Source: Dehalococcoidia bacterium (GTDB lineage Bacteria; Chloroflexota; Dehalococcoidia; GIF9; AB-539-J10). From it: 64,000 nucleotides of DNA. Where the stretch lies: assembly GCA_030615625.1 (NCBI GenBank), contig JAUWYX010000003.1, positions 62,001 to 126,000 on the forward strand. Reading direction: 5' to 3'. The notes below the pieces were generated by a model, which saw nothing but the letters and a program-made list of their open reading frames with translations, did no database searches and was not told the DNA's origin. A program made the translations under genes and the position numbers. Positions 1-64,000 of this stretch are shown here, one piece after another. Numbering within the stretch: the stretch's first letter is position 1; every line of letters begins with the position of its first letter.

Positions 1-846
1 AATGGTATCTAGACCTACAGGACCACCGTCAAATTTGTCAATTATTGTATGCAACACTCTATGATCTATGTCATCCAAGCCCACAGAATCTATCTCCAGC
101 TTTGAAAGTCCTTCCAGAGCTACTTCCTTGGTGACCACTCCATCTGCCATGACCTGAGCATAATCTCTTATTCTCTTTAAGAGACGATTGGCCACTCGAG
201 GAGTACCTCTAGCACGCTGGGCAATCGGGACAAGCCCCTCTCTCTCTGCCTTCACCTTAAGGATAGTTGCTGACCGCTCCAAAATCGTCTGTATTGCTGC
301 CTCGTCGTAGAAACCAAGATGATATGTCACCCCAAATCTATCGCGAAGGGGAGGACTCAATAGAGCAAAGCGCGTAGTAGCCCCAATTAAGGTAAAGCGG
401 GGCAAATTCAACCGTAAATTTCTAGCAGCTGGACCTTTCCCTAAAAAAATGTCAAAAACAAAATCCTCCATTGCCGGATAGAGTTTTTCTTCTATTGTAT
501 GGCTAAGCCTGTGTATCTCGTCAATAAAAAGGATATCCCCCTCATGCAGATTAGTAAGGATAGCTGCCAAGTCTCCAGTGCGTTCTATCGCCGGCCCGGA
601 ACTAACTTTAATATTAACTCCCATCTCAGCAGCGATGATGTAGGCAAGGGTAGTCTTTCCCAAACCGGGAGAACCATAAAGAATGATATGATCTAGTGGC
701 TCGCCTCTTTTTTGAGCAGCGAGAATAGCTATTTTTAGATTATCTTTAATTTTTTCTTGACCTATGAATTCACTAAGGCGTCTAGGACGAAGGTCAAAGT
801 CAATAAAATTATCCTCGGTTGCTGTTTTACCTGAAATAAGCCTCAT
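1..846 (-). CDS. ruvB: Holliday junction branch migration helicase RuvB (3' end beyond window)
   Basis: RuvB is the hexameric AAA+ motor that drives branch migration at Holliday junctions with RuvA. Only the first 282 codons are inside the window; the C-terminal winged-helix end is cut off. Visible on the reverse strand are the N-terminal segment with [12 protein letters not shown], Walker [12 protein letters not shown], Walker [10 protein letters not shown], and the sensor/arginine-finger stretch [18 protein letters not shown]. The ATG at 846-844 begins [13 protein letters not shown]. It lies 27 bases past the rpoC stop, so ruvB probably shares the rpoBC transcript. Identity is certain from the motifs. 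Confidence 0.96.
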
Positions 847-873
847 CGCTAACCTTTGGAAGTTAAAATTTTA

Positions 874-3800
874 CTAGTTCTTTAATTTTAAATTCGTAGT
901 CTCCTCTTCACCAAGACCTTTCCCCTCCAATCTTTTTTCATCATCAGGACTCAGAGAGAGAACCCGAGCTGGGATAAGCTTACCGAGAATAACATTCTCC
1001 TTGAGGCCACGAAGCCCATCCACCTTGCCTTTGACCGCGGCATTAACAAGAACACGGCCGGTTTCTTGGAAAGAAGCAGCTGCTAGCCAACTGTCCTTGC
1101 TTAAGCTAGCTCTGGTTATACCTAGAAACGCAGCTTGAGCCGTTGCTGGCTCACCTCCCTCAGCCAACACCTTGGCATTTATATCTTCATAGTCAAATCG
1201 ACCAACTAACTCACCCGGCAGAAGTTTCGTATCTCCTGAGGAAATGATTCTCACGTTGCTTAACATCTGCCGAATAATGACAGCAATATGTTTATCGTGT
1301 ATAGTCACCGCTTGTGTGCGATATACTTTTTGTATTTCATCAATCAGATATTGCTGGACTGCATCCTTTCCCATAATACGCAGGATATCATGAGGGTCAA
1401 CGGGACCTCTAGTAAGCCTATCGCCCGCTTTGACCTTATCTCCTGATTGAACAAGCAACTGTGTACCATGGGGGACGCTATATTCCCGCTCCTCCCTCTC
1501 TTCATACCTAACATAAACACGGTCATCCTCAATGACGACTTGACCAGCTACTCTAGCTACTAAAGATGGAGATTGCCCTGCTTCACCATGGCTAACAGCT
1601 GGTAATTTCTTGCTAGTCTTCTTTGGCAGAGAAAATAGGATGCTACCGACACCCACCGATTGCCCATCAGTTACAGCTAGCTCCGCTCTTGGCAGAATTG
1701 GGTATTCATCCAAATAGAATTCAGAGCTAATGACCTTGACTACGCTTGCTCCATCAGTATGAGTTACTTCAACAGTCCCATCAAACTCAGAAATGATGGC
1801 ACTGCCATCTGGTGTTCTCGCCTCGAAAAGCTCTTCCACACGAGGCAGTCCAGTGGTAATATCGACACCTACTACGCCCCCTGTATGAAAAGTGCGCAGA
1901 GTGAGCTGAGTTCCAGGCTCACCGATGCTCTGGGCAGCAATAACTCCTGCAGCGGTACCAATCTTTACTAATTGCTTCTTTCCCAAGTCCCTTCCATAGC
2001 AGTTTCGACAAATGCCAAATCGAGAACGGCAAGTAAGAGGCGACCTCACGTGTACCCGGGTAATGCCGGTTTCGATAATTTGTTGCACTTTACCTTCGTC
2101 AATTTCTTCATCACGATCAACAATGACTGCATTTGTACCTGGATCAATAATCTTGCTTGCCGCTAAGTAGCCAGTAATCCGGTTTTCAAACGGGGGAAGG
2201 GACCCTTCTGTAGTTTCCCGTGATATCCAAACCCCCTCGGTGGTACCACAATCTATTTCAGTTACAATGACATCTTGAGCTATATCGACAAGGCGCCTGG
2301 TAAGATAACCACTATCTGATGTCCTCAAGGCAGTATCAGCTAACCCTTTACGAGCACCATGGGTAGAAATGAAATACTCCATGGGTGTCAGTCCATCACG
2401 CAGACTCGATTTAATGGGAAAATCTATTATCCCTCCTGAGGGATCGGTCATCAACCCACGCATTCCTGCCATTTGTCTAATTTGCGAAATATTCCCCTTG
2501 GCACCCGACGTAGCCATCATGTAAATACTACCATAAGGATCTAGCGCCCGGGACATATCCTCAGTAACCTTATCTGTAGCCTCCATCCACACTTGAACTG
2601 TGCTTTCATACTTTTCACCCTCAGTAATCAAGCCACGGTCAAATTGATCCTCAATAAGGCTAACTTTCTCATCGGATTCTTTAAGAATGTTGAACCTCTC
2701 TGGAGGCTCTTCAATATCATTCATAGCGATGGAAATGCCCGACTTTGTAGCATAGTCAAACCCTAATTCCTTAAGTCTATCGAGGACACCAGCAGTACCT
2801 TCATTACCCAATAGACGAATGCAATCAGAGACTAATGTTCTTAAGGAAGCCTTATCTACTATTTTGTTGTAAAAGCCAAGTTGCGGAGGCAAGGCATCAT
2901 TAAATATAATTCTGCCCACTGTAGTATTTATCCTTCCCCCATCTGAACGAAGCGAAGGATCTCGCACAACAATTTCGGCACCAAGTTCGATAATGCCAAG
3001 TTCGTAAGCTAACTTAGCCTCGTCAAAACTGCTGAAGGATTTCCCTTCCCCTTTGGCTCCAGGCCATGAAATGGTAAGATAATAGCAGCCCAGAACCATA
3101 TCTAGGGTGGGTGTTGTAGCAGGCTCACCAGAACTTGGTAGCAACATATTATAAGGACTAAGCATGTGCTCCCTGGCTTCCTTCACCGCGGCCTTGGACA
3201 ATGGCACATGAACTGCCATCTGGTCGCCATCAAAATCGGCATTAAAGGCGGTACAAACTAAGGGGTGGAGCTGAAAAGCATTACCGTCGATTAACACGGG
3301 TTCAAAGGCTTGAATGCTAAGCCGATGTAATGTGGGAGCACGATTAAGCAATACAGGACGCTCCTTAACTACTTCATACAGTGCATCCCAAACCTCAGGG
3401 CTACCTTTTTCTACCAATCGCCGGGCACTCTTAAGGTTATTGGCATACCCATTCTTTATGAGTTTGTGCATAACCGAAGGCTTAAATAGCTCCAAAGCAA
3501 CATAGCGTGGCAAACCACATTGATGAAGTTTAAGTTTAGGACCAACAACAATGACCGAGCGACCGCTGTAGTCTACTCGCTTACCGAGAAGATTTTGCCG
3601 AAACCGTCCTTGCTTGCCCTTCAGGATGTCAGAAAGAGATTTCAAGGCATGCTTATTACCAGTGGTAACTGCGCGCCCTCTTCGCCCATTGTCAACAAGA
3701 GCATCAACAGCTTCCTGCAACATGCGTTTCTCATTTCGAATAATTATTTCCGGCGCACCTAACTTCATAAGACGGCGGAGACGGTTGTTACGATTAATAA

Positions 3801-4794
3801 CCCTCCGATAGAGGTCGTTGAGATCGCTAATAACAAAGCGACCACCATCTAACTGAACTATAGGACGAAGCGCCGGAGGTAATACAGGAAGCACAGTTAA
3901 AACCATCCATTCAGGCTTATTCCCACTGAGCTTAAAAGCTTCAACTAATTGTAGCCGTTGACTAATCCTCTTACGGTATCCTCCCGAGGTGCTACGAATT
4001 TGCTCATGAAGCTCCTGGTGCAAAGCATCCACATCAATTTGCTTTAATACCTGTAGAATAGCCTCAGCTCCCATGCCAGCTTCAAAAATATCACCATACG
4101 TATCTTTAAGTTTCCTGCATCCTTCTTCGTTAAGCAATTTTAGCGGCTGAAGACTTTCTATCTCTGCAATGCTTGCCTTCAGCTCTTCTTCAAGTCCTTC
4201 CCTCTTTTCTGTAACTCTAGCACGAAGCTGGTTTACCTCTTTTATCTTAAGCTCTTCCTCCAGGCCCTTGGCTTCCAATTCTCCGATTTTCTTGTTCAGG
4301 CGTTCCTCTTGCTCAGCAATTTTTCGAACCACCTCTTCCTTAACTTGGCGGAGCTTCTTCTGTTTGGCCTCCTCATCAACAGAGATGATTATATACCGAG
4401 CAAAATAGATGACGCTCTCCAAGTCTCGTGGAGAAAGATTAAGGAGCAGCCCGAGCCGACTGGGTACTAACTTAACAAACCAGATATGGGTAACTGGCGC
4501 AGCTAGTTCTATATGCCCTGTGCGTTCCCGGCGTACACTGGAATGAGCTACCTCAACACCACATTTATCACAAATAACTCCTTTATACCTTGCCTTTTTA
4601 TATTTGCCACAGTGGCATTCAAAATCTTTAACAGGGCCGAAAATCTTTTCGCAAAATAGACCATCTCTCTCTGGCTTCAAAGTGCGGTAATTTATCGTCT
4701 CCGCCTTAGTTATCTCACCATGAGACCAGCTCCTGATTTGTTCCGGTGAGGCAAGACTTATTCGAATACCATTAATGCCATCAAATTGAGACAT
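874..4794 (-). CDS. rpoC: DNA-directed RNA polymerase subunit beta'
   Basis: This is the largest RNA polymerase subunit and carries the catalytic magnesium site. The protein of about 1306 residues has the N-terminal zinc-binding CHCG...CDKCG motif, the catalytic [10 protein letters not shown] loop, the trigger-loop region with [16 protein letters not shown], and a second zinc site (CGTTEGVW...[13 protein letters not shown]). An upstream start at 4824 exists, but the ATG at 4794 ([13 protein letters not shown]) is preferred: it has a GAGGGGG ribosome site just upstream and matches where the family begins. It overlaps the end of rpoB by 14 bases, typical of translational coupling. A charged coiled-coil stretch lies around residues 140-190. 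Confidence 0.98.
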
Positions 4795-7700
4795 TTCCCC
4801 CCTCGCTAAGTAGTTCAACAGCAAAACCTAAACTACGTAGCTCCATAAACAAAACCTTAGTCGATTCTGGAATACCGAGTTGTTGAATATCCTCGCCTTT
4901 AACAAGAGACTCATAAGCTTTAGCCCGTCCCATCACATCATCTGACTTTATTGTGAGCATCTCTTGAAGTGTATGAGCGGCGCCATGCGCTTCCAATGCC
5001 CATACCTCCATCTCACCAAACCTCTGACCACCAAACTGAGCTTTTCCTCCCAATGGTTGCTGGGTGATGAGCGAGTATGGACCGGTGGAACGAGCATGTA
5101 CCTTATCACCAACAAGATGAATCAGTTTCATTATATATATATTGCCCACAGTTACCGGCTTGTCGAACACTTCGCCGGTTCTCCCGTCTCGAAGTTCCAT
5201 TTTGCCAAAAATAGGAGGATAGAGCTTTCGCTCTTTATAAACTTTTTGTACTAGCTGCTCTAAATCTTCATCACTGAGAGCTCTAAGTTGATGACTATCA
5301 GCTATGCCCAGTTCCTCAAGCCACAGACAGAGAGAGGCTTTCCTGGCCACACCTTTATGCTCTTCATCCATTATTTCCTTGGCATCAAAACCATGATGAG
5401 AAAGCCATTCTCCGACCTTTTCTAGATCGGTCCTGGCACTTCCGGGGTCTTCAGGGCTAAAGTTAACAGCACCAGCTTTCCAAGCTATCCAGGTCTTGGC
5501 TAAGGCATCTTCGATAGTCAGGGCATCAGCTCCGTCAAAAATAGGATTAATAGCCTTAAAACCTAGTGTTTGAGCTGCCCAACCCAAATGAGCCTCCAAA
5601 ACCTGCCCAATGTTCATACGGGAGGGAACACCGAGAGGATTAAGGATAATATCTACAGGCGTGCCATCCGGCAAAAATGGCATGTCTTCCTCAGGCAATA
5701 TGGTAGAAATGACCCCTTTATTGCCGTGTCTCCCTGACATTTTATCTCCCACTGAGATTTTGCGCTTTTGAGCAACCCACACTTGTATAAGATTGTTCAC
5801 CCCAGCAGGTAATTCATCATGGTTGTCACGAGAAAAGACTTTAGTCCTGATCACCCTTCCCCACTCTCCTGATGGCATTTTGAGAGAGCTATCCTTCACC
5901 TCCCGTGTTTTTTCACCAAAAATAGCCCGTAACAATTTTTCTTCCGCTGAAGGTTCAGTCTCACCTTTAGGAGTAATTTTCCCAACCAGAATGTCGTTGG
6001 GCTTCACCTCAGCTCCGATATGTACAATACCTATTTCATCAAGGTTAGCGAGGCTCTCTTCGTTTACATTAGGTATATCTCTGGTGATTTCTTCAGGACC
6101 AAGCTTAGTATCACGCTCCTCTATCTCATATTTTTCAATGTGAACGGAAGTATAGGCATCATCCTTAACCAGCCTTCTGCTGATGACAATGGCATCCTCA
6201 AAGTTACACCCTCCCCAGCTCATAAAAGCACAAATAACATTTTGTCCCAAAGCGAGGTTTCCACCATCTAGAGAAAAACTATCTACCAACACCTGCCCTT
6301 TCTTAACCTTATCACCTTTGTTTACAATGGGATGCTGATTGATACACGTCCCCTGATTAGTTCTAGCAAACTTGATTAAATCGAACGATTGCTCTTCGCC
6401 TCCCCCATTTTTGATTGCTATTCTTGAGCTTGTCGCCGAAGTAACTACAGCATTGTCAGGGGCAAATATTACCTGTCCACTATATTTAGCCACCTCTCTT
6501 TCCATACCCGTGGCCACCAAAGGACACTCGGGACGTAATAATGGCACCGCTTGTCGTTGCATATTGCAGCCCATTAAAGCCCGATTAGCATCATCATGCT
6601 CAAGAAAGGGGATAAGACAAGCAGCTATACTAAATATCTGTTTTGGTGAAACATCGATAAAGTTCACTCTGTCTATTGATTCCTTGAAATATCTGTCCCC
6701 CCTCTTAACCTCAACCTTGTCATAAACAAACTCATTTCTTTTATTGAGGAGAGCATTAGCTGGGGCAATGGCATATTGACCTTCTTCGTCGGCTGTCAGG
6801 TAAACAATCTGGCTGGAAACAAAAGGAACTACCTTAATATTCCGAGCCGGAAGAGAAGACAACCTTTGCGCAAGCTTCTTCGTGATTAATGTTCCAACCT
6901 TGGCCACAAGTTTGCCTTCACTATCTATATCCTCCCCGATTTTTCTTCCCATCAACTCTTCCATAGTATTGGGAACCTCATGGATAACTCTGCGGTATGG
7001 TGTCTCTATAAAACCATATGCATTAACTGAAGCGTAAGTAGCTAGAGAGCCAATAAGACCAATGTTTGGCCCCTCAGGTGTTTCTATAGGACAAATCCTG
7101 CCATAATGAGAATGATGTACATCACGAACCTCAAATCCAGCCTGTTTTCTTGAGAGGCCTCCAGGACCCATGGCAGAAAGACGACGCTTGTGAGTTAGCT
7201 CAGCTAGTGGATTAGTTTGATCCATGAATTGAGATAGCTGTGACCGGCCAAAGAACTCTCTTATAGCAACTGCTACAGGGCGAATGTTGATCAAAGCAGC
7301 AGGAGTTGCCGCCTCGGGGCCAAGAATACTCATCCGCTCTTTAATAGCTCTCTCCAACCTTAATAAGCCAATACGAAATTGCTTTTGTATTAGAAAACCT
7401 ACTGCCTGGGCCCTTCGATTGCCTAAATGATCAATGTCATCAGGAGTTTCCTTGCCAATGTTAACTGAAATAATACGGCGGACTATTTGCACCAAATCTT
7501 CAGGGGTTAAGCCAGTACAATTCCCAGGGATATTAAGACCTAACTTTTTATTAAGCTTGTAACGACCAACTTTGCCCAGGCTATAGCGGCGAGGATTAAA
7601 TAGGAAATTATTCAGCAAGGCCTGGGCACTACTAAGACTAGGAGCTTCACCAGAAGATAGTTTTCTATAAATATCGAACAGGGCATCAGCTTTGTTTTTG

Positions 7701-8383
7701 ATCAAGGGATCTCGCTCTATTGTAGAGCGGAGAAAAGCATGCTCAGGCGAGTTATCTACATCTTGAAAAAGGGAAAACAACGCCTCATCGCTCTCAAAGC
7801 CTATGACACGCAACAAAGTAGTAATCGGTATCTTTCGTTTGCCACTCACTTTGACCGAAATTACGTCTCGATTAGAAGTGTCAAAATCAAGCCATGCCCC
7901 ATGTTCAGCAACAAGCTTAGCAAAACACAATTCCCGCCCACTTGAAGGATCCCTATTCAACGTGAAATAAACGCCAGGAAAACGCGTTAACTGATTGACT
8001 ACTACCCGCTCTACTCCAGAAATAATAAAAGTGCCGGCATCCGTCATTAAAGGGAAATCACTAAAGTATAATTCCTGTTGCTTGATCTCCCCCGTCTCCT
8101 TTACCACTAGCTGTGCAGTGACATGAATAGGAGAGGAATAAGTCAGGCCCCGCTCAAGACACTCAGAAATAGAATGCAGAGGCTCTCGAAACTCATAATC
8201 AATGAAGTGTAATTCTAGCCTGGTGCCAGTATGATCTTGAATTGGTGAGATTTCCTCAAACAGCTCCCTCAAACCTTCTTCTTGAAACCAGCGAAAGGAA
8301 TCAAGCTGAACCCGAATAAGGTCAGGTATTTCTAAAGTCTCGGGCAATTTAGCAAAAGACTTCAGTAACTTATGTTTAAGCAT
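4781..8383 (-). CDS. rpoB: DNA-directed RNA polymerase subunit beta
   Basis: The second large RNA polymerase subunit, 1200 residues. The rifampicin region is canonical ([18 protein letters not shown] followed by [22 protein letters not shown]), including the Asp, His and Ser positions at which resistance mutations usually arise. The [13 protein letters not shown] and [13 protein letters not shown] motifs and the C-terminal [13 protein letters not shown] segment are present. The start [10 protein letters not shown] has only a weak ribosome site. The gene heads the rpoB-rpoC-ruvB transcript from the promoter at 8489-8517. No ribosomal protein genes lie upstream, unlike the rplJL-rpoBC order of many bacteria. 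Confidence 0.98.
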
Positions 8384-8488
8384 AAAAGAAACGATCCTGG
8401 TTCTTCAAAACAATTTCTTGAAGACATTAACTAGGAAAATTTAAGGTGACAAGACTAAAAGAGAATGGAAACATAACACAAACTATCA

Positions 8489-8517
8489 AGTATAACATCA
8501 TCATTTAATTTTGTCAA
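8489..8517 (-). promoter_or_regulatory. Sigma-70 promoter for rpoB-rpoC-ruvB
   Basis: On the minus strand a perfect -35 TTGACA (8517-8512) is followed by a 17-base spacer and -10 TATACT (8494-8489). The predicted transcription start near 8482 leaves a leader of about 100 nt before the rpoB ATG at 8383. This near-consensus promoter fits a highly expressed operon. No leader hairpin or attenuator was obvious. Confidence 0.85.
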
Positions 8518-8608
8518 TAGCCGATTCAAATCACCTAATATTTTAACCGAAATCAGATCTTGTACAAGTGTCGTCAGAGAGAAGGGATTTGGATTCACCA
8601 GGCCAAGG

Positions 8609-8628
8609 AGCTTTCTTATCTGGCAAAA
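8609..8628. repeat. 20-nt dispersed repeat, copy 1
   Basis: AGCTTTCTTATCTGGCAAAA occurs here, directly abutting the stop codon of the acyl-CoA dehydrogenase gene, and again exactly at 36660-36679. Flanking bases are partly similar (GGCC about six bases before both). Two exact 20-mers in 64 kb are unlikely by chance. Function unknown. Confidence 0.6.
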
Positions 8629-9762
8629 CTAAAGCCCCAGCCCAGTGGCTATCACTTCCCTGTGCAAGTCAGTGTCGCCGGCAGCAAACTCTGCCGCCCT
8701 GACACGACGGTAATAGAGACCAATATCATGGTCCATCGTATATCCGATAGCCCCATGAGCAGCAATGGCCTCAATGCAAATTCGCTGGTAAGCTTCATTG
8801 GCTTTAGCTTTGGCTGCAGAAATTTGCCAAGGCAACGGTGAACCAATGCTTATTCCCCAAGCTGCTTGATAAAGTAAATACTGAACCGCCTCCACATCAA
8901 TCACCATGTCAGCCAGTTTGTGCTGTATCGCTTGAAAAGAGCCGATCGGCCGGTCAAACTGAATCCGTTCCTTGGCGTAGCTGCTGGTCATGTCCAAAAC
9001 AGCCTGACACGCTCCAGACATCTCAGCACACTTCAGCACAGCAGCCCGCTGTAATATAAAGTCCACTATATCCCAGCCATTGCCTATCTTGCCCAGGATA
9101 TTATCTTTTGGCACCGCCACCCTATCAAAGCTGACCTTGAACTGCCTGTCACCGCCTATAGTCGGGATCGCCTCCATCTCCACATTTGGTCCCCTGGCAT
9201 CCACCATAAACAGTGTAATCCCGTCCTCGGGTCTTTCACTCTCTCCGGTCCTGCCCACTACTAGGATATAATCAGCTACATGGGCATCGGTAACAAAGAG
9301 CTTGTACCCCTGGAGAACATAATTTGTCCCCTCCAATACAGCACGAAGTTTTACCTCAGAAGCTTTATATCTGCCTGACGACTCGGCTAAAGCGAAAGTC
9401 CAGATAGCCTCGCCTTTAGCTATCCGTGGCAGAAACTTAATTTTTTGCTCACTGCTTCCATACTCAAGTAGAGGCAGAGCACAAAGGGCGATAGTGGAGA
9501 AGAAGGGACTGGGCAGGATATTTCTTCCCATCTCCTCAATCAAGATAACCAGGTCCATAAAGCTGGCACCCATGCCGCCATATTCTTCCGGAAAGATGAG
9601 TCCCATCCAGCCCAGTTCTGCCATACTGTGCCACATCTGCGGGTCATAGCCTCTTTCATCCTTAGCCATCTCCCTGACCTTAGCTTTGGGACATTCCTTT
9701 GCCAGAAAATCTCTGGCTAAAATCCGCAGCATGTCCTGCTCTTCTGTAAAACTAAAATCCAT
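8629..9762 (-). CDS. Acyl-CoA dehydrogenase family protein
   Basis: A 377-residue FAD-dependent acyl-CoA dehydrogenase, probably oxidising an acyl-CoA to the 2-enoyl-CoA. The N-terminal helical domain begins MDFSFTEEQDMLRILARDFL. The middle beta domain carries FALAESSGRY and TNYVLQGYKLFVTDAHVADY, and the C-terminal domain carries KERIQFDRPIGSFQAIQHKLADM. The C-terminal motif AAEFAAGDTDLHREVIA lacks the usual YEGT catalytic Glu segment. It resembles the subunit of heteromeric steroid-type dehydrogenases (FadE28/FadE29, ChsE family) that pairs with a second dehydrogenase. It is the last gene of the operon, behind another dehydrogenase gene, which fits an alpha2-beta2 enzyme (inference). Confidence 0.9.
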   Translation of the reverse strand: MDFSFTEEQDMLRILARDFLAKECPKAKVREMAKDERGYDPQMWHSMAELGWMGLIFPEEYGGMGASFMDLVILIEEMGRNILPSPFFSTIALCALPLLEYGSSEQKIKFLPRIAKGEAIWTFALAESSGRYKASEVKLRAVLEGTNYVLQGYKLFVTDAHVADYILVVGRTGESERPEDGITLFMVDARGPNVEMEAIPTIGGDRQFKVSFDRVAVPKDNILGKIGNGWDIVDFILQRAAVLKCAEMSGACQAVLDMTSSYAKERIQFDRPIGSFQAIQHKLADMVIDVEAVQYLLYQAAWGISIGSPLPWQISAAKAKANEAYQRICIEAIAAHGAIGYTMDHDIGLYYRRVRAAEFAAGDTDLHREVIATGLGL

Positions 9763-9789
9763 GATAACCCCTTTAAAAGTCTACCTTTT

Positions 9790-9836
9790 TATCACCTTTA
9801 TCACCCTGAACATAGTGGAGGGTTTAGATTCTTCTC
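9790..9836. repeat. Degenerate dispersed repeat in intergenic spacer
   Basis: The spacer between the two acyl-CoA dehydrogenase genes holds an ACCCTGAACATAGTGGAGGGT inverted pair followed by AGATTCTTC. It looks like a decayed member of the same class of short dispersed repeats (xTCAxxCTGAGCGGAGTGAAGAATCT) found intact at 31657, 35470 and 36068. Nothing else was seen in the 122-base gap. Confidence 0.35.
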
Positions 9837-9884
9837 TCTACTCACAACAACAGGGACATGTTATTAAGCAAACTCTAAAAAACT

Positions 9885-11087
9885 TCAATATGATTTGGGT
9901 AATCCCAGTCTAAATTGCGCAATAATGCTTTTTTCGATTTCAGCAGTGCCCGCCGCGATTGCCTGACCAGGAAATCCCAGATACGCACCCTGTATGGTGC
10001 CATTGAGTTTAGCCCATTCGGAATCCGGGTCAACCTGAGAATATATTCCTAAAATCTCCGCCCCAGTGATAGCCCCCCGTCTCATCACCTCATCACCCAT
10101 TATCTTGTTCCTTGAAGACTCATAGACAGGAATTTGACCTTGACTTATCCGCCAGGCAAGCTGAAAGGCAAACATCTTCAGCACTTCCAGGTCGATAGCC
10201 AGATCAGCTAGCTTAGTACGAATCACAGGATTTTGAGACAACGGCTGGCCTTCATACTCGGTTTGACCAGCATACTTGGCTAGCTCTTCTAAAATCCTCT
10301 TTAAACTACCGTAGGTGGTAGGCGCTATGCTGCGCCGCTCAAAAGCCAGTGACTGCATAAGATAATACCAGCCCTTATTTTCCTCTCCCACCAAGTTGGA
10401 AGCTGGCACTCTTACATTATCGAAAAATACTTCATTAAAGTGATGCCGCCCATAATAGTTCAAAATAGGATTAACTGTAACACCTGGACTCTTCATGTCC
10501 ACAATAAAGATACTGATTCCCTGATGTTTCTTAGCGACATTGGGGGCTGTTCTGGCAGCCAGCCAGCACCATCTTGCCCGGTGAGCAGCACTTGTCCACA
10601 CCTTTTGCCCATTTATAATATAGTCATCTCCATCTTTCACAGCCCGTGTCTGAATATTAGCAAAGTCTGAGCCAGCATTTGGTTCACTGTAACACGTGCA
10701 CCAGATACCATCTTTTTCACCTGAGGCAATTAACGGCAAATATTTTTTCCTTTGCTCTTCGATACCGAACATCATCAGGCAGGGTCCTACCCATTGTGTT
10801 CCGCTTATGCCCATCCATGCCCCCGGTATACCCCAGTAGGCTATCTCCATTTCGTATATTGTTTGCTCCCAGAGAGAGGTACCGCGTCCACCATATTTCT
10901 CTGGCCAGCTCATAACGAGCCAACCCCTTTGTGCCAGTTTTCTGGACATGGATATTTCGAACTCAAAATCTCTGTACTCCCCATCAATCAAGGTGTTTCG
11001 CATCAAATCCGGAGGTAACTCAGCTTCGGCAAACTTGCGAATTTCTTCCTTCAAGGCTAGTTCTTTTTCGCCCAGTCTAAAGTCCAT
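9885..11087 (-). CDS. Acyl-CoA dehydrogenase family protein
   Basis: A 400-residue FAD-dependent acyl-CoA dehydrogenase. It carries the flavin/substrate motif CYSEPNAGSDFANIQTRA, the KVWTSAAHRARW segment, and a C-terminal IAAGTAEIEKSIIAQFRLGLP signature. The usual Glu just before GT is replaced by Ala, so the catalytic base is probably supplied elsewhere, possibly the Glu of LAFERRSIAP, as in dehydrogenases with an alternative base position (inference). It is nearly co-directional and adjacent to the 8629-9762 dehydrogenase. The pair resembles the two-subunit dehydrogenases of the actinobacterial igr (cholesterol side chain) operon. Confidence 0.92.
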   Translation of the reverse strand: MDFRLGEKELALKEEIRKFAEAELPPDLMRNTLIDGEYRDFEFEISMSRKLAQRGWLVMSWPEKYGGRGTSLWEQTIYEMEIAYWGIPGAWMGISGTQWVGPCLMMFGIEEQRKKYLPLIASGEKDGIWCTCYSEPNAGSDFANIQTRAVKDGDDYIINGQKVWTSAAHRARWCWLAARTAPNVAKKHQGISIFIVDMKSPGVTVNPILNYYGRHHFNEVFFDNVRVPASNLVGEENKGWYYLMQSLAFERRSIAPTTYGSLKRILEELAKYAGQTEYEGQPLSQNPVIRTKLADLAIDLEVLKMFAFQLAWRISQGQIPVYESSRNKIMGDEVMRRGAITGAEILGIYSQVDPDSEWAKLNGTIQGAYLGFPGQAIAAGTAEIEKSIIAQFRLGLPKSY

Positions 11088-11302
11088 TCTTACCTTCCTA
11101 AAAATTAATTGTCCAAGGTGTAGCGCCTTTGCCCTTATTACACTGCAAGCGATGATTCAAACAACAAAGCACATTGCTCAGCCAGACAGATCAAATTGTA
11201 GTGATAACTGTTACTGTCCAGACTTTCACACAACCAGTTAAAGCACCGATTCCCAAACATGTGACTACAAGTTGAGCCCCGATGATAGCACACACCGAGC
11301 CA

Positions 11303-12199
11303 TCACTTGGGTTGGGGCGGGTCGGGATTTACCAATTCCCTGGTCATCGTTACTGGCATGAACCTGAATAGCTCATCAATCGTCCATCTGCCAGCTTTAA
11401 CCAGCTGCTTTTCCAATACCGGCTCTGAATAGAGCCCAATTCGGCCTCTTTCTACATAAAATGTCCGCCCATTGACATTAGCAGCGTCATCAGAAGCGAG
11501 CCATACCACCAGAGGAGCAATATCTTCAGGCTTCATTTGCTCAAACTTGGCCATAACTTCTGGCCGAGCTTTCCTCATTTCGTCGCTGAGAGTAAGCCGG
11601 GTCCCAGCGTTAGGCCGAATACAATTACACGTCACACCATACCGGCCCATATCCCGGGCTACCTTTCTTGTTAAGCCGACAATTCCCTCTTTAGCTGCAC
11701 CGTAATTAGCCTGCCCATAAGTAGTAGCATTGAGACCTGCTACAGACGAGGTATTTATTATTCGTCCATATCTCTGCTGGCGGAATAAGGGGCTCACTGC
11801 TCTGATGGTATAGAAATGACCATAGAGGTGCACTTTGAGTACTAAATCCCAGTCTTCCTCGTTCATGTTGAACAGCATTCTGTCACGTAGAATCCCGGCA
11901 TTATTGACCAGTATATCAACCTTACCAAAGTTGTCTATGGCAGTCTTTACAATGTTCTCGCCGCCCTTCATAGTGGCCACTGAGTCATAGTTGTCAACTG
12001 CCTCTCCACCCAGTTTTTTAATCTCTGCCACTACCTCTTCCGCTGGTGAACTTGCTGCTCCAGAACCGTCAACAGCACCTCCCAGATCGTTTACTACTAC
12101 TTTAGCCCCTTCCGATGCTAAAGCCAGGGCTTCTCCTCGGCCAATGCCCCGTCCGGCACCAGTAACTATAGCTACTTTACCTTCGAGTCTCTTCGCCAT
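11303..12199 (-). CDS. SDR-family 3-hydroxyacyl-CoA dehydrogenase, MFE-2/17beta-HSD4-like
   Basis: A short-chain dehydrogenase of 298 residues. It has the cofactor motif TGAGRGIGRGEALALASEG, NNAG (ILVNNAGILRDRM), and the catalytic Ser and Tyr-x3-Lys (SSVAGL...YGAAK). The segment VVVNDLGGAVDGSG followed by a GGEAVDNYDSV block is characteristic of the dehydrogenase domain of peroxisomal multifunctional enzyme type 2. That domain acts on (R)-3-hydroxyacyl-CoA. The ATG at 12199 follows an AAGGAGG ribosome site; the longer start at 12235 does not. Its neighbours include MaoC-type hydratases, which make exactly the (R)-hydroxyacyl-CoA substrate. Confidence 0.9.
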   Translation of the reverse strand: MAKRLEGKVAIVTGAGRGIGRGEALALASEGAKVVVNDLGGAVDGSGAASSPAEEVVAEIKKLGGEAVDNYDSVATMKGGENIVKTAIDNFGKVDILVNNAGILRDRMLFNMNEEDWDLVLKVHLYGHFYTIRAVSPLFRQQRYGRIINTSSVAGLNATTYGQANYGAAKEGIVGLTRKVARDMGRYGVTCNCIRPNAGTRLTLSDEMRKARPEVMAKFEQMKPEDIAPLVVWLASDDAANVNGRTFYVERGRIGLYSEPVLEKQLVKAGRWTIDELFRFMPVTMTRELVNPDPPQPK

Positions 12200-12293
12200 T
12201 GCCAACCTCCTTATATGTTCTCTCCAAATTCCCAAATGGCAGACAGCTTGTAGCCAATAAATCTCTGGTTATAACGGAGTTAAACCATTAGAC

Positions 12294-13073
12294 CTACATA
12301 TACATTCCAGAAGAAACGTTCAGAACTTGTCCTGTAATAAAAGCAGCGTCATCTGAAGCCAGGAATAGAACGGGCTTAGCAGCATCTTCAGGCGTCATCG
12401 GTTTAACTTGAAAGAGAATCATATCCCTTACTTTCTTTGGTATACCCACTGCTTCTCCAGCTACCTCTTCTTGCTGCGTCTCTTTTTCTCTGGTCAACCG
12501 TGTATCTACAAAGCCATAGGCAATGACATTACAGGTAATACCAAATCGTCCCCATTCCCTGGCTACAGTTTTGGTCAGCCCGATAAGACCTGACTTAGCA
12601 GCAGAGTAGTTAATCTGTCCGATGTTTCCCATCAGTCCAGCTACAGAGGCCACATTAACTATTTTACCATTGTGTCCTGCCTTCAGCATATATTTTGAAG
12701 CTGCTCTGATACAGTTAAAGGTCCCCTTGAGACTAATATCAACACATATGTCCCATTGGGCATCTGTCATCTTATGTATTAAAGCATCTCTGGTAAGCCC
12801 GGCATTATTGACCAAAATATCTATTTTGCCGAATTTCTCCACTGCCTTGTCCATGACTTTCTGACAATCTTCGAGTTTCGTCACATCGCCAGCACAACCA
12901 CCAGCTTTTCCCCCAGCAGCTTCAATTTCCTTGACTACCTCCATAAGCGGCGCCTCATCAATATCACTCACAAAAACAGCAGCACCTTCTTTGGCAAACA
13001 ACAGGGCATCAGCCCTGCCTATGCCCCGCGCCGCCCCTGTGATAACCGCTACTTTCCCATCTAGTTTTTCCAT
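12294..13073 (-). CDS. SDR-family oxidoreductase, FabG-like
   Basis: A 259-residue short-chain dehydrogenase/reductase. It has TGAARGIGRADALLFAKEG for NAD(P) binding, NNAGLTRDALIHKM, and the catalytic tetrad region NVASVAGLMGN...YSAAKSGLIGLTK. It ends with the FabG-type FITGQVLNVSSGMYM. An AAGGAGG ribosome site precedes the ATG. It is the second dehydrogenase of the operon and may act on a different hydroxyl or ketone of the substrate, or on a different chain length. It closely resembles 3-oxoacyl-ACP reductases, but the operon context favours a catabolic role. Confidence 0.9.
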   Translation of the reverse strand: MEKLDGKVAVITGAARGIGRADALLFAKEGAAVFVSDIDEAPLMEVVKEIEAAGGKAGGCAGDVTKLEDCQKVMDKAVEKFGKIDILVNNAGLTRDALIHKMTDAQWDICVDISLKGTFNCIRAASKYMLKAGHNGKIVNVASVAGLMGNIGQINYSAAKSGLIGLTKTVAREWGRFGITCNVIAYGFVDTRLTREKETQQEEVAGEAVGIPKKVRDMILFQVKPMTPEDAAKPVLFLASDDAAFITGQVLNVSSGMYM

Positions 13074-13170
13074 TTTTGCCTCCTTGAACTTTGTTCTCTT
13101 GAAAACACGGGCTCGACTCAGTATTTCCAGAAAACTGCTTCTAAATAGCTATCAAAACCAATACTCTCGC

Positions 13171-13641
13171 TTATTTCCTTTTTCGTTTGGGTAAGGCAAC
13201 CAAGGCTGAGCCAGGCGTTGTCTTTTCTCCCTTTCCATTCTCCACCCAAATCTCGCACTCAACAAGGTGCTCACCACCCTCTTCATATTTCTTCGTCACT
13301 TTGCCTTTACACCACCAGGTTTCGCCATCATGAGGCTCTTCTCTCGTCTTCATTTTCCGGGGATAATCCATACCGCGGTATTGGCAGGACAATTTCTTGA
13401 GTTTTCCCTGCTCTCCAATCCAATCAGTCATCAAGTGTCCTAACCAAGCACGCTTAAGCGCGCCATGTACAATAGGGGCACCTACGCCCATAGCCTTGGC
13501 GAAATCATCATCATAATGCAAAGGGTTAAAATCCCCCGATGCCCCCGCCCACTGGACTAACATATGAGTTGTAGCAATCTTAGCCAATGGTGTTATCTCA
13601 GTGCCTACTTCAACGTCCTCATAATAAACTTGTTTAACCAT
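13171..13641 (-). CDS. MaoC-family (R)-specific enoyl-CoA hydratase, catalytic subunit
   Basis: A hot-dog-fold protein of 156 residues. The hydratase-2 motif is complete: SGDFNPLHYDDDFAKAMG carries the catalytic Asp and His, and GAPIVHGALKRAWLG forms the following helix. Such enzymes add water to trans-2-enoyl-CoA to give (R)-3-hydroxyacyl-CoA. A GGAGGAGAG ribosome site precedes the ATG. It sits 33 bases after a second MaoC-like gene lacking the catalytic His, suggesting a heteromeric hydratase comparable to ChsH1/ChsH2 (inference). The C-terminus is strongly basic (PKRKRK). Confidence 0.9.
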   Translation of the reverse strand: MVKQVYYEDVEVGTEITPLAKIATTHMLVQWAGASGDFNPLHYDDDFAKAMGVGAPIVHGALKRAWLGHLMTDWIGEQGKLKKLSCQYRGMDYPRKMKTREEPHDGETWWCKGKVTKKYEEGGEHLVECEIWVENGKGEKTTPGSALVALPKRKRK

Positions 13642-13674
13642 CTCTCCTCCAAAAAATAAAGTAGTTAAAACAGG

Positions 13675-14148
13675 CTAAAACAGGATAAATGTCGACCGGA
13701 TTTTGAGTGCCACATTGCCCTTTTGGTTCACAAAAGTAGTCTCTAGTGTGGTAAACATGGTCTTGCCCAGTCTGGTTTCGCGCTCGGTCATGTTGGCAAT
13801 TTTAGTTGTGGCAGTTAATACATCGCCAGCGCCAATGGGTTCAACAAAGTCAAATTCAACACCCCCATCGAGAAGCCTTGAAGGCGCTCCAGCTTTTAGC
13901 AGAGACTCGAGCAGTCTATCCGAAAGGCGTCCAGCCTTGACTGGCCAACCAGTGAAACCAGGAGGAGCCAATAACCGTCCATACTTGGTTCTACTGGCAA
14001 AATCCGGGTCATTATATAGAGGGTTTGGGTCACCTATAGCCTGTGCATATCTCTGGATTGCCCCTTCTTCGACCTTGAAGACGATAGTCTCCAAAGTTAC
14101 ACCTATTAATTTCCGCAGTTCATCGGTAATCAGACTACCATTAGCCAT
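13675..14148 (-). CDS. MaoC-like (FAS1-type N-terminal) hydratase partner, catalytic His absent
   Basis: A 157-residue hot-dog-fold protein with the N-terminal dehydratase layout (LRKLIGVTLETIVFKVEEGAIQRYAQAIG). The motif GDPNPLYNDPDFA has Tyr where the catalytic His of hydratase 2 normally lies, so this subunit is probably not catalytic alone. The downstream neighbour has the complete Asp/His pair. In ChsH1-ChsH2 type heterodimers one subunit supplies catalysis and the other the substrate tunnel; the same division of labour is inferred here. It begins MANGSLITDELRK and is 27 bases after the thiolase gene. Confidence 0.88.
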   Translation of the reverse strand: MANGSLITDELRKLIGVTLETIVFKVEEGAIQRYAQAIGDPNPLYNDPDFASRTKYGRLLAPPGFTGWPVKAGRLSDRLLESLLKAGAPSRLLDGGVEFDFVEPIGAGDVLTATTKIANMTERETRLGKTMFTTLETTFVNQKGNVALKIRSTFILF

Positions 14149-14175
14149 AGCTAGCCTCCCAGATTTAGCTTTTTT

Positions 14176-15378
14176 TTACAATCCTATAATAGCAATACTA
14201 ACGATGTTCATGGGTGGAAAACCGCCTAAATTATGGGTTAGCCCCAGTTTGGGATTCTTGATCTGCCGTTCTGGTAGCTGGACTTTGCCTTGCAATTGTT
14301 TGTACATCTCGTATATCATCCTGAGACCAGATGCCCCAATAGGATGCCCAAAGCACTTCAATCCACCATCGGGCTGAATAGGCTGTGGGCCATCAAGATT
14401 AAAACGGCCAGCCTCGATGTCTTCCTTGACTTTTCCCCGAGGGCTGAATTGCAAATCTTCCATGGTCACTGCTTCAGTTATGGAGAAACAATCGTGCACC
14501 TCAGCCATACTTATCTCTTCACGTGGATTCTTTACCCCAGCCTCCTCATAAGCTAGCATACCAGCACGGCAAGTGGTCTCAACATGAGCTCCATCCCATT
14601 TAGTATACATTAATTCCTCGCCCGAACTTAAAGCGACTTGCAGTGCCTTAACATGTATGGGGTCTGGCCGAAACTTCTTGGCCATGTCAGCTCTGGTTAC
14701 AATTGCAGCCGCTGCACCATCACTGACTCCGCAGCAATCAAAAAGCCCCAATGGCCAAGCGATGATAGGCGCATTTATTATCTGTTCCTCAGTCACTTCG
14801 CGGCGCAAATGCGCCTTCGGGTTCCTGGCTCCATTATAATGGCTTTTGACTGACACTTTAGCCAGCATTTTCTTGCCTTCCTCCGGACTGAGGCCATACA
14901 CGGCAAAGTACCTGGTCGCCATCATGGCAAAAGCCCCGGGAGCGGTCAATTTGGGCATAATCAGTGCATTTTTTGTCCCCATAAGACCAGGGCCACCTGG
15001 AAGCCCACCATATCCCGTATCCTTGAGCTTTTCTACACCCAAAGCCATGGCAATGTCATAAGCTCCTGAAGCTACACCATAGCATGCCCCCCTGAAAGCC
15101 TCCGTGGCAGTAGCACAAAAATTCTCTACCCTGGTGACCGGAATAAACGGCAACTTCAATGTTAAAGCCAAAGATGTAGCCCCTTTCCCTACACTTTGTT
15201 CCTCAAAATGCACGCCAAACCAGGCTGCATTGATGTCCTTCTTCTCTATTCCCGCGTCCTCGATACATTCCTTAAAAGCATCTACCATAAGGTCCTCGGC
15301 ACTCTTATCCCACAACTCCCCAAATTTAGTGCAACCCATGCCTATAATAGCAACTTTGTCTTTAATACCTTCTGCCAT
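14176..15378 (-). CDS. Thiolase-family protein, SCP-x/Ltp type
   Basis: A 400-residue thiolase-fold enzyme likely to cleave a 3-oxoacyl-CoA, or a tertiary beta-hydroxyacyl-CoA by retro-aldol. The nucleophile Cys88 lies in VENFCATATEAFRGA, and the histidine motif is CFGHPIGASGLRMIYE. The last segment THNLGGFPP replaces the CxGGG motif of degradative thiolases, as is usual for SCP-x/nonspecific lipid-transfer-type thiolases. Those enzymes commonly need a DUF35 partner, and the next gene upstream encodes a protein with such a domain. Confidence 0.92.
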   Translation of the reverse strand: MAEGIKDKVAIIGMGCTKFGELWDKSAEDLMVDAFKECIEDAGIEKKDINAAWFGVHFEEQSVGKGATSLALTLKLPFIPVTRVENFCATATEAFRGACYGVASGAYDIAMALGVEKLKDTGYGGLPGGPGLMGTKNALIMPKLTAPGAFAMMATRYFAVYGLSPEEGKKMLAKVSVKSHYNGARNPKAHLRREVTEEQIINAPIIAWPLGLFDCCGVSDGAAAAIVTRADMAKKFRPDPIHVKALQVALSSGEELMYTKWDGAHVETTCRAGMLAYEEAGVKNPREEISMAEVHDCFSITEAVTMEDLQFSPRGKVKEDIEAGRFNLDGPQPIQPDGGLKCFGHPIGASGLRMIYEMYKQLQGKVQLPERQIKNPKLGLTHNLGGFPPMNIVSIAIIGL

Positions 15379-15418
15379 TTTTTGCTTCCTCCGTAAATTT
15401 TATTATCGTTTACCGTAG

Positions 15419-16861
15419 TCAGGCACGTATAGGTGTTGCCTTCCATGAATAACCGTGAACACCACTTGACTCATCAACATATCGTCTGCGAAAGGTCATC
15501 TCTACCGGCATGCCTACTTTAACAGAATCCAGGTCACAATCCGTGAAATCAAACCAGAACCTACCACCACCATCAAAATCCACCAGGCCATATATTGAAG
15601 GCGGGTCAATACTGGCAGCTAGATTATCACCGGTATAAGTAAATATGACACCTTTCTTATCCGAAAAGCGATAATCTTCCATCTGGTCAATGGCTCCGCA
15701 GTCAGGATTTACACATACTCTCTGATATGGATATTGCGGCGTGCCGCATTTTTCGCACTTCGAGCCACAAAGGGCCAAAACTACTTTTCGTTCCCTGAAC
15801 AATGCCGACATCGGTGTGCGAATGCTTATCTCGCCACGCATACCTAAGTCCATCGGTGCTAAGTTTCTGAAGGCAAGGTATTTTTCATAGCTGGTAAGCT
15901 CCTTTTTCGAGTTCAGGTGTTTTTTCACCGCCCTCCTATCAGCCACACTTTTTATTTTTTCAGTAACCTCGAAAAACAGTGCGTCGCCACCGTTCCCAAA
16001 GCTGGCGACCAATATTTTATCGCCCGGCTTGGCACTTTCCAATGCCGCTACCAACATCATTAAAGGTGAAGCTGACCCAGTATCACCGACTGTGCTAAGC
16101 AATGAATCCTGAAGCTGACTAGGATCAGCACCTAACCGCTTGGCTATTGCTCCATGCTCTCGTGCATACAGACCTGGATACATTATCTTGGTAAAGTCCT
16201 TGATGTTCAGGCTGTATTTCTTCAATAGCCCAGAAATTACCTCCGAGATAAATTGCCTATAGCCAGAATCGCGAATGAATCTATCTTCCCAAGCATGTTC
16301 AAATTTTTCTCCACTTGCTCTCCAGCGGTCGGGAAAATCGTAGGAAACAGAATACGAACCCTCAAAAGTAGCAATCGCCTCATCACTGCCAACAAGAAGT
16401 GACGCAGCGCCATCACCATAGAGAGACTCTTGAGGACTGCCCGGCTTGCTCAACCGGCAATCGGAAGCACAGACGAGAATATTGTTCGACATCCCTGCTT
16501 TTACAGCATCAAAGGCCGAAAGCAGTCCAGTAGTCCCTGACTTCGTAGAGCCTATGAAGTCAGCAGTTCTTATATTTGATTGCAAATCAAGGGCAGTGGC
16601 CACCAGAGCTGAATTTTGCCTCACCATATAAGGCTGACTGGTGGTAGCAAGATACAGACCGTCAACCATCTCCCGTTTTACACCACTTAAGCAATCGATT
16701 CCTGCGGCTACTGCCATAGTGAGAGTATCTTCGTCATGATTAGCAACTGCATTTTCACCAGGCGGCGGGAACGTCCCCAAGAACGCAACAGCCATGAAGA
16801 TGGTGTTGTGATTCATTCGATACCTTGGGATATAAGCTCCGTAAGACTTTATGCCGACCAT
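15419..16861 (-). CDS. HMG-CoA synthase/KAS III-like protein fused to DUF35 zinc-ribbon OB domain
   Basis: A 480-residue two-part protein. Residues 1 to about 340 have the HMG-CoA synthase/ketosynthase III fold (MVGIKSYGAYIPRYRM, YGDGAASLLVG, FGNGGDALFFEV). Residues from about 370 on are a rubredoxin-like zinc ribbon (CEKCGTPQYPYQRVCVNPDC) and an OB fold typical of DUF35. At the position of the nucleophilic Cys the sequence reads GSTKSGTTGL with no Cys, so condensation activity is doubtful. Known archaeal thiolase and HMG-CoA synthase are bridged by a separate DUF35 protein; here it is fused. The GGAGG ribosome site at 16865-16875 supports the start. It is the first gene of the minus-strand operon. 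Confidence 0.88.
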   Translation of the reverse strand: MVGIKSYGAYIPRYRMNHNTIFMAVAFLGTFPPPGENAVANHDEDTLTMAVAAGIDCLSGVKREMVDGLYLATTSQPYMVRQNSALVATALDLQSNIRTADFIGSTKSGTTGLLSAFDAVKAGMSNNILVCASDCRLSKPGSPQESLYGDGAASLLVGSDEAIATFEGSYSVSYDFPDRWRASGEKFEHAWEDRFIRDSGYRQFISEVISGLLKKYSLNIKDFTKIMYPGLYAREHGAIAKRLGADPSQLQDSLLSTVGDTGSASPLMMLVAALESAKPGDKILVASFGNGGDALFFEVTEKIKSVADRRAVKKHLNSKKELTSYEKYLAFRNLAPMDLGMRGEISIRTPMSALFRERKVVLALCGSKCEKCGTPQYPYQRVCVNPDCGAIDQMEDYRFSDKKGVIFTYTGDNLAASIDPPSIYGLVDFDGGGRFWFDFTDCDLDSVKVGMPVEMTFRRRYVDESSGVHGYSWKATPIRA

Positions 16862-16898
16862 GAATTAACCTCCTGATATAAGCTTTTTAAACCAAGAG

Positions 16899-16927
16899 AC
16901 TATGGCATAGAAACTGTACGATGTCAA
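16899..16927 (-). promoter_or_regulatory. Promoter for the acyl-CoA degradation operon
   Basis: On the minus strand TTGACA (16927-16922) is followed by a 17-base spacer and CATAGT (16904-16899). A GGAGG site and the ATG at 16861 follow. The -35 is perfect and the -10 matches at four of six positions, so this is a plausible but moderate-strength promoter. Confidence 0.6.
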
Positions 16928-16928
16928 A

Positions 16929-17105
16929 CCCCAACACTCTTGAAAATGAACCGATAATGAGATTTTTTTCATACGTGTCAGTCAACGCCTTCGGCAAATT
17001 TCACCGCTTGAATATGGTCCTCACAAATACTGGGAGAACAATGTCCCTTTTGGAGCTTGACGGTTCATTGCCAGAGTTGTACCATCAACTCAAGAGCAAT
17101 TGGGG
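16929..17105. repeat. Imperfect inverted repeat in the divergent spacer
   Basis: This 301-base divergent spacer (16862-17162) has no credible gene. Its left arm (16929-16953, CCCCAA...CTCTTGA...AATGAACCG) is repeated in inverse orientation at 17061-17105, where the arm carries about 20 extra bases. That insertion contains a small dyad AGTTG-N6-CAACT (17075-17090). It could be a decayed miniature element or a regulator binding region between the two catabolic operons. Confidence 0.45.
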
Positions 17106-17162
17106 CTAAAGCTCACTCACCACCAAATACTAGTGAAATACTGAATTGAGCAGGGATGTATT

Positions 17163-18761
17163 ATGAACATTGGCAGTGGAATAGAGGATAACATCAAAAG
17201 GTTCGGCGAATATGAAGCCCTTTATTTCGAAGGGAGCTGGTACACAAATGTTGAGATAAATCGCAACGCCAACCTATTGGGGAATGCGCTCAAAGGACTT
17301 GGTATAAACAAAGGAGACCGGGTGGCGGTACAAATGCCTAACAGTCCGGAGGTGCTCTTTGCTTTTCCCGCCATATACAAGATAGGCGCTGTCGTCGTCC
17401 CTTTGAATCCCCTGCTGCGGCCCGACCAGGCCGCCTATATATATCGTGACTGCGGAGCCAAAGCTATCCTCACTAGCTCGGATTTTGTAGGCCGGGTACT
17501 GGAGGCACAAAAGCAAACTCCAAACTTGCAACATGTAATCCTCACAGACCGCGATGACGTTTCTGGAACCATCTCATATCATAATATTATGTCAACTAAT
17601 TCCAGTGAACTGACGATTGAGCAGACTGATAATGGCGATATTGCCGCTCTAATGTACACTGCCGGCACCACAGGCCCTCCCAAAGGTGTGGTGCATACGC
17701 ATTACTCGCTTTATATCAATGCCCTATTCTTCTACGAATACATTCTGGTCCATCGCTCCCTGACCTTGCAATTAAACAGCCGCGCGCTTAATCCTAAAAC
17801 GCTCCAATTCAATGAGGTCACTCAACGAGTTTCCAGTGTAAATCGAGCGATGGTCAGCCTGGCAGTGCTCCCTTTATCGCACTCCTATGGTATTGCCTTC
17901 AGTAACACTAGTAACTTCGTAGGCGGAAAAACAATTTTGCTACGGTGGTGGAATGTCGAAGAGGCACTGAAAGCCATTCAGACATTCCGGGTTACCCAAA
18001 TGGCAGCAGTTCCTACCATGTACATCCAGATGCTAGAATTCCCTGAGCTGGACAAATACGATTTGAGTTCGCTTGAGGACTGCCAATGTGGGGCGGCACC
18101 ACTGCCCGTGGAAGTAGCCTTAAGGTGGAAGGAAAAGGTGGGAGTGGATATTCGAGAGGGGTGGGGCCTAACCGAATCAGGATCCATTACTACAGGGCAA
18201 CCAGGTGACCTTCCACCCAAGTATGGCTCCATTGGTAAGTGCCTGTTGAAATGCAACACCATAAAAGTTTTCGACGAGAAAGGTCAAGAGCTTCCACCGG
18301 GGCAGCAAGGCGAGATAGTAGTCAAGGGGCCTACACTGATGAAAGGCTACTGGAACCTGCCTGAAGAAACAGCCAGAACCATCAAAGACGGCTGGCTTTA
18401 TACCGGCGATATAGGTTATATGGACGAGGATGGCTACTTCTACATCACCGCCCGCAAGAAGGATATCATTATCAGAGGTGGAGAAAACGTATCACCGGTG
18501 GAAGTTGAGGAGATTCTTCTACAACACCCCGCAGTCGCAGAAGCAGGAGTCGTAGGCATCCCAGATGCTGTATATGGGGAGGAAATAAAGGCTTTCGTCG
18601 TCATAAAGCCGGATCAACGTGTAAATGAAGAGGAATTAATTGCCTTTTGCAAAGACCGCCTGCCCACCTTTAAGTTGCCAAAAAAGGTGCAATTTACGGA
18701 ATCCTTGCCAAAGAACCTTTTAGGCAAGGTACTAAGAGCCGAATTACGCAAGCTCGGTTAA
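17163..18761 (+). CDS. Acyl-CoA synthetase (AMP-forming)
   Basis: A 532-residue adenylate-forming ligase that should activate a carboxylic acid to its CoA thioester. The P-loop-like motif YTAGTTGPPKGVVHTHY lies at about residue 165, GWGLTES near 335, and YTGDIGYMDEDGYFYI near 412. It is followed by ARKKDIIIRGGENVSPVEVEE, and the C-terminal catalytic lysine is in PKNLLGKVLRAEL. All core motifs are intact. It is divergent from the acyl-CoA degradation operon and is the natural entry enzyme for it. The substrate cannot be read from the sequence. A weak GGG ribosome site precedes the ATG. Confidence 0.93.
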   Translation: MNIGSGIEDNIKRFGEYEALYFEGSWYTNVEINRNANLLGNALKGLGINKGDRVAVQMPNSPEVLFAFPAIYKIGAVVVPLNPLLRPDQAAYIYRDCGAKAILTSSDFVGRVLEAQKQTPNLQHVILTDRDDVSGTISYHNIMSTNSSELTIEQTDNGDIAALMYTAGTTGPPKGVVHTHYSLYINALFFYEYILVHRSLTLQLNSRALNPKTLQFNEVTQRVSSVNRAMVSLAVLPLSHSYGIAFSNTSNFVGGKTILLRWWNVEEALKAIQTFRVTQMAAVPTMYIQMLEFPELDKYDLSSLEDCQCGAAPLPVEVALRWKEKVGVDIREGWGLTESGSITTGQPGDLPPKYGSIGKCLLKCNTIKVFDEKGQELPPGQQGEIVVKGPTLMKGYWNLPEETARTIKDGWLYTGDIGYMDEDGYFYITARKKDIIIRGGENVSPVEVEEILLQHPAVAEAGVVGIPDAVYGEEIKAFVVIKPDQRVNEEELIAFCKDRLPTFKLPKKVQFTESLPKNLLGKVLRAELRKLG

Positions 18762-18797
18762 TTTTGAGTAGCGTGACAAAGAATCGAAGGGAGGGAC

Positions 18798-19856
18798 ATG
18801 CCATTGCCTAAATTAAAATTTGACAAGACAAAATGTGCCGAGTGCAAAGCCATCAGTTGCCTTGTTAAGTGCCAATACATGGATTTTAAGGATAAAGACA
18901 AGGCGAAGAAGGAGTGGCAGAAGGTAATCAACGGTGAGGACTCTTCCGTTCTCAAGTCCTGTACCACATGTTATGCCTGCGAAGAATATTGCCCGTTTGG
19001 TAACCATCCATTTTACTTGATTGTTGAGCGGCAGGAAGAGAAAGGGATATTACCGGCGCCGAGGCCAATCATCACAATGTGGATTAACCAGTGCCAGCCA
19101 GTAGGCAGATTCATGGTGGGCAAAGTTGAGGAAAGGGCATTATCGTACTGCCTTTTGCCCCAATTTAACACACTGGTCAAAGGGAAGCTCTTCGACGGCA
19201 TTGCCTTGTCTGTAATCTTCGGGCAGGAGTTTTTCTGTAATGCTGTTTACCTGCATTACGCAAAAGCATCAGTAATAAAGGATAGGCTACCCAAGATAGT
19301 TGAGAATATTAAAAAACAGGGAATCAAAGAGCTTGTATGTCTTCATGACGAATGTTATGGCACCTTCACCTCGCTGACGTCCGCTTACGATATAGATATG
19401 CCCTTCAAACCCATTCATTACTATGAGTACCTGTATGGCAGGCTGAAGGAGCTCAAAGACCTGATAAAACCGCTCAATATTAAAGCCGCCTACCAGAGAA
19501 ACTGCTCAGCCCGGCTTTGCCCGGAGATAGACCACTATGTGGACGATATATTCGGGCTGCTTGGGGTAGAGCGAGTTAAGCGGGAGTATGACAGGGAAAA
19601 TGCCCTGTGCTGCGCCGAGATTTTCAGGATGGCGATGGGGCCAGTGCTGGCCGACGACGTGCAGAAGCGGAATATAAACGATATGGTGAGGTTCGGAGCC
19701 GAATACTGCGTTTTTAATTGCCCGGCTTGCTGGGACTCGCTAGCGCATAAGGTCGTCAAGCAAGGCATAAAGCCGATACACATGATTGACCTGTGCAAAC
19801 TCGCTATAGGCGAAGAACAAGCCTTGAAGCTGCCTGAATTAGTAGCGGAGGTGTAA
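18798..19856 (+). CDS. 4Fe-4S/CCG-domain protein, heterodisulfide reductase-like
   Basis: A 352-residue soluble iron-sulfur protein. The N-terminus has two cysteine clusters, CAECKAISCLVKCQ and SCTTCYACEEYCPFG, expected to bind 4Fe-4S. The C-terminal half contains CCG-like cysteine motifs (CLHDECYGT; NCSARLCPEI with NALCCAEIF; FNCPACWDS) related to HdrB/HdrD and GlpC. It is 36 bases after the acyl-CoA synthetase and 3 bases before an FAD-linked oxidase. It probably passes electrons between that flavoprotein and a membrane or soluble acceptor (inference). No membrane segments are seen. Confidence 0.85.
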   Translation: MPLPKLKFDKTKCAECKAISCLVKCQYMDFKDKDKAKKEWQKVINGEDSSVLKSCTTCYACEEYCPFGNHPFYLIVERQEEKGILPAPRPIITMWINQCQPVGRFMVGKVEERALSYCLLPQFNTLVKGKLFDGIALSVIFGQEFFCNAVYLHYAKASVIKDRLPKIVENIKKQGIKELVCLHDECYGTFTSLTSAYDIDMPFKPIHYYEYLYGRLKELKDLIKPLNIKAAYQRNCSARLCPEIDHYVDDIFGLLGVERVKREYDRENALCCAEIFRMAMGPVLADDVQKRNINDMVRFGAEYCVFNCPACWDSLAHKVVKQGIKPIHMIDLCKLAIGEEQALKLPELVAEV

Positions 19857-19859
19857 ATT

Positions 19860-21251
19860 ATGACGACCACCAGTGCTTTATGCGATTCGTTGATTAAAAT
19901 AGTTGGCAAGAATTTCGTCTCCAACCAGAAAGAAGAGCGTTATTTCTATGCCAGGGACGGTGGGCTTATGCCCCCGCATGAACCAGACTTTGTGGTAATG
20001 CCCAAAACAGCTGAAGAGGTGCAGGAGATAGTAAAGCTGGCAAACAGGGAGAAGGTGCCAATAGTTCCCAAGGGGGCAGGTTTGGCATTGACCGGTCTGG
20101 TTATCCCTCAACGAGGCGGCATTGTGCTGGATATGAAGAGGATGGACAGAATTTTGGAGGTAAATGAGAAAGCCAGATACGTCGTCGTTGAAGCCGGTGT
20201 TACCCAGGGTGTATTGAAAAGTTATCTGCAAAAACACCACCCTCACTTACGGCACAGCATACCTGACTCTCCGCCGGTAGCAACGATAGTTGCTAACGCA
20301 GTAATACACGGACAGGGACGCCTGTCTCAGCAGCACGGTTTCAACTCCGACATGGTCTCCGGCCTGGAAGTTGTCCTGCCCACGGGAGAACTCTGCCGCA
20401 TTGGTTCTTGTTCAGTATCTAAATACTGGTTCTCAAAGGGGCCTCCACTGCCGGATTTATCCGGACTCTTTCTGGGCTGGTTTGGCACCACTGGCATAAT
20501 CACCCGGCTGGGGCTGAAGCTTTATCCATGTAAGAAAATGAGAGACATCATGCTTTTCCTGGCAGATAAGGCTGAACTGATCCCAGACATTATGCTGAGG
20601 CTCAGCCACACTGAGATGGTAGAAGATGTGGTGGTCTCGGCTGCGCCATTGCCTTTGAGATTCAGGGGAACTTTCTGGATAATGGCTTACATAACTGGCG
20701 ATTCAGATGAAGAACTTGAGTTTAAGCGCAAGATGGTGTGGAATGCCCTCTGGGAATATTTTGAAAGCCGGGATTTGGGCTTTTTGAGCGTTTCGCCAGA
20801 CATGAAAGCACCACTGATGTCAATGCCCTCAAAAGATACATCCAGATTTGCTGATGTCTCCAAAGGGGGCGGATTTCAATATGCCGGGCCCATCACCCCC
20901 ATTGAGAAATTCCCAGCTTTCATTAGGAAACTGGAGGAGGTGGCTACAAAATATAATGTCTTCTATGCATCCACAACGCGGCTTATCGGTGCCGGGCATT
21001 GCATGATGTTTTCCTTCTCTTTTTCCTTTAATAGAGCGAATACTGATGAGATGGCAAGAGCCAAAAAGGCTTTATATGAATGCAGCAAATTTGCCCTGGA
21101 GGAAGGAGGCGTGCTCTGGAAGGCAGACATTTACGAACAGAGGCTGCTGATGGACAAGATGGACCCAAATACGCTTGTCCTTATGAAGAAGATAAAACAG
21201 CTCCTGGATCCCAATGGAATCATGAACCCTGGAAATTGGGAGGTAAAATAA
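19860..21251 (+). CDS. FAD-binding oxidase, GlcD/D-lactate dehydrogenase family
   Basis: A 463-residue flavoprotein. The PCMH-type FAD-binding domain carries VPKGAGLALTGLVIPQRGGIVLDMKRMDRILEV at about residues 63-100. The middle includes HSIPDSPPVATI and GLEVVLPTGELCRIGS, and the C-terminal FAD-oxidase domain ends with LLDPNGIMNPGNW. Relatives oxidise 2-hydroxyacids such as glycolate or D-lactate, and some use acyl or aryl hydroxyacids. It lies between two iron-sulfur genes, so a three-subunit GlcDEF-like complex is likely. The stop overlaps the next start (TAATG). Confidence 0.88.
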   Translation: MTTTSALCDSLIKIVGKNFVSNQKEERYFYARDGGLMPPHEPDFVVMPKTAEEVQEIVKLANREKVPIVPKGAGLALTGLVIPQRGGIVLDMKRMDRILEVNEKARYVVVEAGVTQGVLKSYLQKHHPHLRHSIPDSPPVATIVANAVIHGQGRLSQQHGFNSDMVSGLEVVLPTGELCRIGSCSVSKYWFSKGPPLPDLSGLFLGWFGTTGIITRLGLKLYPCKKMRDIMLFLADKAELIPDIMLRLSHTEMVEDVVVSAAPLPLRFRGTFWIMAYITGDSDEELEFKRKMVWNALWEYFESRDLGFLSVSPDMKAPLMSMPSKDTSRFADVSKGGGFQYAGPITPIEKFPAFIRKLEEVATKYNVFYASTTRLIGAGHCMMFSFSFSFNRANTDEMARAKKALYECSKFALEEGGVLWKADIYEQRLLMDKMDPNTLVLMKKIKQLLDPNGIMNPGNWEVK

Positions 21252-22411
21252 TGCAGAAATATGTTAGTCAGATCCATAGATGCTTCAGGTGTGGGTACTG
21301 CAAGTTCCCCACCGATTATTCAAGCTTTAATTGTCCCTCCTACAGAAGGTTCAGGTTTGATAGCTATTCCACCGGTGGGCGACTTTGGCTTATTTATGCC
21401 TGGTTGAAGGGTGAAATCGAATGGTCGGAGCACTTCGCTGAAATCCTTTACACCTGCACAACCTGCAAGAACTGTGCTGAGCAATGTCCAATGAAGTTCG
21501 CTCCTGATATTGTTGACTGGATTGTTGGAGCCAGGAGCGATATGGTTGAGAAAGGGAAAATACCGCCCCGTGTGGCACGCTTTTTTGAAGCTGTTTATGG
21601 CTATGGAAATCCTTTTAAGCAACTCAGGAGCGACAGGGCTGTCTGGGCAAACGGCACCAAAAAGTATGCGCCAGGAGATGAATACCTCCTGTATGTCGGC
21701 TGCCTGGGCTCGTACGACGAAAACGGACAGAAAATGGCCAGGAGTCTGGTAGATATCTTAAACGCCTCGGCGGTATCCTTCGGGATACTTGGTGAAGAAG
21801 AAGAGTGCTGCGGCAACGAGATATATATGCTGGGTGAAACAGGACTATTTCAGAATCTGATGGAGAAAAACAACCAGAAATTCAAAGAGCTTGGCGTTAG
21901 TAAGGTGATTACGCTTTGCCCGCATGGCTACAACACCATGAAGAACATTTACCCGGCATCAGGTGGAAACTTCGAGGTGTATCACTACACTCAAATCCTG
22001 AATGATTTGATTAAGAAGAATAAGATAAAACCTTCACAAGCTAAAGCAAAAATTACTTATCAAGACCCCTGTTTCCTCGGACGTTATAATAATATCTATG
22101 ACGAGCCGAGGCAGATATTGCAAAGTATTCCCGGCATTAAGCTGGTGGAGATGGAGCGAACCAGGAGAGATGCCTTCTGCTGTGGCGGAGGCAGTGGCAA
22201 TTTCGTTACCGACCTTTTAGCCGGCAGCGCGGATAGCCCGGCACGGATCAGGGCCAGAGAAGCTTACGAAACCGGAGCCGATACTTTAGCAGTTGCCTGC
22301 CCCAGTTGCCTGACGATGCTCACCGATGCCGTGAAGGCAGAAGACCTGGATGATAAGCTGGCTGTCAAAGATATCTCGCAGATTTTGAAAGAGCTTTTGT
22401 CTGCCAGATGA
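21251..22411 (+). CDS. Fe-S oxidoreductase, HdrD/GlpC-like
   Basis: A 386-residue iron-sulfur protein. It has two N-terminal clusters (CFRCGYCKFPTDYSSFNCPS and CTTCKNCAEQCPMKF) and two CCG domains (CLGSYDENG...EEECCGNEIYMLGE; DPCFLGRYNN...DAFCCGGGSGNF). CCG domains in HdrB/HdrD hold a non-cubane cluster for disulfide or quinone chemistry. The ATG at 21251 overlaps the flavoprotein stop and follows GGGAGG. An upstream in-frame start at 21080 would lie inside the flavoprotein gene and is rejected. With the two preceding genes it forms a redox module that may re-oxidise electron carriers of beta-oxidation. Confidence 0.87.
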   Translation: MQKYVSQIHRCFRCGYCKFPTDYSSFNCPSYRRFRFDSYSTGGRLWLIYAWLKGEIEWSEHFAEILYTCTTCKNCAEQCPMKFAPDIVDWIVGARSDMVEKGKIPPRVARFFEAVYGYGNPFKQLRSDRAVWANGTKKYAPGDEYLLYVGCLGSYDENGQKMARSLVDILNASAVSFGILGEEEECCGNEIYMLGETGLFQNLMEKNNQKFKELGVSKVITLCPHGYNTMKNIYPASGGNFEVYHYTQILNDLIKKNKIKPSQAKAKITYQDPCFLGRYNNIYDEPRQILQSIPGIKLVEMERTRRDAFCCGGGSGNFVTDLLAGSADSPARIRAREAYETGADTLAVACPSCLTMLTDAVKAEDLDDKLAVKDISQILKELLSAR

Positions 22412-22427
22412 ACGCCTGAATCCCACC

Positions 22428-24143
22428 CTACAGGACCAGGTTCTGCAAGCTACCCATTATTAGTGCTGCTGCTATCATTATTCCAACAGCTTTAAGCAAG
22501 TTTTTTGCCCCCAGCTCCCGAGCCAATATCACAAAGGTAGCTACACAAGGGAAAAACATAGCCAGAACTGTACTGCTGATAACCAGTTGCTTGGCAGTTA
22601 GGGCCAAGGGAGCTAGCATGCCCATGGCCACATCCTTACGCAGAAAGCCAACGGCCAGGGCTGTAATTGTCTCTTTAGGCAACCCCCACAGCCCGGTCAA
22701 TACCGGGGCAGTAATATTGGCAATAGTATCAAAAAGCCCAAAAATGTAGAGGATGTTTACCACTAACACGGTGCCGAGGATTATGGGCAAGGCTTCTTTA
22801 ATAAAGCCAGAGACCCGTAGCCAGAGCTTTTCACCAATAACCCGCCACGGCGGCAAGCGATAGGGGGGAATCTCCACCAGAAGTTCCGGGTTGAATCCTT
22901 TGACGGCACGATTAAGGATTAGCCCTATGATAACCCAGGATATAAACAGGCTTCCGTAGACCATAGCTACGTATCCCATCCCCGCCTGCCCAACCACCCC
23001 TATTATCATAGCCTGCAAGGCAGCACAGGGAACGCCAATAGAAATCAAAGTCGCCGCAATAAACCTTTGTTTACGGCTCTCCAAAATACGAGTTGCCATA
23101 ACCGCAGGCACATTACACCCAAAGCCCAGAATAGTGGGGATGATGGCATAACCGTGTAGTCCCAACCGGTGCATTATTGTGTCCATCAGTACCGCCAGGC
23201 GGGGCAGGTAACCAACATCTTCCAGTATTCCTAATGCCAAGTAAAAAGAGACGATGTACGGCAACACCGCAGCGAGGGGAATGTAAAGTCCAGTGCTAAG
23301 CAAACCGAAGGACTGAAAATAGTTAATTTCTCCCCCAATAAGGTTACCTATCAAGACGTTGTGCCAGAAACCCCCTGCCCCTAAAGCAAGGCTCAGTCTG
23401 TCTAGCAACGGTGTCCACAGCCCTTCAAAGAGGGGCTCAGCCACATAGCCAATTATTCCTTCGCCAACGAATAGGACGAACCAGAAGGTGGCAAAAAGGA
23501 CCAGCAGGGCGATAACTATCCCGCCTACCCGATGACTACTGGCGTCTTCCAAATTCTCATACCAGCGATGGTGGCGATGGCTCAACGATTGCACCTGGCT
23601 CACGATGTCACCCACTCTCGCCCACCGCTCATCATTATTAGAATAAGTAAGAGCGTTTTCGGGCACCTTTGCCTCGGGAAGGCGCCTGACTAATTCCCTT
23701 ACTCCCTGTCCGGTAACGCCTACCGTGGGTACAACTGGCACTCCGAGAAGTTCCTCCAGCTTGGCAACATCAACATTTATACCCCGATGCCGAGTATCAT
23801 CCCACATGTTGAGGGCAACTATTACTGGAGTCTGTCTCTCCAGCAACTGCAAGGTCAGATTGAGATTTCTCTCCAAATTGGTGGCGTCAACAACATTTAT
23901 GACCAAGTCTCCATCTTTGAGCATCTCCACAGCTACCTCTTCCGCCTTAGAACTTGGTTCAAGGCTATAGTTGCCGGGGACATCGATAAGCTCAGCCCGC
24001 TCCTCCCCCAGCTTCAGATACCCTTTAGTGAACCCCACGGTGGTGCCGGGATAGTTGGAAGCGATAATGTGTGTACCGGTCAGTCGAGAAAAAAGGGCGC
24101 TTTTGCCCACATTGGGATTACCCACAAGCAGGATACGCATCAT
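22428..24143 (-). CDS. feoB: Ferrous iron transport protein B
   Basis: FeoB imports Fe(II) across the cytoplasmic membrane. At 571 residues it is a short version. The N-terminal G domain has GNPNVGKSALFSRLTG, the switch SNYPGTTVGF, DVPGNYSL and NMWD. After a short linker come the two Gate regions (YIPLAAVLPYIVSFYLALGILEDVGYLPRLAVLMD and the second half near VSGFIKEALPIILGTVLVVNILY) with GFGCNVPA in between. The C-terminus ends at ALIMGSLQNLVL, without a long cytoplasmic tail. It follows feoA by 19 bases. Confidence 0.96.
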   Translation of the reverse strand: MMRILLVGNPNVGKSALFSRLTGTHIIASNYPGTTVGFTKGYLKLGEERAELIDVPGNYSLEPSSKAEEVAVEMLKDGDLVINVVDATNLERNLNLTLQLLERQTPVIVALNMWDDTRHRGINVDVAKLEELLGVPVVPTVGVTGQGVRELVRRLPEAKVPENALTYSNNDERWARVGDIVSQVQSLSHRHHRWYENLEDASSHRVGGIVIALLVLFATFWFVLFVGEGIIGYVAEPLFEGLWTPLLDRLSLALGAGGFWHNVLIGNLIGGEINYFQSFGLLSTGLYIPLAAVLPYIVSFYLALGILEDVGYLPRLAVLMDTIMHRLGLHGYAIIPTILGFGCNVPAVMATRILESRKQRFIAATLISIGVPCAALQAMIIGVVGQAGMGYVAMVYGSLFISWVIIGLILNRAVKGFNPELLVEIPPYRLPPWRVIGEKLWLRVSGFIKEALPIILGTVLVVNILYIFGLFDTIANITAPVLTGLWGLPKETITALAVGFLRKDVAMGMLAPLALTAKQLVISSTVLAMFFPCVATFVILARELGAKNLLKAVGIMIAAALIMGSLQNLVL

Positions 24144-24162
24144 CTTAGGAAGCTCGCGGTAG

Positions 24163-24414
24163 CTATTTATCTACTTCGACTATTATTTTCCTGGCCATGC
24201 CAAAACCAACAGCCACCTGGGCATTATCCACTCTGAGAATAACAGGGCCGCGAAATAGCGTAGAACTTATCTTGGTCACCTTCTTCCCTGGTCTGATACC
24301 CAAAGCATCCAGACGCCGAATTAAGCCATGTCCTCCCAGAACTCCAACCACAGTGCCTGTCTGCCTAGTCCTCATCTCGGCCAGGGTCAATTGTTCATTT
24401 TGATGCATGGTCAT
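24163..24414 (-). CDS. feoA: Ferrous iron transport protein A
   Basis: A small SH3-like protein of 83 residues that works with FeoB. It has the typical layout TLAEMRTRQTGTVVGVLGGHGLIRRLDALGIRPGKKVTKI and ends with ARKIIVEV. A GGAG site lies eight bases before the ATG. A palindrome at 24435-24456 lies just upstream and matches the operator of the DtxR-type regulator next door, so iron-dependent repression is likely. Confidence 0.95.
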   Translation of the reverse strand: MTMHQNEQLTLAEMRTRQTGTVVGVLGGHGLIRRLDALGIRPGKKVTKISSTLFRGPVILRVDNAQVAVGFGMARKIIVEVDK

Positions 24415-24434
24415 AGCTTATCTCCTATCTCTAA

Positions 24435-24456
24435 TAAGTTAGCCTTGTTTAACTTA
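24435..24456 (-). promoter_or_regulatory. Predicted DtxR-type operator and promoter of feoAB
   Basis: The inverted repeat TAAGTTA-N8-TAACTTA lies upstream of feoA. Its core GTTAGCCTTGTTTAAC (24438-24453) matches the core of the palindrome ahead of the regulator gene, GTTAGACATGTCTAAC, at 13 of 16 positions. On the minus strand it overlaps a putative promoter, TTGAAT (24465-24460) with TAACTT 18 bases downstream. Binding of the metal-loaded repressor would block transcription. Confidence 0.65.
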
Positions 24457-24480
24457 CAAATTCAAATTTTTTTGCCGTTT

Positions 24481-24978
24481 TTATTTCCTTTTCTTCACAC
24501 TTCTGTTCGAGCAATCTTGAGGGAGCTCCCCGTGCTCCAAATAATATTCATACCTGCTAGGGAAATTAGTCCTTCCCAGTGGACAGGCTCCTATAAACTC
24601 CACGAACTTTGCCAGTCTCTCCATACTCAAGGGACTAATGACATGCTCAATCTTGCAGGCATCCTCTTCAGCTGTCTCGTGGTCAATGCCCAGAGCTTGC
24701 GCAAAAAAGCGGGTCAACGCCTTATGTCGGCGAATCACATCGCGGGCAACCTTATCACCTTCAGGAGTAAGCTTTATGTGGCCATATCTCTCATGCTCCA
24801 CAAGCTCCTGTTCTGAGAGTTTTTTTAAGGCGGATGTAACACTGGGCATCTTAACTCCCAGCATTTCGCTGATCTGCTTTACTCTTACCACTTTCCTTCC
24901 TTCACCGAGGTTAGCTATCGTCTCAAGATAATCTTCCATACTGGCGGTCTGTTCTCTTTGCGCTTCCTGTCTTACCAT
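24481..24978 (-). CDS. DtxR/MntR-family metal-dependent transcriptional repressor
   Basis: A protein of about 165 residues. The N-terminal winged helix reads SMEDYLETIANLGEGRKVVRVKQISEMLGVKMPSVTSALKKL. The dimerisation/metal domain has LGIDHETAEEDACKIEHVISPLSMERL, with the Glu, Cys and His ligands usual for this family (CxxEH). No C-terminal SH3 domain is present, so it is a short MntR/SirR-like form. The ATG at 24978 follows GGGAGG. A TTG start at 25014 would lie inside the operator and is rejected. It is adjacent to feoAB and both carry the same operator motif, so it is likely an iron-responsive regulator of ferrous uptake. Confidence 0.93.
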   Translation of the reverse strand: MVRQEAQREQTASMEDYLETIANLGEGRKVVRVKQISEMLGVKMPSVTSALKKLSEQELVEHERYGHIKLTPEGDKVARDVIRRHKALTRFFAQALGIDHETAEEDACKIEHVISPLSMERLAKFVEFIGACPLGRTNFPSRYEYYLEHGELPQDCSNRSVKKRK

Positions 24979-24992
24979 TGCCTGCCTCCCAG

Positions 24993-25042
24993 AATTGTTA
25001 GACATGTCTAACAATTATAATGTAATTCATCTCCCCTGTCAA
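24993..25042 (-). promoter_or_regulatory. Promoter with 24-bp perfect palindromic operator of the DtxR-type gene
   Basis: On the minus strand a perfect -35 TTGACA (25042-25037) is followed by a 17-base spacer and a perfect -10 TATAAT (25019-25014). A 24-bp perfect palindrome (24993-25016, core GTTAGACATGTCTAAC) begins inside the -10 and covers the transcription start. This is the classic geometry of an autorepressed gene. Confidence 0.88.
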
Positions 25043-25082
25043 GATTTTCTTGGGCTTTTATAAAATGGAAAGGGATTTATCC

Positions 25083-25158
25083 TGGTCGGGGTGAGAGGAT
25101 TTGAACCTCCGACCTCATGGTCCCAAACCATGCGCGCTAGCCGCTGCGCCACACCCCG
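25083..25158 (-). tRNA. tRNA-Pro (UGG)
   Basis: A 76-nt tRNA read on the minus strand. The acceptor stem CGGGGTG pairs with CACCCCG. The anticodon stem CATGG/CCATG encloses the loop TTTGGGA (anticodon TGG). The T-arm carries GGTTCAAATCC, and the CCA end is encoded. A promoter with -35 TTGCTT (25198-25193) and -10 TATAAT (25175-25170), 17 bases apart, lies just upstream. Confidence 0.96.
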
Positions 25159-25169
25159 TACAGCTAAGT

Positions 25170-25198
25170 ATTATAGTAGGTAAGGAGAATTGAAGCAA
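25170..25198 (-). promoter_or_regulatory. Promoter of tRNA-Pro
   Basis: On the minus strand TTGCTT, a 17-base spacer and TATAAT end about 12 bases before the mature tRNA 5' end. A perfect -10 with correct spacing makes this a good candidate. Confidence 0.65.
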
Positions 25199-25221
25199 TC
25201 AACCTTGCTTATTAGAAGAAA

Positions 25222-26157
25222 TCAAGCTGCAAAACAGGCTACCTTTGCCTTGAGCTTGGCATACTCCTCATTTACGTGCTCTTGAATCTTTGCAATCTCC
25301 CCATCCAGCAAATGACGAAAACGGCCTTGTGGCTTTAAGTATTCCTCAACCGGTCTAAGCTTAGGCCGGTCAATATTTAATTTATACCGGCCATTTTCTA
25401 CTTCATAAAGAGGAAAAATGCCTGTCTCTACGGCAAGCCGACCTATCTCAATAGCTAAATCAGTGGGGTACCTCCAGCCTGTCGGGCAAGGAGAGAATAT
25501 ATGGACATAAGCTGGCCCTTTGACTTCCCCACCTTTTTTAACCTTATTTATTAAATCAAAAGGATAGCTGGGACAGGCTGTGGCTACATAAGGTATGTCA
25601 TGGGCGACAGCAATTTCAGCCATGTTCTTTTTCCAGGTAGTCTGGCCAATGCTAAGCTTGCCCGCAGGTGCCGTGGTAGTCGAAGCTCCATAAGGAGTGG
25701 CACTTGACCTCTGGATCCCTGTATTCATATACGCTTCGTTATCAAAACAGAGATATAAAAAGTCATGTTTCCTTTCAAACGCTCCAGACAAAGCTTGCAT
25801 TCCTATGTCGCTTGTACCTCCGTCTCCAGCTACGGCCACACATTTTATGTCCCTTTCAGGCATCTTGCCTTTCTTCATCAAAATCTTTAACCCTGCTTCT
25901 ATGCCCGAAATTTCAGCACCAGTGTTCTCAAACAACGTATGTATCCAGGGAACTCTCCACGAGGTGACAGGAAGTGGCGAAGTGCAAATCTCTATACACC
26001 CGGTAGCATTGGCGATTATTACATCCTTTCCCAAGGCTTTGCAGGCAAGTCTTAATGCCAAAGCTTCGCCACAGCCAACACAAAAACTATGTCCCTCAGC
26101 AACAAACTCATCTGTGGTCACAAGATTTTTGCCAAATTTTATAAATTTCCCATCCAT
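25222..26157 (-). CDS. porB: 2-oxoacid:ferredoxin oxidoreductase, beta subunit (pyruvate-type)
   Basis: The TPP-binding subunit of a four-subunit pyruvate:ferredoxin oxidoreductase, 311 residues. The N-terminal cluster motif is GHSFCVGCGEALALR. The TPP-magnesium motif is GDGGTSDIGMQALSGAFERK, with FDNEAYMNTGIQRSSATPYGA typical of pyruvate-type enzymes, and a later SPCPTGW Cys completes the cluster ligands. It is the last gene of a porG-porD-porA-porB operon, 2 bases after porA. It makes or uses acetyl-CoA with ferredoxin, linking beta-oxidation products to carbon fixation or biosynthesis. Confidence 0.94.
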   Translation of the reverse strand: MDGKFIKFGKNLVTTDEFVAEGHSFCVGCGEALALRLACKALGKDVIIANATGCIEICTSPLPVTSWRVPWIHTLFENTGAEISGIEAGLKILMKKGKMPERDIKCVAVAGDGGTSDIGMQALSGAFERKHDFLYLCFDNEAYMNTGIQRSSATPYGASTTTAPAGKLSIGQTTWKKNMAEIAVAHDIPYVATACPSYPFDLINKVKKGGEVKGPAYVHIFSPCPTGWRYPTDLAIEIGRLAVETGIFPLYEVENGRYKLNIDRPKLRPVEEYLKPQGRFRHLLDGEIAKIQEHVNEEYAKLKAKVACFAA

Positions 26158-26159
26158 TT

Positions 26160-27356
26160 TTACCCCCTTATACCTGTTACCTCGCCCCTTATACCCACTG
26201 TCTCAAATAACTCCTCTGAGCCTTTTTCCACGATTTCCCGACCCTGGTCAATAACATACTCAAAATCTTTTACCGCCATGTCCCTTCCACCCAAACCACC
26301 TATAAAACTCACAACCCTTGGCCTCTCCTTTTCATTATATAAGGCTGACCTAATTTCGGAGGAAACTGGCCCCCCAGGGCCTCCGAAGGAGATACATCGG
26401 TCAAAAACGATAAGAGTTTCGGCATCCTTTACCGCCTGGCAAAGTTCCTCGAATGGGAAAGGCCTCCAAAGACGCAAGTTGATAAGCCCTACAGATTCTC
26501 CTTTGTTCTTCTTTGTATCTATGGCAATCTTTGCTGTCTCACTAAAACTTCCCATAGTCAGAAGCAACACTTTAGCTCCTTCCGTTCTATAGGGCTCGAC
26601 GGGGTGATAATAACGGCCAAATATGTCTCCAAATTCTTTAAACCCCTGAATTATCACATCCTTGGATTTCCTGAATGCCACCTCTTGAGCTATCTTTGCT
26701 TCCGAATATATGTCGGGGGGACCGAAAGCTCCGTGAGTCATTGGTTTATCGGGGGTTAAGGCAAAAGGGTACTGGAATCTCGGGAGAAATCTATCCACTT
26801 CTTTTTGTTCTGGCAAAATAACCGGCTCTGTTACGTGAGACAGGTGAAATCCATCAAAATGAACCATTACGGGGAAAAGGACCCTGGGATCCTCACCAAC
26901 ACGAAAAGCCCAAAGGGTCATATCAAATGCATCCTGGTTGTTCTGGCAAAATACTTGGATCCAGCCGGCGTCTCGGACAGCCATAGCATCGGAGTGGTCT
27001 CCCCAAACGCTTAAGGGCGCAGAAAGAGCTCTGTTGCATATTGTCATAACTATGGGATATCTCATAGATGAAGCAACGTAAACAACTTCATGCATAAGTT
27101 CCAAGCCTTGACCTGCGGTAGCAGTAAAAGTTCTGGCTCCTACCGCAGCAGCTCCAAGGCAAGCACTCAGGGCCGAGTGCTCCGACTCCACAGGTATATA
27201 AGCTGCGTTCAGTTCACCATCAGCCACCATCTCGGCAAGCCGCTCGGGGATATGCGTCTGGGGTGTTATGGGATAGGCAGCAATGACATCAACGTCAGCC
27301 ATTCTGGCTGCCTCAGCAGCAGCAAATGAGGCCTCTAACCCTACTCTTTTACTCAT
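26160..27356 (-). CDS. porA: 2-oxoacid:ferredoxin oxidoreductase, alpha subunit (pyruvate-type)
   Basis: The alpha subunit, 398 residues, beginning MSKRVGLEASFAAAEAARMADVDVIAAYPITPQTHIPE. The YPITPQT motif is the hallmark that contacts TPP/substrate. TATAGQGLELMHEVVYVASS and the C-terminal transketolase-C-like region (EVTDCI-type ending near FDRCISFGGPGGPVSSEIR) are also present. The ATG at 27356 follows GGAGGAAGAAG and overlaps the porD stop by four bases. A start 18 codons further upstream would lie inside porD and is rejected. Confidence 0.94.
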   Translation of the reverse strand: MSKRVGLEASFAAAEAARMADVDVIAAYPITPQTHIPERLAEMVADGELNAAYIPVESEHSALSACLGAAAVGARTFTATAGQGLELMHEVVYVASSMRYPIVMTICNRALSAPLSVWGDHSDAMAVRDAGWIQVFCQNNQDAFDMTLWAFRVGEDPRVLFPVMVHFDGFHLSHVTEPVILPEQKEVDRFLPRFQYPFALTPDKPMTHGAFGPPDIYSEAKIAQEVAFRKSKDVIIQGFKEFGDIFGRYYHPVEPYRTEGAKVLLLTMGSFSETAKIAIDTKKNKGESVGLINLRLWRPFPFEELCQAVKDAETLIVFDRCISFGGPGGPVSSEIRSALYNEKERPRVVSFIGGLGGRDMAVKDFEYVIDQGREIVEKGSEELFETVGIRGEVTGIRG

Positions 27357-27661
27357 TCTTCTTCCTCCTCTATCATAGTTATAGCCTCTCTGGTGCATAC
27401 TTTGGCGCAAATGCCACAGCCTTTACAGTAGAAGAGATCGGTCTCATAATATCCGTCCTCAAGAAGCTTTATAGCTACATCAGGGCAATAAAGCCAACAT
27501 AAACCACATTTGTTACACCTTTCTTTATCTATTATCGGCCTTTGGGATCTCCAATCACCTGTCCTGCGCAAGGCAGCACTGCCCGCTTCTGTAACTATAT
27601 TGCCAACTTCCATGTCTCTCCAAATAAAATCAGGCCCCGTCTTTAGCCTTTTCTCCGTCAT
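27353..27661 (-). CDS. porD: 2-oxoacid:ferredoxin oxidoreductase, delta subunit
   Basis: The ferredoxin-like subunit, 102 residues, with two 4Fe-4S motifs: CNKCGLCWLYCPDVA and CKGCGICAKVCTREA. It carries electrons from the TPP site to external ferredoxin. The acidic tail ends EEEEE. It sits between porG and porA, 3 bases after porG. Confidence 0.94.
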   Translation of the reverse strand: MTEKRLKTGPDFIWRDMEVGNIVTEAGSAALRRTGDWRSQRPIIDKERCNKCGLCWLYCPDVAIKLLEDGYYETDLFYCKGCGICAKVCTREAITMIEEEEE

Positions 27662-27664
27662 TTC

Positions 27665-28222
27665 TTACTCCTTTATTACAGTCTCCTTGTAAGCTCTTTT
27701 CATGGCCTCGATATTTCCCTTAGCCCGTGCCCCAAACCGTTCATGTAGCTGCTCAACCACAGAATCAATTTTCACAGCCTCAGTAATTTTTAGCAGTGCG
27801 CCTATCATAGCGGTGTTAGTGATAGGCATCCCGATAGTTTCTCCGGCGATTCTCGTAGCGTTAACTGCAGCTACAGGCCACTTATACCCAAATTCAGACT
27901 TCAGTTCAGCGGGCGATTTCCTGGAATTAATTATGATTTTACCATTCTCCTTAAGCCCTGAGGTCACATCAACTGCGTGCAACAACCCTGGATCAAGCAC
28001 AGCTACTACATCAGGCTCGTAGATAACTGTCCTGGTCTTGATAAATTCATCACTTATCCTCAGGAAAGCAAGGACCGGTGCTCCCCTCCTTTCGGGTCCA
28101 AAGCTAGGGAATGACTGAGCATATTTTCCTTCGCTTATAGCAGCACGGGCAACTAGCTCCGCCGAAGTCACCGCTCCCAGCCCTCCTCTGCCATGCCATC
28201 TTACTTCAAGAAGCTCAGTCAT
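27665..28222 (-). CDS. porG: 2-oxoacid:ferredoxin oxidoreductase, gamma subunit
   Basis: The gamma subunit, 185 residues. It begins TELLEVRWHGRGGLGAVTSAELVARAA, the GRGGxG signature that binds CoA, and continues with YAQSFPSFGPERRGAPVLAFLRI. It is the first gene of the por operon. The ribosome site AAGGAGG lies ahead of the ATG at 28222. The upstream spacer contains the nested inverted repeat at 28243-28428. Confidence 0.94.
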   Translation of the reverse strand: MTELLEVRWHGRGGLGAVTSAELVARAAISEGKYAQSFPSFGPERRGAPVLAFLRISDEFIKTRTVIYEPDVVAVLDPGLLHAVDVTSGLKENGKIIINSRKSPAELKSEFGYKWPVAAVNATRIAGETIGMPITNTAMIGALLKITEAVKIDSVVEQLHERFGARAKGNIEAMKRAYKETVIKE

Positions 28223-28242
28223 AACACCTCCTTATCATACAG

Positions 28243-28428
28243 AGGCTGTTTAATTTTGATTTCCCGTTCAATTTTGGGATTTTTGCATCTGCCTGATTTA
28301 TCAGGCCCGGTTGCCCAATAAACTCTCACCCGACCAAACCTTCGATTTGGTCGGGAACCCGGAGTCCCCACAAAATCATGGATTTTGTGGGGTAAAATAA
28401 ATTGGGCAACTACATTTTTAAACAGCCT
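28243..28428. repeat. 186-bp nested inverted-repeat element with three internal hairpins
   Basis: Terminal 11-bp perfect inverted repeats AGGCTGTTTAA (28243-28253) and TTAAACAGCCT (28418-28428) enclose a second perfect 10-bp pair GTTGCCCAAT/ATTGGGCAAC (28310-28319, 28401-28410). Inside are GCCTGA-TTTA-TCAGGC (28291-28306), CCCGACCAAA-N7-TTTGGTCGGG (28329-28355) and a 12-bp-arm hairpin with a three-base loop (28366-28392). No open reading frame is seen. It fills the spacer between rhomboid and porG. It resembles a MITE or a REP-like palindromic unit; a terminator or leader role is also possible. Confidence 0.7.
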
Positions 28429-28437
28429 ATTAAAGGG

Positions 28438-29010
28438 TCAAAAATAGTAGATTCGCCTTCTTCTCTTAAAAATGAGACCAGCTACCAGCCCCAGCAGCAA
28501 ACCTCCAATGTGAGCTTGCCAGGCTATCCCAGAGAAGAGGAAAGAGATGAGGACGAGGATTATGACTGCAATCCAAAGTGGCATGGGGATAGGGATGAAA
28601 AATATAAAGACTGGCACTCTGGGGACCATTACCGCCAGTGCTCCCGCAAGGGCAAAAATGCCTCCCGAGGCTCCTATCCCTGTTGAAAATGGGTTAGTGA
28701 GAAGGACGAAGAGAATGTTCCCCGCCAGGCCTCCGAGAAAAAATACCGCCAGGAAGCTTCTCTCCCCCACTGCCCGGATGAGGAAGCTTCCCAGGAAATA
28801 CAAAGCTATCATATTGAATATAATGTGGAAGAAACTGCCGTGGACAAACATACTGCTTATGATGGTCCAGGGTTGTTGAGAGAGCAACGCGGGTGTCAAA
28901 CCCAGAAAATAGATTGTTTCTGGCCTTGCCAAAGTGATTATGAAGATTACGACATTTAGAGCTATTAAAAACCACAGGACATTTAAATTGACAGCGCGAT
29001 AAGTTCGCAT
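28438..29010 (-). CDS. Rhomboid-family intramembrane serine protease
   Basis: A six-helix membrane protease of about 190 residues. The catalytic Ser lies in GIGASGGIFALAGALAV and the catalytic His in WQAHIGGLLLGLVAGL. The loop-1 amphipathic region WTIISSMFVHGSFFHIIFNMIALYFLG contains the conserved HxxxN. The ATG at 29010 is preferred: a promoter (TTGAAC 29046-29041, TATAAT 29022-29017) ends seven bases before it, so the transcript probably begins at or next to the ATG. An upstream TTG at 29046 lies in the -35 box. Substrates unknown. Confidence 0.9.
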   Translation of the reverse strand: MRTYRAVNLNVLWFLIALNVVIFIITLARPETIYFLGLTPALLSQQPWTIISSMFVHGSFFHIIFNMIALYFLGSFLIRAVGERSFLAVFFLGGLAGNILFVLLTNPFSTGIGASGGIFALAGALAVMVPRVPVFIFFIPIPMPLWIAVIILVLISFLFSGIAWQAHIGGLLLGLVAGLIFKRRRRIYYF

Positions 29011-29016
29011 TGTGCA

Positions 29017-29046
29017 ATTATAGATTAAATCTGGCTTCTGGTTCAA
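29017..29046 (-). promoter_or_regulatory. Promoter of the rhomboid gene, predicted leaderless transcript
   Basis: On the minus strand TTGAAC (29046-29041), an 18-base spacer and a perfect TATAAT (29022-29017) are followed by TGCACA and then the ATG at 29010-29008. Transcription would start about at the A of the start codon, and there is no Shine-Dalgarno sequence. Confidence 0.6.
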
Positions 29047-29081
29047 CAGGCTGTCTCAAGGAGCTGGTGCGTTATGATGTA

Positions 29082-29111
29082 TTGTAATATCCGGCGCGGT
29101 AAGTTTATAAT
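29082..29111 (+). promoter_or_regulatory. Promoter of the STT3 gene
   Basis: TTGTAA (29082-29087), an 18-base spacer and a perfect TATAAT (29106-29111) lie about 50 bases before the GTG start of the oligosaccharyltransferase gene. Confidence 0.6.
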
Positions 29112-29159
29112 GGAGAGAATATTCAGGCTGGCAAGATATTTTCTTTGCGGGAATTTTAA

Positions 29160-31514
29160 GTGAGCGAGCAAAGTCCAGAGCAAAAACGAAGACTCCCCCC
29201 AATAGCCATAGTGGGCATAATTCTGGCAGCCCTCTGTGGCATCTCATTGTACATACGCATAGCCCTGCCTTATGACCAAATTTTTGTCAATGACTGGGTC
29301 TGGTTCCGAGAGACTGATGCCTATTATTACATGCGCAACATAGAAACCCTGGTCCATAACTTTCCCCACTTCAATTCCTTTGACCCCTATATGCTCTTCC
29401 CCGGTGGTGCAGGAGTACTTGCTCGGCCATTCTTCGCCTGGCTTGTCGCCGGCATTATTCGGCTTGTTAGCTGGGGGGTACCAACTCTGCATACCATGGA
29501 GGCTGTGGCCGCTTACATGCCCGCTATTCTGGGCACTCTGACGCTCATTCCGGTGTACTTTATCGGCAAGGAGCTGTTTAACCGCTGGGTGGGCGTAATT
29601 TCAGCCGCCCTGGTTGTCATCTTGCCTGGCGAATTGCTGCATCGTTCCCTGCTTGGCTTTACCGACCACCACGTAGCTGAGGTTTTGTTTAGCACCGTGG
29701 GCATACTATTTCTAATAATGGCCATTAAACGAGCTCGAGAAAGAGAGATTTCCTTCGGCCACCTTCTAAGTAGAGACTGGTCAACTATCACCAAGCCTCT
29801 TGTCTATACCCTGCTCGCTGGCGTCTTCCTGGGTATTTATCTCCTTTCCTGGCAAGGTGGGCTGCTGTTCATCTTCATTATATTCGCTTACCTGGTGATT
29901 CAGTTCATCGTGGACCACTTAAGGCATAAATCAAGCGACTATCTGTGTATTGTCGGCACTCCTCTTTTCCTTATTGCCTTCCTCATGCTTCTTCCCGTAT
30001 TGGGCAAGAGCGGCCTGGATACCGTTTATCGTGTAGCTCTGCCAGTTGCCATAGTGTTACCCATAGTCTTAAGTATTATCTCACGACTCATGGCAGGCAG
30101 GGCTTTGAAGCCTGTTTACTACCCTTTGACCTTGCTGGGACTGGTTGGAATCGGTCTTGCTGTTTTGCATGCAATCAATCCTTCCTTGTTTCAGTATATG
30201 CTCAGCCAATTTAGCATCTTCGCCCCGGGCGGCGCTATGCTGACTGTTTTGGAGGTGCAACCCCTTCTTTTCCCCGGCGGTGAATTCACCCTGAGGATAG
30301 CCTGGGCCAACTTCACCACCTCCTTCTTCATCTCATTTATTTCCTTTGCCATGCTTATTTATGTCGCTATTAAGGGAAAAAGTGCCGATAAAATCTTGTT
30401 CCTGGTATGGAGCATAATAATGTTGATGGCAGTCCTGGGGCAGCGCCGCTTCGGTTACTACTATACCATAAATGCTGCCTTGCTCACGGGATATTTCTCC
30501 TGGAAAATGCTGGACATTGCTGGCTTAGGCAAATTACTGGCTAAGTCTAAGGAAGTAGTGGGAGCAGTTAAAAAATTCAAGAAGAAGCAAAAGAAAACCA
30601 GAGAGAAAGCGAAGCCAAAAACATTTATGCAGCCCAGAGGCGCCTGGGCAAGGGTCATCGTTGTCGGAATAATCATCTTTTTCGTGGTCTTTTTCCCAAA
30701 TATTCGCCAGGCCAAAACACTCGCCAGCATGCCAAATGCTATTATGAATGAGGGGTGGTATAGCTCGTCTCTGTGGTTAAGGGATAACAGTCCCGAACCT
30801 TTTGGTGACCCCGATTTCTATTACGAGCTATACCCGGCACGCGCTGACTTTGAATATCCCGAGACTGCCTACGGCGTGATGTCCTGGTGGGACTATGGCT
30901 ACTTTATAATGCACATTTCCCATCGCATACCCAATGCCAATCCTGGCCAGGCTGGGGCTGTCGAAGCTGGCAAGTTCTTCACTGCTCAGAGTGAAAGCTC
31001 AGCCAACGAGCGCGCGGACAAGTTAGGTACGAAATATGTGATGATTGACTATGCAATGGCAACGCCAGCGAAATTCTATGCCATGGCGGAGTGGGCTGGC
31101 AGCAACGCAAGCGAGTTTTACGAAATTTATTACCTGCAGACGGAAGATGACTGGCAAATGATGTATTTATTCTACCCCGCTTACTACAACTCCACTGTGG
31201 TCAGGCTCTACAACTTTGATGGCAAAGCCGTGGTTCCCACGGAATCGATAGTCATATCTTACGAAGAGAGCGAATATGAAGGAGAGAAGTATAAGATGAT
31301 CACCAGTGTGGAATCCTTCTCCAGTTATGAGGATGCCCAGGCTTATCTCGCAAGCCAGACGTCGGGCAACTATAGAATAGTGGGCACCAGCCCCTTTGAC
31401 AGTCCCGTGCCTCTTGAAGAATTGAATAGCTATGAGCTCATCCATCAATCCGGGGCCACAACATCTACAACAACTGTGAAAATTTTTGAGTACCTTAGCT
31501 CAAGTGAGTCCTGA
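29160..31514 (+). CDS. STT3/AglB/PglB-family oligosaccharyltransferase
   Basis: A membrane glycosyltransferase of 784 residues and the clearest protein-glycosylation gene in the window. STT3 proteins transfer a lipid-linked glycan en bloc to asparagine in secreted proteins. The first external loop has the acidic metal motif WFRETDAYYYMRNIE (about residues 48-62), and the second metal-binding region includes LLGFTDHHVAEVLF. About a dozen hydrophobic helices follow, then a lysine-rich cytoplasmic stretch (KKFKKKQKKTREKAKPK). The periplasmic domain has the sequon-binding WWDYGYFI at about 575. The start is GTG with a weak ribosome site. The neighbouring glycan genes could supply the donor. Confidence 0.92.
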   Translation: MSEQSPEQKRRLPPIAIVGIILAALCGISLYIRIALPYDQIFVNDWVWFRETDAYYYMRNIETLVHNFPHFNSFDPYMLFPGGAGVLARPFFAWLVAGIIRLVSWGVPTLHTMEAVAAYMPAILGTLTLIPVYFIGKELFNRWVGVISAALVVILPGELLHRSLLGFTDHHVAEVLFSTVGILFLIMAIKRAREREISFGHLLSRDWSTITKPLVYTLLAGVFLGIYLLSWQGGLLFIFIIFAYLVIQFIVDHLRHKSSDYLCIVGTPLFLIAFLMLLPVLGKSGLDTVYRVALPVAIVLPIVLSIISRLMAGRALKPVYYPLTLLGLVGIGLAVLHAINPSLFQYMLSQFSIFAPGGAMLTVLEVQPLLFPGGEFTLRIAWANFTTSFFISFISFAMLIYVAIKGKSADKILFLVWSIIMLMAVLGQRRFGYYYTINAALLTGYFSWKMLDIAGLGKLLAKSKEVVGAVKKFKKKQKKTREKAKPKTFMQPRGAWARVIVVGIIIFFVVFFPNIRQAKTLASMPNAIMNEGWYSSSLWLRDNSPEPFGDPDFYYELYPARADFEYPETAYGVMSWWDYGYFIMHISHRIPNANPGQAGAVEAGKFFTAQSESSANERADKLGTKYVMIDYAMATPAKFYAMAEWAGSNASEFYEIYYLQTEDDWQMMYLFYPAYYNSTVVRLYNFDGKAVVPTESIVISYEESEYEGEKYKMITSVESFSSYEDAQAYLASQTSGNYRIVGTSPFDSPVPLEELNSYELIHQSGATTSTTTVKIFEYLSSSES

Positions 31515-31639
31515 GTAAAAACACAGCAATCATTACCGGTGGGGTGGGATTTATAGGCTCTCATCTAGTTGAGGAACTGCTGAAGCGTCGGTACAAGGTA
31601 ATAATCCTTGCTGACCCACCGGGAATCTGGAAAACATAA
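31511..31639 (+). pseudogene. N-terminal stub of an NAD-dependent epimerase/dehydratase
   Basis: The frame reads KNTAIITGGVGFIGSHLVEE, then LLKRRYKVIILADPPGIWKT and stop. It is a perfect Rossmann start (TGGVGFIGSH) of an extended SDR sugar epimerase, but it ends after about 42 residues where a family member has about 310. No normal start codon exists; the frame begins at or near the STT3 stop. It is a gene relic, and the following 18 bases run into a dispersed repeat (31657-31798), consistent with a deletion there. Confidence 0.75.
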
Positions 31640-31656
31640 GACTGCTTATTGGGCCC

Positions 31657-31798
31657 TCTTGTCATTCTGGGCGGAGTGAAAAATCTCCTCTCCGCTCAAG
31701 GTAAACTCCGTGTGGCAATGCCATACCCTTCCACGAGATTGCTTCGGCACTGTCGTGCCTCGCAATGACAAAAGGGGGGGTGTGCCTCGCAATGACAG
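31657..31798. repeat. Dispersed repeat, copy A
   Basis: It contains TTGTCATTCTGGGCGGAGTG, then an AATCTCCTCTCCGCTCAAGG stretch and TAAACTCC, closely matching copies at 35491-35546 and 36111-36166. These are followed by an inverted unit ending in GAGATTGCTTCGGCAC and GTGCCTCGCAATGACA, related to the TTGCGAGGCACGCAGTGCCG segment of copy C. This kind of short intergenic repeat is common in several bacterial phyla. The rest of the spacer to 31926 shows nothing else. Confidence 0.8.
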
Positions 31799-31926
31799 TT
31801 TGCGTTGCCAAACGCTCCTCTGATAAAGTACTTGAAAAGTAAGGAGGTAATAGGTTAGCAGTTACGGGTAATGGAGTTAAGCAAGGTGATATAATATTTG
31901 CTACTCCATAGGGAACAGCATTTGAA

Positions 31927-32994
31927 ATGAAAGCATTAATATTGGCTGGTGGTAAGGGAACTAGACTTAAGCCACTGACCAACACTTTGTCTAAACAACT
32001 TATTCCGGTGGCTAATAAACCAATACTTTACTACGTTTTGGAGCAGGTCGCTGAGGCTGAAATAAGGGATATTGGTATTATTATTTCACCGGAAACAGGG
32101 CAAGGGATTAAGGAAGCGGTGGGAGATGGTTCAAGGTGGAATGCTCAAATTACTTACATTTTACAATCCGAACCTTTGGGTCTTGCCCATGCTGTGAAGA
32201 CAGCCCAAGACTTCCTTGGCGATTCTTCTTTCCTGATGTTTCTTGGCGATAATCTTATTCAGGGCGGCGTCAAGAGCTTTGTTAAAGAGTTTACTACAAA
32301 CAAGGTTGATGCACTTGTTCTTCTTAAAGAGGTCCCCGACCCGCGCCTGTTCGGCGTTGCCGAACTAAACGAAAAGGGCGAGATAACCAGGATCGTGGAA
32401 AAACCACGCGAACCGAAAACAAATCTGGCAGTGCCCGGCGTTTACCTCTTTACCCGGGACATCTATCAGGCAATAGACAGGATAAAACCCTCATGGCGAG
32501 GAGAACTTGAAATAACCGATACCATTCAACAGCTCATTGATTCCGGCAAAAAGGTGCGCAGTCACATCCTCACCGGCTGGTGGCTGGATACCGGAAAGAA
32601 GGATGACCTCTTGGAAGCTAACCGTATTGTCCTTGATGAATTTATGAAGCGGGATTTAAGAGGTGAGATTGATGCCGCCAGCCAGGTGGCAGGCAGAGTC
32701 GAGGTCGGAGAAGGAACAAGCATAGAAAACAGCATCATCAGGGGACCGGTATCTATCGCCGAAGGGTGTCAAGTCAAGAATTCATTTATCGGTCCTTTCA
32801 CGAGCGTTGGAGCGGGCACAGTGATCGAGCACTCCTCGATAGAGCACTCGGTGATACTGGAGAGCTGCCGTATCTCGGGAATTGAGCGCCTGGCTGATAG
32901 CGTTATTGGCCGAAGCACTGAGGTAATAAGAGGGGGGCAGAATTTGAAGGCGGTAAGGCTTTTCGTTGGCGACGATGCCAAAGTGGAACTCTAG
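31927..32994 (+). CDS. rmlA: Glucose-1-phosphate thymidylyltransferase, long form
   Basis: This enzyme makes dTDP-glucose from glucose-1-phosphate and dTTP, the first step to dTDP-L-rhamnose. At 355 residues it is the long (StrD-like) form: a nucleotidyltransferase domain ([38 protein letters not shown]) plus a C-terminal left-handed beta-helix ([20 protein letters not shown] and onward). The ATG lies 128 bases after repeat copy A and has only a weak ribosome site. The next three genes complete the rhamnose pathway. Confidence 0.93.
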
Positions 32995-33009
32995 AAACGA
33001 AGGAACGAC

Positions 33010-33579
33010 ATGCCATTTGCTTTCAAGAGGTTAGAGATTCCAGCGGTAGTTTTGATAGAACCAAAGGTTTTTGAGGATGGGAGGGGTTTCTTTATGGAAA
33101 CATACAAGATGCCGGATTTTGTTGCTGCTGGCATAAAGGCAAATTTCGTCCAGGACAATCACTCCTGTTCTGCTAAAGGAAATCTGAGGGGATTACATTA
33201 TCAAAACCCACCCTTCGCACAGGGAAAGTTGGTGAGGGCGGTAAGGGGTGAGATATTTGATGTCGCCGTTGACATAAGAAAGGGCTCGCCTACCTGGGGC
33301 AAATGGGTAGGGGTAATCTTATCGGAAGAAAATAAAAATATTCTCTATGTTCCGGCAGGCCTTGCTCATGGTTTCTGTGTCCTTTCAGAAATTGCCGAAG
33401 TCATATATAAAACCACCAATGTCTACTCCGCTGAATCTGAAGCTGGTATTATCTGGAACGATGAGGACTTGAATATCGAGTGGCCTGTTAAGGAGCCAAT
33501 TCTATCCGAAAAAGACGAAAAATTACCTTCTCTAAAGAATGCGGATATCAGGTTTTACTACGCAAAGGAGGCAAAATGA
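33010..33579 (+). CDS. rmlC: dTDP-4-dehydrorhamnose 3,5-epimerase
   Basis: A cupin-fold epimerase of 189 residues, third step of dTDP-L-rhamnose synthesis. Recognisable are DGRGFFMETYK, QDNHSCSAKGNLRGLHYQ (catalytic His in RGLHYQ), VRAVRGEIFDVAVDIRKGSPT, YVPAGLAHGFCVLSE and the Tyr-containing YKTTNVYSAESE region. The stop overlaps the rmlB start (ATGA). Confidence 0.96.
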   Translation: MPFAFKRLEIPAVVLIEPKVFEDGRGFFMETYKMPDFVAAGIKANFVQDNHSCSAKGNLRGLHYQNPPFAQGKLVRAVRGEIFDVAVDIRKGSPTWGKWVGVILSEENKNILYVPAGLAHGFCVLSEIAEVIYKTTNVYSAESEAGIIWNDEDLNIEWPVKEPILSEKDEKLPSLKNADIRFYYAKEAK

Positions 33580-34580
33580 AGCTACTTGTCACCGGCGGCG
33601 TCGGCTTTATCGGCAGCAATTTCATTCGCCATATCCGGCAAGAACACCCTGATTGGGAGATAACCAATCTGGACAAGCTTACCTATGCCGGCAACCTGGA
33701 AAACTTAAAAGATATACAAGACCAGCCCGGCTACCACTTTGTCAAAGGAGATATAGCTGATAGAAAGCTGGTAGACAAGTTACTGAGCCAGGGATTCGAT
33801 GTCATTGTGAACTTTGCTGCTGAGAGCCACGTTGACCGCAGCATCCTGGACGCCTCTCCATTCATCGAAACTAATGTTAAAGGGACTCAGGTGCTCCTCG
33901 AAGGGGCAAAAAGGCACGGGATTCAAAGATTTATCCAGGTGTCCACTGATGAAGTCTATGGCTCCATTGATAGCGGCCGCTTTACTGAAGAATCGCCTTT
34001 GTCTCCCAACAGCCCGTATTCAGCCAGCAAAACCGCTGCCGACCTTTTATGTCGCGCCTACTTCAAGACCCACCATGTCCCGGCAATCGTCACCCGCTGC
34101 ACCAACAACTTCGGACCATACCAGTTTCCCGAGAAGTTAATTCCACTGGCTGTCACCAACGCCCTGGAGGATAAACCAGTCCCCGTCTATGGTGATGGCC
34201 TCAACATCAGGGACTGGATCTTTGTAACTGACCATTGCCGGGCCCTTGATGCCGTCATTCAGAAAGGCAAGCTCGGAGAGATATACAATATCGGCAGCGG
34301 CAATGAGAAGACCAACCTGGAGCTTATCCGCAAGCTGCTGGAGCAGCTGGACAAACCACAGAGCCTGATACAATTTGTTACCGACCGTCCTGCCCATGAC
34401 CGCCGCTACGCTCTGAATTGCGCCAGGATAGCCACAGAACTGGGCTGGAAGCCAGCTTATTCCTTTGAAAAAGCCTTGAGCGCTACTGTTGACTGGTATC
34501 TAAAGAACGAGTCCTGGTGGCGGTCAATCAAGAGCGGCGAGTATTCCAGATACTACAAGAAAATGTACCTCAAAAGGTGA
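33576..34580 (+). CDS. rmlB: dTDP-glucose 4,6-dehydratase
   Basis: An extended SDR of 334 residues that converts dTDP-glucose to the 4-keto-6-deoxy sugar. It has TGGVGFIGSNFIRHI for NAD, FAAESHVDRSI, the catalytic STDEVYGSI (Asp/Glu after Thr), YSASKTAADLLCRAY with the Tyr-x3-Lys pair, and the RCTNNFGPYQFPEKLIPL block. All are canonical. Translational coupling with the genes on both sides (ATGA and GTGA overlaps) shows a compact operon. Confidence 0.97.
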   Translation: MKLLVTGGVGFIGSNFIRHIRQEHPDWEITNLDKLTYAGNLENLKDIQDQPGYHFVKGDIADRKLVDKLLSQGFDVIVNFAAESHVDRSILDASPFIETNVKGTQVLLEGAKRHGIQRFIQVSTDEVYGSIDSGRFTEESPLSPNSPYSASKTAADLLCRAYFKTHHVPAIVTRCTNNFGPYQFPEKLIPLAVTNALEDKPVPVYGDGLNIRDWIFVTDHCRALDAVIQKGKLGEIYNIGSGNEKTNLELIRKLLEQLDKPQSLIQFVTDRPAHDRRYALNCARIATELGWKPAYSFEKALSATVDWYLKNESWWRSIKSGEYSRYYKKMYLKR

Positions 34581-35446
34581 AAGTAGCAGTCACAGGCACT
34601 AATGGGCAACTGGGCACTGATTTGTGCCGGGCCTTGCATAACTTCGATATCATTCCCTTTACGCATGCTGATATCGAAATTGTCGATATGGCTTCTGTCA
34701 GGGAAGCCATGCTCAAGCATAAGCCGGCTATCATTATCAATACCGCCGCTTATGTTCGAGTTGATGACTGCGAAGATGAAAAAGAGAAAGCCTTCCGGGT
34801 GAACGCTCTGGGAGCCCGTAATGTCGCTGTGGTTGCTCAAGAACTCGGAGCCCGGCTGGTGCATCTCAGCACCGACTATGTCTTCGGTGGTGAAGTTGAG
34901 CCGCGAACTGCCCCCTACACTGAATTCGATACACCTATCCCCCTTAGCATTTATGGTAAGTCCAAGCTGGCTGGGGAAAACCTTGTTCGCCATTTTTGTC
35001 TCAGACACTTCATCGTCAGGTCTTCGGGGCTTTTCGGCGTTGCCGGCTCCAGCGGCAAAGGCGGTAACTTCATCGAGACCATGCTCAGGCTGGCCAGAGA
35101 GCGCGATGAGCTCAAGGTGGTCAATGACCAGGTCTTTTCCCCCACCTACACCAGGGATTTAGCCCGGAAAATAGCCCAGTTAATCACCACCGAATATTAC
35201 GGCATATTCCATATCACCAGCAAAGGCGCCTGTTCCTGGTACGAGTTCACCACGGAGACACTTAAACTGGCTGGCTTAAAGACCCCGGTCGTCCCTATAA
35301 CTTCAGACCAGTACCCTCAGAAAGCCAGGAGACCCCATTACTCGGTGCTGGACAATTATCATCTGCGGCTCCTGGGCATGGACGACATGAGACCCTGGCA
35401 GGAATCGTTAAGAGATTACCTGGTAGCCAGAGGTCACATTACCTGA
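34577..35446 (+). CDS. rmlD: dTDP-4-dehydrorhamnose reductase
   Basis: The final rhamnose-pathway enzyme, 289 residues. It begins with VKVAVTGTNGQLGTDLCRAL, and carries NTAAYVRVDDCEDEKEKAF, the LVHLSTDYVFGG motif and YGKSKLAGE with catalytic Tyr and Lys. The GTG at 34577 overlaps the rmlB stop (GTGA). A GTG 20 codons upstream would intrude into rmlB and is rejected. It closes the rmlACBD operon. Confidence 0.94.
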   Translation: MKVAVTGTNGQLGTDLCRALHNFDIIPFTHADIEIVDMASVREAMLKHKPAIIINTAAYVRVDDCEDEKEKAFRVNALGARNVAVVAQELGARLVHLSTDYVFGGEVEPRTAPYTEFDTPIPLSIYGKSKLAGENLVRHFCLRHFIVRSSGLFGVAGSSGKGGNFIETMLRLARERDELKVVNDQVFSPTYTRDLARKIAQLITTEYYGIFHITSKGACSWYEFTTETLKLAGLKTPVVPITSDQYPQKARRPHYSVLDNYHLRLLGMDDMRPWQESLRDYLVARGHIT

Positions 35447-35469
35447 AATTAACCAGCCCCTTTCCCCCA

Positions 35470-35550
35470 TGTCATTGCGAGCTCTTCCCTTTTGTCATTC
35501 TGAGCGGAGTGAAGAATCTCACCTCCGCTCAAGGTAAACTCCACTTGACT
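35470..35550. repeat. Dispersed repeat, copy B
   Basis: It starts with TCATTGCGAGCTCTTCCCTT and continues through the GTCATTCTGAGCGGAGTGAA unit to TAAACTCC. It is a direct repeat of 36068-36167, and the two copies flank hicAB. The rest of the 174-base spacer contains nothing further. Confidence 0.8.
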
Positions 35551-35620
35551 AATTTAACTCCCGACTCTAGACTATTGACTAATTTTAACTAATGACCAAT
35601 GTCACAGGGTGTAGGAACTG

Positions 35621-35824
35621 GTGAAAATCAGAGAGGTCATAAAACTTATAGAAGATGACGGATGGTATCTTGCAAGAACGAAAGGGGATCATAGACAATA
35701 CAAGCATCCAGTTAAGAAAGAGTTGGTGACTATTTCCGGGAAGTTAAGTGATGATGTTAGCAAGGGAACTCTAAACAGTATACTAAAGCAAGCTGGTCTG
35801 AAAGGAGTGGGAAGAGATGTTTAA
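35621..35824 (+). CDS. hicA: HicA-family toxin (mRNA interferase)
   Basis: A 67-residue double-stranded-RNA-binding-fold protein. MKIREVIKLIEDDGWYLART is followed by KGDHRQYKHP, in which His24 is the expected catalytic residue, and then KLSDDVSKGTLNSILKQAG. HicA cleaves mRNA when not bound by HicB. Start GTG with a GTAGGAACTG ribosome site. It overlaps the antitoxin start by eight bases, the usual hicA-hicB order. Intact by length and motif. Confidence 0.92.
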   Translation: MKIREVIKLIEDDGWYLARTKGDHRQYKHPVKKELVTISGKLSDDVSKGTLNSILKQAGLKGVGRDV

Positions 35825-36032
35825 ATATACAATTGTAATTGAAAAAGCTGATGGTAATTATTCTGCATACTGCCCGGATTTGCCCGGCTGTGTAGCTACG
35901 GGGGCAAGTGTAGAGGAAACGACGGAAAGAATAAAAGAAGCTATTGAATTCCACATTGAAGGACTCAAGGCGGAAGGCTTGGATGTGCCGCCGCCTGTCA
36001 CTACTGCTGCTCTTGTTGAAGTAGCACCGTAG
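35817..36032 (+). CDS. hicB: HicB-family antitoxin
   Basis: A 71-residue partial RNase H-fold protein. YTIVIEKADGNYSAYCPDLPGCVATGASVEETTERIKEAIEFHIEGLK is the typical HicB core. It is short and has no C-terminal ribbon-helix-helix or HTH DNA-binding domain, so autoregulation by this protein alone is doubtful. Ribosome site AAAGGAG. The pair lies between two copies of the dispersed repeat. Confidence 0.92.
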   Translation: MFKYTIVIEKADGNYSAYCPDLPGCVATGASVEETTERIKEAIEFHIEGLKAEGLDVPPPVTTAALVEVAP

Positions 36033-36067
36033 AGGATTGATTAAAGCCAATTCACGGATTATCACCA

Positions 36068-36231
36068 TCATTGCGAGCTCTCCCCTTTGTCATTCTGACC
36101 CCTTCACCTCTTGTCATTCTGAGCGGAGCGAAGAATCTCACCTCCGCTCAGGGTAAACTCCGCATGGCAATCTCATTACCTGCCAGACACCCCCACCGTC
36201 GTTGCGAGGCACGCAGTGCCGCGGCAATCCC
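36068..36231. repeat. Dispersed repeat, copy C
   Basis: It contains two TCATTCTGA units, then the GAGCGGAGCGAAGAATCTCA block and TAAACTCC shared with copies A and B. A second unit, GTTGCGAGGCACGCAGTGCC followed by GCGGCAATCC, is the inverse of the end of copy A. Together with copy B it brackets hicAB as about 75-bp direct repeats. Confidence 0.8.
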
Positions 36232-36250
36232 AACCCCTCGACGACACATG

Positions 36251-36279
36251 TTGACAAACACATATCGGTTAGCTAACAT
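36251..36279 (+). promoter_or_regulatory. Promoter of the small acidic-tailed protein
   Basis: A perfect TTGACA (36251-36256), a 17-base spacer and TAACAT (36274-36279) lie 35 bases before the ATG. A GTTAGCTAAC palindrome (36268-36277) overlaps the -10 and might be an operator. Confidence 0.6.
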
Positions 36280-36314
36280 GTTCGGTAATTAACAATACGG
36301 AAGGGGGGAGCAGC

Positions 36315-36626
36315 ATGAATCGGTTAAAACGTCTAGGAATTACACTCGCCGCCGTTATTTCACTTTTCTTGATTTTCTCACAGACGGTTTATGCCTCTAT
36401 TAATGTTGGTACATTCGACCAAGCGGCTTATGCCTACTATATCGGCCCCGGCACAATTACCATTATAACGCAGGTGCTTGTAGGGTTGCTTATCGGAGGA
36501 GCGGCTATGACTGGTATATACAGGACAAGGGTAAAAGATTTCTTAACAAATTTATTCACCAGGCGAAGACATGATGAGGAGAGCGAGGAGAGCGAGGAGA
36601 GTGAGGAGAGCGAGGAGAGCGAGTAG
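36315..36626 (+). CDS. Small exported or membrane protein with acidic EES repeat tail, function unknown
   Basis: A 103-residue protein not recognised as a known family. It has a signal-like N-terminus (KRLGITLAAVISLFLIFSQTVYA) and a second hydrophobic segment (ITIITQVLVGLLIGGAAMTG, about residues 50-70). A basic stretch, RTRVKDFL..FTRRRHD, is followed by a C-terminal EESEESEESEESEESE. The tail is encoded by five 9-bp repeats, so its length can change by slippage. The strong ribosome site (AAGGGGGGAG) and good promoter support expression. Topology suggests a cytoplasmic acidic tail. It stands just ahead of glycan-polymer genes. Confidence 0.75.
   Translation: MNRLKRLGITLAAVISLFLIFSQTVYASINVGTFDQAAYAYYIGPGTITIITQVLVGLLIGGAAMTGIYRTRVKDFLTNLFTRRRHDEESEESEESEESEESE
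36576..36620 (+). repeat. Five 9-bp tandem repeats (GAGGAGAGC) inside a coding region
   Basis: Five consecutive GAGGAGAGC units (the third ends in T) encode the Glu-Glu-Ser tail of the preceding gene. The repeats are in frame, so copy-number change lengthens or shortens the tail without a frameshift. Confidence 0.9.
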
Positions 36627-36659
36627 CCTGCAGTTCCCGGGCTTCTTCCGTGGCCCGAT

Positions 36660-36702
36660 AGCTTTCTTATCTGGCAAAATGGTAATTTATATCGCCAGAT
36701 AA
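36660..36702. repeat. 20-nt dispersed repeat, copy 2, overlapping an inverted repeat
   Basis: AGCTTTCTTATCTGGCAAAA (36660-36679) repeats 8609-8628 exactly. It overlaps a hairpin with 9-bp arms TTATCTGGC (36667-36675) and GCCAGATAA (36694-36702). The rest of the 212-base spacer before 36839 shows no gene. Confidence 0.6.
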
Positions 36703-36838
36703 ATACAGCTTACAAATGTTAGTTTCAACTGAAAAGAGCTCCGTGCTTATGTTTTATGGTGTTAGCGGCCTAAAGGTGCGCTGTCGGGTCATCTTGCAAG
36801 CAGGTGCTTGAGCAAGCCCGTGGGGATAAATTTCGCCT

Positions 36839-38014
36839 ATGTTGAAAGAAATAGCACACTATCGCCGTTTCAAGAAACTATCCGTTCAAGATAGGTCTAT
36901 CGTATTCTACGCCGAGCATAGCGGGTATTACCCTTATTTCGAAGGCATTATCAAAAAACTAACCGATGAATATAACAGGACGCTGTGCTATATTACGTCC
37001 GACAGGCATGACCCAATCCTGACAAACTCAGACCCAAGAATAAAGACTTTCTACCTGAACAAGTTATTACCGTTCTTCATGGCATTTGTTGATTGCAAAG
37101 TCTTCGTCATGACATTAACCGACCTCAACAAGTTTCACCTCAAGCGTTCAATCAATCCGGTGCATTACCTTTATGTCTTCCATGCTCTTGTCAGCACTCA
37201 CATGGTGTACCGGTATGGCGCCTTTGACCATTATGACTGCATTCTCTGTGCCGGGCCGCACCACGTTGAAGAGATTCGTCAGCATGAGAAGCTTAATAAC
37301 CTTCCTCCAAAAACGCTCGTAGAAGCCGGCTACTACCGGCTCGAACGCATCTATCAGGACTATCAAGAGTATGTTCGCCAAAAGTCGTCTCAGCCTGACA
37401 GGGAGATTATCCTCATTGCGCCCTCGTGGGGAGTGGACAATGTTCTCGAATCTTGCGGTGAGCAACTTGTTGAACTTCTCTTGCGAGAAGGTTATCAAGT
37501 CATCGTTCGACCTCATCCGGAAACTGTAAGACGTTCCCCACGCCTAATAGCGCGATTAGAGCACAGATTTGGTAAGAAGCCCAATTTTACACTGGAGAAA
37601 TCAATTGCCACCCATGATTCGCTGTTGAGGGCCGACGTTCTAATATGTGATTGCTCAGGTGTTGCCCTTGAATACGCATTGGGTACCGAACGCCCTGTGT
37701 TATTCCTCGATGTTCCTGTCAAAATAAAAAATGAGAAGTATCGTGATTTGAATATTGAACCGCTGGAACTTGCTACACGGACAAAAATCGGTGTTATTGT
37801 GAAGCCTGAAGAATTAGCCACAGTACCCACTGTCATCAGCCAGCTCATATCCACCGCTGCGCAATACAAGAATGCCATAATTAAATTGCGGGAGCAGTAT
37901 CTATTTCACTTCGGTAAGTCGGCTGAAATCGGAGCCAACTATGTCCATCGTCTCATTTCGCAGGAGACCAACACCATGGAAAGCGGAGAGGTAAGCAAAC
38001 GTGACCAAGGCTAA
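36839..38014 (+). CDS. CDP-glycerol glycerophosphotransferase (TagF)-like protein
   Basis: A 391-residue protein with the GT-B-like fold of teichoic acid polymerases. The C-terminal half shows the family pattern: IILIAPSWG, VIVRPHPETVRRSP, LLRADVLICDCSGVALEYALGTERPVLFLD and the closing LREQYLFHFGKSAEIGANYV. Those enzymes transfer glycerol- or ribitol-phosphate from CDP-alditols to a growing polymer; a sugar-phosphate donor is also possible. The start region lacks a good ribosome site. Its 3' end overlaps the start of a PEP mutase remnant, so both belonged to one operon, perhaps decorating glycans with a phosphonate or alditol phosphate (inference). Confidence 0.8.
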   Translation: MLKEIAHYRRFKKLSVQDRSIVFYAEHSGYYPYFEGIIKKLTDEYNRTLCYITSDRHDPILTNSDPRIKTFYLNKLLPFFMAFVDCKVFVMTLTDLNKFHLKRSINPVHYLYVFHALVSTHMVYRYGAFDHYDCILCAGPHHVEEIRQHEKLNNLPPKTLVEAGYYRLERIYQDYQEYVRQKSSQPDREIILIAPSWGVDNVLESCGEQLVELLLREGYQVIVRPHPETVRRSPRLIARLEHRFGKKPNFTLEKSIATHDSLLRADVLICDCSGVALEYALGTERPVLFLDVPVKIKNEKYRDLNIEPLELATRTKIGVIVKPEELATVPTVISQLISTAAQYKNAIIKLREQYLFHFGKSAEIGANYVHRLISQETNTMESGEVSKRDQG

Positions 38015-38114
38015 GAAATTCCGCAAGCCCTTACATTCACCAAAGCTTGAGTTTATATGTGAAGCGCATAATGCCCTGAGCGCAAAGATAGTTAAAGAGG
38101 CCGGTTTTAAGTGA
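38001..38114 (+). pseudogene. Truncated phosphoenolpyruvate mutase (N-terminal 37 residues)
   Basis: The GTG-initiated frame reads VTKAKKFRKPLHSPKLEF, then ICEAHNALSAKIVKEAGFK and stop. This matches the highly conserved start of PEP mutase (AepX/PepM: KAKKLR-x-LL-x-SP-x-LEF-x-MEAHN-x-LSAKIVEEAGF). A complete enzyme has about 290 residues or more; here it stops just before the conserved GIWASGLS. GGAGAGG precedes the GTG, and it overlaps the preceding gene by 14 bases. The signature EAHN-LSAKIV makes the identification strong despite the length. Sequence after the stop shows no continuation in any frame. Confidence 0.85.
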
Positions 38115-38142
38115 CCGTTAACAAGAAAGCACCCCACGCCGG

Positions 38143-39342
38143 CTAAAGCTCTGGGCCATCCTCAAACTTTCGTTTCCTCGTGGCTTTCACGAACAGCACT
38201 GTTACCAAGCCAGCCATGACCAATGATATTGCACCCCAGAAGTAGAATACAGAACTCCAATGGCCAGTTTTGTCTAATATAAAGGGGACAACTATACCTA
38301 TTAGCACAGTGCCAATATACGCCCAACCATCAATGAAGCCAGTAGCAGAAGCTACAATGCGTTGACTAGCAAACCTGCTGGGTACTGTCGTCACCAGGAA
38401 CACGTGAGGTCCATAGAGTAAGAATCCACTTAGCACAAGTAGCGCCAGCATAGCTATTCCAGACACGCCAGGTAAAACAAACATTACAACCGCCAAAGAT
38501 ATCACGTATATGACAGTAAGGATATCCTTGTGAATTTTCAGCCTATTATACATAAGTGTGCCCACCACCCCGGCTAGTGGTATTAAAAATACATTCAATC
38601 CGACCTTCTCTATTGGCATAGCATGTTCTAGATATAAATACGTTGGAATCCAGATTATTACTCCATACCTCACCATATTCAAGAGACATAATGATATTGC
38701 ACTCATAAATATAGGAAAGCTGACAGTGAGCTTTACTCTTTCCTTGAAAGGGCGAGGTATGAACTCTATCTTTGGTCTAGTTTTTAGTAACACCATGGCA
38801 CGAAGGAACATTACTATTGATGCAACCCAAAATCCCCATTGCCAACCAAAAGCTCCGATTACAAAACCAGATATAATCCACACTACTGAGTTGCCAACTT
38901 GGTAGGAAGTGCCTAATCGTGTGGCATCCCTCTCAATGTTATCGGATGTAAGCGCATTGGCTCTCACTGTGGAGGACCACCCCATTGACTGAAACCCCCC
39001 ATCAATGACCTCGCCAATCATTAACATCCAGAAAACCCCCCCCGCGAACCCGAGGAAGGCATTCATTACCGCCGAGCCTATAAGTCCAATAGCTATATAA
39101 ACAAAGGGGTTAAACCTCTCCGATAACTGCCCGTGAAGGAACTGCCCAACGAGGTATGCTGTCATAAATCCGCTAGCAACCATCCCGACATTATAAAGCG
39201 TCAAATCCTGATAAGTTGCCAGAAGTATAGGGATTACAAGTGAATAATTAACCTTCCCAAAGTAGAAGATGGCATATGTCGACCACAAATTCCAAAATAC
39301 TAGGTTAATCCGCGGCTTCCGTTGTTGCTTTGCTTCAGTCAT
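38143..39342 (-). CDS. MFS transporter, organophosphate:phosphate antiporter (OPA)-like
   Basis: A major-facilitator protein of 399 residues with about 12 hydrophobic helices. The start region FWNLWSTYAIFYFGKVNYSLVIPILL and the GEVIDGGFQSMGWSSTVRANAL stretch resemble GlpT/UhpT-type transporters of phosphorylated organics. The ATG at 39342 (MTEAKQQRKPRIN) directly follows the nucleotidyltransferase stop. An earlier start would lie inside that gene and is rejected. Pairing with a nucleotidyltransferase opposite a PEP mutase relic suggests uptake or release of a phosphonate or phosphorylated small molecule (inference). Confidence 0.85.
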   Translation of the reverse strand: MTEAKQQRKPRINLVFWNLWSTYAIFYFGKVNYSLVIPILLATYQDLTLYNVGMVASGFMTAYLVGQFLHGQLSERFNPFVYIAIGLIGSAVMNAFLGFAGGVFWMLMIGEVIDGGFQSMGWSSTVRANALTSDNIERDATRLGTSYQVGNSVVWIISGFVIGAFGWQWGFWVASIVMFLRAMVLLKTRPKIEFIPRPFKERVKLTVSFPIFMSAISLCLLNMVRYGVIIWIPTYLYLEHAMPIEKVGLNVFLIPLAGVVGTLMYNRLKIHKDILTVIYVISLAVVMFVLPGVSGIAMLALLVLSGFLLYGPHVFLVTTVPSRFASQRIVASATGFIDGWAYIGTVLIGIVVPFILDKTGHWSSVFYFWGAISLVMAGLVTVLFVKATRKRKFEDGPEL

Positions 39343-39343
39343 C

Positions 39344-40243
39344 CTAGTCCCACACCTTCCTTGCCGTGTTGATGTCTTCGACGGTATCAAGCTCCATCCA
39401 CTGACCTTTGATATCAACGTTAGAAATAGTGTAACCCTTGTCAAGCAGTTCCTGGAACATGTCTGTTAAATATGCTTGCTCAACTGAGGGAGCGGTGTGG
39501 AATTGCGTTTTGCCGAATTCGGCTACTACTCTTTTGTAGTTCGTTTTTAATATCTCAGCACCGGTATTGGTGAATTTTGCCAATCCAATGAATTCACCGT
39601 ATGCTTCGTTTGGGTTAGTGGCCTTGCCGATTTCTATCACTCTATTGTTGCTGACAATTACTTTTTCTGCCTCTTCTATAGGATGCTGAAAGCGCTTTTT
39701 GTAATGCGACTTCCAGGCTATATCAGTAACTATAGAAATATCAGCTTTGCTTTCCAATAATGCCCTTACAACACTGGTTTTAAAAAGGATATCGGAATAT
39801 GTCGCTATAAACTCGCCATCCATATCATTTTCTGCGTACATTAATGATTCCAGTATATTGTTTCGCCTATAATTTTGATTATAAATATACTTCACACCGG
39901 TATAATTGATTACCTCCTTTTTATAACCCCTGATAACTATTATTTCATCTATCCCGCATTGATTGAATGCCTCTATTTGCCGTTGTAAGATTGTTTTGCC
40001 TTTTATCTCAAGCATGCATTTCGGCTTGTCATCAGTTAGTTCCGCTAAACGAGAACTCATACCCGCTGCTATAATTATTGCTTTTACGTTTCTCTGCCCT
40101 TTTGTCTTATCGCTTTCAATCACATAATCAGTCAAAATTTCTCCCGCCAAATCGCGGACATTTCTATTTTTTGCTATCGCTTCTTGTTTAAGTTTAGCCC
40201 AGACCTCTGAATCAATCTCAATGTTTCTTTGAATTAAAGGCAT
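39344..40243 (-). CDS. Nucleotidyltransferase (phosphocholine/phosphonate cytidylyltransferase-like) with N-terminal RHH-like segment
   Basis: A 299-residue protein. Residues 1-50 (IQRNIEIDSEVWAKLKQEAI and RNVRDLAGEILTDYV) look like a ribbon-helix-helix DNA-binding domain. Residues 54 to the end form a sugar-nucleotidyltransferase fold: AIIIAAGMSSRLAELTDDKPKCML, IDEIIVIRGYKKE, NNILESLMYAENDMDGEFIATYSDILF and QWMELDTVEDINTARKV. The latter pattern is that of LicC-like and PntC-like CTP:phosphocholine/aminoethylphosphonate cytidylyltransferases often linked to PEP mutase. Strong GGAGGAA ribosome site and its own promoter. The RHH fusion is unusual and suggests self-regulation. Confidence 0.82.
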   Translation of the reverse strand: MPLIQRNIEIDSEVWAKLKQEAIAKNRNVRDLAGEILTDYVIESDKTKGQRNVKAIIIAAGMSSRLAELTDDKPKCMLEIKGKTILQRQIEAFNQCGIDEIIVIRGYKKEVINYTGVKYIYNQNYRRNNILESLMYAENDMDGEFIATYSDILFKTSVVRALLESKADISIVTDIAWKSHYKKRFQHPIEEAEKVIVSNNRVIEIGKATNPNEAYGEFIGLAKFTNTGAEILKTNYKRVVAEFGKTQFHTAPSVEQAYLTDMFQELLDKGYTISNVDIKGQWMELDTVEDINTARKVWD

Positions 40244-40285
40244 TAGAATATTCCTCCAACCTGATAAAAATAATCGACAATCATT

Positions 40286-40314
40286 ATATTATTATATTTT
40301 CTGCTAAGTGTCAA
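40286..40314 (-). promoter_or_regulatory. Promoter of the nucleotidyltransferase-MFS operon
   Basis: On the minus strand a perfect TTGACA (40314-40309), a 17-base spacer and TAATAT (40291-40286) lie 43 bases before the start of the nucleotidyltransferase gene. The surrounding sequence is very AT-rich. Confidence 0.75.
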
Positions 40315-40539
40315 TATATATTTGGCTGGCTGCAATACACCGTGTTCATGCGCAAATCCATGTCCCGAATTATTTGAGGCCATCCTCTCGGTTTGCCCCT
40401 TGCAGTGTGCCACAGCCTGTTAAGGTTGCGCCTTGTTGCGCCGAGCTCATGGGACTCCACTCAAGGATGTGTCTTGAATTAGACCTCCTCGCCTTCAGCC
40501 TTGTAGGGCATTGTGTTCAGCGCAATTGTGGCTTAGCTA

Positions 40540-40646
40540 ATGAGTATGATAATATTGGTTTTAGTGGCTATTTCACCATAGATGATTCCGCCGATATCCG
40601 AGAATCACAAGGGACGCTGTATCTGATGCGCCGGCTACAGAGATGA
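40540..40646 (+). pseudogene. Possible 3' remnant of an upstream gene
   Basis: The 399-base stretch 40244-40642 holds the promoter above and otherwise no convincing complete gene. At its right end a frame reads YDNIGFSGYFTIDDSADIRE followed by SQGTLYLMRRLQR and a stop that overlaps the next start codon (ATGA). That overlap and protein-like composition suggest the tail of a former operon gene. Further upstream the same frame is Cys-rich and looks non-coding. The family was not recognised. Confidence 0.3.
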
Positions 40647-42103
40647 AACAAAAGTTAAAAGATATTTTCAAGGGACCGGTGGTCTTCTACCCGCTGCTGT
40701 TTGCCGCTTTTCCCATCCTGTTTCTCTATGTCCACAACATAAGCGAAACATTGGCAAGCCAGCTCTGGCTGCCGCTGGGGGTCTCAGTGGCTGCTACTCT
40801 GGTGTTGTGGGCAATCTTGAGCCTTATACTCCGCAGCCTGTCTAAGGCGGGATTTGCCACAGCTATATTCCTGGTCTTCTTTTTCTCCTACGGACGTCTT
40901 TATGACGGGCTGAACTACTTGGGGGTGTTTGTGCCCAAACACGCCTACCTGCTCCCCGTCATGCTGTTCGTCTGGGGCTACTGCGTCTATTTCATCGGGC
41001 GGGCAAAAAGGGACTTTCGCATCACCACCAGGATGTTCAACATAGTGGCGGTGGTGCTCATTGCCATCAACCTGTTTAACATCGGCAGCTATCAAGTTAA
41101 ACTAGCCGGGATGGATGACATCACACCGGCAGAGACGTCGGAGACTGCCGCCGCCAGCCCGGCGGAGCTCAGCACCCTGCCCGATATCTACTTCATTATG
41201 CTGGATGAGTACGCACATCCCGACACCATGAAGGAATATTACGATTACGATAACAGCGAGTTTATCAACAGCCTGGAGGATAAAGGCTTCTTCATAGCTA
41301 ACGAGAGCGAAACGCAAAAGCCGATTACACCTCTGATAATCGCCCAAATACTGAACATGGAGTATCTCGATTACGAGCCGTGGAGCGACGCTACCTACCG
41401 AAAGATGGCTTACAGCCAGGTGGCAGACTTCCTGAAGGCGCGGGGTTATCAATACGTTGTTTTCGGAAGCAACTTTGCAAGTTACACGTGGGAGAAGTAT
41501 GTCAAGGACACTGCCGACCTTTACTTCAATTACTATGAAACCGGCACTACTCCCTGGATATCTGAGTTCCAGCGGATCCTGTGGAGTACCACCATGCTCA
41601 GGCCTTTCTATCTTTACCTTACCGGGAATCAATATGAAATTGCCTATCGGCGCCAGACCTTGTACACGCTGGAGAGCCTGAAGGCGCTGCCTGGACTGGA
41701 AGGCCCGAAGTTTGTTTTCGTCCATTTCAATTGTCCCCATGAGCCCTTTGTGTTCGGTCCAGAAGGCGAGTACATCGCCCCTGCAAATTGGTCCAATCAC
41801 GAGGATAAACAGTTTTATCTAGGGCAGTATATCTTCATCTCCACACAGATAGAAGCAGTGGTTGATGTATTGCTTAAGAAATCTGAGACTCCCCCCATTA
41901 TCATCTTACAGTCAGACCACGGTACCAGGCCTGGTTATCCCGTCGGCAACGATGAATGGCACAAGATACTTAACGCCATGTATCTCCCGGGCATGGATAC
42001 CAGTATACTTGATGATGATATATCGCCGGTGAACACGTTCCGTCTGATATTCAGCCATTATTTCGGCGCCGATTATCCGCTGCTGGAGGATGATCAGGAG
42101 TAG
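40643..42103 (+). CDS. Membrane sulfatase/LTA synthase-fold phosphotransferase-like protein
   Basis: A 486-residue protein with about five N-terminal transmembrane helices (residues about 13-145) and an extracellular alkaline-phosphatase-superfamily domain. Visible are the start of the fold PDIYFIMLDEYAHPDTM, a possible Thr nucleophile in KPITPLIIAQILN near residue 228, FVFVHFNCPHEPFVFGPEG, and the metal-binding SDHGTRPG. Family members include lipoteichoic acid synthase, phosphoethanolamine transferases and sulfatases. Location in the glycan island favours transfer of a phospho-group to surface polymer. The exact donor is unknown. Confidence 0.82.
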   Translation: MKQKLKDIFKGPVVFYPLLFAAFPILFLYVHNISETLASQLWLPLGVSVAATLVLWAILSLILRSLSKAGFATAIFLVFFFSYGRLYDGLNYLGVFVPKHAYLLPVMLFVWGYCVYFIGRAKRDFRITTRMFNIVAVVLIAINLFNIGSYQVKLAGMDDITPAETSETAAASPAELSTLPDIYFIMLDEYAHPDTMKEYYDYDNSEFINSLEDKGFFIANESETQKPITPLIIAQILNMEYLDYEPWSDATYRKMAYSQVADFLKARGYQYVVFGSNFASYTWEKYVKDTADLYFNYYETGTTPWISEFQRILWSTTMLRPFYLYLTGNQYEIAYRRQTLYTLESLKALPGLEGPKFVFVHFNCPHEPFVFGPEGEYIAPANWSNHEDKQFYLGQYIFISTQIEAVVDVLLKKSETPPIIILQSDHGTRPGYPVGNDEWHKILNAMYLPGMDTSILDDDISPVNTFRLIFSHYFGADYPLLEDDQE

Positions 42104-42112
42104 TAATTTACT

Positions 42113-42655
42113 ATGTCAATGAGAAGCTGGCTCAGGACTCGCAGGAAACAGATAATTACCCACACACTGATTGTGGGCGGGTTTCTGTGTTTCCTTCTTT
42201 TCCTGTCAGAGCCTCTCTTTAATCTTTTTGATAGAGCTGAATTTGGAGGAATCCCGGGAGAGGCGCAGCTTGTGGATATCTCAGTGCCAGCCGAGACAGG
42301 AAACATAAGATATTGGTTCGAATCTATCGTGACTGGAACAGTAGTGGAGTTTCTTGGTTGGGCGTTTATTGAAGGTGACTGTCCTGAAAATAGCACACCT
42401 TATCTAGTATTCAAGTCTGATCAAGCAACATATGTTTTTGAAGCTACTATGCGAGAGTTAGGGACGCTAAATCAGGTGCTTGGAATAGAAGAACCGGACT
42501 TAACTAAGGCTGGGTTCGTAGCAACTATTCCTGCAGAGAGAATGGAAAATGGAACGTATACGATTGGAATCTACATAAGAAAAGGTGAAACGGAAGCACT
42601 GCAATATACCGATAAGGTGTTAACGAGGACAAACGAAGTCGTCGAGTTAGAATAG
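42113..42655 (+). CDS. Membrane-anchored protein of unknown function
   Basis: A 180-residue protein, not recognised. One transmembrane helix at about residues 14-32 (ITHTLIVGGFLCFLLFLSEPLF) is followed by a beta-rich exported domain (NIRYWFESIVTGTVVEFLGWAFIEG...YVFEATMRELG...TYTIGIYIRKGE). The domain resembles an immunoglobulin-like or jelly-roll module. It starts 9 bases after the sulfatase-fold gene, suggesting a joint function at the cell surface. The ATG has no strong ribosome site, so coupling to the previous gene is likely. Confidence 0.72.
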   Translation: MSMRSWLRTRRKQIITHTLIVGGFLCFLLFLSEPLFNLFDRAEFGGIPGEAQLVDISVPAETGNIRYWFESIVTGTVVEFLGWAFIEGDCPENSTPYLVFKSDQATYVFEATMRELGTLNQVLGIEEPDLTKAGFVATIPAERMENGTYTIGIYIRKGETEALQYTDKVLTRTNEVVELE

Positions 42656-42703
42656 CTTCACATCTCTACGCCATGACACATTGTCATCACGCTGCTCATA
42701 AAT

Positions 42704-43468
42704 TCATGCTTTATTGTTAAAAGATTTACTCTTGAGATAGGCAAATGCTCTACCGTCCTTTCGGCTGTCCACAGGGTCTGCGTTCTTATCACACCCCATC
42801 CTTTTGTACGCAATGATTTCCCAACCCGAACGGTCAATCATTCTCTTCAGACATTCGTCCGTAAAGCACCACCAGTTTGTCGGGTCATTATTGGACTCAC
42901 CGCTATTGTAAAAATACGCACACGGGCGATCAGTAATGCTCATACCATTCAGGACGTCGAAAACCCTAGTGCTCAGCAGCAAGTATTTTGACTTTTTGGA
43001 TAACTGCGAAAGCGCGAGGAATGGGTTTTGAAGGTGATATAGTATACCTAAAAAAATACTCGTTTCTGCCTCTTCTAGAATTTCCCAGCCGTTAGAAGTG
43101 TCAAGGTCAATGTCAATGTCAATTATATTAACACTCGAGTTCAAGGCTTCTTTGAGCTTCATTGCTCCTACTAAACCATTGAAATTAGTCGGGGCATGGT
43201 CTACCAAGTTGACTTTTGATGCTCCGAGAAATTCGCAATAGAACGCAATATCACCATCAGCGCCACCAATATCATTGATACTTCTTGAAACCAATACATC
43301 CTCTGCTAAGAGGCCGACATCAGATAAAAGATGATCCAAATGCGTTAAGTTGCCCCAGGTGGAGTACGGGTAAAAAGTAACTGATGCCTCTAGCTCTCTC
43401 TTTGCGGTATTCAACCGGTCATAAAATTGTTGTCTTCTAGAAAGCTCGCGGCTTTTCTTTACTTGCAT
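42704..43468 (-). CDS. SAM-dependent methyltransferase
   Basis: A Rossmann-fold methyltransferase of about 254 residues. Motif I reads SINDIGGADGDIAFYCEFLGASKVNLVD; the later FLGILYHLQNPFLALSQLSK and LLLSTRV strands resemble the CmoB/DUF1698-type methyltransferases. A TTG start at 43492 would add eight residues; the ATG at 43468 (MQVKKSRELSRRQ) is chosen because GGAAGAAG precedes it, but the choice is uncertain. It lies at the end of the heptose gene run and probably methylates a sugar. Confidence 0.82.
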   Translation of the reverse strand: MQVKKSRELSRRQQFYDRLNTAKRELEASVTFYPYSTWGNLTHLDHLLSDVGLLAEDVLVSRSINDIGGADGDIAFYCEFLGASKVNLVDHAPTNFNGLVGAMKLKEALNSSVNIIDIDIDLDTSNGWEILEEAETSIFLGILYHLQNPFLALSQLSKKSKYLLLSTRVFDVLNGMSITDRPCAYFYNSGESNNDPTNWWCFTDECLKRMIDRSGWEIIAYKRMGCDKNADPVDSRKDGRAFAYLKSKSFNNKA

Positions 43469-43559
43469 CTTCTTCCATATTCCTTTCAACAATATTAGCC
43501 TCCAAACCTTTTATTTCACATTACACTGACCCGCTGGCAATTTCAATAAGGGTTTTTCA

Positions 43560-44096
43560 TCATGAGTGCCCTTCAAATTGTAGTATCTGCTCCACAGCAT
43601 CTCTGAATGAAACTGCCACCCAATCACCCGTGCCTCCTGGTTCACCAACTCTTATACCTGTCTTGCAGCCTGCTTGTCTTGCCAGCTCGACATCCATCTC
43701 GCCATCACCGATAACATAGGATTCTCCTAATTCTATATCTAAGTCTATGGCGGCCTGAAACAGCATTTTTGGTTTTGGTTTGCGGCAATCACAATTGTCG
43801 TCGGGATGATGCGGGCAGTAGTAAATGGCATCCACATGGGCTCCATGCTTAGCCAACTCCTTTTGCATCTTGTCGTGAATCCTGGCTAACATTCCCTCCG
43901 TAAAATATCCACGGGCAATTCCTGATTGATTGGTAACTACAACCACTTTAAAGCCATGCTCATTGAGCAATTTGATTCCTTCAGCCGCACCAGGCAGCAA
44001 TTCAAAGTCCTCCGGCCGACTACAATAGGGGACATCCCTGGCTATCGTCCCATCTCTGTCAAGGAATACTGCCTTAGGCACTTTTCCTGTTCCCAA
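43560..44096 (-). CDS. gmhB: D-glycero-D-manno-heptose 1,7-bisphosphate phosphatase
   Basis: A HAD-superfamily phosphatase of 178 residues. The catalytic motif is [16 protein letters not shown], motif II is [14 protein letters not shown], the zinc loop is [18 protein letters not shown], and motif IV is [17 protein letters not shown]. It removes the C7 phosphate from heptose-1,7-bisphosphate. The gene overlaps the end of gmhA by 23 bases. With hddA and gmhA it gives the D,D-heptose-1-phosphate branch. Confidence 0.93.
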
Positions 44097-44658
44097 ACAA
44101 AGCTTGCTCTACCAGGTAGCAAATAATATGCCCTGCCGTGATATGAACTTCTTGAATGCGAGGTGTATCAACTGAAGGAACAGAAAGCATATAGTCAACC
44201 AGTTCTTTAAGTCTCCCACCTTGCCCCATAAAGGCTATTGTTGTTGCCCCGAGGCGCTTTGCCTCTTCAATCCCACGTAGAACATTTGGCGAATTACCGC
44301 TGGTGCTGATGCCGATGACTACATCGCCCTGTTTAACCAAGCTCTTCACCTGTCGAACAAATACTTCCTCGTAGCCGTAATCATTCCCGATGGCGGTTAA
44401 GGCAGAGGTGTTTGTGGTCAGAGCAATAGCCGGCAAGGGTGCCCTATCCAGGTAGAATTTACCAGCTAACTCGCAGGCGATGTGCTGGGCATCGGCAGCA
44501 CTGCCACCATTGCCGAAGAGAAGCACCTTGTTTCCCTTTCTAAAGGCATTGACGAGCAAGTCTGCCATAGCCACCAGGTTTTTGGCTTCTTGCTGGAGAT
44601 ACTTCTTTAGCTTGATGCTGTCTTCAATCTGCTTTACAATATTGGCTTCCTGTTCCAT
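44074..44658 (-). CDS. gmhA: Sedoheptulose-7-phosphate isomerase
   Basis: A SIS-domain isomerase of 194 residues that converts sedoheptulose-7-phosphate to heptose-7-phosphate. It shows the signature [23 protein letters not shown], then [28 protein letters not shown] and [22 protein letters not shown]. Length and motifs are canonical. It lies between hddA and gmhB, 8 bases after hddA. Confidence 0.95.
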
Positions 44659-44666
44659 GGTTCCGC

Positions 44667-45680
44667 CTACTTAGTACTCACTTCCCAGGTCTGCAGCCCA
44701 TTGAACTCAAAGGCAAAGTTGACGACCTTGCCGCCATGCTCTTCTAATTTTTGAGCTAAAATATGCCGCTTGTCAAACTCACACAGTAACAGGAGATAAC
44801 CGCCGCCGCCAGCTCCAAGTAGCTTCCCCCCGATGGCGCCATTTTGCAGGGCAACATCATATAACTCATCAATGTGCAGGTCAGTCATTCTCGGCGTAAA
44901 TTTCTTCTTGTTCTGCCACGTCTGATTCATGAGGTAGCCAAGCTCATCTATCTGTCCCAAAAGTAAAGCATTCTTCATGGCAATAGCCAATGCCTTGGTT
45001 TCATCAAGGGCGCGAACTACATCTTCTTTCTTTTCCGTGTAGCCTCTCATCTGGTCATCGATAATTCCGGCTGACAGTCTAGTCTTACCGGTATAGCACA
45101 GCATGAGCCTGTATTCCAGCTCATTGATAATTTCCCTTTTGATTCTAAGAGGATTAACGATGGTCTTTTCGCCAAGAAACTCGATGAAATTGAAGCCACC
45201 GAAAGAGGCGGCGTACTGGTCCTGTTTTCCCCCTTTGATGCCAGCCTCTTGTCTCTCAATGCGATAGGCGAGTTCCGCGATATCATAATCACTAAGGGGC
45301 AGTCTCAACCGATGTCTAATAGCGCCAACCAAAGCCACAGTCATCGTGGACGAGGTTCCCAGCCCAGAACCTGGAGGTACATCGCTATGCAGAAAAAGGT
45401 CCATCCCATCTTTTACTCTCATCACCTTAATAGTTGCCTTGACCAGGTCTAGCTTACCATCGTAATCTAAATTGTCGGTGGTTGAATATCTAGCCACCAG
45501 GTTGTAATCAAGCGATACCACATTCACCGAATCATCGTTCCTGGTTGCTAAGCTGCAATAAGCGTACTTATCAATAGTTGTGCTTAAAACAACCCCACCC
45601 CTCTCTTCTGGGTACGGTGGAACATCTGTCCCGCCGCCACCGAAGCTGATTCTTAGTGGCGCTTTAGCACGAAAAATCAT
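44667..45680 (-). CDS. hddA: D-glycero-alpha-D-manno-heptose 7-phosphate kinase (GHMP family)
   Basis: A GHMP kinase of 337 residues. It begins [29 protein letters not shown] and has the ATP-binding [23 protein letters not shown] and the C-terminal [21 protein letters not shown]. It phosphorylates heptose-7-phosphate at C1 in the GDP-D,D-heptose pathway. No hddC (GDP-heptose pyrophosphorylase) is seen beside it. The related fucokinase/galactokinase activities cannot be excluded, but linkage with gmhA and gmhB makes the heptose role most likely. Confidence 0.9.
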
Positions 45681-45701
45681 GGTACTTATATAGATGTAAA
45701 A

Positions 45702-46670
45702 CTAAGACCTCTTTGTCATGGCACGCCAATAATCTAGCAGGTCTATCATCGTCTTTTCAAAGGGTATACTTGGCTTCCATCCAGTTTGTTCCCTGAATTT
45801 TTCGACCGAAGGTATTTGTAAGGTAACATCAGAGGGTCTCAATAATCTAGCATCAACTTCTACTTTTATTTTTTTACCAACGGGAGATAAATCAAGCAAG
45901 GTATTTAGCATGTCTCCTACCTTCTTGGTTACTTCACCACCTATGTTATAAACTTCCCCGGGAATACCTTTTTCTAAGGCTAACCAATATGCGTTTACTA
46001 TATCCCTCACATCCATAAAAGTCCGTACAGAATCCAAATTACCCACGTATATAACAGGCTCTTTCCCCCCGGCTTCTATCTCTGCAATTTGTTTGGCAAA
46101 AGACGATTCGGCAAATACGGCACCACGCCTTGGTCCTGTATGGGTGAACGCCCTTGTTCTGATGGTTCGGAGATTGTATGACTTGAAATACTGATAGCTC
46201 AATAAATCCTCACCCACTTTGCTCACAGCATATGGGCTTTGGGGTCTCAGTGGGTTATTCTCGGTAATTGGTATTTCATTTTCATAGACCTGGCCATATA
46301 CCTCTGAGGAGCTACAAATATGTATAAGGGGATCAATACCAAAACGTCTTACAGTTTCGAGTATGTTTAAGGTACCAATTATGTTGGTCTCAAGAGTATC
46401 ACGGGGGGCGGTATAGCTGGTTTGCACATAAGATTGGGCTGCCAGGTGGAAGATTCTTTCAGGCTTTATTTCCTGAATTGCCAATACAACGGAATTTTCA
46501 TCTCTCAGGTCACAATCAATCAGTCTTACTTTATCCTCAGTTCCTCTAAGATTATCCAGAGGACTACGCCATCGCTTTATGCCATAGAGTTGAACATTAT
46601 CTTTTTTAAGACAATATTCGACAAGATGGCTGCCGACAAAGCCAGTGATACCGGTAATCAAAACCTTCAT
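45702..46670 (-). CDS. NAD-dependent sugar-nucleotide dehydratase/epimerase, GDP-mannose 4,6-dehydratase-like
   Basis: An extended SDR of 322 residues. It has LITGITGFVGSHLVEYCLKK for NAD, LAAQSYVQTSY, CSSSEVYGQV with the catalytic Ser-Ser-Glu, and YAVSKVGEDLLSYQYF with Tyr-x3-Lys. The run THTGPRRGAVFAESSFAKQIA is typical of the GMD/RMD group. Placed ahead of hddA-gmhA-gmhB, it could act on GDP-heptose to give a 6-deoxy-heptose (DmhA-like), or on GDP-mannose. A TGGAGG ribosome site supports the start. Confidence 0.87.
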   Translation of the reverse strand: MKVLITGITGFVGSHLVEYCLKKDNVQLYGIKRWRSPLDNLRGTEDKVRLIDCDLRDENSVVLAIQEIKPERIFHLAAQSYVQTSYTAPRDTLETNIIGTLNILETVRRFGIDPLIHICSSSEVYGQVYENEIPITENNPLRPQSPYAVSKVGEDLLSYQYFKSYNLRTIRTRAFTHTGPRRGAVFAESSFAKQIAEIEAGGKEPVIYVGNLDSVRTFMDVRDIVNAYWLALEKGIPGEVYNIGGEVTKKVGDMLNTLLDLSPVGKKIKVEVDARLLRPSDVTLQIPSVEKFREQTGWKPSIPFEKTMIDLLDYWRAMTKRS

Positions 46671-46813
46671 AACAAACCTCCATATATTTCAACGAATAAA
46701 GATTTATACTGAACCTTCCCGATGTTTTTTGGTGACATTTGCTTATTCGAGGAAGTCATTTCCTTTTTGAAAAGTATATATTTTTATTTACGCGAGGATT
46801 ACTAAAAAAGTAC

Positions 46814-49800
46814 TTACAAGTTTTTGATCAAATTGTTGAACTGTTCCTTAGCCATCTCGTAGGAAAAACACCTCCGAATATGCTCAAGCGAGTTTCTTGA
46901 AAGTTTACTCCACAACTCCTCCTCATTATAGAGCAGAATGACCCTCTGGACAAACTCCTGAGGGTCGTCGGCTACCAATACGTTTTGTTCATCGACCAAC
47001 CTTATGCCCTCTGAACCAACGGACGTCGTTACTACAGGCACCCCGTAGCTCATGCTAAGAAGTATCTTTCCCTTCACTCCAGCACCATATCGCAGCGGGG
47101 CAACAAAGACTTTACAGTTCTCAAAATAGGGAGCCAAATCTTTGATATAACCTGTTACCACTACCGCATCGGACTGCAGTGCTAGCACCTCTTTTGGGGG
47201 ATTGCTACCCACAATATAGAAACGCACATCAGGCATCCGTTGCTTTATCAGAGGGAATATTTCCTTTACAAAATAAACTACCGCGTCAACATTGGGGAGA
47301 TGGGCAAAACCACCGATAAACAGGATATCTTTTCTCTCTGAGAATTGTTTCTGTGGACTTTTCACGCTGTGCACGGAGCGAATTATAACTTCAACGTTAA
47401 GTGACGGGTCTTCCTTGAGGAGTATTCCTTTCTCCACGGGGCTGACTACAAAAGTAATATCACTGTTTCGCGCTAGATGCAGTTCGGTTGTTTTCCATTC
47501 CTCAGCCTGCTTTAGCAGTTTCTCGTTGTTTTCAATACTTGCTCGCCTGGACTCCCTGAGAAAGTTAAGGTCTACAGTATCATATACGACCTTAGCCCTG
47601 ATACAATCCCGTTTTACCCTATCCAAGTACTTCATAGCTATATATGCCCGGCTCAGAATAACTACGTCAAAGAGTCTGCCGCACTTTTTGATATAATCTT
47701 CAACTGAGACAACATAAGGAGCATAAATAACCTCTATGCCTTTCTGCTGTAGCTCTTCGGTGTATGGCTCAAGTCTTAGTAAGTTATCTCCAATAAATGT
47801 GACCTTGTTTCCAAGTTCTACTAATATCTTGAGCATGCTGAACATATCAAAAGAACCAGCATCCTTGTCATATGTAGGAACATAATTGTCTATTACAAGT
47901 ATTCTTTTCCCTGGGACCCTATCCCTTGCTAAAAAAGCATTTTCAGCAGCAGGGGGGTAATGGTGTTTTTGAAGTACCGGACTCCACTTTCCTACAAATT
48001 TTGGCCTGTTTATTTCCTGGTATTTCTTGATACCCGAGGATGTGTCTGTGCCACAACTTACTCCTTCGAAGTGGGCAATCACCGACATCGGCTGATACGT
48101 AACCCTGTATCCCAGATTTCTGATTGCAAAGCAAAGGTCAGCGTCCTCATAATAGCCGGGCTTGAATCTCTCATCGAAGCCACCTATTTTTTCAAATAGC
48201 TCTCTTTTCACCGTAAGACTGGCGCCTGAACAATAATCGACTTCTCTAACGTAGTTATACTCTGGCTTGTCCGGGTCGTCTCCTCGACCATAATTCCAAC
48301 CAGAACCATCGTTCCAGATTATCCCTCCAGCTTCCTGCAGGGTCCCACCTGGGTAAACAAGCTTGGAGCCGACAGCGCCGACGTCCTCTCTCTTTATGAC
48401 TTTTAACAAAGGCGGTAACCAATCCTTGGTAACCATCGTATCGTTATTCAGGAACAAGATGTGATTGCCTTTGCTTGCCTTGGCTCCCCGGTTGCAGGAT
48501 TCTATAAACCCGGCATTCTGTTTATTCGTAACTAAATGTAAGTTTTTGACCTTGGACAGCACTTCGGCGGTTGCATCAGTAGAAGCATCGTCTATCACAA
48601 CGACCTCATAATTGCCATCTGTGTTTTCACAAATCGACTTCAGGCAATTAAGAGTATACTTCCAGCTATTGTATGCAGGGATAACAATAGATACCTCTGG
48701 CTTCTGAGAAGGCACGGGGAAAACCAGTTTATCCGCCTCTTTTTTTGATATAGAAGCGTTGAACTTCGCTAAGTCATGACGAGGTTTTTTTATTACAGCA
48801 CGTCTAAGAATGAGCCAGAGCCGTACTTTTCTGAAGAAGCTTTTCCAGCCTTCGTTGAGGATGACCCTGATGCCGGTCAGCCCAAGTTCGTAGTAATAGC
48901 GACGGCGGGTGCCGCGGGGCAGCAGCCTTTCGACTACTCTCTGGTAGCGGTTTACAAGCTGCATAGGTATGCTTCGCTGAATCTGCTGCATCTGGTATTC
49001 CAGGCTATGTATCTGGTATTCCAGGCTGTCTATCTGGTATTTCAGGCTGTCTATCTGGTATTTCAGGCTGTTTATCTGGGCGACCTTTTCTTGGAGATTT
49101 GTTTCAAGAGAGCTTATCTGGGCGGCCTGGCGTTTGGCTTGAGCAGCAAGAGTTTCCACTTGATTCTGCAAATAATGAATCTGAAAGTTTCTTTCCTGTA
49201 AAATAGCTTGCTGATTCTTTGTTTGTGATTTACGCCGGGTAATAATCGGCTCAGCGTCCACAGTTATAACTTGCTTAAGCACAATGTCTTTTATTTTGAG
49301 TTTATGTTCTTGCAAAACCTTGAAATCATTAGCCAACGCGGTGGAATAGTCAGGCTTGCTGTTCTGAAGCTCTTCGAATCTGGCTTTTAGTTCGTCAAAA
49401 CTCCTGAACAGGTAGCTATCAAGCTTTCTGTCTTCCATAAAGAATCTTTGTTTATCTTGACTGTCGTATAAAACAAAAGGGACATTGTGAACGTAAGCAA
49501 AAATAGCCCCATGAAGGGACGTACAGATGAAATAATCGAAATTCCCTATGACGGTGTATATTTCTTCAGGCCTTAAAATCGGAAGCAATGTAGAATTTTT
49601 CACCTTCTGGCTAAGTCTTCCCATGGATGTGAAATCACGGTTGTAATGGGTAATCGGCAAAAAGTAGATATGAAAAGGCTGCTTTGATAGATACTCGGCA
49701 AACGCTTTCTCATCTACCACTCCCTCACACAGGTGAACACCGATGCTGGGTTTCTGAATCTTCAGGTCGAAACGAGGTAGGTCTTTGAGTAGCATAGTAG

Positions 49801-50167
49801 TGCAGGGCACCACTGTGACTTCTCTGCTGAGGCAGGAAAGCTTCTGTTTATCCCCCTTGCTTCTGACAGTGACATAAAGATAATCATTAAGATATTGGAG
49901 GTCATCTGGGGAACCAAATATGCCACAACAGTTGAGAATGTGTTTGCCAGGCACTCTAAATTTGTCATAGAAGAAATCTGGACTGGGTTGCAGAAGATAA
50001 CCACCACCAATGATTATCGTCCGGTAGTCACTCGGATTAAACCTGCCGGGGACAAGCTCTTCATAGTCCACCCCCATTTCAGCCAGCATCTCCCTTACGC
50101 TTATACCAACAGCCTGGTCGCCAACGTTGCCGCTAATATTATCGTAAAGAATGCCTACTTTTTTCAT
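46814..50167 (-). CDS. Three-domain glycan protein: polysaccharide pyruvyl transferase, coiled coil, GT2 and GT4
   Basis: At 1117 residues this is a fusion. Residues 1-310 form a polysaccharide pyruvyl transferase domain (GGGYLLQPSPDFF; FICTSLHGAIFAYVHNVPFVLYD). Residues about 318-400 are a coiled coil with five 7-residue repeats such as QIDSLKY. About 485-740 is a family 2 glycosyltransferase (SIVIPAYNSWKYTLNCLKS, VVIDDASTDATAEVL, FLNNDTMVTKDW). About 755-1117 is a family 4 glycosyltransferase (ILVIDNYVPTYDKDAGSFDM; FVAPLRYGAGVKGKILLSMSYGVPVVTTSVGSEG). It starts four bases inside the ABC ATPase gene. It may add several residues and a ketal-pyruvate to one chain. Confidence 0.9.
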   Translation of the reverse strand: MKKVGILYDNISGNVGDQAVGISVREMLAEMGVDYEELVPGRFNPSDYRTIIIGGGYLLQPSPDFFYDKFRVPGKHILNCCGIFGSPDDLQYLNDYLYVTVRSKGDKQKLSCLSREVTVVPCTTMLLKDLPRFDLKIQKPSIGVHLCEGVVDEKAFAEYLSKQPFHIYFLPITHYNRDFTSMGRLSQKVKNSTLLPILRPEEIYTVIGNFDYFICTSLHGAIFAYVHNVPFVLYDSQDKQRFFMEDRKLDSYLFRSFDELKARFEELQNSKPDYSTALANDFKVLQEHKLKIKDIVLKQVITVDAEPIITRRKSQTKNQQAILQERNFQIHYLQNQVETLAAQAKRQAAQISSLETNLQEKVAQINSLKYQIDSLKYQIDSLEYQIHSLEYQMQQIQRSIPMQLVNRYQRVVERLLPRGTRRRYYYELGLTGIRVILNEGWKSFFRKVRLWLILRRAVIKKPRHDLAKFNASISKKEADKLVFPVPSQKPEVSIVIPAYNSWKYTLNCLKSICENTDGNYEVVVIDDASTDATAEVLSKVKNLHLVTNKQNAGFIESCNRGAKASKGNHILFLNNDTMVTKDWLPPLLKVIKREDVGAVGSKLVYPGGTLQEAGGIIWNDGSGWNYGRGDDPDKPEYNYVREVDYCSGASLTVKRELFEKIGGFDERFKPGYYEDADLCFAIRNLGYRVTYQPMSVIAHFEGVSCGTDTSSGIKKYQEINRPKFVGKWSPVLQKHHYPPAAENAFLARDRVPGKRILVIDNYVPTYDKDAGSFDMFSMLKILVELGNKVTFIGDNLLRLEPYTEELQQKGIEVIYAPYVVSVEDYIKKCGRLFDVVILSRAYIAMKYLDRVKRDCIRAKVVYDTVDLNFLRESRRASIENNEKLLKQAEEWKTTELHLARNSDITFVVSPVEKGILLKEDPSLNVEVIIRSVHSVKSPQKQFSERKDILFIGGFAHLPNVDAVVYFVKEIFPLIKQRMPDVRFYIVGSNPPKEVLALQSDAVVVTGYIKDLAPYFENCKVFVAPLRYGAGVKGKILLSMSYGVPVVTTSVGSEGIRLVDEQNVLVADDPQEFVQRVILLYNEEELWSKLSRNSLEHIRRCFSYEMAKEQFNNLIKNL
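48991..49080 (-). repeat. 21-bp tandem repeats encoding coiled-coil heptads
   Basis: Units beginning at 48991, 49012, 49033, 49054 and 49075 repeat with a period of exactly 21 bases (TCTGGTATTTCAGGCTGTCTA on one strand). They encode Q-I-D-S-L-K/E-Y heptads on the minus strand. The last copy runs into diverged sequence. Each copy adds one heptad without breaking the frame. Confidence 0.9.
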
Positions 50168-50904
50168 TTCCCTTGCAAGAGCGCTAGATAGTCGTTTATT
50201 ACCTTTTCAGTATCACCCATGGTAACAATCCGGCCCTCGTTCAACAGCATCGACCGCTGGCACAGTGCCTTCACTGTATCCAGAGCATGGGAGACGAAAA
50301 CTATAGTCTTGCCCTCGGCTTTGAACTGGCTCATCTTGTCCCGGCATTTTTTCTTGAAGGCTTCATCGCCCACGGCGAAGACTTCGTCTATGAGGAAGGT
50401 GTCCGGGTTGGCGTGAATGGCTGTGGCAAAAGCCAACCGCAGGGTCATGCCGGAGGAGAAATTTTTCAGCTTCATGGTTTCGAATTTTTTGAGCTCGGCG
50501 AAGTCGAAGATGTCGTCGTATATCCTGTCCACCTGCTTGCGTCTCAGACCCAGGATGGAGGAGTAGATGTAAACGTTTTCCTTAGCTGTGAGTTCCGGCT
50601 GAAAGCCAACGCCCAGCTCGAGGAAGGAGGCAACTTTGCCGTCCAGGGCAACTGAGCCGCTATCGGAGTATAAGACCCTGGCCAGTATTTTAAGCAGCGT
50701 GCTCTTTCCGGAACCGTTCCTGCCGATTATGCCCAGGGCTTCGCCTTTGTTGACCTCGAAGCTGACATCTTTCAGCGCCCAGAACTCTTCGTAGTCGAAT
50801 TGCCTTTTAATCAGGCCGACTATGTTCTGGAAGACTGTGTTCTTTTTTTCGTGGGGGATGCGGAATTTCTTGGAGATGTTGTCAACGATTATGGCACTCA
50901 TCAT
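50164..50904 (-). CDS. Polysaccharide ABC exporter, ATP-binding protein (Wzt/TagH type)
   Basis: An ABC ATPase of 246 residues. It carries Walker A ALGIIGRNGSGKSTLLKILAR, Q-loop-region GFQPELTAKENVYIYSSILG, signature LKNFSSGMTLRLAFATAI and Walker B TFLIDEVFAVGDE. It lacks the long C-terminal carbohydrate-binding domain of Wzt from E. coli O8/O9, so export may not need a chain-end modification. Two ATGs (50904, 50901) are possible. It overlaps the permease gene by four bases. It drives export of the glycan built by the surrounding enzymes. Confidence 0.93.
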   Translation of the reverse strand: MMSAIIVDNISKKFRIPHEKKNTVFQNIVGLIKRQFDYEEFWALKDVSFEVNKGEALGIIGRNGSGKSTLLKILARVLYSDSGSVALDGKVASFLELGVGFQPELTAKENVYIYSSILGLRRKQVDRIYDDIFDFAELKKFETMKLKNFSSGMTLRLAFATAIHANPDTFLIDEVFAVGDEAFKKKCRDKMSQFKAEGKTIVFVSHALDTVKALCQRSMLLNEGRIVTMGDTEKVINDYLALLQGK

Positions 50905-51653
50905 ATCTCCTCGGCGAAGCGGCGCTGTAATTTGCTGAAGACAAAGCTGCCCACGAGATAGGCAGCGATGGCGAAACCGATGACAACCGCAATGCTGTAC
51001 AGTGAAGGTAAATCACCGGCGACCATTACATCGCGGTACATGCCTATAAACAGAGTTACCGGGTTGAGCAGGTAATAGAACATTAGATGAGCGGGAATTA
51101 TGGACAGGGGATAGATAATAGGTGAGCAGAAGAACAGGACACTGATCAACACCTCCCATATCTGGTTGAGGTCACGGAAGTAAACGAAGAGGGAGGATAG
51201 GAGCAGCCCGGCACCGAAAATGAACCAGAAGTAGATGATGTGAATTAGAGGGAACAGGAGCACGGTGACGGGTAGATATCCGAGCAAGACGAATAGTATG
51301 GGCAGCAGGACTATGAACTCAAGCAGGGAGCTTATGAGGTTGGCCAGGGCAGTGCTCAGGACCAGTATCTGCCGGGGTATATAGACTTTGGTCACCAGGC
51401 TGGGCTTGCCGACGATGGCGCCGAGGGAAGCGGAGGTGGCGATGGAGAAAAACCGCCAGGCCATTATGCCTACCAGCAAATTTATGGCGAAATTCTCCTC
51501 GCTACCGAAGAGATGTCTGAAGATAAAGTACAGGACCAGTGCCAGCAAAAGTGGGCTGAGCAGAGACCAGAAAAAGCCGAGGGAGGTATTCTGGTAGCGG
51601 TTTTTCAGGTCGACTACGGTCAGGGTCCTGATTAACTCTCGATATTGCCACAT
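50901..51653 (-). CDS. Polysaccharide ABC exporter, permease (Wzm/TagG type)
   Basis: A six-helix ABC-2 permease of 250 residues. It begins ELIRTLTVVDLKNRYQNTSLGFFWSLLSPLLLALVLYFIF, the usual amphipathic start plus first helix. It continues with GIMAWRFFSIATSASLGAI, YFRDLNQIWEVLISVLFFCSPIIYPLSIIPA and a last helix near VIGFAIAAYLVGSFVFSKLQRR. Together with the ATPase just downstream it should export lipid-linked polysaccharide. Confidence 0.93.
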   Translation of the reverse strand: MWQYRELIRTLTVVDLKNRYQNTSLGFFWSLLSPLLLALVLYFIFRHLFGSEENFAINLLVGIMAWRFFSIATSASLGAIVGKPSLVTKVYIPRQILVLSTALANLISSLLEFIVLLPILFVLLGYLPVTVLLFPLIHIIYFWFIFGAGLLLSSLFVYFRDLNQIWEVLISVLFFCSPIIYPLSIIPAHLMFYYLLNPVTLFIGMYRDVMVAGDLPSLYSIAVVIGFAIAAYLVGSFVFSKLQRRFAEEI

Positions 51654-51726
51654 TTTATGGTTTATATTATAGCTGCTCAGAGGCTATGTGTCATCCAATT
51701 TCTGGTATCAAAGCGGGAGTAAATCT

Positions 51727-52695
51727 TCACCGAATGCCCCATAATTGAGCCCAGGCTAAGTTCCAGTTTAACCGCTGAAACAAAGTGAGGTCGGAGGCCT
51801 TTCTTAGTGATTGATACTGGTCTCGCCTCTGCTTTATATTGCTCCGCTCTCGCCACAGCGAAGCCAGGGCATCGGATTTGGCCCTGATATATGACCTGCC
51901 CTTGGCCAGAGTGTAGACTATTATCATGAGCTCTATTACCAGGAAAATAGGCAGGCAAGCTAGTAAGGTTAAAGGCCTTAGCGTGCTCAATAGCAGAGTT
52001 TGCCGATTTTTCTCGAGACGAAATAGTTTCCCTGGGTCCATCTTCAGGCTGTATTTATGGAAGACCATGGATTCGGGCAGGCAATATACTTCATAACCCA
52101 TCAAACGCAAGAGCCAGGAGACGATTACATCGTCGTTCCCCATAAAACACCATCCAGGCGCACCACCCATCTGCTCGAGTAACTGACGCCTAATCAGGTA
52201 GGAGCAACCGCTAACACCGGGCACGTTCTCAGGAGTGACTGAATTATTATCCTCTTTGCCCAGGCCGCGGCAAAAGCCCAGGCCTGTGATATGAATATTC
52301 AAACCCAGGGCATTGATTTTAGTCCGGTCATCAAAGAGCAAAACCTTAGGCGTTACGGCTCCTACCTGCGGGTTCTCATCTAAAAAAGCTACCATAGAAC
52401 CTAGCCAGTTGGGAGCAACTTCAGTGTCTATATTAAGCGGCCCAATGTAGTCACCAGCAGCATAAGTTAAGCCGCTATTAATGCCACCAGCGTAACCTAA
52501 ATTGCTATCATTAACAACAAATGTTAAGTTAGGGAACTTGTTTCTAGCGTACTCCAGGCTCCCATCGCTGGAATTGTTGTCAACGAAAATAACCTCGAAA
52601 TTCGTATAGCTTTGTTTCAAGACTGATGAAATGCAAGCATCAAGATGCGGCATCCCATTATAATTTACTAAAATCACCGATGCTCTCTTTGCCAT
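51727..52695 (-). CDS. Family 2 glycosyltransferase, rhamnosyltransferase-like
   Basis: A GT-A-fold enzyme of 322 residues. The N-terminus RASVILVNYNGMPHLDACIS and the first Asp motif VIFVDNNSSDGSLEYAR are canonical. GPLNIDTEVAPNWLGSMVAF holds the metal-binding Asp, and GYAGGINSGLTYA is typical of the WcaA/rhamnosyltransferase group. A C-terminal hydrophobic helix (LTLLACLPIFLVIELMIIVYTL) anchors it in the membrane. An AAGGAAG ribosome site precedes the ATG. With rml genes in the island, rhamnose is a plausible donor sugar, though unproved. Confidence 0.9.
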   Translation of the reverse strand: MAKRASVILVNYNGMPHLDACISSVLKQSYTNFEVIFVDNNSSDGSLEYARNKFPNLTFVVNDSNLGYAGGINSGLTYAAGDYIGPLNIDTEVAPNWLGSMVAFLDENPQVGAVTPKVLLFDDRTKINALGLNIHITGLGFCRGLGKEDNNSVTPENVPGVSGCSYLIRRQLLEQMGGAPGWCFMGNDDVIVSWLLRLMGYEVYCLPESMVFHKYSLKMDPGKLFRLEKNRQTLLLSTLRPLTLLACLPIFLVIELMIIVYTLAKGRSYIRAKSDALASLWRERSNIKQRRDQYQSLRKASDLTLFQRLNWNLAWAQLWGIR

Positions 52696-52902
52696 AGCTT
52701 CCTTCAGACAGAACGCATATTAGTTATCTCCCTTTATAGTATGGCAACGTTTCTTGTTGGTTAATCCTTCACACAGGTTCTAGATGCGATTTCTGCCTCC
52801 AAATATGCGGCCGAGACCATTCCGAAGCGAATAGCGAATAAAGTGTTCGTCGCCTTATCCTAGCGCACTAGACACTTGACCCTAATTTCATGAACTTTGA
52901 TT

Positions 52903-53655
52903 TCAAGCATCTGCTTCCCTTCCCTTAACTTCGCCTATAAGTTTTCGTACCAGCAGCTTCACGGTCTTCAAGCCATCTTTGAGGACAGAGAGGCTAGATG
53001 TTCCGCCTTCCCAGTTGCAGCTTATTGGGACTTCAGCAATCGCCAGCTTATTTCTTGCCGCCTCATAAATCATCTCAGTCTCTATCTCAAATCCTCGTGA
53101 AATCAAGTTAAGCCGGTGCCAATTTCCCCTGCTAATTGCTTTAAAGCCACTCTCAGCATCTGCTACCTTTATCCACTTTATAGGACATTTAAAGAGAGTC
53201 ACTATCGGTAAGGAAAAGGAAATAATAATGGAGGTGATAAAAGAAGCTAAATTATTAGCAACTCTCCTTGGCCAATAGAAACCGAAAGCTTCTGAAGTAT
53301 GAAAATCCCTTGAACCAATAATTAGGTCAGCTTTATTTTGAAGGATAGGGGCGATTACGCTTGGTATATCTTCTGGATAATGAGCACCATCGCCATCGAG
53401 GAATACAAATATATCCCCGGTAGCAGAGCCGGCTCCACTTTTCATAGCCGCACCTTTTCCTAAACTTCTATCATGGGAAAGCGTCATCACACTACTACTC
53501 CTAGCGATGTCTTTGGTGTTGTCCTTCGAGCCATCATCGACAACGATTATCTCATACTCGTACGCAGAGAGGCTTTCTTTAATCCTGGGGATAAGACTAC
53601 CGATGGAGTTTGCCTCATCTCTTGCTGGTATGATTACACTCACCTTTTCACTCAA
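52903..53655 (-). CDS. Family 2 glycosyltransferase, dolichyl/polyprenyl-phosphate sugar synthase-like
   Basis: A 250-residue GT-A enzyme. VSVIIPARDEANSIGSLIPR, YEIIVVDDGSKDNTKDIARS and IFVFLDGDGAHYPEDIPSVI give the nucleotide and metal-binding motifs in DPM1/Ppm order. ADLIIGSRDF and ADAESGFKAISRGN follow. Such enzymes load mannose or glucose on a polyprenyl phosphate, a donor that a membrane glycosyltransferase such as STT3 or a GT-C could use. It lies 15 bases after the PseB-like gene. The 207-base gap to the next gene downstream (52696-52902) contains nothing clear. Confidence 0.88.
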   Translation of the reverse strand: MSEKVSVIIPARDEANSIGSLIPRIKESLSAYEYEIIVVDDGSKDNTKDIARSSSVMTLSHDRSLGKGAAMKSGAGSATGDIFVFLDGDGAHYPEDIPSVIAPILQNKADLIIGSRDFHTSEAFGFYWPRRVANNLASFITSIIISFSLPIVTLFKCPIKWIKVADAESGFKAISRGNWHRLNLISRGFEIETEMIYEAARNKLAIAEVPISCNWEGGTSSLSVLKDGLKTVKLLVRKLIGEVKGREADA

Positions 53656-53670
53656 TGAATGAATTCGCTC

Positions 53671-54549
53671 CTAACAGCCTGCTAGCCAGTCTTTGATTTC
53701 CTCTATGCTTAGCCTCTCTCCAGTTTGGGAACTTTCGCTCTTCAAATTCGAAACAACATTTGTTTCAAAAGGGGAGAATAACTTTTCATGCACTTTTTCT
53801 CCTTCCCGCAATCCAGTGATCTCCATCTTGGTTTTCTCATTTCCATACAACTCAATTACGGTCTTTGCCAAATCTTCTAGCGTAGCTATTTTTTGAAAGG
53901 GGACATATATTTTCCCGCTTTCACCTCGTTCGATAATTTCTATAATGAAGTCAGCTAAAGTATTTACATTGATGAAGAACCTAGTCATTTCCAAACTGGT
54001 AACCGTTATTTTATTACTTTGCTTTATTTGGTGCTTCCACTTTTCTATTACGCTACCGCTTGAGCCAAAGATATTACCACTTCTTACGACTATATATTTT
54101 CGATCGGCATCTTTCCGAGACTGTTCCAGGATTAGCTTTTCTAGTAGGAGTTTGGTGGCACCATAGCATCCTGTAGCTTCTATAGCTTTGTCCGTCGACA
54201 TTCCTATAAAGGTATTCCCTGCAAATAACTTTAGCAAATTCATCACTGCAATAGTATTGATAGCAATGGCCTCTGATGGATATAACTCACAGAAATTAAC
54301 GTGCTTCATCGCCGCTAAGTGTATCACAGTATCAACTCCTCTCATGGCATATTTCAATGTATCAATTTCGCGTATGTCACCTATAATAGGTTTTAATCTA
54401 TCGCTAGCACAATGTACTATTGTTTCTGTCATATCGTTTTCGTGCCTGGAAAGTGCTCTGACTTCGATGTCACTATATTTGTCTAGTAACCCTTTTATCA
54501 GATACCTGCCCAAAAAGCCACCCCCGCCGGTTATTAAGACTTTATCCAT
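53671..54549 (-). CDS. UDP-GlcNAc 4,6-dehydratase-like protein (PseB/CapE/FlaA1 group)
   Basis: A 292-residue extended SDR. VLITGGGGFLGRYLIKGLLD binds NAD. AAMKHVNFCELYPSEAIAINT is the diagnostic PseB/CapE motif, MSTDKAIEATGCYGATKLLLE holds the Thr-Asp-Lys and Tyr-x3-Lys catalytic set, and VVRSGNIFGSSGSVI follows. The end GLREGEKVHEKLFSP is also typical. It converts UDP-GlcNAc to a 4-keto-6-deoxy sugar. The Pro usual in the TDKAxxP motif is changed (IEAT). It lies after glmS, whose pathway supplies its substrate. Confidence 0.88.
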   Translation of the reverse strand: MDKVLITGGGGFLGRYLIKGLLDKYSDIEVRALSRHENDMTETIVHCASDRLKPIIGDIREIDTLKYAMRGVDTVIHLAAMKHVNFCELYPSEAIAINTIAVMNLLKLFAGNTFIGMSTDKAIEATGCYGATKLLLEKLILEQSRKDADRKYIVVRSGNIFGSSGSVIEKWKHQIKQSNKITVTSLEMTRFFINVNTLADFIIEIIERGESGKIYVPFQKIATLEDLAKTVIELYGNEKTKMEITGLREGEKVHEKLFSPFETNVVSNLKSESSQTGERLSIEEIKDWLAGC

Positions 54550-54595
54550 TTGTTCCTCCAGTCATCACGATATTCGCATTTAGAACCTAAATCAC

Positions 54596-56371
54596 TTACT
54601 TCACAGTTACCGATTTTGCCAGATTGCGGGGTTTGTCAGGGTCGCATCCTCGATTGATAGCGAGATAATAAGCCAGGAGCTGAAGAGGAACTACGGCGAC
54701 CATGGGATAGAGTAACTCATCAACTTCGGGAAGCTTGACCCAGGAATCATAAATGTCGCTTTCCTTGTCGGAGACACCGATAATATAGGCGCCGCGCGAT
54801 TTAGCCTCCATAGCATTGCTCAGGGTTTCGGAAAAGGTATAGTCAGCGGGGCAAATCACCACTACCGGTGTGCCTGCCTCGATGAGGGCTAAGGTGCCAT
54901 GCTTGAGTTCCCCTGCGGGCATACCTTCAGCATGGATATAAGAAATCTCCTTAAGCTTCAAGGCGCCCTCAGAGGCGATGGCAAAGTTAATTCCTCTGGC
55001 TATATAGTAGAAATCGTTCTTATCTTTCAGCTTCTGGCTGAGCTTGATAAGCTCGCTTTTATTCCAGTCCAGAACCCTGGTTATCTCGCCGTTCAGGTCG
55101 GTAAGCTTAGCTGCCGCTTCGTCAAAAGCATTAACCATGGAGAAGGACAACAGGTAGAATATGGCTAGTTGGGACAAGAAGGATTTGGTAGCGGCTACGG
55201 CTATCTCAGCACCACAGTTCAGATAGATGACCTGGTGGCTCAGGTCAGCCAGTATGGAGTTAGGTCGGTTGATGATGGAGATAACTTGAGCTCCAGCGTC
55301 TCTAGCTGCTTTTACCCCCTCAATTATATCAGCAGTCTCGCCACTCTGGGAAACGGCGATAACAACGGTATTTTTGTCCACAGAGTCGGCAAAGTAACCG
55401 AACTCAGAGGCCATGACTACATCGCAGAACTTCTTGCCTACTCTGGAAAAGATGTATCTGCCGACCAGAGCAGCGTAGCGGGAGGTGCCACAGGCAGTTA
55501 TAATCACCTGCCTTGCCCTCAGAATATCCAGGGCAATCTCAGTGAATCTCTGCCCATCCTGATGGACTATTTGGCTAAGCACCTGAGCTTGCTCCATTAT
55601 CTCCTTGAGCATGAAATGCTGGTAGCCTCCTTTATGACTCTCAGCCCAACCTTGGTCGAGTTTCCTGGCTTGCTTAACCAGCTTGTGTCCTTGGGCATCG
55701 AAGAATTCGATTCTTTCTTGTGTCAGCATCACCACCTCGTTATCCTCCAAATTCATCACCTGATTGGTATATTGAGAGAAAGCCAGGGCGTCGCTACTAA
55801 CATAGTAATCGGGGGCGTCAATGCCCACAATCAGGGGATTATTCCTCCTTGTGCCTACGACCTTGCCCGGGTCATCAAAGGATGCGACCAGAAAGGCGTA
55901 GGAGCCCTTAAGCCTTGGCGCTATATTTAACACAGCCTGTTCCAGGGAACATCCGTTTTTGAGCTCATCTTCAAGGAGGTGAGGGATAAGTTCGGTATCG
56001 GTTTCTGAAGTAAACTTGTGTCCTATTTTGATGAGTTCCTGGCGGAGTTGTTGATTATTCTCAATGATACCGTTGTGAACTACAGCCACTTTGCCACCGC
56101 AATCGGAATGAGGGTGGGCATTGAATTGGGTGACAGCACCATGGGTTGCCCAGCGAGTATGCCCGATGGCTATATTGCCGGGAAGGCTTGCCAGGTTCTG
56201 TTTCTGGATGACTTCGTCAACTTTGCCGACATCCTTCCTTATCAGCAACCTGTCATCGCACAGGGAAGCTACGCCTGCTGAGTCATAACCACGATATTCC
56301 AGACGCTTTAAAGCCTCGAGAACAATCGGAACCGCTGGCTTCTTTCCACAATAGCCAATGATGCCGCACAT
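54596..56371 (-). CDS. glmS: Glutamine-fructose-6-phosphate aminotransferase (isomerising)
   Basis: Glucosamine-6-phosphate synthase, 591 residues. The glutaminase domain begins MCGIIGYCGKKPAVPIVLEALKRLEYRGYDSAG with catalytic Cys2 and holds GHTRWATHGAVTQFNAHPH. Two SIS domains follow (ITACGTSRYAALVGRY; IAVSQSGETADIIEGVKAA), ending at the invariant PRNLAKSVTVK. Complete and canonical. It starts one base after the nucleotidyltransferase/acetyltransferase gene, as the third gene of a glmM-glmU-glmS run. Unlike Gram-positive glmS no ribozyme leader was seen. Confidence 0.97.
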   Translation of the reverse strand: MCGIIGYCGKKPAVPIVLEALKRLEYRGYDSAGVASLCDDRLLIRKDVGKVDEVIQKQNLASLPGNIAIGHTRWATHGAVTQFNAHPHSDCGGKVAVVHNGIIENNQQLRQELIKIGHKFTSETDTELIPHLLEDELKNGCSLEQAVLNIAPRLKGSYAFLVASFDDPGKVVGTRRNNPLIVGIDAPDYYVSSDALAFSQYTNQVMNLEDNEVVMLTQERIEFFDAQGHKLVKQARKLDQGWAESHKGGYQHFMLKEIMEQAQVLSQIVHQDGQRFTEIALDILRARQVIITACGTSRYAALVGRYIFSRVGKKFCDVVMASEFGYFADSVDKNTVVIAVSQSGETADIIEGVKAARDAGAQVISIINRPNSILADLSHQVIYLNCGAEIAVAATKSFLSQLAIFYLLSFSMVNAFDEAAAKLTDLNGEITRVLDWNKSELIKLSQKLKDKNDFYYIARGINFAIASEGALKLKEISYIHAEGMPAGELKHGTLALIEAGTPVVVICPADYTFSETLSNAMEAKSRGAYIIGVSDKESDIYDSWVKLPEVDELLYPMVAVVPLQLLAYYLAINRGCDPDKPRNLAKSVTVK

Positions 56372-56372
56372 C

Positions 56373-57692
56373 TTAATCCGTTAACCTTCGTAAAAATTCT
56401 TGCCTTTTGCCTTCGTCGAGTCTTGTTTCGTTGTCCTGTACGTAGTATCGGGACTTAGGCAAAACTATCTTATTCGCCCTCAAGTCTTTGTGCAAGCATA
56501 CCTGGGGTCCCACGAAGGAATCAGGGCCTACTCGAACCCCGGGCATGAGGCTGGCATTTACTCCAATGCGGCAACCTCGACCCACAATTGCCCCTAGTTT
56601 ATCATAGCCGGTATCTACCAGACTATCACCGACTTTTATCTGGATATTCCTTTCGTCGAGTTGGAAGTTAGCCAGCACAGTGCCGGCGCCCAAAGAGCAA
56701 TTGTCGTCCACTATGGAGTCACCAACATAATTGGAGTGGAACCAGCAATTATCGCCGATGTAGGAGTGCTTTACCTCAGTGGAATAGCCAATAACGGAGT
56801 TAGAACCAATGTGGCTGTAGTCTCGCACCAGGGCATTATTGCCAATGATGGAGTTTGTCCCAATATACACAGGACCTCGAATCACAGCATTTTCCAACAC
56901 CTTAACATTATCGCTCAGGATAATTTTGCCTTCGATGTGCGCTTTCTCGGAGACGCGGGCTGAAGGGGCAATATAAGGTTGAGCGTTGTCCAGAAAATAC
57001 TCCATTACTTTGAAGATATGCCAGGGATATTTTATTGGTGCCCAGAAATCACTGTAGGGAACCACCTTGATCTTGTGTCCTTCCTTTACCATGCTGTCCA
57101 GGGCGCATTCATAGACATCGTCCCTGGTAGTCTGGGCGGTTTCAATATAGCGTAAAAGCTCTTCCGAGTTGTTATGGCAGTGAATCAAGATGTTTACTAA
57201 GTTGCTGGGTTCCTCACCGGGATTGGGTTTTTCCACGATGTGTAGTAACTCATTTTGAGAGTTTACCTGGAGGTAGCCTCCCGGGAAGTAATTCTGGACT
57301 TGATAACCCAGAATATAGGAGGAGGCAGTGGCTTTTTCAGCTTCGGCGAGGATTTTGGTGTATGCTGAGCTTGAAAAGACGTCATTGGGATTTATTATTA
57401 AAAGCTGCCCGTGCAGGAAAGGCTCAGCGCTTTTCAGAGCGTCAGCGATGCCTGTTGACTCCTTTTGCAGAGCAAGGTCGACTTTTACCCCAGGAATTTT
57501 TTGGGTTATTTGCTCTATCTTCGCTATGTTTTCTGGATTCCCAATGATTACAAAATGACTCAAACCTGCCTCGCAGGCTACTTTTATTTGATGTTCGAGC
57601 AATGGCTTCCCGAGAAAATCAAAGAGGAACTTGTCTTCAGTAATGGGAAACATCCTCTTGCCGCGGCCACCGCAGAGAAATACGGCTTTCAC
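56373..57692 (-). CDS. Bifunctional sugar-1-phosphate nucleotidyltransferase/acetyltransferase (GlmU-like, archaeal style)
   Basis: A 439-residue protein: nucleotidyltransferase domain (AVFLCGGRGKRMFPITEDKFLFDFLGKP, LLIINPNDVFSSS, IVEKPNPG) to about residue 235. A left-handed beta-helix of hexapeptide repeats follows from about 245 (YIAPSARVSEKAHIEGKIIL...GNNALVRDYSHIGSNSVIG). The first motif CGGRGKRMFP differs from bacterial GlmU (LAAGxGTRM) and is nearer to archaeal ST0452-type enzymes. Its position between glmM and glmS indicates UDP-GlcNAc (or related) synthesis. Overlaps glmM by four bases. Confidence 0.87.
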   Translation of the reverse strand: MKAVFLCGGRGKRMFPITEDKFLFDFLGKPLLEHQIKVACEAGLSHFVIIGNPENIAKIEQITQKIPGVKVDLALQKESTGIADALKSAEPFLHGQLLIINPNDVFSSSAYTKILAEAEKATASSYILGYQVQNYFPGGYLQVNSQNELLHIVEKPNPGEEPSNLVNILIHCHNNSEELLRYIETAQTTRDDVYECALDSMVKEGHKIKVVPYSDFWAPIKYPWHIFKVMEYFLDNAQPYIAPSARVSEKAHIEGKIILSDNVKVLENAVIRGPVYIGTNSIIGNNALVRDYSHIGSNSVIGYSTEVKHSYIGDNCWFHSNYVGDSIVDDNCSLGAGTVLANFQLDERNIQIKVGDSLVDTGYDKLGAIVGRGCRIGVNASLMPGVRVGPDSFVGPQVCLHKDLRANKIVLPKSRYYVQDNETRLDEGKRQEFLRRLTD

Positions 57693-59050
57693 TTGCTAGC
57701 CTCCACCAGACCTTGAACAAGTTTTTTGCCTTTGCTTATAAGCTCATCGGTCTGTGTCTGCGACGTTGACTCGGAGATTACTCGGATGACAGGCTCGGTG
57801 CCACTAGCTCTGATAAGCATCCAAGAGTCAGGAAATTCCAGCCTCAGACCGTCAAGAGTATTTATCTCATCGGGAGCAAAAAGGTGAGCCTTTTCCTTTA
57901 CCCGAGCCATGACTAACTCTTTAAGTTCATCAGGACAAAAGACCTTTGCTTTTTCGAAGAATACTCTGGGAATACCTTGGAAGAATTGCCTGATTTCGCC
58001 GGCATCGCTTAGCTGACTTAACAGGATGAGGGAAGCAAAAATGCTATCGGGGTAATAGCCCGCCTCGGGGATGATGTAGACGCCTACCTGCTCCACTCCT
58101 AAGGCAGCATCGAGTTCTTGGGCCAAATAAGCGACGGCGACATCACCTACTCTGCCTCTGACCACTTCCACCTCAAGGTCCTTCACTGCCAGGTCAAGAA
58201 GGGTTCCAGTTTCTACTGTGGTAGCAATCTTTTTCTTTCCCGTTCGCTTGGCAGCCAGTCTCGAGATGAAGGCGATGGGTTCGTTGAAACCGAGGAAACC
58301 TTCTTTATCGCAGAAAACAACGCGGTCGGCATCGCCATCAAAGCAAATAGCTAAGTCAGCATTATGTTGTTTTAGGACATTAACTGTACTCTGAAGAGTA
58401 TCCTCCTTGGGCTCGGGGCTTCTCCCCGGGAAAAGGCCATTTTGCTCATCATTTACAGGTATTACATCAAGGCCCATCTGGACAAAGATATCGCTGGCAA
58501 ACTTGGAGGCAGCGCCATTGCCAGGATCAACTACTACTTTTAGCTGGTGATTAAATCCTGGCAGAGAAAGCTTGCCTTTAATAAAGGAAAGATATCTTTG
58601 TTTCATATCCTGTGCTTGCTCTAAACCTCCTCCCTTTCCCTGGCGGAATTTCTGGTTAAGATAGATTTTCTCTATCTCCGCTTCTTGAACCTGGCTATAT
58701 CCCAGCGAATTCTCGGTGAAGAGCTTGATTCCATTGAACTCGGGTGGATTGTGGGAAGCTGTAATCATAATTCCAGTGGCAAAGCCCGATTCCCGGGTGA
58801 GCAATGCCAGCGCTGGGGTAGGCAAAATGCCCAAGTCAACTACGTTTATGCCACAGGAAAGCAAGCCCGCAGTAACCGCCTCCTTAATCATATCCCTGCT
58901 TATTCTGGTGTCGGTAGCGATACAAACTCTGGAGGCTGGAGGTAGGGTAGTGCCTATGGCCAAGGCAACCTGGCGGCAGAAATCAGGCGATAAATCCTGG
59001 TTGACTACGCCCCGGATACCACTGGTCCCAAATAGTCTCCTTGTGTTCAT
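57689..59050 (-). CDS. glmM: Phosphoglucosamine mutase
   Basis: A 453-residue alpha-D-phosphohexomutase. FGTSGIRGVVNQDLSP begins the protein. The phosphoserine loop is GIMITASHNPPEFNGIKLF, the metal loop is ICFDGDADRVVFCD, and the substrate loop is in VETGTLLDL and RVGDVAVAYLAQE. The C-terminal phosphate-binding loop is LIRASGTEPVIRVISES. It interconverts glucosamine-6-P and -1-P. The PPEFNGIK loop is like that of archaeal mutases. It is the first gene of the UDP-GlcNAc operon. Confidence 0.93.
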   Translation of the reverse strand: MNTRRLFGTSGIRGVVNQDLSPDFCRQVALAIGTTLPPASRVCIATDTRISRDMIKEAVTAGLLSCGINVVDLGILPTPALALLTRESGFATGIMITASHNPPEFNGIKLFTENSLGYSQVQEAEIEKIYLNQKFRQGKGGGLEQAQDMKQRYLSFIKGKLSLPGFNHQLKVVVDPGNGAASKFASDIFVQMGLDVIPVNDEQNGLFPGRSPEPKEDTLQSTVNVLKQHNADLAICFDGDADRVVFCDKEGFLGFNEPIAFISRLAAKRTGKKKIATTVETGTLLDLAVKDLEVEVVRGRVGDVAVAYLAQELDAALGVEQVGVYIIPEAGYYPDSIFASLILLSQLSDAGEIRQFFQGIPRVFFEKAKVFCPDELKELVMARVKEKAHLFAPDEINTLDGLRLEFPDSWMLIRASGTEPVIRVISESTSQTQTDELISKGKKLVQGLVEASK

Positions 59051-59076
59051 TTCCTGTCTTAAGCTAAGTTAAGTAG

Positions 59077-59127
59077 AAGATAGCACGGAATTAAGTGATT
59101 GGCAACAACCACACGATGTAATAACAT
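59077..59127. promoter_or_regulatory. Overlapping divergent promoters for glmM (minus) and the COG2426 gene (plus)
   Basis: Minus strand: TTGCCA (59105-59100), 17-base spacer, TATCTT (59082-59077). Plus strand: TTGGCA (59099-59104), 17-base spacer, TAACAT (59122-59127). The two -35 boxes occupy almost the same bases, so polymerase binding would be mutually exclusive. Confidence 0.5.
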
Positions 59128-59178
59128 ATGTTAAACTATGCTTCCCGGTCATAAGCTGCGCTGTGTTGAAAGCATATA

Positions 59179-59664
59179 ATGACAAGGGAAATAGCTCTGA
59201 CTCTGTTGATGACAGTTAGCCCCGTTTTCGAGTTAAGGGGTGGTATACCGTTGGGCATATTATATTATGGGCTAGACCCCTTGTTTACCTTCTTTATAGC
59301 AATCATTGCTAACGCCCTGATATTCTTTCCCATCTTCTTTGCCTTGCGCCTTTTTTACGAGAAGGTGCTGTCCCGAATTCCGTTGTTCAACAAGTACCTG
59401 GATAGCGTGAGGAAAAGAGGTAAGCCCAAAGTAGAGAAATATGGCTTCTGGGGATTAGCTTTGTTTGTGGCTATACCTTTGCCTATCACCGGGGCATATA
59501 CGGGGACTATTTTGGCCTGGCTACTGGGCATGGATTGGAGGAAAGCCTTCCCTGCCGTTGGGCTAGGTGTAATTGTGGCCGGTGTCATAGTGCTCTTAAT
59601 AACGCGCTTAATAGAGTTGGGGATATTCAGCGTCCCATGGATTTTTCCAGGCTGGCTGAATTAA
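59179..59664 (+). CDS. COG2426 small membrane protein (small multidrug export family)
   Basis: A 161-residue integral membrane protein. It begins TREIALTLLMTVSPVFELRGGIPLGILYYGL, the ELRGGIP motif typical of the family, and has about four hydrophobic segments. The conserved VEKYGFWGLALFVAIPLPITGAYTGTILAWLLGM lies in the middle. The family name implies small multidrug export, but the function is poorly established. The ribosome site is weak. It stands alone between the glm operon and the DUF5679 gene. Confidence 0.88.
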   Translation: MTREIALTLLMTVSPVFELRGGIPLGILYYGLDPLFTFFIAIIANALIFFPIFFALRLFYEKVLSRIPLFNKYLDSVRKRGKPKVEKYGFWGLALFVAIPLPITGAYTGTILAWLLGMDWRKAFPAVGLGVIVAGVIVLLITRLIELGIFSVPWIFPGWLN

Positions 59665-59737
59665 ATTCCAACGACCGATTCAGAAACGATTTTTGCTGTG
59701 GGCGAGCATAACCACAACTCTAGATATGGTCGGTAAT

Positions 59738-59777
59738 GAAAGGCTGGGTATCTTTGTGTACAGGTACCCAGCCTTTC
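59738..59777. terminator. Hairpin between convergent genes, probable bidirectional terminator
   Basis: Perfect 13-bp arms GAAAGGCTGGGTA (59738-59750) and TACCCAGCCTTTC (59765-59777) are separated by 14 bases. The hairpin lies between the converging COG2426 gene and the DUF5679 gene. There is no long T-tract on either side, so strength is uncertain. Confidence 0.6.
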
Positions 59778-59805
59778 AGTGATTCTGCCACCTACGATAT
59801 TAGCT

Positions 59806-59946
59806 TTAACCCTTCCCTATTCTGAACATCTTGGTCCCGCATACGGGACATTGGCCTTGAGTGGCCGGCCTGCGGTTCTTCATGATTATGCTTCTGGTAT
59901 TCTTCATTTCCCTTTTGGCGCGGCATTTCATGCAGTATGCTTGCAT
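59806..59946 (-). CDS. DUF5679 zinc-ribbon protein, 46 residues
   Basis: A very small gene with a strong GGGAGG ribosome site. The protein begins MQAYCMKCRAKREMKNTRSI, continues KNRRPATQGQCPVCGTKMFR and ends IGKG. The CxxC...CxxC pairs form a zinc ribbon, and the AYCMKCRAKREMKN and ATQGQCPVCGTKM segments match the DUF5679 family. The function is unknown; family members are usually this size and frequent in Dehalococcoidia-like genomes, to my recollection. It has its own promoter (59970-59999) and a hairpin just after its stop. Confidence 0.88.
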   Translation of the reverse strand: MQAYCMKCRAKREMKNTRSIIMKNRRPATQGQCPVCGTKMFRIGKG

Positions 59947-59969
59947 CTGTTCACCTCCCTTTTTATAAA

Positions 59970-59999
59970 AGAATAAGCCATCCATTACTCGAATGTCAA
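59970..59999 (-). promoter_or_regulatory. Promoter of the DUF5679 gene
   Basis: On the minus strand a perfect TTGACA (59999-59994), an 18-base spacer and TATTCT (59975-59970) lie about 24 bases before the ATG, giving a very short leader that still includes the GGGAGG site. The rest of 60000-60172 shows no gene that can be supported. Confidence 0.7.
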
Positions 60000-60172
60000 T
60001 AGTTTTCCTTAAATTTCCCTTAAATATTGTAAAAAATCTCGTTACTTATGCGTATTATTCCCAATTCCAACCCGGAGAGGAAGTTCATCAAATGATGAAT
60101 GGCCGCTTTAAAAAATTGATAAGTCCACTGGTGACAGGTTGGGTTACTTATTTAGATGATTTGGCACACAAG

Positions 60173-60769
60173 TTAGATGTGAAGTTGCTGTAGCACCTGA
60201 CGTGCCTTCTGGCTTGCTCGGGCGCGGTGGCTGATTTGATTTTTCATCTCCAATGGAAGTTCGGCCATGGTCTTACTTGTCTCAGGAAGGAAAAAAATAG
60301 GGTCATAACCAAAACCATTTTCCCCCTTAGCCTCAAGGGCAATTGTGCCATGACACTCGCCGTAGCATACCTCTGTGCGGCCTCTTGGACTAGCTATAAC
60401 AATGACGCACTTAAAACAGGCTGTTCGTCTCTCCCAGGGAACACTGTTAAGTTTAGCTAAGAGAAAGCTCACTTTTTCTTCGTCAGTAGCAGCTTCACCA
60501 GCAAAGCGGGCTGACTTAACACCTGGCTCCCCATTAAGGGCATCCACCTCCAGTCCTGAGTCATCGGCAAGAGCGGTGAGCTGGCTTAATTTGGCATAAC
60601 TAATGGCTTTTAACCGAGCATTTTGTTCGTAGTTGTTCCCCGACTCAATGACGACTTTTGCTATTCCTTCTTCGGCCAGCGTAGTCAACTGGTAACCAAG
60701 ACCATCCAGGAGAAAGCGATATTCCCTGATTTTCCCTGGATTGGAGGTAGCTAAGAGGAGCTTCGGCAT
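60173..60769 (-). CDS. rdgB: XTP/dITP diphosphatase (RdgB/HAM1)
   Basis: A house-cleaning nucleotide pyrophosphatase of 198 residues that hydrolyses ITP, XTP and their deoxy forms to monophosphates. It begins MPKLLLATSNPGKIREYRFLL (first conserved SNxxK motif), then has IESGNNYEQNARLKAISYAK, ALADDSGLEVDALNGEPGVKSARFAG and the FGYDPIFFLPE motif. It ends MKNQISHRARASQKA. An ORF reaching back to 60979 exists, but the first 70 codons lie in the fructose-bisphosphatase gene and are not part of it. The true ATG is at 60769, 7 bases after the upstream gene. Confidence 0.95.
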   Translation of the reverse strand: MPKLLLATSNPGKIREYRFLLDGLGYQLTTLAEEGIAKVVIESGNNYEQNARLKAISYAKLSQLTALADDSGLEVDALNGEPGVKSARFAGEAATDEEKVSFLLAKLNSVPWERRTACFKCVIVIASPRGRTEVCYGECHGTIALEAKGENGFGYDPIFFLPETSKTMAELPLEMKNQISHRARASQKARQVLQQLHI

Positions 60770-60776
60770 TCTGTCG

Positions 60777-61871
60777 TTAGATGTCTTGAAATCTTGGTGC
60801 CAGCTTCTTTGCCACTTCGGGCATGGTGGTGTATTCCATTTCCTCAAGCGGCAGGCGATGTGGTTCAAACGGACCCATTCGGCGCAGGAAATCCGCCATG
60901 ATGTTTGCTTGATGACGAGCCTCATCGAAAGCAGGGTCATCGAAGAGGTCACGAGGCCCGACGAGCTTGCCATTAGCAAGTTGGAAACCAGCAGCTACCA
61001 CTCTTGGTGGGCCATCGAAGCGGCAGGGATTGCTTTCCCGGACAGCTACCGGCATTAACGGGCCGTGGTGGGAGCCTCTCATCCAGCCTTCTACTATGTG
61101 GGGAGATGCAAAGGGTTCCAGTATTTCACCCACGGCGGGAAATTTTCCCTGGGAGCGAATGATGCAGACAGGGTCATCCTTGCCTATGTATCTGCCGGCC
61201 ATGAGAGATAGTCTTTGTGTAGAGGAGACAGCAGCGATTTCACCACTCTCCTTATGGTACACCGCTTTAACGGCATAGCGGCCTGGTGCGCCGAGAAAAA
61301 CTAGCATGTCGTAAATCTCCTCAGGAGCGTTAAAACTGATTTTTTTGTGCTCTTTGACGTCGTGGACTTCAAAGGTGAAGCCAGAGTGCATATTGGAGGC
61401 AATAACTAGCCCAATGGTGTTAAAGGGGTCAGCGAATATCTTATATAGCGGCAGATTCCAGGCGCCAGACGCCGTCTTATCTGCCATAAATATGACTATG
61501 GTTTCAGCCTGGCGCTCGGAAAATTGCATCTCAGCTGTACCAGGTCCCATCCCCTTGACATTACCGGCGAAAGCATCAGCTAGAAGGTCCTGCCCGGCAC
61601 CATGTAGCTTCAAGCTCTTAGCTACATTGGTGCATTCCACAAATGTATCCCAGGCTAACTTGTGGATTTGTTCACTGTCTTCACCATGTTGGTGAGTCAT
61701 TATCAACTGGAGGTCATCGCCACAAACTGTAACGTGATGGTCTATGAGCAGCCCTTTGCCTTGGGCATGTTCCAGTTTTTCCTTAGCCTTTTGTATTACA
61801 TCGGGGTGGCTGGAAGAATGCCCGACATAGCCGCCGACGTCTGCCTTGATAACGCTTAAAGTTAATTCCAT
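60777..61871 (-). CDS. Fructose-1,6-bisphosphate aldolase/phosphatase (archaeal type, FBPase V)
   Basis: A 364-residue enzyme that condenses triose phosphates to fructose-1,6-bisphosphate and dephosphorylates it, a heat-stable unidirectional gluconeogenic step. It starts MELTLSVIKADVGGYVGHSSSHPD, with GDDLQLIMTHQHGEDSEQIHKLAWD for metal binding, DAFAGNVKGMGPGTAEM, FNTIGLVIASNMHSGF and the Tyr/Lys region ending GRYIGKDDPV. The tail is EYTTMPEVAKKLAPRF. The ATG at 61871 follows GGGGGTGAA; a start 11 codons upstream is less likely. It marks gluconeogenesis from acetyl-CoA/pyruvate, fitting the por operon. Confidence 0.94.
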   Translation of the reverse strand: MELTLSVIKADVGGYVGHSSSHPDVIQKAKEKLEHAQGKGLLIDHHVTVCGDDLQLIMTHQHGEDSEQIHKLAWDTFVECTNVAKSLKLHGAGQDLLADAFAGNVKGMGPGTAEMQFSERQAETIVIFMADKTASGAWNLPLYKIFADPFNTIGLVIASNMHSGFTFEVHDVKEHKKISFNAPEEIYDMLVFLGAPGRYAVKAVYHKESGEIAAVSSTQRLSLMAGRYIGKDDPVCIIRSQGKFPAVGEILEPFASPHIVEGWMRGSHHGPLMPVAVRESNPCRFDGPPRVVAAGFQLANGKLVGPRDLFDDPAFDEARHQANIMADFLRRMGPFEPHRLPLEEMEYTTMPEVAKKLAPRFQDI

Positions 61872-61919
61872 TTCACCCCCTGCTGTACTGTTGTAGTTTA
61901 GCAAGATAGAAGGTGAACG

Positions 61920-62564
61920 TCAACTTGGGATGAAAATTAACCCCTCTTCATTATTACCTAAAGCATCCACCCTATTTTGGTGGTGGAGCAAAGCAGTGTA
62001 AGCTGCCACTGCGGCATCGCACAGGTCGTGGTCGAACGTGTCTAAATAGGGCTTAAGACCAGGTAGAATTTCTCCTAGCTTATCCCTGAGGAAGCTCATC
62101 CCTTGTTTGGTAGTTTTCCGGGGTATGGTTTTACCAAAGAGGCGGACTTTGCTAGCGAAAGGATAGACCTCAATGACTTGACCAGCTTGCTTCACCTCGC
62201 GGCCAATGCTAGTTTTGAGCTCAATGCCACGGTAAATCAAGTCCTTGATAAAAGTCTTCTTGCTAGTGGGGTAACAAGGAATTCCTTGTTGCCTCAATTC
62301 CTGGTCACATTGCCTATTCTTCCTTGGGAATTTTGGCTTGCAAGGACAACTTTCCTCAAGACAACATAACCCCAGTGGCAAGCTCAAGGGGGCATCGATT
62401 GCTATTACTTGAGGTGAATAGAAATTTAACAGAGTGACGATATCTCTATTCTCTGTTAAGAAACCAAGGTAAACAAGTTGTGATTTACTATCCAATCCTA
62501 AGCAAGCGCTAGGTTTGGCTTCTGTTGAAGTTAAATCGATGCCAAAAAAAGTGGGACACTTCAT
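61920..62564 (-). CDS. DUF429 protein, predicted RNase H-fold nuclease
   Basis: A 214-residue protein of unknown function. It begins FFGIDLTSTEAKPSACLGL and has VIAIDAPLSLPLG and EVYPFASKVRLFGK, ending in HDLCDAAVAAYTALLHH. These acidic positions (GIDLTS, AIDAP, the late D-x2-DA) trace an RNase H-like fold. A cysteine-rich insertion (CCLEESCPCKPKFPRKNRQC) near residue 70-90 could bind metal. The start overlaps the stop of the FAD gene by four bases. Confidence 0.85.
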   Translation of the reverse strand: MKCPTFFGIDLTSTEAKPSACLGLDSKSQLVYLGFLTENRDIVTLLNFYSPQVIAIDAPLSLPLGLCCLEESCPCKPKFPRKNRQCDQELRQQGIPCYPTSKKTFIKDLIYRGIELKTSIGREVKQAGQVIEVYPFASKVRLFGKTIPRKTTKQGMSFLRDKLGEILPGLKPYLDTFDHDLCDAAVAAYTALLHHQNRVDALGNNEEGLIFIPS

Positions 62565-63967
62565 GTTGCTGGGGAAGATTTTGTGCTTGACCGTTTTAAT
62601 ATCTCTCTGGCTGCCACTATACCGGAGGCTGAGGCTTGGACCAAGCCTCGGCTGACACCGGCGCCATCGCCAGCAGCAAATATATTACCGATCTCGGTCT
62701 CTAAACAAGGGGTCAACTTTAACTGACTAGAGTAAAATTTAACCTCTATCCCGTAAAGTAAAGTCTGGGGGGAAGCGACGCCCGGAACTAGTTTGTCCAT
62801 AGCTTGAATCATTTCCACTATACTCTTGAGATAGCGATAGGGGAGGGCAAAGCTCAAATCTCCCGGGGTTGCTGCTTTTAAGCTTGGTTCGATGGGACTA
62901 TTCTGGAGGCGAGCTTGTGTGGAGCGGCGACCATCCATTAAGTCTCCCAATCTCTGCACTAATACACCACCACTAAGGACGTTAGCTAGCCTTGCCAGAT
63001 ACTTACCATAGGCGATAGGTTCATGGAAAGGCTCAGTGAAGGTGGTGCTTACTAAGATGGCAAAGTTAGTATTTTTTGTCCTGGGTTGGGTGTAACCAAT
63101 GCCGTTGACCGTAATCACAGGGTCGGAGCCACCTGTGGACTCCATAATCACCTCGCCTCCAGGACACATGCAAAATGTTCTAACCCGGTCATTGAAACTT
63201 TTGGAATAAAATTCGAGTTTTGATTCATACAATGTCGAAGTTAGCTTCTCCATGGTTGGCATTGGTACTTCGATTCGGCAACCCACGTCTACAGGGTTAG
63301 ATTTAAGGCCTAGTTTAAGCCTCTTGGCTTCATTGCATAGCCATTCTGCCCCTTCCCTCCCTGGGGCTAAGATTAAGTAGTGACAGCTTAACCTTTCACC
63401 ATTGCTAGTTTCAACAACTTTGACCGCACTATCGTCAGCTATAATATTCTTAATTGTTGTTCCCAACCTTATGTCTAACTTAGATGACAGATAATTCTGC
63501 ATAGCCTTCAATGTTTCGTGACAAAACTCTGTTCCCAAGTGACGCAATTTAACAGGTATTAGTGTGAGTCCGACTAAGGCAGCCTCCCGCTCTAGTTCAG
63601 TTATATTTCCTCCTATTCCATAAACCTTGGGAGGGGCGCCAAATTTGAGATAAATAGAATCAACATAATCTATAAGTGCTTGGGCTTGATCAAATCCGAT
63701 CAATTCTTTGAGTTGGCCGCCTACCTGAGTGGACAGAGTTAGTTTGCCATCGCTGAAGGCTCCAGCACCTCCGAAACCACTTACTAGATGGCATGGGGAG
63801 CAGAGGACGCAGCACCCACTTGTGTTTTGAACGGGACAAACACGGGTATCAATTTCTCCTCCCTTGTCCAGAAGCAAAACGTCGAGGCCAGCGTTACACA
63901 GTTCCAAGCTGGCGAATATACCTGCGGGACCAGCACCAACTATGGCGACATCATAACTTTTGGCCAT
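62561..63967 (-). CDS. FAD-dependent dehydrogenase (COG2509-like)
   Basis: A 468-residue flavoprotein. The dinucleotide motif is DVAIVGAGPAGIFASLELCNAGLDVLLLDKG. A cysteine-rich segment, CPVQNTSGCCVLCSPCHLVSGFGGAGAFSDGKLTLS, follows, and LILAPGREGAEWL and the C-terminal IGNIFAAGDGAGVSRGLVQASASGIVAAREIL complete the FAD fold. The GGAGAFSDGKL block is diagnostic of a widely conserved but uncharacterised group of predicted dehydrogenases. The Cys cluster could bind Fe-S. It is followed by the DUF429 gene. The 33 bases beyond its start hold nothing to report. Confidence 0.87.
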   Translation of the reverse strand: MAKSYDVAIVGAGPAGIFASLELCNAGLDVLLLDKGGEIDTRVCPVQNTSGCCVLCSPCHLVSGFGGAGAFSDGKLTLSTQVGGQLKELIGFDQAQALIDYVDSIYLKFGAPPKVYGIGGNITELEREAALVGLTLIPVKLRHLGTEFCHETLKAMQNYLSSKLDIRLGTTIKNIIADDSAVKVVETSNGERLSCHYLILAPGREGAEWLCNEAKRLKLGLKSNPVDVGCRIEVPMPTMEKLTSTLYESKLEFYSKSFNDRVRTFCMCPGGEVIMESTGGSDPVITVNGIGYTQPRTKNTNFAILVSTTFTEPFHEPIAYGKYLARLANVLSGGVLVQRLGDLMDGRRSTQARLQNSPIEPSLKAATPGDLSFALPYRYLKSIVEMIQAMDKLVPGVASPQTLLYGIEVKFYSSQLKLTPCLETEIGNIFAAGDGAGVSRGLVQASASGIVAAREILKRSSTKSSPAT

Positions 63968-64000
63968 TGAGATTTATTCTAGGGTTATTGACGTAACCAA

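Follow-up and report, generated by a model that had tools for sequence, protein, structure and literature searches.

The window analyzed here is the whole stretch of 64,000 nucleotides from a Dehalococcoidia bacterium (genome G000), and all positions refer to it unless a contig is named. The features of the locus are collected in Table 1. The plus strand opposite the fusion gene is full of stops. On the minus strand, glmS is followed by a sugar epimerase/dehydratase-like gene, two GT2 genes, wzm, wzt and the fusion gene, after which come genes for a GDP-mannose-dehydratase-like protein, an HddA-like kinase, GmhA and a GmhB-like protein. The stop and start codons overlap by 4 bases at both the wzm/wzt and the wzt/fusion-gene junctions, and all three genes are on the same strand, in agreement with an earlier note that had placed the fusion gene directly behind an ABC exporter. 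The glycan probably contains manno-heptose or its 6-deoxy form; several of the NCBIfam/Pfam matches of the heptose genes were below equivalog cut-offs.

Table 1. Features of the locus (window positions).
Feature	Position	Strand	Basis or remarks
Pyruvyl transferase-coil-GT2-GT4 fusion gene	46814-50167	minus	1117 aa, starts ATG
Polysaccharide pyruvyl transferase (PPT) module, residues 1-300, divergent "SLHG" lineage	49268-50167	minus	PF04230
Coiled coil, residues 315-402, about 12.5 heptads	48962-49225	minus	heptad periodicity and AF2 helix
21-bp tandem array, 4.3 copies, encodes near-identical heptads	48990-49079	minus	TRF
Linker with amphipathic helix, residues 400-485	48713-48970	minus	hydrophobic moment; in both G007 halves
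GT2 (GT-A) domain, residues 486-745	47933-48712	minus	Pfam, AF2
GT4 (GT-B) domain, residues 746-1117	46814-47932	minus	Pfam, Foldseek
Wzt, ABC exporter ATPase, 246 aa, without C-terminal carbohydrate-binding module	50164-50904	minus	ABC_tran
Wzm, ABC exporter permease	50901-51653	minus	ABC2_membrane
GT2 glycosyltransferase, same locus	51727-52695	minus	conserved in G007 (82%), G039, G036, G055
Heptose genes: GmhB-like, GmhA, HddA-like, GDP-mannose-4,6-dehydratase-like	43560-46670	minus	NCBIfam/Pfam

The carbohydrate-binding module of Wzt (PF14524) was not found in G000, and it was likewise not found in the related genomes G007, G046, G039, G069 and G574. Wzt is 85-87% identical in relatives whose large protein has another N-terminal module. 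For G000 and G007, whose modules are pyruvyl and methyl, respectively, the value is 87%; the exporter thus seems cap-blind and probably does not recognize the cap. The Dehalococcoidia are generally taken to have no outer membrane; an S-layer-type or cell-surface glycan is thus a likelier product than LPS. Sister single-contig genomes of the same class (1.4-1.9 Mb) contained 20-30 reductive dehalogenase matches each, as would be expected of Dehalococcoidia.

Other genes of the window were also inspected. The N-terminal 45 residues of a nucleotidyltransferase (39344-40243, minus strand) looked, by eye only, like a ribbon-helix-helix. Two plus-strand genes (40643-42103 and 42113-42655) run against the locus and had no Pfam match at 1e-8; the first appeared by eye to have an N-terminal membrane part and a C-terminal hydrolase-like part.

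Domains of the fusion protein

Pfam, heptad analysis and AlphaFold2 (AF2) agreed with the earlier description of a pyruvyl transferase, a coil, a GT2 and a GT4 domain in one 1117-residue chain. Matches above the curated cut-offs were obtained for PS_pyruv_trans (PF04230; residues 14-235, 70.3 bits against a cut-off of 25.3, E = 3.4e-19), Glycos_transf_2 (residues 493-618, 111 bits) and Glyco_trans_1_4 (residues 946-1081, 103 bits). In the full-length AF2 model, the GT2 (pLDDT about 95) and GT4 domains were confident and matched GT-A and GT-B glycosyltransferases, the Foldseek matches of GT4 being MshA/BshA/PglA. The GT2 motifs LNND576 and E674-D675 are invariant in four relatives. The EX7E glutamates are absent from GT4; a glutamate occupies this variable position in 22 of 77 relatives, and the idea that its absence is a lesion was rejected on that account.

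Because of a mixed alignment, the full-length model was poor over residues 1-320, and a separate model of residues 1-470 was used there. It featured a confident two-Rossmann domain (pLDDT mostly 80-97). The best Foldseek match of this module in the PDB was 6X1L (KP1_0663 of K. pneumoniae, identified as WbbZ in PMC10629545), and the third was 5AX7 (Pvg1p). Since UDP-GlcNAc 2-epimerases (Z 18.9) ranked above Pvg1p (Z 16.6) in VIA-align and other GT-B-like folds score as well, the fold by itself does not identify the module as a pyruvyltransferase. The predicted identity is instead carried by the PF04230 profile and motifs; a phmmer search of PDB sequences with the PPT domain gave no relevant match (best E, 0.27).

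In an alignment of 25 PF04230 proteins, N14, G16, R102 and H219 were invariant. The NxGD motif of WbbZ is present as N14-G16-D17, and H219 is the invariant histidine. In CsaB, R148, H308 and K328 were reported as critical for binding PEP, and docking pointed to R306 as well (PMC10435577). The counterparts of the first three are R102, H219 and K239, with an H-to-K spacing (20 residues) equal to that of CsaB. S217, however, stands where CsaB R306 or Pvg1p R337 would be, and one of the four PEP-contact residues is thus Ser in place of Arg. For the pyruvyl transferase of the earlier note, the PEP-site residues are mostly kept (R102, H219 and K239), the second arginine excepted. Ser at this position is common to the window's protein, L048 and L190, and to the SFH proteins L076, L176 and L173; in the alignment, three PF04230 proteins that stand alone have the SxH form. 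The second PEP arginine is not among the conserved PF04230 motifs listed in PMC10629545 and is therefore not strictly family-defining. Of the WbbZ motif R121-xxx-(S/T), R102 is kept and the +4 residue is D106; Asp at +4 was also found in other aligned PF04230 proteins.

These two substitutions would fit a domain that no longer transferred pyruvate and instead bound the chain or moved another group, the coil being structural; S217 is found in 3/3 members of the lineage. We regard such a loss as improbable, given that the remaining PEP-site residues and NxGD are kept and that both substitutions recur in other PF04230 proteins. In addition, the PPT identity of 70% across genera (see below) implies strong selection. 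On balance, we judge the module likely to be active.

The coiled coil and its tandem repeats

Over residues 315-402, the power at a period of 3.5 was 3.28; 5000 shuffles averaged 0.19 and never exceeded 1.94. Heptad position "a" reads TLIVAILIIIIMI (i.e. Ile/Val/Leu), and position "d" reads QRLLQLKLLLLI (mostly Leu). The AF2 model of residues 1-470 contained one helix spanning 312-415. Residues 399-416 form an amphipathic helix (hydrophobic moment 0.54), and the linker is likely a membrane or docking segment. The TRF array has a period of 21, 94% matches, a score of 145 and no indels; together with the heptad periodicity, it confirms the earlier claim of a coil of near-identical heptads encoded by 21-bp repeats.

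Arrays were also counted in the 75 ORFs of this GT2 family in which 150 residues or more precede the GT2 domain. A tandem array preceded the GT2 domain in 23 of the 75, and one was found at or after it in only 2. The period was a multiple of 21 bp in 19/23 of the preceding arrays. Heptad-wise tandem growth of the coil is thus a trait of the GT2 family at large and not peculiar to the window's gene. Long tandem arrays were seen in the coils before the GT2-GT4 core in L154, L126, L111, L134, L142 and others, with periods of 42, 105, 21/42/63, 126 and 21 bp; the L154 coil contains 10.5 copies of a 42-bp unit.

Relatives and exchange of the N-terminal module

A single-protein scan of genome contigs with the whole fusion protein yielded no relatives, and tblastn of plasmids with the PPT-coil half yielded no matches. 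When related genomes were searched with the whole protein, relatives of two kinds were obtained, sharing either the core or the PPT module. For the linker-GT2-GT4 part, identity reaches 67% with G007 (same genus), 58% with G046 (same order) and about 38% with G039, and the module before the coil is a methyltransferase in all three (two in tandem in G007, a GT2 and one methyltransferase in G046, one in G039). In G069 (another genus), it is the PPT-coil part that matches, at 70% identity over residues 1-300, and this part is joined to different, unrelated GTs in an 1882-residue protein. Identity to G069 then declines along the fusion protein, to 51% (residues 301-350), 28% (351-400) and 22% (401-450), and the N-terminal protein of G007 matches only from about residue 385. 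Because the G069 identity fades where the G007 match begins, two ancestries meet inside the coil.

The G007 locus (L038:6414-10483) features an MT-MT-coil-linker terminator and a linker-GT2-GT4 polymerase as separate, overlapping ORFs. Both carry their own copy of the linker, and a frameshift was rejected as the origin of the split because of this duplication. A 1053-aa protein of G017 (L047:5735-8896) has phosphoribosyltransferase-like, FkbM methyltransferase-like and GT4 domains and ends in the same coil/linker. In the same exporter locus of G016, the protein encoded immediately behind wzt is 670 aa long and contains PF04230 (L042:2266-4278), and a second PF04230 gene, standing alone, lies downstream (L042:8739-9854).

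PF04230 was present in 13/84 genomes of the order and was fused before a coil and GTs only in G000 and G069. A class-wide search (393 genomes) added G574 (1055 residues, PPT-coil-GT2-GT2), for three such fusions of the window's PPT lineage in the class. In a 400-genome sample of the phylum, G194 encodes a CsaB-type PPT-coil-GT4-GT4 protein of a different PPT lineage behind Wzm-Wzt. It was the only PPT-coil-GT among the long PF04230 frames found there; three others are flippase fusions, and L068 contains only PF04230 within the stretch examined. In L059, L064 and L073 (G365, G107 and G222; other Chloroflexota), PF04230 is fused to polysaccharide flippase-like domains.

The GT2-GT4 core is widespread, with at least 581 confirmed relatives. 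Across bacteria, 61 modules preceding it were checked; among the matches listed, 16 were methyltransferase, 13 GT2, 8 Glyco_transf_4 and 7 Sulfotransfer_3. PF04230 was outside the 25 commonest families of these 61 among the matches listed, where one or two cases are possible. L089, labelled "Klebsiella", is a MAG and was not counted as Klebsiella.

PPT-coil systems with PPTs of the RLH/RMH type are found in G194 and in the betaproteobacterium G479, and in both, Wzt has a C-terminal module. In G479 (L175/L191), PF04230 is followed by a coil beside wzm-wzt, as in the window, but the PPT-coil is not fused to GTs and Wzt has a carbohydrate-binding module. The Wzt C-terminal modules of G194 (L208:2852-7204) and G479 (L191:11184-11888) are 42% identical across phyla and far less like the other Wzt C-terminal modules compared; they constitute a candidate pyruvate-reading module.

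Capping, export and chain length

The earlier note had stated that such an architecture is not described. This was only partly right, because terminator, coil and dual-GT polymerase have been published in single chains: K. pneumoniae O7 ORF6 (MT-kinase-coil-GT2-GT2) and O12 WbbB (PMC11231755) and WsaE (MT-GT-GT behind wzm-wzt; PMC2943079). O7 ORF6 shares with the fusion protein an N-terminal terminator, a central coil, two C-terminal polymerase GTs and an ABC locus, but its terminator is a methyltransferase plus kinase and its GTs are GT2-GT2; the published coil-terminator systems also have a Wzt carbohydrate-binding module, which admits only capped chains (PMC11231755). WsaE of Geobacillus stearothermophilus has an N-terminal cap enzyme and two GT domains, and wzm-wzt-wsaE overlap as wzm, wzt and the fusion gene do. 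It serves the S-layer glycan of a Gram-positive organism; its cap is 2-O-methyl, and a coil is not mentioned in the portion of PMC2943079 available. WbbB (Raoultella terrigena/K. pneumoniae O12) likewise combines polymerization and termination, but its chains are capped with beta-Kdo by a retaining Kdo glycosyltransferase (PMC11231755, PMC9587256). In WbdD/WbdA of E. coli O9a, a coil lies between cap enzyme and polymerase, which are split as in G007; unlike in the fusion protein, the cap is methyl-phosphate, the polymerase is separate and Wzt has a carbohydrate-binding module (PMC3482155).

The proposed likeness to WbdD-type chain-length-control proteins, and the union of a chain-capping module with polymerase GTs in one chain, were supported. 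As in the coiled-coil terminator type (WbdD/WbbB/O7), the cap enzyme is located at the coil end far from the polymerase, in a Wzm-Wzt locus; PF14524 is missing from the Wzt. The layout is known with other caps, and it is the cap enzyme that differs, not the principle. What is new is that a pyruvyl cap is fused into a protein of the ruler type, that it is swapped for methyl caps at the coil, and that the export checkpoint is missing. Pyruvate as a terminating cap has been proposed for a few bacteria, with candidates named in B. vietnamiensis and P. protegens, and was reported as not yet biochemically validated (PMC10629545).

We consider it somewhat probable that the fusion protein is a single-chain polymerase and pyruvyl terminator for a lipid-linked surface glycan with a cap-blind exporter. 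It would assemble this glycan, probably heptose-containing, as part of the ABC exporter pathway. Chain extension would fall to GT2 and GT4 at the C-terminus, working at the membrane, where the linker would hold them. The coil, probably oligomeric, would serve as a spacer for the N-terminal PF04230 domain; terminator and polymerase are separated by a coil in published systems (PMC11231755). The PF04230 domain would move pyruvate from PEP as a ketal onto the non-reducing end, and extension would stop. With no carbohydrate-binding module on Wzt, export would probably extend to chains with and without the cap.

Several observations count in favor of termination by pyruvate. Methyltransferases, the commonest caps, take this position in front of the coil in two relatives, G046 and G039; G007 encodes them on an ORF of their own next to the same core, a split like that of WbdD and WbdA. 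Methyltransferase (16/61) and Sulfotransfer_3 (7/61) modules precede the core among the matches listed, and PPT-coil-GT recurs in G069, G574 and G194. R102, H219 and K239 are kept, and the layout resembles that of the published terminator-coil-GT-GT proteins. Counting against it are the missing Wzt module, the cap-blind Wzt, S217 and the GT4 without EX7E.

In a different explanation, pyruvate decorates some chains, the balance of polymerase and cap-blind exporter sets their length, and the coil only oligomerizes and tethers. The precedent is Klebsiella O1, where WbbZ (6X1L), of the same PF04230 fold, places pyruvate at the non-reducing end, Wzt lacks the module, and the pyruvate is decorative and not required for length control (PMC10629545). 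The window's Wzt is also without the module and is closely conserved beside other N-terminal modules. WbbZ is a stand-alone, coil-less protein, however, whereas the window's protein joins cap enzyme, coil and polymerase in one chain, an arrangement recurring in several genera; we judge mere decoration rather unlikely. Many PF04230 enzymes act on repeat units (review PMC6801904), and pyruvate could in principle be placed on every internal unit, with GT2 and GT4 adding adaptor or side sugars. This seems very improbable, as the module at this place is a terminator in published fused systems (PMC11231755) and the exchanged modules all lie at the coil's distal end.

If pyruvate does terminate the chain, the coil may act as a ruler even though no export checkpoint is present, since termination would by itself limit the length. 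The textbook version of the ruler is weakened by the missing Wzt carbohydrate-binding module. A broader scheme of length control without a checkpoint, with pyruvyl, methyl and sulfo caps swapped at the coil before a shared GT2-GT4 core, a cap-blind exporter, and coil length changing in whole heptads by 21-bp duplication, is offered tentatively, as a possibility that we hold to be on balance doubtful. If it were true, strains of one species could differ in glycan length.

The window's locus and its relatives are fused, single-gene candidates for pyruvate termination. Their natural methyl-cap counterparts share the same polymerase core and permit asking which of the two, cap chemistry or coil length, determines how long the glycan becomes; the same loci permit asking whether coil control works without a Wzt checkpoint. 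The recurrent 21n-bp coil arrays in this GT family suggest how rulers could lengthen in evolution.
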